In this document: one piece after another, positions 1-16,869 of the stretch
How the letters are laid out: every line of letters starts with the position of its first letter
Numbering within the stretch: position 1 is the stretch's first letter
Source: Anaerolineales bacterium
Lineage (GTDB): Bacteria; Chloroflexota; Anaerolineae; 4572-78; NAK82
Assembly: GCA_024643945.1 (NCBI GenBank)
Contig: JAHELX010000062.1
Location: 1 to 16,869, forward strand
Reading direction: 5' to 3'
DNA: 16,869 nucleotides
Notes under the pieces: generated by a model
The model's database searches: none
The model's input: the letters and a program-made list of their open reading frames with translations, nothing else
Told to the model about the DNA's origin: nothing
Position numbers and translations under genes: made by a program

Positions 1-163
1 AGAGATATTGGCAGATCACCAGGGTGATCCCGGGGGCATATGTCGGCACGGAGAGAGGGGCTGGCATTCCATAGCTGGCTACATCGCCGAACCAGGCCGG
101 GGGCTGCTGCACGTGCGCCGGGGGCATGGCTGCCTGGGCACGTGGCAGACCTATGCGGTATAG
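1..163 (+). CDS. C-terminal end of a C45-family acyltransferase/hydrolase (partial)
   Basis: The window opens inside a reading frame that runs from base 2 to a TAG at 161-163 and gives 53 residues. The tail contains LADHQGDPGGICRHG, then a stretch reading IAEPGRGLLHVRRGHGC, and ends WQTYAV. This resembles the end of C45-family proteins (acyl-CoA:6-aminopenicillanate acyltransferase-like, Ntn hydrolases). Their C-termini typically show a DH-x-ICRH segment followed by a hydrophobic strand and a G-x-PC-type turn. The catalytic N-terminal cysteine would lie upstream of the window, so activity cannot be judged. The next gene begins 55 bases later on the same strand, so it may be co-transcribed. 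The assignment rests on remembered family motifs in a short fragment and is moderate. Confidence 0.55.
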   Translation, partial: EILADHQGDPGGICRHGERGWHSIAGYIAEPGRGLLHVRRGHGCLGTWQTYAV

Positions 164-217
164 GGGGCTCGGAGTTTACCGTGAACTACCCCTTGTGTAA
201 ACCAGAGAGGTGATACA

Positions 218-2194
218 GTGTCTCTCAGCAACCAGGATATGTTGGATATCTACGAGATAATGCTTACGATACGGGAATCGGAAGATCGGACGGTTTCCCT
301 CTTTAAGAAGGGTGAACTGCAACATGGCCACGTATTGCCCTGTCTGGGGCAAGAGGCAATTCCCGCTGCCTTCAGCAAAGTGCTGAAGAGCACCGATTAT
401 GTGATCACCGGACATAGAGGTGCAGGCCACTATATCGCCAGAGGTGGAGATCTGAATGGCTTATGGGCCGAGCTATACGGGAAGAGCACAGGGGTTATGA
501 AGGGTAGAGGCGGCCATATGCACCTCGTGGATATGAAGGTCAATACGATTGCTGGCAACGCCATCGTGGGCGCCCAATGGGTGTTAGGAACTGGCGCTGG
601 GCTGGCTGCAAAACTGGAAGAGAAAGGCGCGATTGCAGCAGTCTTCGGCGGCGAGGGCGCAACCAATAGGGGGACCTTCCACGAAGGCCTGAACTTCGCC
701 GCTGTAAAGAAAATGCCCATCCTTTTTGTCTGTGAGTTCAACAGCTACCAGCTCTGGAATCACGCCTCGGAGATTCTATCGATTGAGAATGTGGCTGATA
801 GGGCTGCCAGCTATGGCATACCGGGTATTACGGTGGATGGAAATGATGCATTAGCCGTTTATGAGGCTGCCGCGGAGTTGGCTGCCAGGGCGCGTGAGGG
901 GAAGGGCCCTGGCTTGTTGGAATGCAAGACATTCAAGTGGACCGATAGTGGGAGCAATCTGCGGCTGCCGAAAGAAGAGGCAGAGTACTGGCAGACTCAT
1001 AAAGATCCTGTCAAACTGTACCAGGCTCGGCTGGCAGAACTGGATTTGCTGGATGCTGCAACGGAAGAGGAAATCAGACGACGGGTCAGTGAGAGGCTAG
1101 ACGCGGCTATTGCCTATGCACGCCAGTCTGAGGATCCAATGCCAGAAGAGGGCCTGGATGAGGTCTATAGCATGACTCCCGGGGATGGGCACAGCGGTGG
1201 ATTTCCTGCTACAACGCCGAGAACCATACAGTACGTGCAGGCACTGCGCGAAGCATTACGAGAGGAGATGCTTCGGGACGAAAGTGTTTTCTTGATGGGC
1301 GAAGGTATCGGAGGACAGCAACAAGGGGTATTCAAAGTCACCCATGGCTTACAACAGGAGTTCGGCGTGGAAAGGGTGATGGATACACCTTTGTCAGAGG
1401 CCGCCATTGCTGGCGCTGCAGTCGGTGCAGCTATGTTTGGCAGGCGACCGGTGGCAGAGATCATGTTTAACAACCTGTTGGCCCTGTGTGGCGATGAAAT
1501 TCACAATCAGGCTGGCAAGTTCTACTACACAAGCGGTGGGCAGGTCAACGTGCCGGCCGTCATACGCACCAGTTCGTGGATGAGGACGGTGTCGGGTCCC
1601 CACCATTGTGGTGTGTTGGATGCGTGGATGCTGTACTCACCAGGAATCAAAGTGGTGGCTCCTTCTTCACCGGCTGATGCAAAAGGACTTCTGAAGGCGA
1701 GCATCAGGGATGATGACCCGGTTGTGTTCATAGAGCATTCAGCCCTGTACTTTACAGACGGCCCTGTCCCAGAAGGAGAATATGTGATCCCGATAGGGAA
1801 GGCGAACATCAAGCGAGAGGGAAAAGATGTCTCGGTTATTACCTATGGGTTCCTGGTCAACGAGGCAATACGTGCGGCGGATGAGCTGGCGCCACAGGGC
1901 GTGGATGTGGAAGTGGTCGATCTGCGCAGCTTGAAACCATTGGACGTGGAGACTATACTGGGCTCTGTGCAGAGGACAGGCAGGGTCGTAGTAGCTTATG
2001 AAAGCTATAAGACGGGAGGCGTTGGCGCTGAAGTATCGGCGATGATTGCGGAAAGTGCCATTGATTACCTGGATGGCCCGGTCATCCGGGTGGCTGCTCC
2101 AGACGTACCGCATCCACACAATGCCAGATTGTTGGAAGCCATTATTGTGAGTAAGGACGATATCATCGCCGGAATCAAAAGGGCGCTGGCGTAG
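218..2194 (+). CDS. Fused alpha-beta E1 component of a thiamine-diphosphate 2-oxoacid/acetoin dehydrogenase
   Basis: A 658-residue protein joining both E1 subunits in one chain. Residues 1 to about 300 are E1-alpha: GRGGHMH is the usual GRGGSMH element, and the thiamine-diphosphate motif runs from GEG (145-147) to N175. Residues about 335 to 658 are E1-beta, with MGEGIGG, ERVMDTPLSE, GRRPVAEIMFN and LKASIRDDDPVVFIEH in the expected order. E1 decarboxylates a 2-oxoacid (or cleaves acetoin) and passes the acyl group to a lipoyl E2. No E2 or E3 gene is in the window. The GTG start at 218 is set by GAGAGGTG about 5 bases upstream. Two oddities: Glu146 replaces the usual Mg-binding Asp of GDG, and the loop after N175 reads SYQLWNHAS rather than the usual NGYAIS. 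The substrate is unknown; the sugar-catabolic neighbours suggest a sugar-derived 2-oxoacid or acetoin. Confidence 0.9.
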   Translation: MSLSNQDMLDIYEIMLTIRESEDRTVSLFKKGELQHGHVLPCLGQEAIPAAFSKVLKSTDYVITGHRGAGHYIARGGDLNGLWAELYGKSTGVMKGRGGHMHLVDMKVNTIAGNAIVGAQWVLGTGAGLAAKLEEKGAIAAVFGGEGATNRGTFHEGLNFAAVKKMPILFVCEFNSYQLWNHASEILSIENVADRAASYGIPGITVDGNDALAVYEAAAELAARAREGKGPGLLECKTFKWTDSGSNLRLPKEEAEYWQTHKDPVKLYQARLAELDLLDAATEEEIRRRVSERLDAAIAYARQSEDPMPEEGLDEVYSMTPGDGHSGGFPATTPRTIQYVQALREALREEMLRDESVFLMGEGIGGQQQGVFKVTHGLQQEFGVERVMDTPLSEAAIAGAAVGAAMFGRRPVAEIMFNNLLALCGDEIHNQAGKFYYTSGGQVNVPAVIRTSSWMRTVSGPHHCGVLDAWMLYSPGIKVVAPSSPADAKGLLKASIRDDDPVVFIEHSALYFTDGPVPEGEYVIPIGKANIKREGKDVSVITYGFLVNEAIRAADELAPQGVDVEVVDLRSLKPLDVETILGSVQRTGRVVVAYESYKTGGVGAEVSAMIAESAIDYLDGPVIRVAAPDVPHPHNARLLEAIIVSKDDIIAGIKRALA

Positions 2195-2253
2195 GCTGGC
2201 ATAATGCCGGCGTAGGACTCGGGGACGGCAGACTTTCGAGAGGAGGTACTTGC

Positions 2254-3303
2254 ATGGTTGCCGCAATCACTGAATTGACTTCTGCTGAGCGCGTGATGCG
2301 CGTGCTACGCCGAGAGGAGCCGGATCGGGTGCCCCATTTTGAGTGGCTGGTGGATCGTAAGGTACGTGAGGCTATCCGCCCAAGCTGCAAGACCCACAAC
2401 GAATTTGCGGTGTGTATGGCCCACGATGCTGTCCTGGCAGATCCGAACTTCAAGAAGGAACAGGTGGGCCCGAAACGTTGGCGAAGCGAATGGGGCTACG
2501 TCGTCGAGTACACCACTGAGGAGCACGGCATTGAGGTCGAGTCCCCCATCAAGACTATGGCCGACTTTGAGCGCTACACACCGCCGGATCCCCACGCGCC
2601 GGGCCGCTATGCGTCTATCGAGGAGACCATACGGGAATTCGAGGGCAATAAGGCTGTTATCGTGCACCTCAACGATGTCTTCTCACTTCCTCGCTACCTG
2701 ATGGGCATGGTAGACTTTCTCATGGCCATTATCACCGCGCCTGATTTGGTGCGGGCGCTGGTTGATATGTCGGTGGATATCAACTTGCAAATGGCCAAGG
2801 AAGTCGCAGCACGTGGCGCCAAGATCGTTTACACTGGCGACGACTATGCCGGCAACACGGGGCCCTTCATGTCACCCAAGCATTTTCGCGAACTCTTCTA
2901 CCCGGGACTGCGCCGGGTGATAGGAGGATTTAAGGAGCTAGGCCTGTACGTCATCAAGCATACCGACGGTAACCTGTGGCCCATCATCGACATGATTATT
3001 GACTCGGGTATTGACTGCCTGGACCCAATTGATCCCCAGGCCGGTATGGATCTGGCTGAGGTCAAGGCAAAGTACGGTGATCGTATCGCTCTAAAGGGGA
3101 ACGTGGACTGTGCCCATACCATGACTTTTGGCACGCCCGAGGATGTCATCGCCGAGACCAAAGAGGCACTCCGCAAGGGAGCGCCTCGGGGTGGCTTTAT
3201 CCTATCCTCTAGCAATTCCATTCATTCCAGTGTCAAGCCAGAGAATTATTTGGCCATGCTACAAACCTTGGAGAAATACGGTCGCTACCCGATCTCTTTG
3301 TGA
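2254..3303 (+). CDS. URO-D superfamily protein, MtaA/CmuA methyltransferase-like (paralogue 1)
   Basis: A 349-residue uroporphyrinogen-decarboxylase-fold protein. The N-terminus has the family's opening (SAERVMRVLRREEPDRVPHF); the middle has GDDYAGNTGPFMSPKHFREL, and the end has DLAEVKAKYGDRIALKGNVD. True heme-pathway HemE does not look like this. The family instead resembles corrinoid methyltransferases such as MtaA, MtbA and CmuA, which bind zinc through H-x-C plus a later Cys. Here that site reads H236-T-D238-G, so the cysteine is replaced by aspartate, and the later region reads SSSNSIHSS with no cysteine. Activity may therefore differ from its two paralogues in this window. The ATG at 2254 follows AGGAGG (2241-2246) at good spacing. 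It sits 59 bases after the E1 gene. Substrate and partner corrinoid protein are unknown. Confidence 0.85.
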   Translation: MVAAITELTSAERVMRVLRREEPDRVPHFEWLVDRKVREAIRPSCKTHNEFAVCMAHDAVLADPNFKKEQVGPKRWRSEWGYVVEYTTEEHGIEVESPIKTMADFERYTPPDPHAPGRYASIEETIREFEGNKAVIVHLNDVFSLPRYLMGMVDFLMAIITAPDLVRALVDMSVDINLQMAKEVAARGAKIVYTGDDYAGNTGPFMSPKHFRELFYPGLRRVIGGFKELGLYVIKHTDGNLWPIIDMIIDSGIDCLDPIDPQAGMDLAEVKAKYGDRIALKGNVDCAHTMTFGTPEDVIAETKEALRKGAPRGGFILSSSNSIHSSVKPENYLAMLQTLEKYGRYPISL

Positions 3304-3373
3304 GGCGTGGGTGGATGCGTGCCAGAACTGGCTTCAGGATTTGAGGTAATTCAACTCACGGCGGGAAGAGAAA

Positions 3374-3742
3374 ATGGGCATCGTTCACAAATACAGAGGT
3401 GTGGAACACGCCTTTGATTGGGAAGGGGTTACGGAGAAGCTCTATCAGGCAGCCGACGTCAAAGGCGTTACGGCCAAAGTGCTGATTGGGCCTGCCGAGG
3501 AAGCCCCTAATTTCCGTATTCGCTACTTCCGCGTTGAGCCGGGGGGGTGTACGAGTCTGGATCAACACCCGCATGACCACGGAGTGTATATCCTGCATGG
3601 TCGGGCATTGGTCTTGCTGGGTAGCGACGAGGTAGGGGCAGGGCCGCGGGATGTCGTCTATGTTCCCGGCAACGAAGTGCATCAATTTCGGGCTCTCGGC
3701 GATGAGCCATTAGGCTTCCTGTGTGTGATACCTGCGCTCTAA
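3374..3742 (+). CDS. Small single-domain cupin protein
   Basis: A 122-residue protein made of one conserved beta-barrel (cupin_2 type). The first cupin motif is seen as DQHPHDHGVYILHGRALVLLG, with two or three histidines placed to bind a metal. The second is PGNEVHQFRALGDEPLGFLC, which supplies the last metal histidine. Small stand-alone cupins in sugar loci are often sugar or sugar-phosphate isomerases, epimerases or metal-dependent oxygenases; which applies cannot be told here. The ATG at 3374 has only a weak ribosome site (GGGAAGAG, starting near 3363). It lies 70 bases after the first URO-D gene and 22 bases before the sugar kinase, which supports one transcript. Confidence 0.85.
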   Translation: MGIVHKYRGVEHAFDWEGVTEKLYQAADVKGVTAKVLIGPAEEAPNFRIRYFRVEPGGCTSLDQHPHDHGVYILHGRALVLLGSDEVGAGPRDVVYVPGNEVHQFRALGDEPLGFLCVIPAL

Positions 3743-3764
3743 CAGAACCAATGGAGGTGGAACA

Positions 3765-5312
3765 ATGGACTATCTGATGGGCATTGACCTGGGCTCAACC
3801 AGCCTGAAGGCCGTGATCTACGATCTCGAAGGTAATCTGCTTGCGAGCGGCAGCCGGCCCACCAAGAAGTTCAATCCCTACCCGGACCATCCAGGGTGGA
3901 CCGTTTGGCAGCCGGAGCAAATCTGGGACGGCACAGCAGCAGCGATGAAAGAGGCCGTGTCTAAACTGGATGACCCGCGGCAAATCAAAGGTGTGGCGGT
4001 CACCGGCATGGGAATGGATGGCGTGCCGGTGGATGAGGATGGCAATTGGCTCTACCCTTTTATCAGTTGGCACGATCCTCGTACCGCGCCACAGCTTAGC
4101 TGGTGGGAAGAGCATATTGGGGCTGAGAAGAATTTCTCCATCGGGGGCAATACCCTCTGGCGTTTCAACACTGCCCTGCGTCTCTTGTGGATGGCCGAAC
4201 ACGAGCCGGGGATTCTGGAGCGCACTGACAAATGGCTGCTCATCGAGGACTTCCTGAACTTTATGCTATGTGGCCGTCAGGCAACCGACTACACGATGGC
4301 CTCCTGCACGCTGCTCTTCGATCAACGCAAGCTAGACTGGTCGGGCGAAATCCTGGAATTGTCCGGCATCGAGCGGCGGCTACTGTGTGATGCGTATCCC
4401 AGCGCTACGTTATTGGGCGAAGTGAGTCCAGAAGCGGCTGAGACGACGGGACTGCTCCCAGGCACGCCGGTGGTGTTGGGCGGTCATGATTACCTGTGCG
4501 GTGCGCTGCCAGTGGGTGCCTTCAAACCTGGCGTTGTGCTGGACGTGACCGGCACCTGGGAGATTATACTGACTGCTATTCTTGAGCCAGTGCTCACCTC
4601 TGAAGTACAAAAGACAGGCATGACGGTAGAGGCCCACGTAGCGAGGGACATGTACGCCGCGTGGGGGGGGGCTGTGGCTGCAGACATGCTGGAGTGGTAC
4701 CGCCGCGAGTATGGTTTTGAAGCCAAATACCAGGCTGAGAAAGAGGGTGGCGTCGACTGGGATTACCTGATCGCTGAGGCAGCGGCTGCGCCAGCAGGGG
4801 CGAGAGGGACTATGTTCTTGCCCCATATGTCCGCTGCCGGATGCCCAGTGGTAGATGCCCGTTCCTTGGGCGCATTTGTGGGCCTCAGCAACTTTGTAAC
4901 CAAAGGCGATATGCTGCGGGCCATCATCGAAGGCCTGGATTACCAGTTCCTGGACATTGTCTACGCGATGGAGAATGGCCTGGGGGCCAAGCCCGACAAA
5001 TTCGTCGCCGTCGGTGGGGCCGTGCGGAACCAGTTTTGGATGCAGAACAAGGCCGACGTGGTAGGTCGCCCTATTGAGGTGCCTGAGGTAGAAGAGGCCA
5101 CGCCACTGGGCGCGGCCATTCTGGCCGGCATCGGCGTCGGGCTCTACAAAGATGAGCAGGACGCCTTTGAGCACGTTTACAAGCCAGGCAACACCTACGA
5201 GCCGGACCCGGAGCTGGCCTCCAAATACGCGGAATGGTTCCAGATCTACAAGCAGCTTTATACAAATCTCGGGCCCATCAGCCATCAACTCTTCGACCGT
5301 TTCCTGGCCTGA
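3765..5312 (+). CDS. FGGY-family carbohydrate kinase, L-fuculokinase/xylulokinase-like
   Basis: A 515-residue FGGY kinase of usual family length that uses ATP to phosphorylate a sugar or polyol. The first ATP-binding loop is GIDLGSTSLKAVIYD at the N-terminus. The catalytic base is probably D242 in GGHD. GTGTWE-like text (DVTGTWEIIL) matches the GTWE signature seen in L-fuculokinases rather than the GTSE type of xylulokinases. The C-terminal half keeps the second domain: MLRAIIEGLDYQFLDIVY and AVGGAVRNQFWMQNKADVVG. The ATG at 3765 is preceded by GGAGGTGG (3753-3760). A second, less similar FGGY kinase is encoded at 9689, so the locus may handle two substrates or two steps. The exact sugar cannot be assigned. 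Confidence 0.92.
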   Translation: MDYLMGIDLGSTSLKAVIYDLEGNLLASGSRPTKKFNPYPDHPGWTVWQPEQIWDGTAAAMKEAVSKLDDPRQIKGVAVTGMGMDGVPVDEDGNWLYPFISWHDPRTAPQLSWWEEHIGAEKNFSIGGNTLWRFNTALRLLWMAEHEPGILERTDKWLLIEDFLNFMLCGRQATDYTMASCTLLFDQRKLDWSGEILELSGIERRLLCDAYPSATLLGEVSPEAAETTGLLPGTPVVLGGHDYLCGALPVGAFKPGVVLDVTGTWEIILTAILEPVLTSEVQKTGMTVEAHVARDMYAAWGGAVAADMLEWYRREYGFEAKYQAEKEGGVDWDYLIAEAAAAPAGARGTMFLPHMSAAGCPVVDARSLGAFVGLSNFVTKGDMLRAIIEGLDYQFLDIVYAMENGLGAKPDKFVAVGGAVRNQFWMQNKADVVGRPIEVPEVEEATPLGAAILAGIGVGLYKDEQDAFEHVYKPGNTYEPDPELASKYAEWFQIYKQLYTNLGPISHQLFDRFLA

Positions 5313-5437
5313 TCAACAGACTGGGGATTGGTCGCCGCTGTCCGCGGGGTGACAGGCCCATCAAACGGTCAGCATCGAACCTCTGCAATCAACTTAATGG
5401 TGACAGTACTGGCCCGCCGGCCTTAGGCGATTGGATA

Positions 5438-5466
5438 GTGACCGCCCGAATTTGTCCACTTATAAT
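5438..5466 (+). promoter_or_regulatory. Possible sigma-70-type promoter before the ABC permeases
   Basis: The 174-base gap after the first kinase contains a perfect TATAAT at 5461-5466. Seventeen bases upstream, GTGACC (5438-5443) matches TTGACA at four of six positions. This may start a separate transcript for the permeases. The drawback is that transcription from it would begin near 5473, inside the ribosome site TGAGGAGGTG, leaving almost no leader. It is therefore a weak candidate. The rest of the gap (5313-5437) shows nothing I can name. Confidence 0.3.
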
Positions 5467-5486
5467 CTCGTGAGGAGGTGTACTTC

Positions 5487-6425
5487 ATGTCTGTTACAGC
5501 CGAAGTTCCTGAGGCTGGTAGGGGGGAATTGTTAGTGTCCCGACGTTGGTTCCGCCGGGAAAGAAGTTTTGCCTGGTCTCTGGTGGCTCCATGCGTTCTA
5601 TTCCTACTCTTGGTAGGTCTGTACCCAACGATTTACGTGTTTGCGCTCAGCTTCAGTGAATTTCATCCAGGCGGGGCGCTCGAGTGGATGGGCCTGAACA
5701 ATTTCATCAGGGCCTTCGAATCGCCGCGCTTCTGGCATGGTCTGTATGTGACTGGCTGGTTCGCGATTCTCAGTGTCGGCGTGCAATTGCTCCTCGGTTT
5801 TGTCATGGCCACATCCCTGCAGACGATTGACGCGCGCATTCGCAAGCTTATGACCACCCTGTTTCTGATACCATTTATGATAACGCCAGCCGTGGTGGCT
5901 GTCCTCTGGAGATTGATTTACCATCCAACTTTCGGCCCCTTGAACCACACCCTCTCTCTGTTCGGTATTAAAGGCCCAGAGTGGGTCGCTTCCCAATGGG
6001 CATTGCCAGCTTTGGTGATAGCTGACGTATGGCAATGGACCCCCTTCATGACCATCCTGCTGTTGGCCGGGTTGCAGAGCCTCTCCCGAGAGATCTACGA
6101 GGCTGCTCACGTAGACGGTGCTACGGCGTGGCAAGCCTTCAAGGACATGACCTTGCCATTGATGAAGCCATTCATATTCCTAGCCATCTTTCTACGGTTT
6201 ATTGATGCCTTCAAGATGTTCGATCTGGTCTTTGTTGTCACCCGTGGCGGGCCGGGAGATCTGACAGAGAGCATTGCCTATTTCACATACGTGATGGGTT
6301 TCAAGTACTTCGACCTGGGTTTGGCTGCCGCCTTGAGCGTCATTCAACTGATCATCATTATCATTATGGGCAAGTTGCTGCTGACCCAGTTGTCGCGGGT
6401 GGAAGAGGAAACCCGTCATGCTTAG
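5487..6425 (+). CDS. Sugar ABC transporter permease, MalF/UgpA type
   Basis: A 312-residue inner-membrane permease of the carbohydrate uptake (CUT1) class. The first membrane helix follows the charged RRERSF stretch (SLVAPCVLFLLLVGLYP), and about six hydrophobic helices follow. The EAA loop, which contacts the ATPase, is clear: EAAHVDGATAWQAFKDMTLP at about residue 204, then FLRFIDAFKMFDLVFV. I chose the ATG at 5487 because the strong ribosome site TGAGGAGG (5471-5478) covers a GTG at 5478 that would otherwise add three residues. It pairs with the permease 42 bases downstream. Neither a substrate-binding protein nor an ATPase gene is in the window; CUT1 systems often use a shared ATPase encoded elsewhere. 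Confidence 0.93.
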   Translation: MSVTAEVPEAGRGELLVSRRWFRRERSFAWSLVAPCVLFLLLVGLYPTIYVFALSFSEFHPGGALEWMGLNNFIRAFESPRFWHGLYVTGWFAILSVGVQLLLGFVMATSLQTIDARIRKLMTTLFLIPFMITPAVVAVLWRLIYHPTFGPLNHTLSLFGIKGPEWVASQWALPALVIADVWQWTPFMTILLLAGLQSLSREIYEAAHVDGATAWQAFKDMTLPLMKPFIFLAIFLRFIDAFKMFDLVFVVTRGGPGDLTESIAYFTYVMGFKYFDLGLAAALSVIQLIIIIIMGKLLLTQLSRVEEETRHA

Positions 6426-6467
6426 CCTTGCACAGCTAGCTCAAAATAGGGAAATGGAGGTATTGTT

Positions 6468-7292
6468 GTGTCAACCAGTAGACTTTCACGTGTTATGGCC
6501 TATGTTGTCGTGTTCCTCGGCGCGTTGTGGACCCTTTTACCTCTGTATTGGATGGTGATTACATCGGTCAAACCAACCAGCGAAGTCTGGCACAGTCCCC
6601 CCACCTTTTGGCCGCAACAGGTTAGCCTGGATGGTTTCATCGAGGCTTGGACCCACGGAGGCGCGCGAGGATTACAGCACAGTGCTATCGTCGCCATCGG
6701 GACGCTCCTGCTCTCCCTGATTTTGGGGCTCCCAACTGCCTACAGCATCGCACGTTTCCGAACTGGCGGTAACGATCTCCCATTCGTCATATTGTCGTTC
6801 CGCTTCATGCCACCCATCGCTCCCGCAGTGGCCTTCTGGTTGGTCGCCACCCGCTTGAGGATCTTCGACACGCATCTGATACTGATCCTGGTGAACAGCA
6901 TGGCGAGCATCCCCTTCGTCGTCTGGATTATGAAAGGGTTTATTGAAGAGATCCCCTATGCCATCGAGGAGGCGGCCCAGGTGGATGGAGCCTCATGGTG
7001 GAGGGTCATACGCGACCACGTCCTGCCACTGGCCGCGCCTGGCCTGGTGGCGGTGTCGTTGTTCGTCGTCATCTTCACCTGGAACGAGTTTCTGTTCGCG
7101 ACAATCCTGACCGGACGTTTCGTGCTCACGTTCCCCAAGGCGGTTCCCGGCATGACGATCGGTGTGTACGAACCGCACTGGGGTGCCGTCTCGGCATTGG
7201 GGATGATGGTGGTCGTGCCCATTGTGCTGCTCTCTTTTTATCTCCAGAAATACATTGTGCGCGGCATGACGTATGGCGCTATCCGACAGTAA
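6468..7292 (+). CDS. Sugar ABC transporter permease, MalG/UgpE type
   Basis: A 274-residue partner permease of CUT1 type. It begins with a helix (VMAYVVVFLGALWTLLPLYW) and the usual SVKPTSEVW periplasmic text, then has about six membrane segments. The EAA loop reads EEAAQVDGASWWRVIRDHVL near residue 166, followed by the FTWNEFLFA segment typical of MalG-type subunits. The GTG at 6468 is placed by ATGGAGG (6454-6460); TTG codons just before it fit less well. Together with the upstream permease it forms the membrane channel for a sugar, oligosaccharide or polyol. The gap to the next gene (7293-7364) holds only a weak 5-bp hairpin. Confidence 0.93.
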   Translation: MSTSRLSRVMAYVVVFLGALWTLLPLYWMVITSVKPTSEVWHSPPTFWPQQVSLDGFIEAWTHGGARGLQHSAIVAIGTLLLSLILGLPTAYSIARFRTGGNDLPFVILSFRFMPPIAPAVAFWLVATRLRIFDTHLILILVNSMASIPFVVWIMKGFIEEIPYAIEEAAQVDGASWWRVIRDHVLPLAAPGLVAVSLFVVIFTWNEFLFATILTGRFVLTFPKAVPGMTIGVYEPHWGAVSALGMMVVVPIVLLSFYLQKYIVRGMTYGAIRQ

Positions 7293-7364
7293 TGGCAGAT
7301 CATATAACGATCTATATCTTGAGTCTATTATGATGGTCGAACCTCTCGCAGTTGAAGTGCAACC

Positions 7365-8546
7365 GTGTCTACCCAAGCTCTGCGCCAAAGTGAAGTTATC
7401 ATAAGAGCTGACCAAGAACTACTGTCACGCTGGAATGCCTATCGCCAACCGGATCCAGATTTTGAGCGATTGCGTCAGGCCTTGCTGCGTCAGGGTGTCT
7501 CAGACCGCCTGCCTTTGTTTGAGGTAAGGATTGATGACGAGATACTCTCAGCCATCCTGGGGGAGCACGTCCAAAACCCTGGCTACGTAAACCGCCTGGT
7601 ACGAAAGGCCGATGACTTGAGTGGGGAAGAAAGCAAGCGGTACGTACAGAAGTTGGCGCTCGCCTATTACAACCTGGGGTACGACTATGTCGTGTTGCCT
7701 GCCTATCTGCCGATGGATACGCACATGCTCTCCGCCCAGGATACGGCCCCTTTAGCGCGGCAAAAAGGGAGGACCTGGGTTGATGAAACGCAAGGACCGA
7801 TATCGAATTGGGCTGAGTTCGAGCGTTACAGTTGGTGCCGGGCTGAGGATGCCGATCTATTCCAGGTTGAACATGTTGCAGATATTCTACCGGACGGGAT
7901 GGGCTTGATCGTGGCGACGCGAGGAGTGATGGAGTGGCTCTTGCGTTTGATGGGCTTTGAGACACTCTGCTATGCCCTGACCGACGATCCTGACCTGGTG
8001 GCGACGGTCGCTGAACAGATTGGCAAACTGGTGGTCGAACATGTACGCAGCGTGTCGCAGATGGATCGAGTGAGTGCAGTAGTCCTCTATGATGACATGG
8101 GATTCAGAACGAGTACCTTCATTGCGCCCCATGATCTGCGGAACTATGTATTGCCCTGGACCAAAGCCTGTGCGGAGGTGACCCACGCGCAGGGCTTGCC
8201 CTTCATCCTGCACGCCTGTGGCAACCTCGAAAAGATCATGGACGACCTGATCGAGGACGTGGGGGTTGACGCCAAGCATAGTTATGAAGACAATATCTTG
8301 CCAATGGCCGAAGTCAAGGCCAAGTATGGAAAGCGGATTGGGATTCTGGGTGGTGTGGACATGCACATATTGGCGGCAGGTACCGAGGAGATGGTCCGAG
8401 CAGCCACCCAACAGGCTATCCAGGCCTGTGCCCCCGGAGGTGGTTACGCCTTTGGTTCAGGCAATACCATCGCGAACTATGTTCCTCTGAATAGTTATTT
8501 TGCGATGTTGGATGAGGCCAAAAAGGTAGGCTGGGCAATGCAATGA
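7365..8546 (+). CDS. URO-D superfamily protein, methyltransferase-like (paralogue 2)
   Basis: A 393-residue member of the same superfamily as the genes at 2254 and 11284. The family core is seen in FERLRQALLRQGVSDRLPLF, in the fold-typical DDMGFRTSTFIAPHDL, and in PMAEVKAKYGKRIGILGGVD. The putative metal site is H283-A-C285-G, so this copy keeps the cysteine missing from paralogue 1. No later zinc cysteine is present; the C-terminal loop reads APGGGYAFGSGN. The GTG start at 7365 is the first possible codon after an in-frame stop at 7353-7355, and it has only a GAAG-like ribosome site, so initiation may be weak. It overlaps the following lipoprotein gene by four bases (ATGA), indicating translational coupling. 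Role: possible methyl transfer; substrate unknown. Confidence 0.85.
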   Translation: MSTQALRQSEVIIRADQELLSRWNAYRQPDPDFERLRQALLRQGVSDRLPLFEVRIDDEILSAILGEHVQNPGYVNRLVRKADDLSGEESKRYVQKLALAYYNLGYDYVVLPAYLPMDTHMLSAQDTAPLARQKGRTWVDETQGPISNWAEFERYSWCRAEDADLFQVEHVADILPDGMGLIVATRGVMEWLLRLMGFETLCYALTDDPDLVATVAEQIGKLVVEHVRSVSQMDRVSAVVLYDDMGFRTSTFIAPHDLRNYVLPWTKACAEVTHAQGLPFILHACGNLEKIMDDLIEDVGVDAKHSYEDNILPMAEVKAKYGKRIGILGGVDMHILAAGTEEMVRAATQQAIQACAPGGGYAFGSGNTIANYVPLNSYFAMLDEAKKVGWAMQ

Positions 8547-9508
8547 GGCTGATCTTCCACCCTTCCATTCTCCCAGCGCTAGCCATATGTCCAATACTGT
8601 TTGCGTGCAACGGATTGATAGAAGCGCACCCAACTTCTCAGAGTACATCAGCCGAGGTTTCAACCCAAGCCAATGATAACAAGCCGCTGAAGACCGAAGT
8701 CCGCCCCAAGGATGGGGGCGTCATGGTCTACGTTCCGGCCGGGGAGTTTCCAATGGGGAGCAGTGACGCCGAGATCGCTATAGCTAAAGCGGATTGCCCT
8801 GGTTGTCCCGAGGATTGGTTCGACGGTGAACGACCACAACATCCTGTGTACCTGGATGCCTATTGGATTGACAGGTACGAGGTAACCAACGCGCAGTTTG
8901 CCAAGTTCATCGAGGATGGGGGCTACTATAAGCGCGAGTTTTGGACGGAAGAGGGCTGGGGGTGGAAGACGGCCGAGAATCAAGCTCAGCCCATATATTG
9001 GGACGAGCCCCGCTGGAACAAATCCGATCATCCGGTAGTCGGCATAGCCTGGTTTGAGGCGCTGGCCTACTGTCGCTGGGCGGGAGCGCGCTTGCCAACC
9101 GAGGCAGAGTGGGAGCGGGCCGCCGGCTGGGACGCGGACAGGCAGGTGAAGTACATCTATCCCTGGGGGAATAAGTGGGATCCGGCCAGGGCCAACACGG
9201 TCGAATCTGCCCTGGGGACCACGACACCGGTAGGCCACTACTGTCCAGAGGGAGCGAGCCCGGTCGGTGCCTGCGACATGGTCGGCAACGTCTGGGAGTG
9301 GGTTAGCAGCATCTATATGCCCTATCCATACCGCCCCGACTATGGCCGTGAGGATTGGGAGGCTCACGGAACTCGCGCCCTGCGGGGCGGCTCGTGGCTC
9401 AATGAACGCGATCGATCGCGCACTGCCTATCGTCTACCCCCTTTCCCCGGAGATTTTATTCTGTTTGACCCAACCAATGGCTTTCGTTGTGCTATGTCTG
9501 ACCAATAA
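8543..9508 (+). CDS. Lipoprotein with a SUMF1/formylglycine-generating-enzyme-like domain, catalytic cysteines absent
   Basis: A 321-residue exported protein. The N-terminus has a hydrophobic stretch ending in a lipobox L19-F-A-C22, so it is probably a lipoprotein anchored outside the membrane. After a Ser/Thr-rich linker, the FGE-sulfatase fold begins near residue 52: VYVPAGEFPMGS, YEVTNAQFAKFIEDGGY, RLPTEAEWERAA, YPWGN, VGNVWEWVSS and FRCA, in order. In real formylglycine-generating enzymes the copper-binding cysteines sit in GGSxxC-x4-C; here it is GGSWLN287 with S292 at the second position. It therefore should not oxidise sulfatase cysteines, and no sulfatase is nearby. It may bind or process extracellular glycan, but that is inference. 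It is coupled to the preceding URO-D gene by a 4-base overlap. Confidence 0.88.
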   Translation: MRLIFHPSILPALAICPILFACNGLIEAHPTSQSTSAEVSTQANDNKPLKTEVRPKDGGVMVYVPAGEFPMGSSDAEIAIAKADCPGCPEDWFDGERPQHPVYLDAYWIDRYEVTNAQFAKFIEDGGYYKREFWTEEGWGWKTAENQAQPIYWDEPRWNKSDHPVVGIAWFEALAYCRWAGARLPTEAEWERAAGWDADRQVKYIYPWGNKWDPARANTVESALGTTTPVGHYCPEGASPVGACDMVGNVWEWVSSIYMPYPYRPDYGREDWEAHGTRALRGGSWLNERDRSRTAYRLPPFPGDFILFDPTNGFRCAMSDQ

Positions 9509-9561
9509 CCAATCCGACGATGTAGTTCAGCGACTTCAGCCAACGTACGTGCGTCGTAGAC

Positions 9562-9688
9562 AAAAGGAGGTCTGCACATAATCAAGGTCATTGTAGATGC
9601 ACCAGTCCGCTGGTTGGTCTGCGGCAGCAGTATGCAGGCCATGGCACTCGTTTGTTTGATGGTAATTCTTAGAAAGGGGGCAAAGCCG
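9562..9688 (+). promoter_or_regulatory. Orphan strong ribosome site in the leader of the second kinase
   Basis: AAAAGGAGGT at 9562-9571 is a near-perfect Shine-Dalgarno site, yet the codon at ideal spacing is ATA (9578-9580), not ATG. From there the frame stays open into the kinase gene and would add 37 residues (starting IIKVIVDAPV). The kinase has its own site at 9673-9680, so the upstream site looks like the scar of a lost start codon or a leader peptide. Bases 9509-9561 show nothing clear. Confidence 0.4.
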
Positions 9689-11215
9689 ATGGCCGAGTAT
9701 CTTCTTGGCATTGATAGCGGCAGCACCGTGTGCAAAGCAGCGATCTTTGACCTAGAAGGTCGCGAGGTTCAGGTCGCCGGCCGCAAGATCGAACCTCAAT
9801 ACCCACATTCCGGCTGGACGGAACGCAGCATGGACCTCTTGTGGCAGAGCACGGCCGAGGCTGTCCGCGAGGTGATCACCGCTTCGGGCATTGACCCGAA
9901 ACAGATTGTTGGCGTGGGTGCTACGGGTCACGGCAACGGTTTATACCTTCTCGATAAGCAGGGCAAACCTGCGCGCCGGGGCATTCAGTCAATGGATACA
10001 AGAGCGGCCGGTATCATTAATGAGTGGAACGCTCGAGAATTACATAGCCAGGTGTTCCCCTACACTGTCCAGGCCTTCTGGCCTGCTCAGCCTAATGCGC
10101 TGTTGGCCTGGATCAAGCGCAACGAGCCCTACGTCTACAAACGGATTGGGGCCGTCTTGATGTGCAAAGACTACACCATCTATTGCCTGACTGGAGAGAT
10201 CACCACCGACTTCACCGACATGAGTGGCACCAGTCTGATGGACGTGAGGAACAAATGCTATTCCAGGGAATTGCTAGAATTGTATGATCTGACCGAACTG
10301 TGGGATGCGCTGCCAACGCTGGTGCACAGCTTTGAGGTGATCGGGAAGGTCATACCGGAGGCGGCCGAGGCGACGGGCCTGGCAGCCGGAACACCGGTAG
10401 TGGGCGGCATCTTCGACGTGGATGCCTCTGCCTTGGGTGCCGGGGTGTTCAAGCCTGGGCAAGCGTGTATCATTGCTGGGACTTGGAGCATCAACGAGAT
10501 CGTCACGGCGGAGCCCTTGGTTGACCCCTCTCTTTTCATGACCTCTATCTATACGGTCCCGGACTTATGGCTCACGATAGAGGCCAGCGCTACCTCGGCG
10601 ACCAACCTGGAATGGTTTGTCACCCATTTCTGCAGCGAAGAGCGGGCAGAGGCAGAGAAGCGCGGCATATCGGTATACGAAATGTGCAACGAAATGGTAG
10701 CCAGCCTGCCGCCGGGCGGGACGGATGTGATCTTCCATCCCTTCCTTTACGGTTCCAACGTGCAGCCGACAGCGCGGGCTGGTTTCTACGGTATCGCCGG
10801 TTGGCACACCAAAGCCCATGTGGTCAGGGCGCTTTATGAAGGGATTGTCTATTGCCATCTGAACCACATCGAGAAACTGCGTGAAGCAGGGGCGCAGATG
10901 GACGTGGCACGCCTTACCGGCGGCGGATCGCGCAGCCAGGTGTGGACCCAGATCTTCGCGGATACTATTCAACTGCCTGTAGAGGTGCCCGCAGGAGTCG
11001 AGATGGGAGCCCGGGGAGCAGCAATCTGCGCGGGCATCGGCGTGGGCGCGTACAAAGATCACGCTGAAGCGGTCGCGAAAGCCGTCAAGATCGAACGGCG
11101 GCAAGAGCCAAACCCGGAAGCTACTCCACACTATCTGGCGCGCTACGCCGAATACCAGCGTCTACTGCAAGCCATGCAGGAGCCGTGGGATCACTTGAGC
11201 CAGCTTGGCCAGTGA
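9689..11215 (+). CDS. FGGY-family carbohydrate kinase, L-xylulokinase/erythritol-kinase-like
   Basis: A 508-residue FGGY kinase. The ATP loop is GIDSGSTVCKAAIFD, and the text that follows (HSGWTERSMDLLWQ, GATGHGNGLYLLD) resembles E. coli LyxK, which has GWAERDM and GKGLFLLD at the same place. The likely catalytic base is D243 in GGIFDV. AGTWSINEI and EASATSATNLEWF also match the LyxK/EryA subgroup. The ATG at 9689 was preferred over an upstream TTG at 9614 because AAAGGGGG (9673-9680) precedes it at good spacing and because the family starts here. It belongs to a different subgroup from the kinase at 3765. Likely substrate: a ketopentose or polyol, not proven. Confidence 0.92.
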   Translation: MAEYLLGIDSGSTVCKAAIFDLEGREVQVAGRKIEPQYPHSGWTERSMDLLWQSTAEAVREVITASGIDPKQIVGVGATGHGNGLYLLDKQGKPARRGIQSMDTRAAGIINEWNARELHSQVFPYTVQAFWPAQPNALLAWIKRNEPYVYKRIGAVLMCKDYTIYCLTGEITTDFTDMSGTSLMDVRNKCYSRELLELYDLTELWDALPTLVHSFEVIGKVIPEAAEATGLAAGTPVVGGIFDVDASALGAGVFKPGQACIIAGTWSINEIVTAEPLVDPSLFMTSIYTVPDLWLTIEASATSATNLEWFVTHFCSEERAEAEKRGISVYEMCNEMVASLPPGGTDVIFHPFLYGSNVQPTARAGFYGIAGWHTKAHVVRALYEGIVYCHLNHIEKLREAGAQMDVARLTGGGSRSQVWTQIFADTIQLPVEVPAGVEMGARGAAICAGIGVGAYKDHAEAVAKAVKIERRQEPNPEATPHYLARYAEYQRLLQAMQEPWDHLSQLGQ

Positions 11216-11283
11216 CTCAGGGTGCCCTATGATTCAGGCGTGAAGCTCTGACGCAGAACGGTACACAGTTGGAGGTATATTAG

Positions 11284-12432
11284 ATGACATGGACATCAAG
11301 AGAACGGGTTATTGCTACTCTCGAACATCGTGAACCTGATCGGGTCCCAATTGATATAAATCCAGTACTGGACTTCTATCTGAACCTGAAAGGCTACCTG
11401 GGGCTGGAGATCGAGGAAGAAATCAAAGCCAGCTCTATGTTAGAAGTAGTTCCGCATCCCAAGGTGCTCTCCACAGTCGGCATAGACTTGATCGCCGTCA
11501 AGCTGGGTGCCCCAAAAGGTCGTCGCCCTTCACGCTCCACAGGAGATCTGGCAGTAAACGAGTGGGGCGTCGGTCTCAAGCGTCTCCGTCAGCCGGGCGG
11601 TGGGAGCTATATGGAACCAGTGCATCACCCTCTCGCTGATGCGACCATAGATGATCTGGAGAAGTATCCCTGGCCAGACCCTGATGCGCCAGGTCGAGGC
11701 GAGGGGGCAGAGGCAGTGGCTAAGCGGCTCTACGAAGATACCGACCTGGCATTGATGGGCCGCTTTGGGGGTCCAATTGTCGAGACGGCCCTATATATGA
11801 TGGGCTTCGAAAGATGGCTGGTTTGCGCTGCCAGCGAGCCCGAGTTCGCTGGCGTCCTGCTGGACAAGATCACAGATATTTCAATTGCGCTGGATCGGAT
11901 CGGCCTTGAGGCCACTGCCAAGTATCTGCAGATATTCAAGATTAGCGGCGATGATTTCGGAATGCAGACTGGGCCGTTGTACTCGCCCAAGATGTTTCGT
12001 GAGTTGTTTCTGCCCCGCCTGCGGCGGCGTTGGCAAGCGGCCCGGGAGTATCTTGATACGGTGAATTCCTCGGTCAAGCTGATGTTCCACAGTTGTGGCG
12101 GAATCCGCCCATTTATTCCCGATCTCATTGAGATAGGCCTCCAGGTACTTGATCCGGTGCAGCCCCGGGCTGCGGGTATGGATTCCGCAGAACTGAAGCG
12201 GGAATTTGGTGATCGCCTTACCTTTCACGGGGGTGTAGACGAACAGAAGGTGCTGCCCTTCGGATCAGAAGAGGATGTGGAAGCAGAGGTGCGCCTGCGG
12301 ATCAGAGCGTTTGCCCCCGGTGGTGGTTACATTCTAGCTCCTTCTCACTACGTTCAAGCAGATACCCCACCGGCCAACATAGTGGCTATGTGCCGTGCTG
12401 CACAACAGTACGGTCAGTATCCTATTTGTTAA
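11284..12432 (+). CDS. URO-D superfamily protein, methyltransferase-like (paralogue 3)
   Basis: A 382-residue protein with the classic opening SRERVIATLEHREPDRVPID. The middle has GDDFGMQTGPLYSPKMFREL, and the putative metal site is H269-S-C271-GG, so the H-x-C pair is intact. Near the end APGGGYILAPSH places a histidine where methyltransferases of the MtaA type have their second cysteine, which might act as a third metal ligand. The ATG at 11284 follows TGGAGGT (11270-11276). It lies 68 bases after the second kinase. As with the other two copies, no corrinoid protein gene accompanies it. A role in demethylating or decarboxylating a catabolic intermediate is plausible but not shown. Confidence 0.86.
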   Translation: MTWTSRERVIATLEHREPDRVPIDINPVLDFYLNLKGYLGLEIEEEIKASSMLEVVPHPKVLSTVGIDLIAVKLGAPKGRRPSRSTGDLAVNEWGVGLKRLRQPGGGSYMEPVHHPLADATIDDLEKYPWPDPDAPGRGEGAEAVAKRLYEDTDLALMGRFGGPIVETALYMMGFERWLVCAASEPEFAGVLLDKITDISIALDRIGLEATAKYLQIFKISGDDFGMQTGPLYSPKMFRELFLPRLRRRWQAAREYLDTVNSSVKLMFHSCGGIRPFIPDLIEIGLQVLDPVQPRAAGMDSAELKREFGDRLTFHGGVDEQKVLPFGSEEDVEAEVRLRIRAFAPGGGYILAPSHYVQADTPPANIVAMCRAAQQYGQYPIC

Positions 12433-12495
12433 CGTTAGAATTGGTTTTCTGCAATACATCCTAAGCCATAGCTATGACACAAAAGGAAGTTGAAT

Positions 12496-13089
12496 ATGGC
12501 CTTCATCCAAACTATCCCTGAAGCAGAAGCGACCGGCAAAGTGCGCGAGATGTACCAGCGTAACCTGAAGAAGCGGGGCTACGTGCCCAACTACACCAAG
12601 CTGCTGAGTCTGCGCCCCGAGGTCATGGAGGCCTGGGGCACTCTGCAGGAGGCCATCCGTTCCAAGATGTCGCTGCGCCAATGGGAACTGGTGACCATCA
12701 CCGTCGCGGCCAGTCTGCACTGTACCTACTGAATGCTGGCGCACGGGGCGGTGCTCCGTCAGAACTTCTTCAGCGCCGAGCAGGTGACCGCTATCGTCAA
12801 GGATTTTCGTAACGCCGGGCTGGAGCCAGCCGAAGTGGCTATGATGGCCTTTGCCCAAAAGGTGACCCTGAATGCCCACGAGATCACCCCAGAGGATATC
12901 GAGGTCTTGCGCACCTACGGCTTGTCAGACGCCGAGATTCTGGACATCACTCTGGCTGCGACGGCGCGCAGCTTCTTCGCTAAGCTGCTAGATGCACTGG
13001 GGGCTGAGCCGGACGCGGCGTATCTCGAGTTGGAAGAGGGACTACGCCAGGCGCTGGTGGGGAGGCGCCCGTTCGGGGAAGTGGCCTGA
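12496..13089 (+). CDS. AhpD/carboxymuconolactone-decarboxylase-family protein with in-frame TGA, probable selenoprotein
   Basis: A 197-residue protein if the TGA at 12730-12732 is read through. The text before it (MAFIQTIPEAEATGKVREMY, YVPNYTKLLSLRPEVMEAW) and after it (MLAHGAVLRQNFFSAEQ, then PAEVAMMAFAQKV, DAEILDITLAA and FFAKLLDALG) is continuous with one family in one frame. AhpD-like proteins use a redox motif CxxCxxxH (or SxxCxxxH). Here C76-T-Y-TGA79-M-L-A-H83 puts the TGA exactly at the second cysteine. A GGU-loop hairpin lies just downstream. If terminated at the TGA, a 78-residue product without an active site would result. The ATG at 12496 follows AAAGGAAG. Likely role: thiol peroxidase or disulfide reductase protecting against peroxides. 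Alternatives are a nonsense mutation or a base error (TGC or TGT to TGA). Confidence 0.8.
12730..12732 (+). other. Candidate selenocysteine codon (TGA)
   Basis: In-frame TGA at residue 79 of the AhpD-like gene, flanked by CAC TGT ACC TAC and ATG CTG GCG CAC. Seven genes in the window end in TGA in the ordinary way (3301, 5310, 8544, 11213, 13087, 15063, 15925), so a general reassignment of TGA is not supported. Confidence 0.7.
12743..12759 (+). promoter_or_regulatory. Candidate bacterial SECIS hairpin
   Basis: Bases 12743-12749 (ACGGGGC) pair with 12753-12759 (GCTCCGT), seven pairs including one G-U, around a three-base loop GGT (12750-12752). The stem starts 10 bases after the TGA, and the loop begins 17 bases after it, with G at the first two loop positions. 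This is the size and spacing expected of the SelB-binding upper stem-loop in bacterial selenoprotein mRNAs such as fdhF. The hairpin lies inside the coding frame, as it must in bacteria. A competing fold pairs 12736-12744 with 12751-12762 and has loop GGGGCG. Confidence 0.6.
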
Positions 13090-13184
13090 AGACCCTACTC
13101 GAACCACACATATCAAGCAGACCAAAGTTCAGCCCCTGGCCACTTGGCGTGGGACAGTCACTGCACATCTTGTGAGACGAATTC

Positions 13185-13970
13185 ATGACTACACTGGCAG
13201 ACATCACCCACCTGATCATTGATATGGACGGCGTGCTGTATCGAGGCGATAAACCACTGCCGTGTCTGCGCGAGTTCTTTACCTTCCTGCGCCAGCGACC
13301 GATCCCCTTCGTTCTGGCGACCAATAACTCGACCCGTACGCCCCAAGAAGTTGTGGGCAAACTGGCGGGCATGGGCGTAGAGATTTTCCCGGAAGAGGTA
13401 TTGACGTCAGGTCAGGCGACGGCTCGTTTCTTAGCCAGGGAATATCCTCGCGGGACGCGGATCCACGTTTTCGGCATGCCCTCGCTTCGGCAGGCTATGG
13501 AGGAAGAAGGCTTTGTGCTGGTCGACGAAGATGTGGCGGTAGTGGTAGCCAGCATGGACCGGGATGTGACCTACGAGAAGCTCAGGCGGGCGACGTTGCT
13601 GATCCGGGGCGGGGCTCGCTTCGTCGCCACCAACCGGGACCCGACCTATCCCTCTGAAGAGGGACTGATACCGGGCACCGGCTCGATGATCGCCGCGTTG
13701 GAGGCGGCCTCCGGCGTCAAGCCGAGGGCCATCGGCAAGCCGGAACCGACCATGTTCCAACTGGCTATGGTTCAGATGGATGCCAGGCTGGAGACGACGG
13801 CCACCATCGGTGATCGCTTGGATACCGACATCCTGGGTGGGCAGCGGGCCGGGCTTATTACCATCTGTGTGTTGTCAGGCTCCAGCAACCGAGCCGGGGC
13901 CGAGGCGTTTGGCCCAGATTTCATATTCGAAGACATCGCTGATCTGCTGGCTACCTGGCAGTCATTGTAG
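13185..13970 (+). CDS. HAD-superfamily sugar-phosphate phosphatase, NagD/AraL type (HAD-IIA)
   Basis: A 261-residue hydrolase of the HAD-IIA class. Motif I is D13-M-D15-G-V-L-Y, with D13 the expected nucleophile and D15 the general acid/base. Motif II is the ATNNST segment, motif III is K185 in GKPEP, and motif IV is GDRLDTD, with D210 and D215. The C2-type cap lies between motifs II and III. Family members dephosphorylate sugar phosphates, phosphoglycolate or nucleotides; in a kinase-rich locus it may remove dead-end sugar phosphates or act in the pathway itself. The ATG at 13185 has a poor ribosome site (GTGAGACG, starting near 13170). It lies 95 bases after the selenoprotein candidate; those 95 bases show nothing clear. 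Confidence 0.9.
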   Translation: MTTLADITHLIIDMDGVLYRGDKPLPCLREFFTFLRQRPIPFVLATNNSTRTPQEVVGKLAGMGVEIFPEEVLTSGQATARFLAREYPRGTRIHVFGMPSLRQAMEEEGFVLVDEDVAVVVASMDRDVTYEKLRRATLLIRGGARFVATNRDPTYPSEEGLIPGTGSMIAALEAASGVKPRAIGKPEPTMFQLAMVQMDARLETTATIGDRLDTDILGGQRAGLITICVLSGSSNRAGAEAFGPDFIFEDIADLLATWQSL

Positions 13971-14009
13971 ACCAATGCCAATGAATACACAGACATCGGA
14001 GCTTTTCCT

Positions 14010-15065
14010 ATGAAAGCGGTGATGATCGCAGATTATCTTATCCCCACTGAGTTGATGTTAGGAGCTTGTGATCCACTACTCGAGGCCGGGTGTGAGATAG
14101 AGACTCTGGAATGGGAGATTGAGAGTAAAGAAAAAGTCGACCAGCGTCGGCTTAACGTCGAGTTACACGGGCCAGAGGCTGAGGCTTACGCCGATAGGGC
14201 CGATGAGGCGGTCAGAGACGCTCAAATCTTGATCGTGCACTTTTGTCCTGTGCCCCGTTCCCTGGTTGAAGCGGGCAGCCAGTTGAAAGTTATCGGTGTG
14301 GCCCGTGCTGGCTGGGAAAATATTGACGTAGAAGCGGCTACAGAGAGGAATATACCCGTCATCCATATCGTTGGCCGTAACGATACGACCGTTGCTGAAT
14401 TCACCATAGGCTTGATGTTGGCCGAGATGCGCCATATCGCCAGAGCCCACTACGCCATCAGCCAGGGGGAATGGTTTGAGATTATCGATCCGCTTAGTTG
14501 CTTTGAACTAGGTGGTAAAACGATTGGCCTGATTGGGTTTGGGGCTGTTGGGCGTATTCTGGCTCGACGGCTGGCAGGGTTCGAGGCGCGTCTGCTCGTA
14601 TACGATCCCTATGTGCCCAAAGAAGTAATAATCGAAGCCGACTGTGAACCTTCATCTCCTGAATCGCTCCTTCAGAGATCCGATGTTGTCTCCCTGCACG
14701 CCAGGCTTACCCCCGAGACATTAGGCCTGATTGGTGAGCGGGAACTGGCCCTGATGAAACCCACGGCTTATCTTATCAATACCGCGCGTGCAGGATTGAT
14801 TGATGAGGGAGCATTACTTGAGGCACTGCAAAAAAAGCGGATCGCGGGGGCCGCCCTGGACGTTTTTTGGCAAGAGCCTGTGCCCACCGATAGCCCTTTC
14901 TTGAAACTTGACAATGTCACCCTAGCTTCGCACTTGGCGGGTACCACCCGCGATGCTTTCATCAAGTCCGTCGGGCTAGTCACTCAAGCAGCGCTCGACT
15001 GCATTAGAGGTGTAAACTATGACTGGGTTGTCAATCCCGAGGCTGTGCGGAAAGCCGGAGAATGA
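14010..15065 (+). CDS. D-isomer-specific 2-hydroxyacid dehydrogenase, phosphoglycerate-dehydrogenase-like
   Basis: A 351-residue NAD(P)-dependent dehydrogenase that interconverts a 2-hydroxyacid and its 2-oxoacid. The Rossmann motif is G176-F-G178-A-V-G181. The catalytic set is R260 (NTARAG), E289 (WQEPVP) and H308 (ASHLAG). An N-terminal catalytic-domain half and the TTVAEFTIGLMLAEMRHI helix complete the fold. There is no C-terminal ACT domain, so it is not a standard serine-pathway SerA. Such stand-alone forms often reduce or oxidise sugar-acid intermediates. The ATG at 14010 follows GGAG (13998-14001). The stop lies five bases before the aldolase start, so the two genes are almost certainly co-translated. 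Substrate unknown. Confidence 0.92.
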   Translation: MKAVMIADYLIPTELMLGACDPLLEAGCEIETLEWEIESKEKVDQRRLNVELHGPEAEAYADRADEAVRDAQILIVHFCPVPRSLVEAGSQLKVIGVARAGWENIDVEAATERNIPVIHIVGRNDTTVAEFTIGLMLAEMRHIARAHYAISQGEWFEIIDPLSCFELGGKTIGLIGFGAVGRILARRLAGFEARLLVYDPYVPKEVIIEADCEPSSPESLLQRSDVVSLHARLTPETLGLIGERELALMKPTAYLINTARAGLIDEGALLEALQKKRIAGAALDVFWQEPVPTDSPFLKLDNVTLASHLAGTTRDAFIKSVGLVTQAALDCIRGVNYDWVVNPEAVRKAGE

Positions 15066-15069
15066 GCAA

Positions 15070-15927
15070 GTGAAGTTTGTTGGATTACCGGAAATACTGG
15101 GCACATGCGTGGGAGAAGGCTGGGCGGTAGCTGCGTTCGACACCATCAATTTGGAAATAACCCGAGCCATTTTGAAGAGCGCTGATGCTGAGCGTGCGCC
15201 GGTTATTGTTATGCTCTTACCATCACACATCCACGAAGAAGACATGCCCAGCCTGACGGCCGCGATTCGCGCTGAAGCAGAAAGAGTAAATGTCCCCGTG
15301 GCCCTGCTTCTTGACCACGCGACCAACCTTAAACAAGTGATGGCTGGCATTCGCTTGGGCTGCTCAGCCGTGATGTTCGATGCCTCCGACCGCCCTCTGT
15401 TAGAAAACATTTCCCTTACCCGCCAGGTAGTGGAAATAGCTCACGCGGCTGGGGTGTCTGTAGAAGCAGAGTTAGGGCATGTGGGCGGCGGCGACGAGTC
15501 TGGAGCTAGGGCGTTTACTCAATCGGTTCTGACCCAGGTGGAAGAAGCTGAACGCTTTGTTACCGAAACCGGGGTGGATGCCTTGGCAGTGTCTATCGGC
15601 ACCGTCCACGGTCCCTATATAACCAAGCCTCGGCTGGATTTCGAGAGATTGAAGCAGTTGAGACAGAAACTTGATATCCCTCTGGTTCTGCACGGGGGCT
15701 CGGGGATACCGGACGAGGATATCCGACGGCTAATCACACTGGGCATTGATAAGATAAATGTCTGGACCGATGTGGCTTGGGCCTATATGAGCACAATCAA
15801 GCAGGAGCTGACCGATCCAGCAGGCCCTTATCCTTTGCATGACGTGCTCTCTGCCGGCCGAGCCGCTGCCGCAGGGGTTGTAACCGAAAAGATGCGTCTT
15901 TTTGGCAGCTCCGGCAAGGCAGTTTGA
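15070..15927 (+). CDS. Class II (zinc) ketose-bisphosphate aldolase, GatY/KbaY/Fba type
   Basis: A 285-residue zinc aldolase that reversibly cleaves a ketose bisphosphate to dihydroxyacetone phosphate plus an aldehyde. I chose GTG at 15070, which has GGAG (15057-15060) upstream and lies four bases after the previous stop; an upstream ATG at 15019 would overlap that gene by 47 bases. With this start the key residues fall at D82 and H83 (LLLDHATN), H180 (GTVHGPY), H208 (LHGGSG) and N230 (KINVWTD). These are the positions I recall for E. coli GatY/AgaY, so the zinc site and catalytic aspartate are intact. KINVW differs from the common KINVA. Natural substrate could be tagatose or fructose bisphosphate, or a related sugar. 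Confidence 0.93.
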   Translation: MKFVGLPEILGTCVGEGWAVAAFDTINLEITRAILKSADAERAPVIVMLLPSHIHEEDMPSLTAAIRAEAERVNVPVALLLDHATNLKQVMAGIRLGCSAVMFDASDRPLLENISLTRQVVEIAHAAGVSVEAELGHVGGGDESGARAFTQSVLTQVEEAERFVTETGVDALAVSIGTVHGPYITKPRLDFERLKQLRQKLDIPLVLHGGSGIPDEDIRRLITLGIDKINVWTDVAWAYMSTIKQELTDPAGPYPLHDVLSAGRAAAAGVVTEKMRLFGSSGKAV

Positions 15928-15949
15928 GGATAACACTCGTTGACAAAGC

Positions 15950-16409
15950 ATCGTGACGAATAGGAATGAGTGGGACGTGATAGCCATATCGTTAATCAAG
16001 CTTGCCGGGTACGTTTCTGGCAGGGGAGGCTCAGGGGACTGTAACATCGCCTGAGCAGTCTGGCCGATGCTCGGATCATTCCCCTGGAGCGCTGCTACCA
16101 GATAGGTGAAAAAACGGGCCGGGTCATTGTCGTTTTCATCGAGGGAAAGCCACGTGCGGGGATGGTCTAAGCCAGTCAGCCATACTGTGACGAGCGTGGT
16201 TTTGCCAAAGCCGGCCGGGACGGAGATGAGGGTCAGCGTGCAGCCCAACCGCAGCCCCTGGTTCAGTTTTTCGATGAGGCGGAGGCGCGGCGGCAAGTTA
16301 GGGCGGGACGGGGGATATAGAGTTTGGTGGCCAGGAGCGCAAAGTCCCGAGTGCCAGCGCGTGGTTGAACCCGTGGGTAGCAACACAAACAATATGAATT
16401 GCCGTTCAT
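15950..16409 (-). pseudogene. Remnant of a MalT/LuxR-type ATP-dependent transcriptional regulator
   Basis: Reading the minus strand from an ATG at 16409, the frame reaches LLATKLYIPR, the usual start of MalT-like regulators. The homology then jumps one base and continues SRPNLPPRLRLIEKLNQGL, the P-loop VPAGFGKTTLV, and WLSLDENDNDPARFFTYLV. Adding one base in the G run at 16310-16314 would join the two parts. After ITSHSFLFV the family text stops near 15950, where a full gene would run on for several hundred more residues including the HTH domain. So it is both frameshifted and cut off. The frameshift could be a homopolymer error; the truncation cannot. It lies 23 bases from the convergent aldolase stop and directly after comEC. 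Confidence 0.75.
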
Positions 16410-16430
16410 TTTAGCGGTGGCAATCCCAAC

Positions 16431-16869
16431 CTAACGCGCTGTCTCAACCCACAACCGCTTTCCATTAGTGACAAACTCAATAGTCCCTAACTCATCGGTA
16501 CGCAGCACCGGGACCCCTTGCTCCGCGTAGCGGGCCAACACCTGCGGCGCCGGATGCCCGAATCGATTGTCGGCGCCCACGGAGATGACCGCCACCTGCG
16601 GATCCACCGCCTCCAGAAATGCCTGGCTGCTGGAGGTGTCGCCCCCATGGTGCGGCGCTTTGAGCACCGTCGCCGCCAGCGCAGGGCTGTGGGCGACCAA
16701 CCCCCGCTCCACCCCCGCTTCGATGTCCCCCGGCAGCAAGAAGCTGATCTCGCCCAGCGTCACCCGCAGCACCACCGAATGATCGTTGAAGCGGTCGCTG
16801 GCCGGGACTGCACCCGGGTGAAGCACCTCCACCTGAACCCCATCCTCCAGTGACAACCTCGTCCCTGCC
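16431..16869 (-). CDS. comEC: ComEC/Rec2 competence protein, C-terminal beta-lactamase-like domain (partial)
   Basis: The minus-strand frame is open from the window edge (no start seen) to a TAG at 16433-16431 and gives about 146 residues. It has LPGDIE, KAPHHGGDTSSSQAFLEAVD, AVISVGADNRFGHP and VLRTDELGTIEF, which are typical of the C-terminal metallo-beta-lactamase-fold domain of ComEC, the channel protein that carries DNA across the membrane during transformation. The membrane part and most of the protein lie outside the window. It is convergent with the catabolic operon and looks unrelated to it. Confidence 0.9.
   Translation of the reverse strand, partial: AGTRLSLEDGVQVEVLHPGAVPASDRFNDHSVVLRVTLGEISFLLPGDIEAGVERGLVAHSPALAATVLKAPHHGGDTSSSQAFLEAVDPQVAVISVGADNRFGHPAPQVLARYAEQGVPVLRTDELGTIEFVTNGKRLWVETAR

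What the first reader, a model, noticed from the sequence alone, without database searches (positions are those of the whole stretch)
12496..13089. AhpD-like selenoprotein with a CxxU redox centre
A single in-frame TGA interrupts an otherwise intact AhpD/CMD-family gene exactly at the second redox cysteine (C76-T-Y-U79-M-L-A-H83). Family relatives read SxxCxxxH or CxxCxxxH there, so the first position has also become Cys and the pair would be a selenenylsulfide. A random nonsense mutation landing on this one residue is unlikely. AhpD-like selenoproteins have been described in metagenomes, but one in this sugar/URO-D context appears unusual.
Basis: partly seen in the sequence, partly recalled or inferred. 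Interest (0 to 1): 0.9.

Follow-up and report, generated by a model that had tools for sequence, protein, structure and literature searches.

The report
Selenium-containing AhpD-like redox protein gene
The gene looks like a genuine bacterial selenoprotein, a small peroxide- or disulfide-handling enzyme with selenium in its active site, and it belongs to a family first described about twenty years ago, so it is real but ordinary.

Summary
In detail: a single in-frame TGA (12730-12732) sits in an otherwise open 197-codon gene, at the second redox position of an AhpD/CMD protein. The selenocysteine reading is strongly supported. In 96 distinct homologous genes read at DNA level (window included) that codon is Cys in 55, TGA in 41 and nothing else. 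Eleven of 11 UGA genes at >=50% identity (window included) form 6-7 of 7 pairs of one hairpin, its GGU or GUU loop 17 nt after the UGA; 10 comparable Cys genes pair no more than synonymous recoding predicts. All 7 pairs form in 14 of 41 UGA genes and 0 of 55 Cys genes. The hairpin meets published SECIS constraints. Of 20 genomes of UGA relatives, 18 have selB and 19 tRNA-Sec, each at least one. The window's own genome is not held, so its machinery is inferred. The claim that the first Cys is new is wrong: CxxC is the family norm. The family is known: AhpD-like, COG2128/TIGR01926, CxxU (2005). The URO-D neighbour appears to recur beside the nearest relatives only. Verdict: new member of a known kind; modest interest.

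The parts
12496..13089 (+). AhpD-like (peroxidase-related, CMD superfamily) selenoprotein gene, 197 residues read through UGA79, own stop TGA
   Evidence: PF02627, 43.8 bits, cut-off 23; TIGR01926, 109 bits, cut-off 81.8
12730..12732 (+). in-frame TGA, read as selenocysteine 79 (second redox position of CxxU)
12743..12759 (+). bacterial SECIS hairpin: 7-bp stem ACGGGGC/GCUCCGU starting 10 nt after the UGA, 3-nt loop GGU at 12750-12752 (17 nt after the UGA), -9.0 kcal/mol
   Evidence: constraints from PMC13188914 (passage)
12481..12489 (+). Shine-Dalgarno-like AAAAGGAAG before the ATG
   Evidence: sequence
11284..12432 (+). URO-D family protein, 63 bases upstream, same strand; probably co-transcribed (inference)
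13185..13970 (+). HAD-family phosphatase, 95 bases downstream, same strand

Best explanation
The gene encodes a selenium-dependent thiol oxidoreductase of the AhpD-like (COG2128/TIGR01926) selenoprotein family. Shown by sequence: UGA79 replaces a family Cys codon and is followed at a fixed distance by a SECIS hairpin shared with other UGA members. Inferred: SelB with Sec-tRNA inserts selenocysteine there; U79, activated by the E64/H83 proton relay, reacts with a hydroperoxide or disulfide; C76 resolves it as a selenenylsulfide; a thioredoxin-like or dihydrolipoamide donor re-reduces it. The likely role is peroxide or disulfide reduction. The physiological substrate is not shown.
For: Codon 79 is TGA or Cys and nothing else in 96 distinct genes. 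The hairpin has 6-7 of 7 pairs in 11 of 11 UGA genes at >=50% identity (mean 6.73; synonymous-recoding mean 4.14; 0 of 2000 totals reach it; window alone P 0.013) against mean 2.70 (null 3.03) in 10 Cys genes. All 7 pairs: 14 of 41 UGA genes, 0 of 55 Cys genes. A model built without the window scores 57.3 bits there, E 7.2e-13, next 10.8. All four published constraints are met. selB is over cut-off in 18 of 20 UGA genomes and 10 of 20 Cys genomes; tRNA-Sec at >=55 bits in 19 of 20 and 9 of 20; Fisher P 0.014 and 0.0012. Relay residues E64, C76, Y78, U79, H83 have the spacing reported for PA0269 and align with solved relatives 6k40 and 2oyo. The window lies in a set (SH-aLRT 98) with 7 proteins known only as tails starting after this site.
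Against: The window's own genome is not held, so its Sec machinery was not seen. Four plain folds of 46-101 nt at the site are no more stable than shuffles (z -0.83 to 1.02). Covariation is weak as evidence: among the 10 close UGA genes without the window no pair changes on both sides. In all 41 UGA genes the covariation score beats every one of 1000 shuffles, but the 55 Cys genes also beat 997 of 1000, so that control reflects relatedness too. The one search set held 5 distant genes that I took after seeing their full hairpin. In the model search of 38 further loci the best three hits are Cys genes (L002 34.9, L008 20.5, L019 15.4 bits), above all 14 distant UGA loci searched, so the model scores coding likeness as well. 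The 97-86% relatives are tail-only proteins whose upstream stop is inferred; the nearest genes read as DNA are about 60% identical. No protein or enzyme data.
Confidence: 0.94

Rival explanations
1. A recent nonsense mutation: the gene is a young pseudogene whose only lesion happens to fall on the catalytic Cys.
For: A Cys codon TGC/TGT becomes TGA by one base change; the 118-residue tail starts at an ATG right after the stop.
Against: The same TGA recurs in 41 distinct genes from several phyla, with no TAA or TAG at this site, and close UGA genes share a hairpin that close Cys genes lack.
Confidence: 0.02
2. A sequencing or assembly error at one base.
For: Reads could not be examined.
Against: The 97%-identical P0118, listed on a contig of 3989 bases, starts at the same ATG after the site; the window element fits a SECIS model built from other genomes.
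Confidence: 0.01
3. A real stop: two products, a 78-residue N-terminal piece and a separate 118-residue protein starting at the ATG after the TGA.
For: Database gene calls list many such tail-only proteins: 92 of the 120 best hits.
Against: The listed tails start at different codons (MLAHG, MAHG, MLRK, VLRK), as mechanical calls would; the split would divide the catalytic pair; Cys homologues are one chain.
Confidence: 0.02
4. UGA is reassigned (for example to Trp) throughout this organism.
For: None seen.
Against: 7 of the 14 window genes listed, this one included, end in TGA; relatives hold Cys, not Trp, at residue 79.
Confidence: 0.005

Closest known systems
AhpD-like selenoprotein, COG2128 / TIGR01926, CxxU ('AhpD-like 1' in the ocean survey): PMC1088965 (2005), PMC2398784 (2008), reviews PMC9312934 and PMC13188914; passages seen of each
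   Same: TIGR01926 match over cut-off, CxxU with Sec at the second position, bacterial SECIS directly downstream, Cys homologues common
   Different: Only lineage and gene neighbours (URO-D, HAD, sugar kinases); nothing found that sets the protein or its SECIS apart
AhpD of Mycobacterium tuberculosis and PA0269 of Pseudomonas aeruginosa (PMC3141380, passages)
   Same: Proton-relay spacing Glu-(12)-Cys-x-Tyr/His-Cys-xxx-His
   Different: Those use Cys, not Sec; other subfamily; no AhpC family hit among the window genes scanned
NF041238 AhpD_rel_CFYUT alkylhydroperoxidase-related (seleno)protein
   Same: Related by sequence (35.4 bits)
   Different: Far under its cut-off of 175 bits: not a member

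Membership tests
AhpD-like selenoprotein (COG2128/TIGR01926) | Match to TIGR01926 over its curated cut-off | tested here: met
   109 bits against 81.8; COG2128 itself was not searched, the two reviews give both names for one example protein
AhpD-like selenoprotein (COG2128/TIGR01926) | CxxU motif, UGA aligned with the second Cys of Cys homologues | tested here: met
AhpD-like selenoprotein (COG2128/TIGR01926) | Bacterial SECIS: loop 3-9 nt, stem 4-16 bp, G in the first two loop positions, 16-37 nt from UGA to loop, energy <= -7.5 | tested here: met
   3-nt loop GGU, 7 bp, 17 nt, -9.0 kcal/mol; model hit
AhpD-like selenoprotein (COG2128/TIGR01926) | Sec machinery in the same genome | not testable with these tools
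   No whole genome held for the window; in 20 UGA relatives 18 have selB and 19 tRNA-Sec, each at least one; selA and selD were not searched
AhpD-like selenoprotein (COG2128/TIGR01926) | Sec is incorporated and the protein is redox-active | not testable with these tools
   needs protein chemistry
AhpD (alkyl hydroperoxidase D adaptor of AhpC) | Five-residue proton relay Glu, Cys, Tyr/His, Cys, His | tested here: met
   E64, C76, Y78, U79, H83, with Sec for the second Cys
AhpD (alkyl hydroperoxidase D adaptor of AhpC) | Works with a partner AhpC | tested here: inconclusive
   no AhpC family hit among the window genes scanned; the rest of the genome is not held
NF041238 AhpD_rel_CFYUT | Score over cut-off | tested here: not met
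   35.4 against 175 bits

The most novel reading that the evidence does not exclude
In one clade the Sec-form AhpD has become a fixed partner of a URO-D-family protein in a sugar-kinase/aldolase operon. There it would protect or recycle a redox-sensitive cofactor or intermediate of that pathway instead of acting as a general antioxidant.
Probability: 0.1. Interest if true: 0.45.

Novelty: new member of a known kind. Interest (0 to 1): 0.3.

Why it matters
Gene callers would cut this gene in two, as they appear to have done for many relatives: 92 of the 120 best hits to its tail are tail-only proteins. Recognising it corrects the annotation and adds a lineage not found among the genomes searched to a known selenoprotein family. 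The short SECIS, with its Cys controls, is a clean computational example. Sec and Cys forms do not form two separate clades on the tree, so the family suits the study of Sec gain and loss.

Tried and rejected
Pseudogene, sequencing error, two-protein and reassigned-code readings were weighed and rejected (see rivals). The antisense ORF 12472-12879 is taken as a shadow of the coding strand, without a further test. Four plain folds at the site gave no significant stability, which is why fixed-register, synonymous-recoding and Cys-control tests were used. Rfam gave no match in the window and there is no tRNA in it. A single-protein scan of genome contigs found no relative; an alignment scan then gave 76 loci. 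A viral-contig scan gave none. Promoter- and terminator-like sites were within shuffle levels. No structure was predicted. Covariation was tried as proof and demoted.

Limits of counts. The selB and tRNA-Sec comparison used 20 of the 22 UGA loci (L007 and L058 left out) and 20 of the 49 Cys loci in which residue 79 was read, chosen by hand before the machinery was searched. The 55-bit line for tRNA-Sec was set after seeing the scores, because weaker hits lie in the range of second hits in the same genomes; two Cys genomes at 50-51 bits and UGA genome G001 at 45 bits count as lacking it. At Rfam's own cut-off 30 of 40 genomes match. Residue 79 was not read in L024, L029, L073, L075, L076 and L096. 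One duplicate (L077 = L001) was dropped. For alignment A2 I took the 10 close UGA loci and 5 of the 6 distant sequences with full pairing (L100 left out), after seeing their pairing. In the tree, loci under 37% identity were left out, 4 of the first 60 full-length proteins were skipped because my pattern did not match, and 30 of the 91 eligible tail proteins were used. In one search, 38 loci were searched with default filters.

Full report
What is there. The frame 12496-13089 (+) is open for 197 codons but for one TGA at codon 79. It begins with ATG after an AAAAGGAAG stretch and ends in its own TGA. The read-through protein matches PF02627 (43.8 bits) and TIGR01926 peroxidase-related enzyme (109 bits, cut-off 81.8). 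The tail alone scores 58.8 bits, under the cut-off.

Homologues as proteins. Among 120 listed hits (of 1103) the best is 67% identical; 96 read CxxC, 13 SxxC, 5 NxxC and 6 escaped my pattern. Searching with the 118-residue tail brought P0118 (97%), P0122 (88%), P0123 (86%) and many more short proteins. Of its 120 listed hits 92 are tail-only proteins that start after the site; of the 93 short proteins printed only P0202 starts before it, and that one has Cys. I read the tail-only ones as selenoprotein genes cut by gene callers; their upstream stop was not seen.

Homologues as DNA. A scan of GTDB genome contigs gave 76 loci. A search of 298 genomes of the class of G001 gave 25 matches at E <= 1e-20 in 24 genomes: 19 with one TGA, 6 with no stop, none with TAA or TAG. 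Over both sets and the window, codon 79 could be read in 97 hits (96 distinct): 41 distinct TGA, 55 Cys, none other. Record titles of TGA carriers name, among others, Anaerolineae, Anaerolineales, Chloroflexi, Armatimonadetes, Tectomicrobia, Deltaproteobacteria, Gemmatimonadetes and Halobacteroidaceae.

SECIS. In the window a stem starting 10 nt after the UGA, ACGGGGC-GGU-GCUCCGU, forms 7 pairs (-9.0 kcal/mol) with its loop 17 nt after the UGA. Published constraints are a 3-9 nt loop, a 4-16 bp stem, a G in the first two loop positions, 16-37 nt from UGA to loop, and energy of -7.5 or lower (PMC13188914, passage); all are met. The 11 UGA genes at >=50% identity (window included) hold 6 or 7 of 7 pairs in this register (mean 6.73). 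Recoding the same peptides with each gene's own synonymous codons gives 4.14, and none of 2000 totals reaches the observed one; single-gene P values run from 0.002 to 0.067. These genes are related, so they are not 11 independent tests. Ten Cys genes at >=50% average 2.70 (null 3.03), 26 at 37-50% average 2.88 (null 2.81) and 19 below that 3.11 (null 3.20). L026 (UGA, 39%) has 7. The 29 more distant UGA genes average 4.69 (null 3.50, 0 of 2000), with as few as 2 of 7 in some, so part of that group must use another register or form. All 7 pairs form in 14 of 41 UGA genes and 0 of 55 Cys genes.

Covariation and model, with their limits. On 15 UGA regions without the window, 98.0% of cells pair and 4 of 7 pairs change on both sides (0 of 500 shuffles; further pair types 2 of 500), and no slid version comes near. 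But five of the 15 were distant genes taken because they pair fully. In the 10 close genes alone no pair changes on both sides. In all 41 UGA genes the score is 0.214 against 0.150 shuffled (0 of 1000), while the 55 Cys genes give 0.176 against 0.120 (3 of 1000), so the shuffle control does not separate structure from relatedness. I therefore lean on the recoding and Cys comparisons. The model from the 15 finds 12730-12771 at 57.3 bits, the next window site at 10.8. In 38 other loci the best hits are L002 34.9, L008 20.5 and L019 15.4, all Cys genes at the aligned place, while the 14 distant UGA loci in that set stay at or under 14.3: the model scores likeness of coding sequence too. L002 keeps 6 of 7 pairs (recoding P 0.14) and may be a recent Sec-to-Cys change (inference).

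Machinery. No genome is held for the window. In 40 genomes of relatives SelB (TIGR00475) passes its cut-off in 18 of 20 UGA and 10 of 20 Cys genomes; tRNA-Sec of at least 55 bits is found in 19 of 20 and 9 of 20. Each UGA genome has at least one of the two. Fisher P 0.014 and 0.0012, ignoring relatedness. selA and selD were not searched.

Tree. On 134 rows with residue 79 masked, the window falls in a set of 8 (SH-aLRT 98) with P0118 and P0122-P0127, all tail-only. Sec and Cys forms are not separate clades: the tree needs 10 changes with tail-only proteins left out and 19 with them counted as Sec, though well-supported branches alone force only 3 (Cys group) or 4 (DNA-read Sec group). Of 130 inner branches 54 are drawn open and several rows are long, so the direction of change is not claimed.

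Mechanism. E64, C76, Y78, U79 and H83 repeat the spacing of Glu36, Cys48, Tyr50, Cys51 and His55 of PA0269, an AhpD-like protein with weak, thiol-dependent H2O2 reduction; M. tuberculosis AhpD has Glu118, Cys130, His132, Cys133 and His137 (PMC3141380, passages). Of 97 rows, 38 read E-C-Y-U-H and 26 E-C-Y-C-H. I infer a selenolate at U79 as the attacking group and C76 as the resolving one; which Cys attacks in AhpD is recalled, not read. The reducing partner is not identified.

Context. The 14 genes listed lie on the + strand; gaps around this gene are 63 and 95 bases. Neighbours are three URO-D-family proteins, two FGGY kinases, two ABC permeases, a cupin, a fused E1 dehydrogenase, an FGE-like protein, a HAD phosphatase, a hydroxyacid dehydrogenase and a class II aldolase. 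URO-D hits P0217/P0218, P0223 and P0257 have longest contigs of 3989, 2792 and 12772 bases, the lengths also listed for tail proteins P0118, P0127 and P0123. This suggests, without showing it, that the pair recurs. With 14 window proteins searched against the loci held, window-type genes beside an AhpD gene turned up in 4 loci only: FGE-like (L011, Cys), ABC permeases (L043 and L045, Cys; L045 also an aldolase) and E1 (L101, UGA); no URO-D. Many loci are short, so this is a partial view. Nineteen neighbour proteins of 9 close UGA loci show no shared family next to the gene, except that L001 also has a HAD-type protein near it (L004 was not scanned).

Known or new. 'AhpD-like protein', COG2128, CxxU, with predicted SECIS, was reported in 2005 (PMC1088965, passages), listed with two selenoproteins in the 2006 survey (PMC1794560, passages), and as 'AhpD-like 1' with 299 members in 2008 (PMC2398784, passages). 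Reviews list it under COG2128 and TIGR01926 with the same example protein (PMC9312934, PMC13188914, passages). The window gene meets that definition. A search for selenoprotein, Anaerolineae and AhpD (19 papers with two of three terms, 15 listed) listed none with all three; this speaks for that search only. Confidence was lowered from 0.95 to 0.94 after weakened the covariation argument.

Noticed in passing
L002:9998-10039: A Cys (TGC) relative keeps 6 of 7 SECIS pairs and 34.9 bits in the SECIS model, and its genome has selB and tRNA-Sec: possibly a recent Sec-to-Cys replacement.
   Followed up: partly
L047, TGA at 9995 (+) and 6760 (-): Two AhpD-like genes with UGA about 3 kb apart on opposite strands, each with a full 7-pair hairpin of different sequence (ACGGAGC/GCUCCGU and AUGCAAC/GUUGCAU).
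   Followed up: partly
L026, TGA at 9995: A UGA member with Ser at the first redox position (SxxU instead of CxxU) and all 7 SECIS pairs.
   Followed up: no
L081, L082, L086, L089, L091-L093, L097: Distant UGA homologues (AHxHDLR type) do not form the full hairpin in this register (2-4 of 7 pairs); some fold a different one further on, so a second SECIS form is possible.
   Followed up: no
window 15730-16392 (-): A 220-residue open frame whose start looks like a MalT/LuxR-type ATPase (recalled motif) but has no Pfam match at 0.001; perhaps a broken regulator.
   Followed up: partly
L101 (E1-like at 47, AhpD-like UGA gene at 1501): Another AhpD-like UGA gene lies near an E1-type dehydrogenase gene; in the window the two are 10 kb apart. 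A link to lipoamide as reductant could be tested.
   Followed up: no
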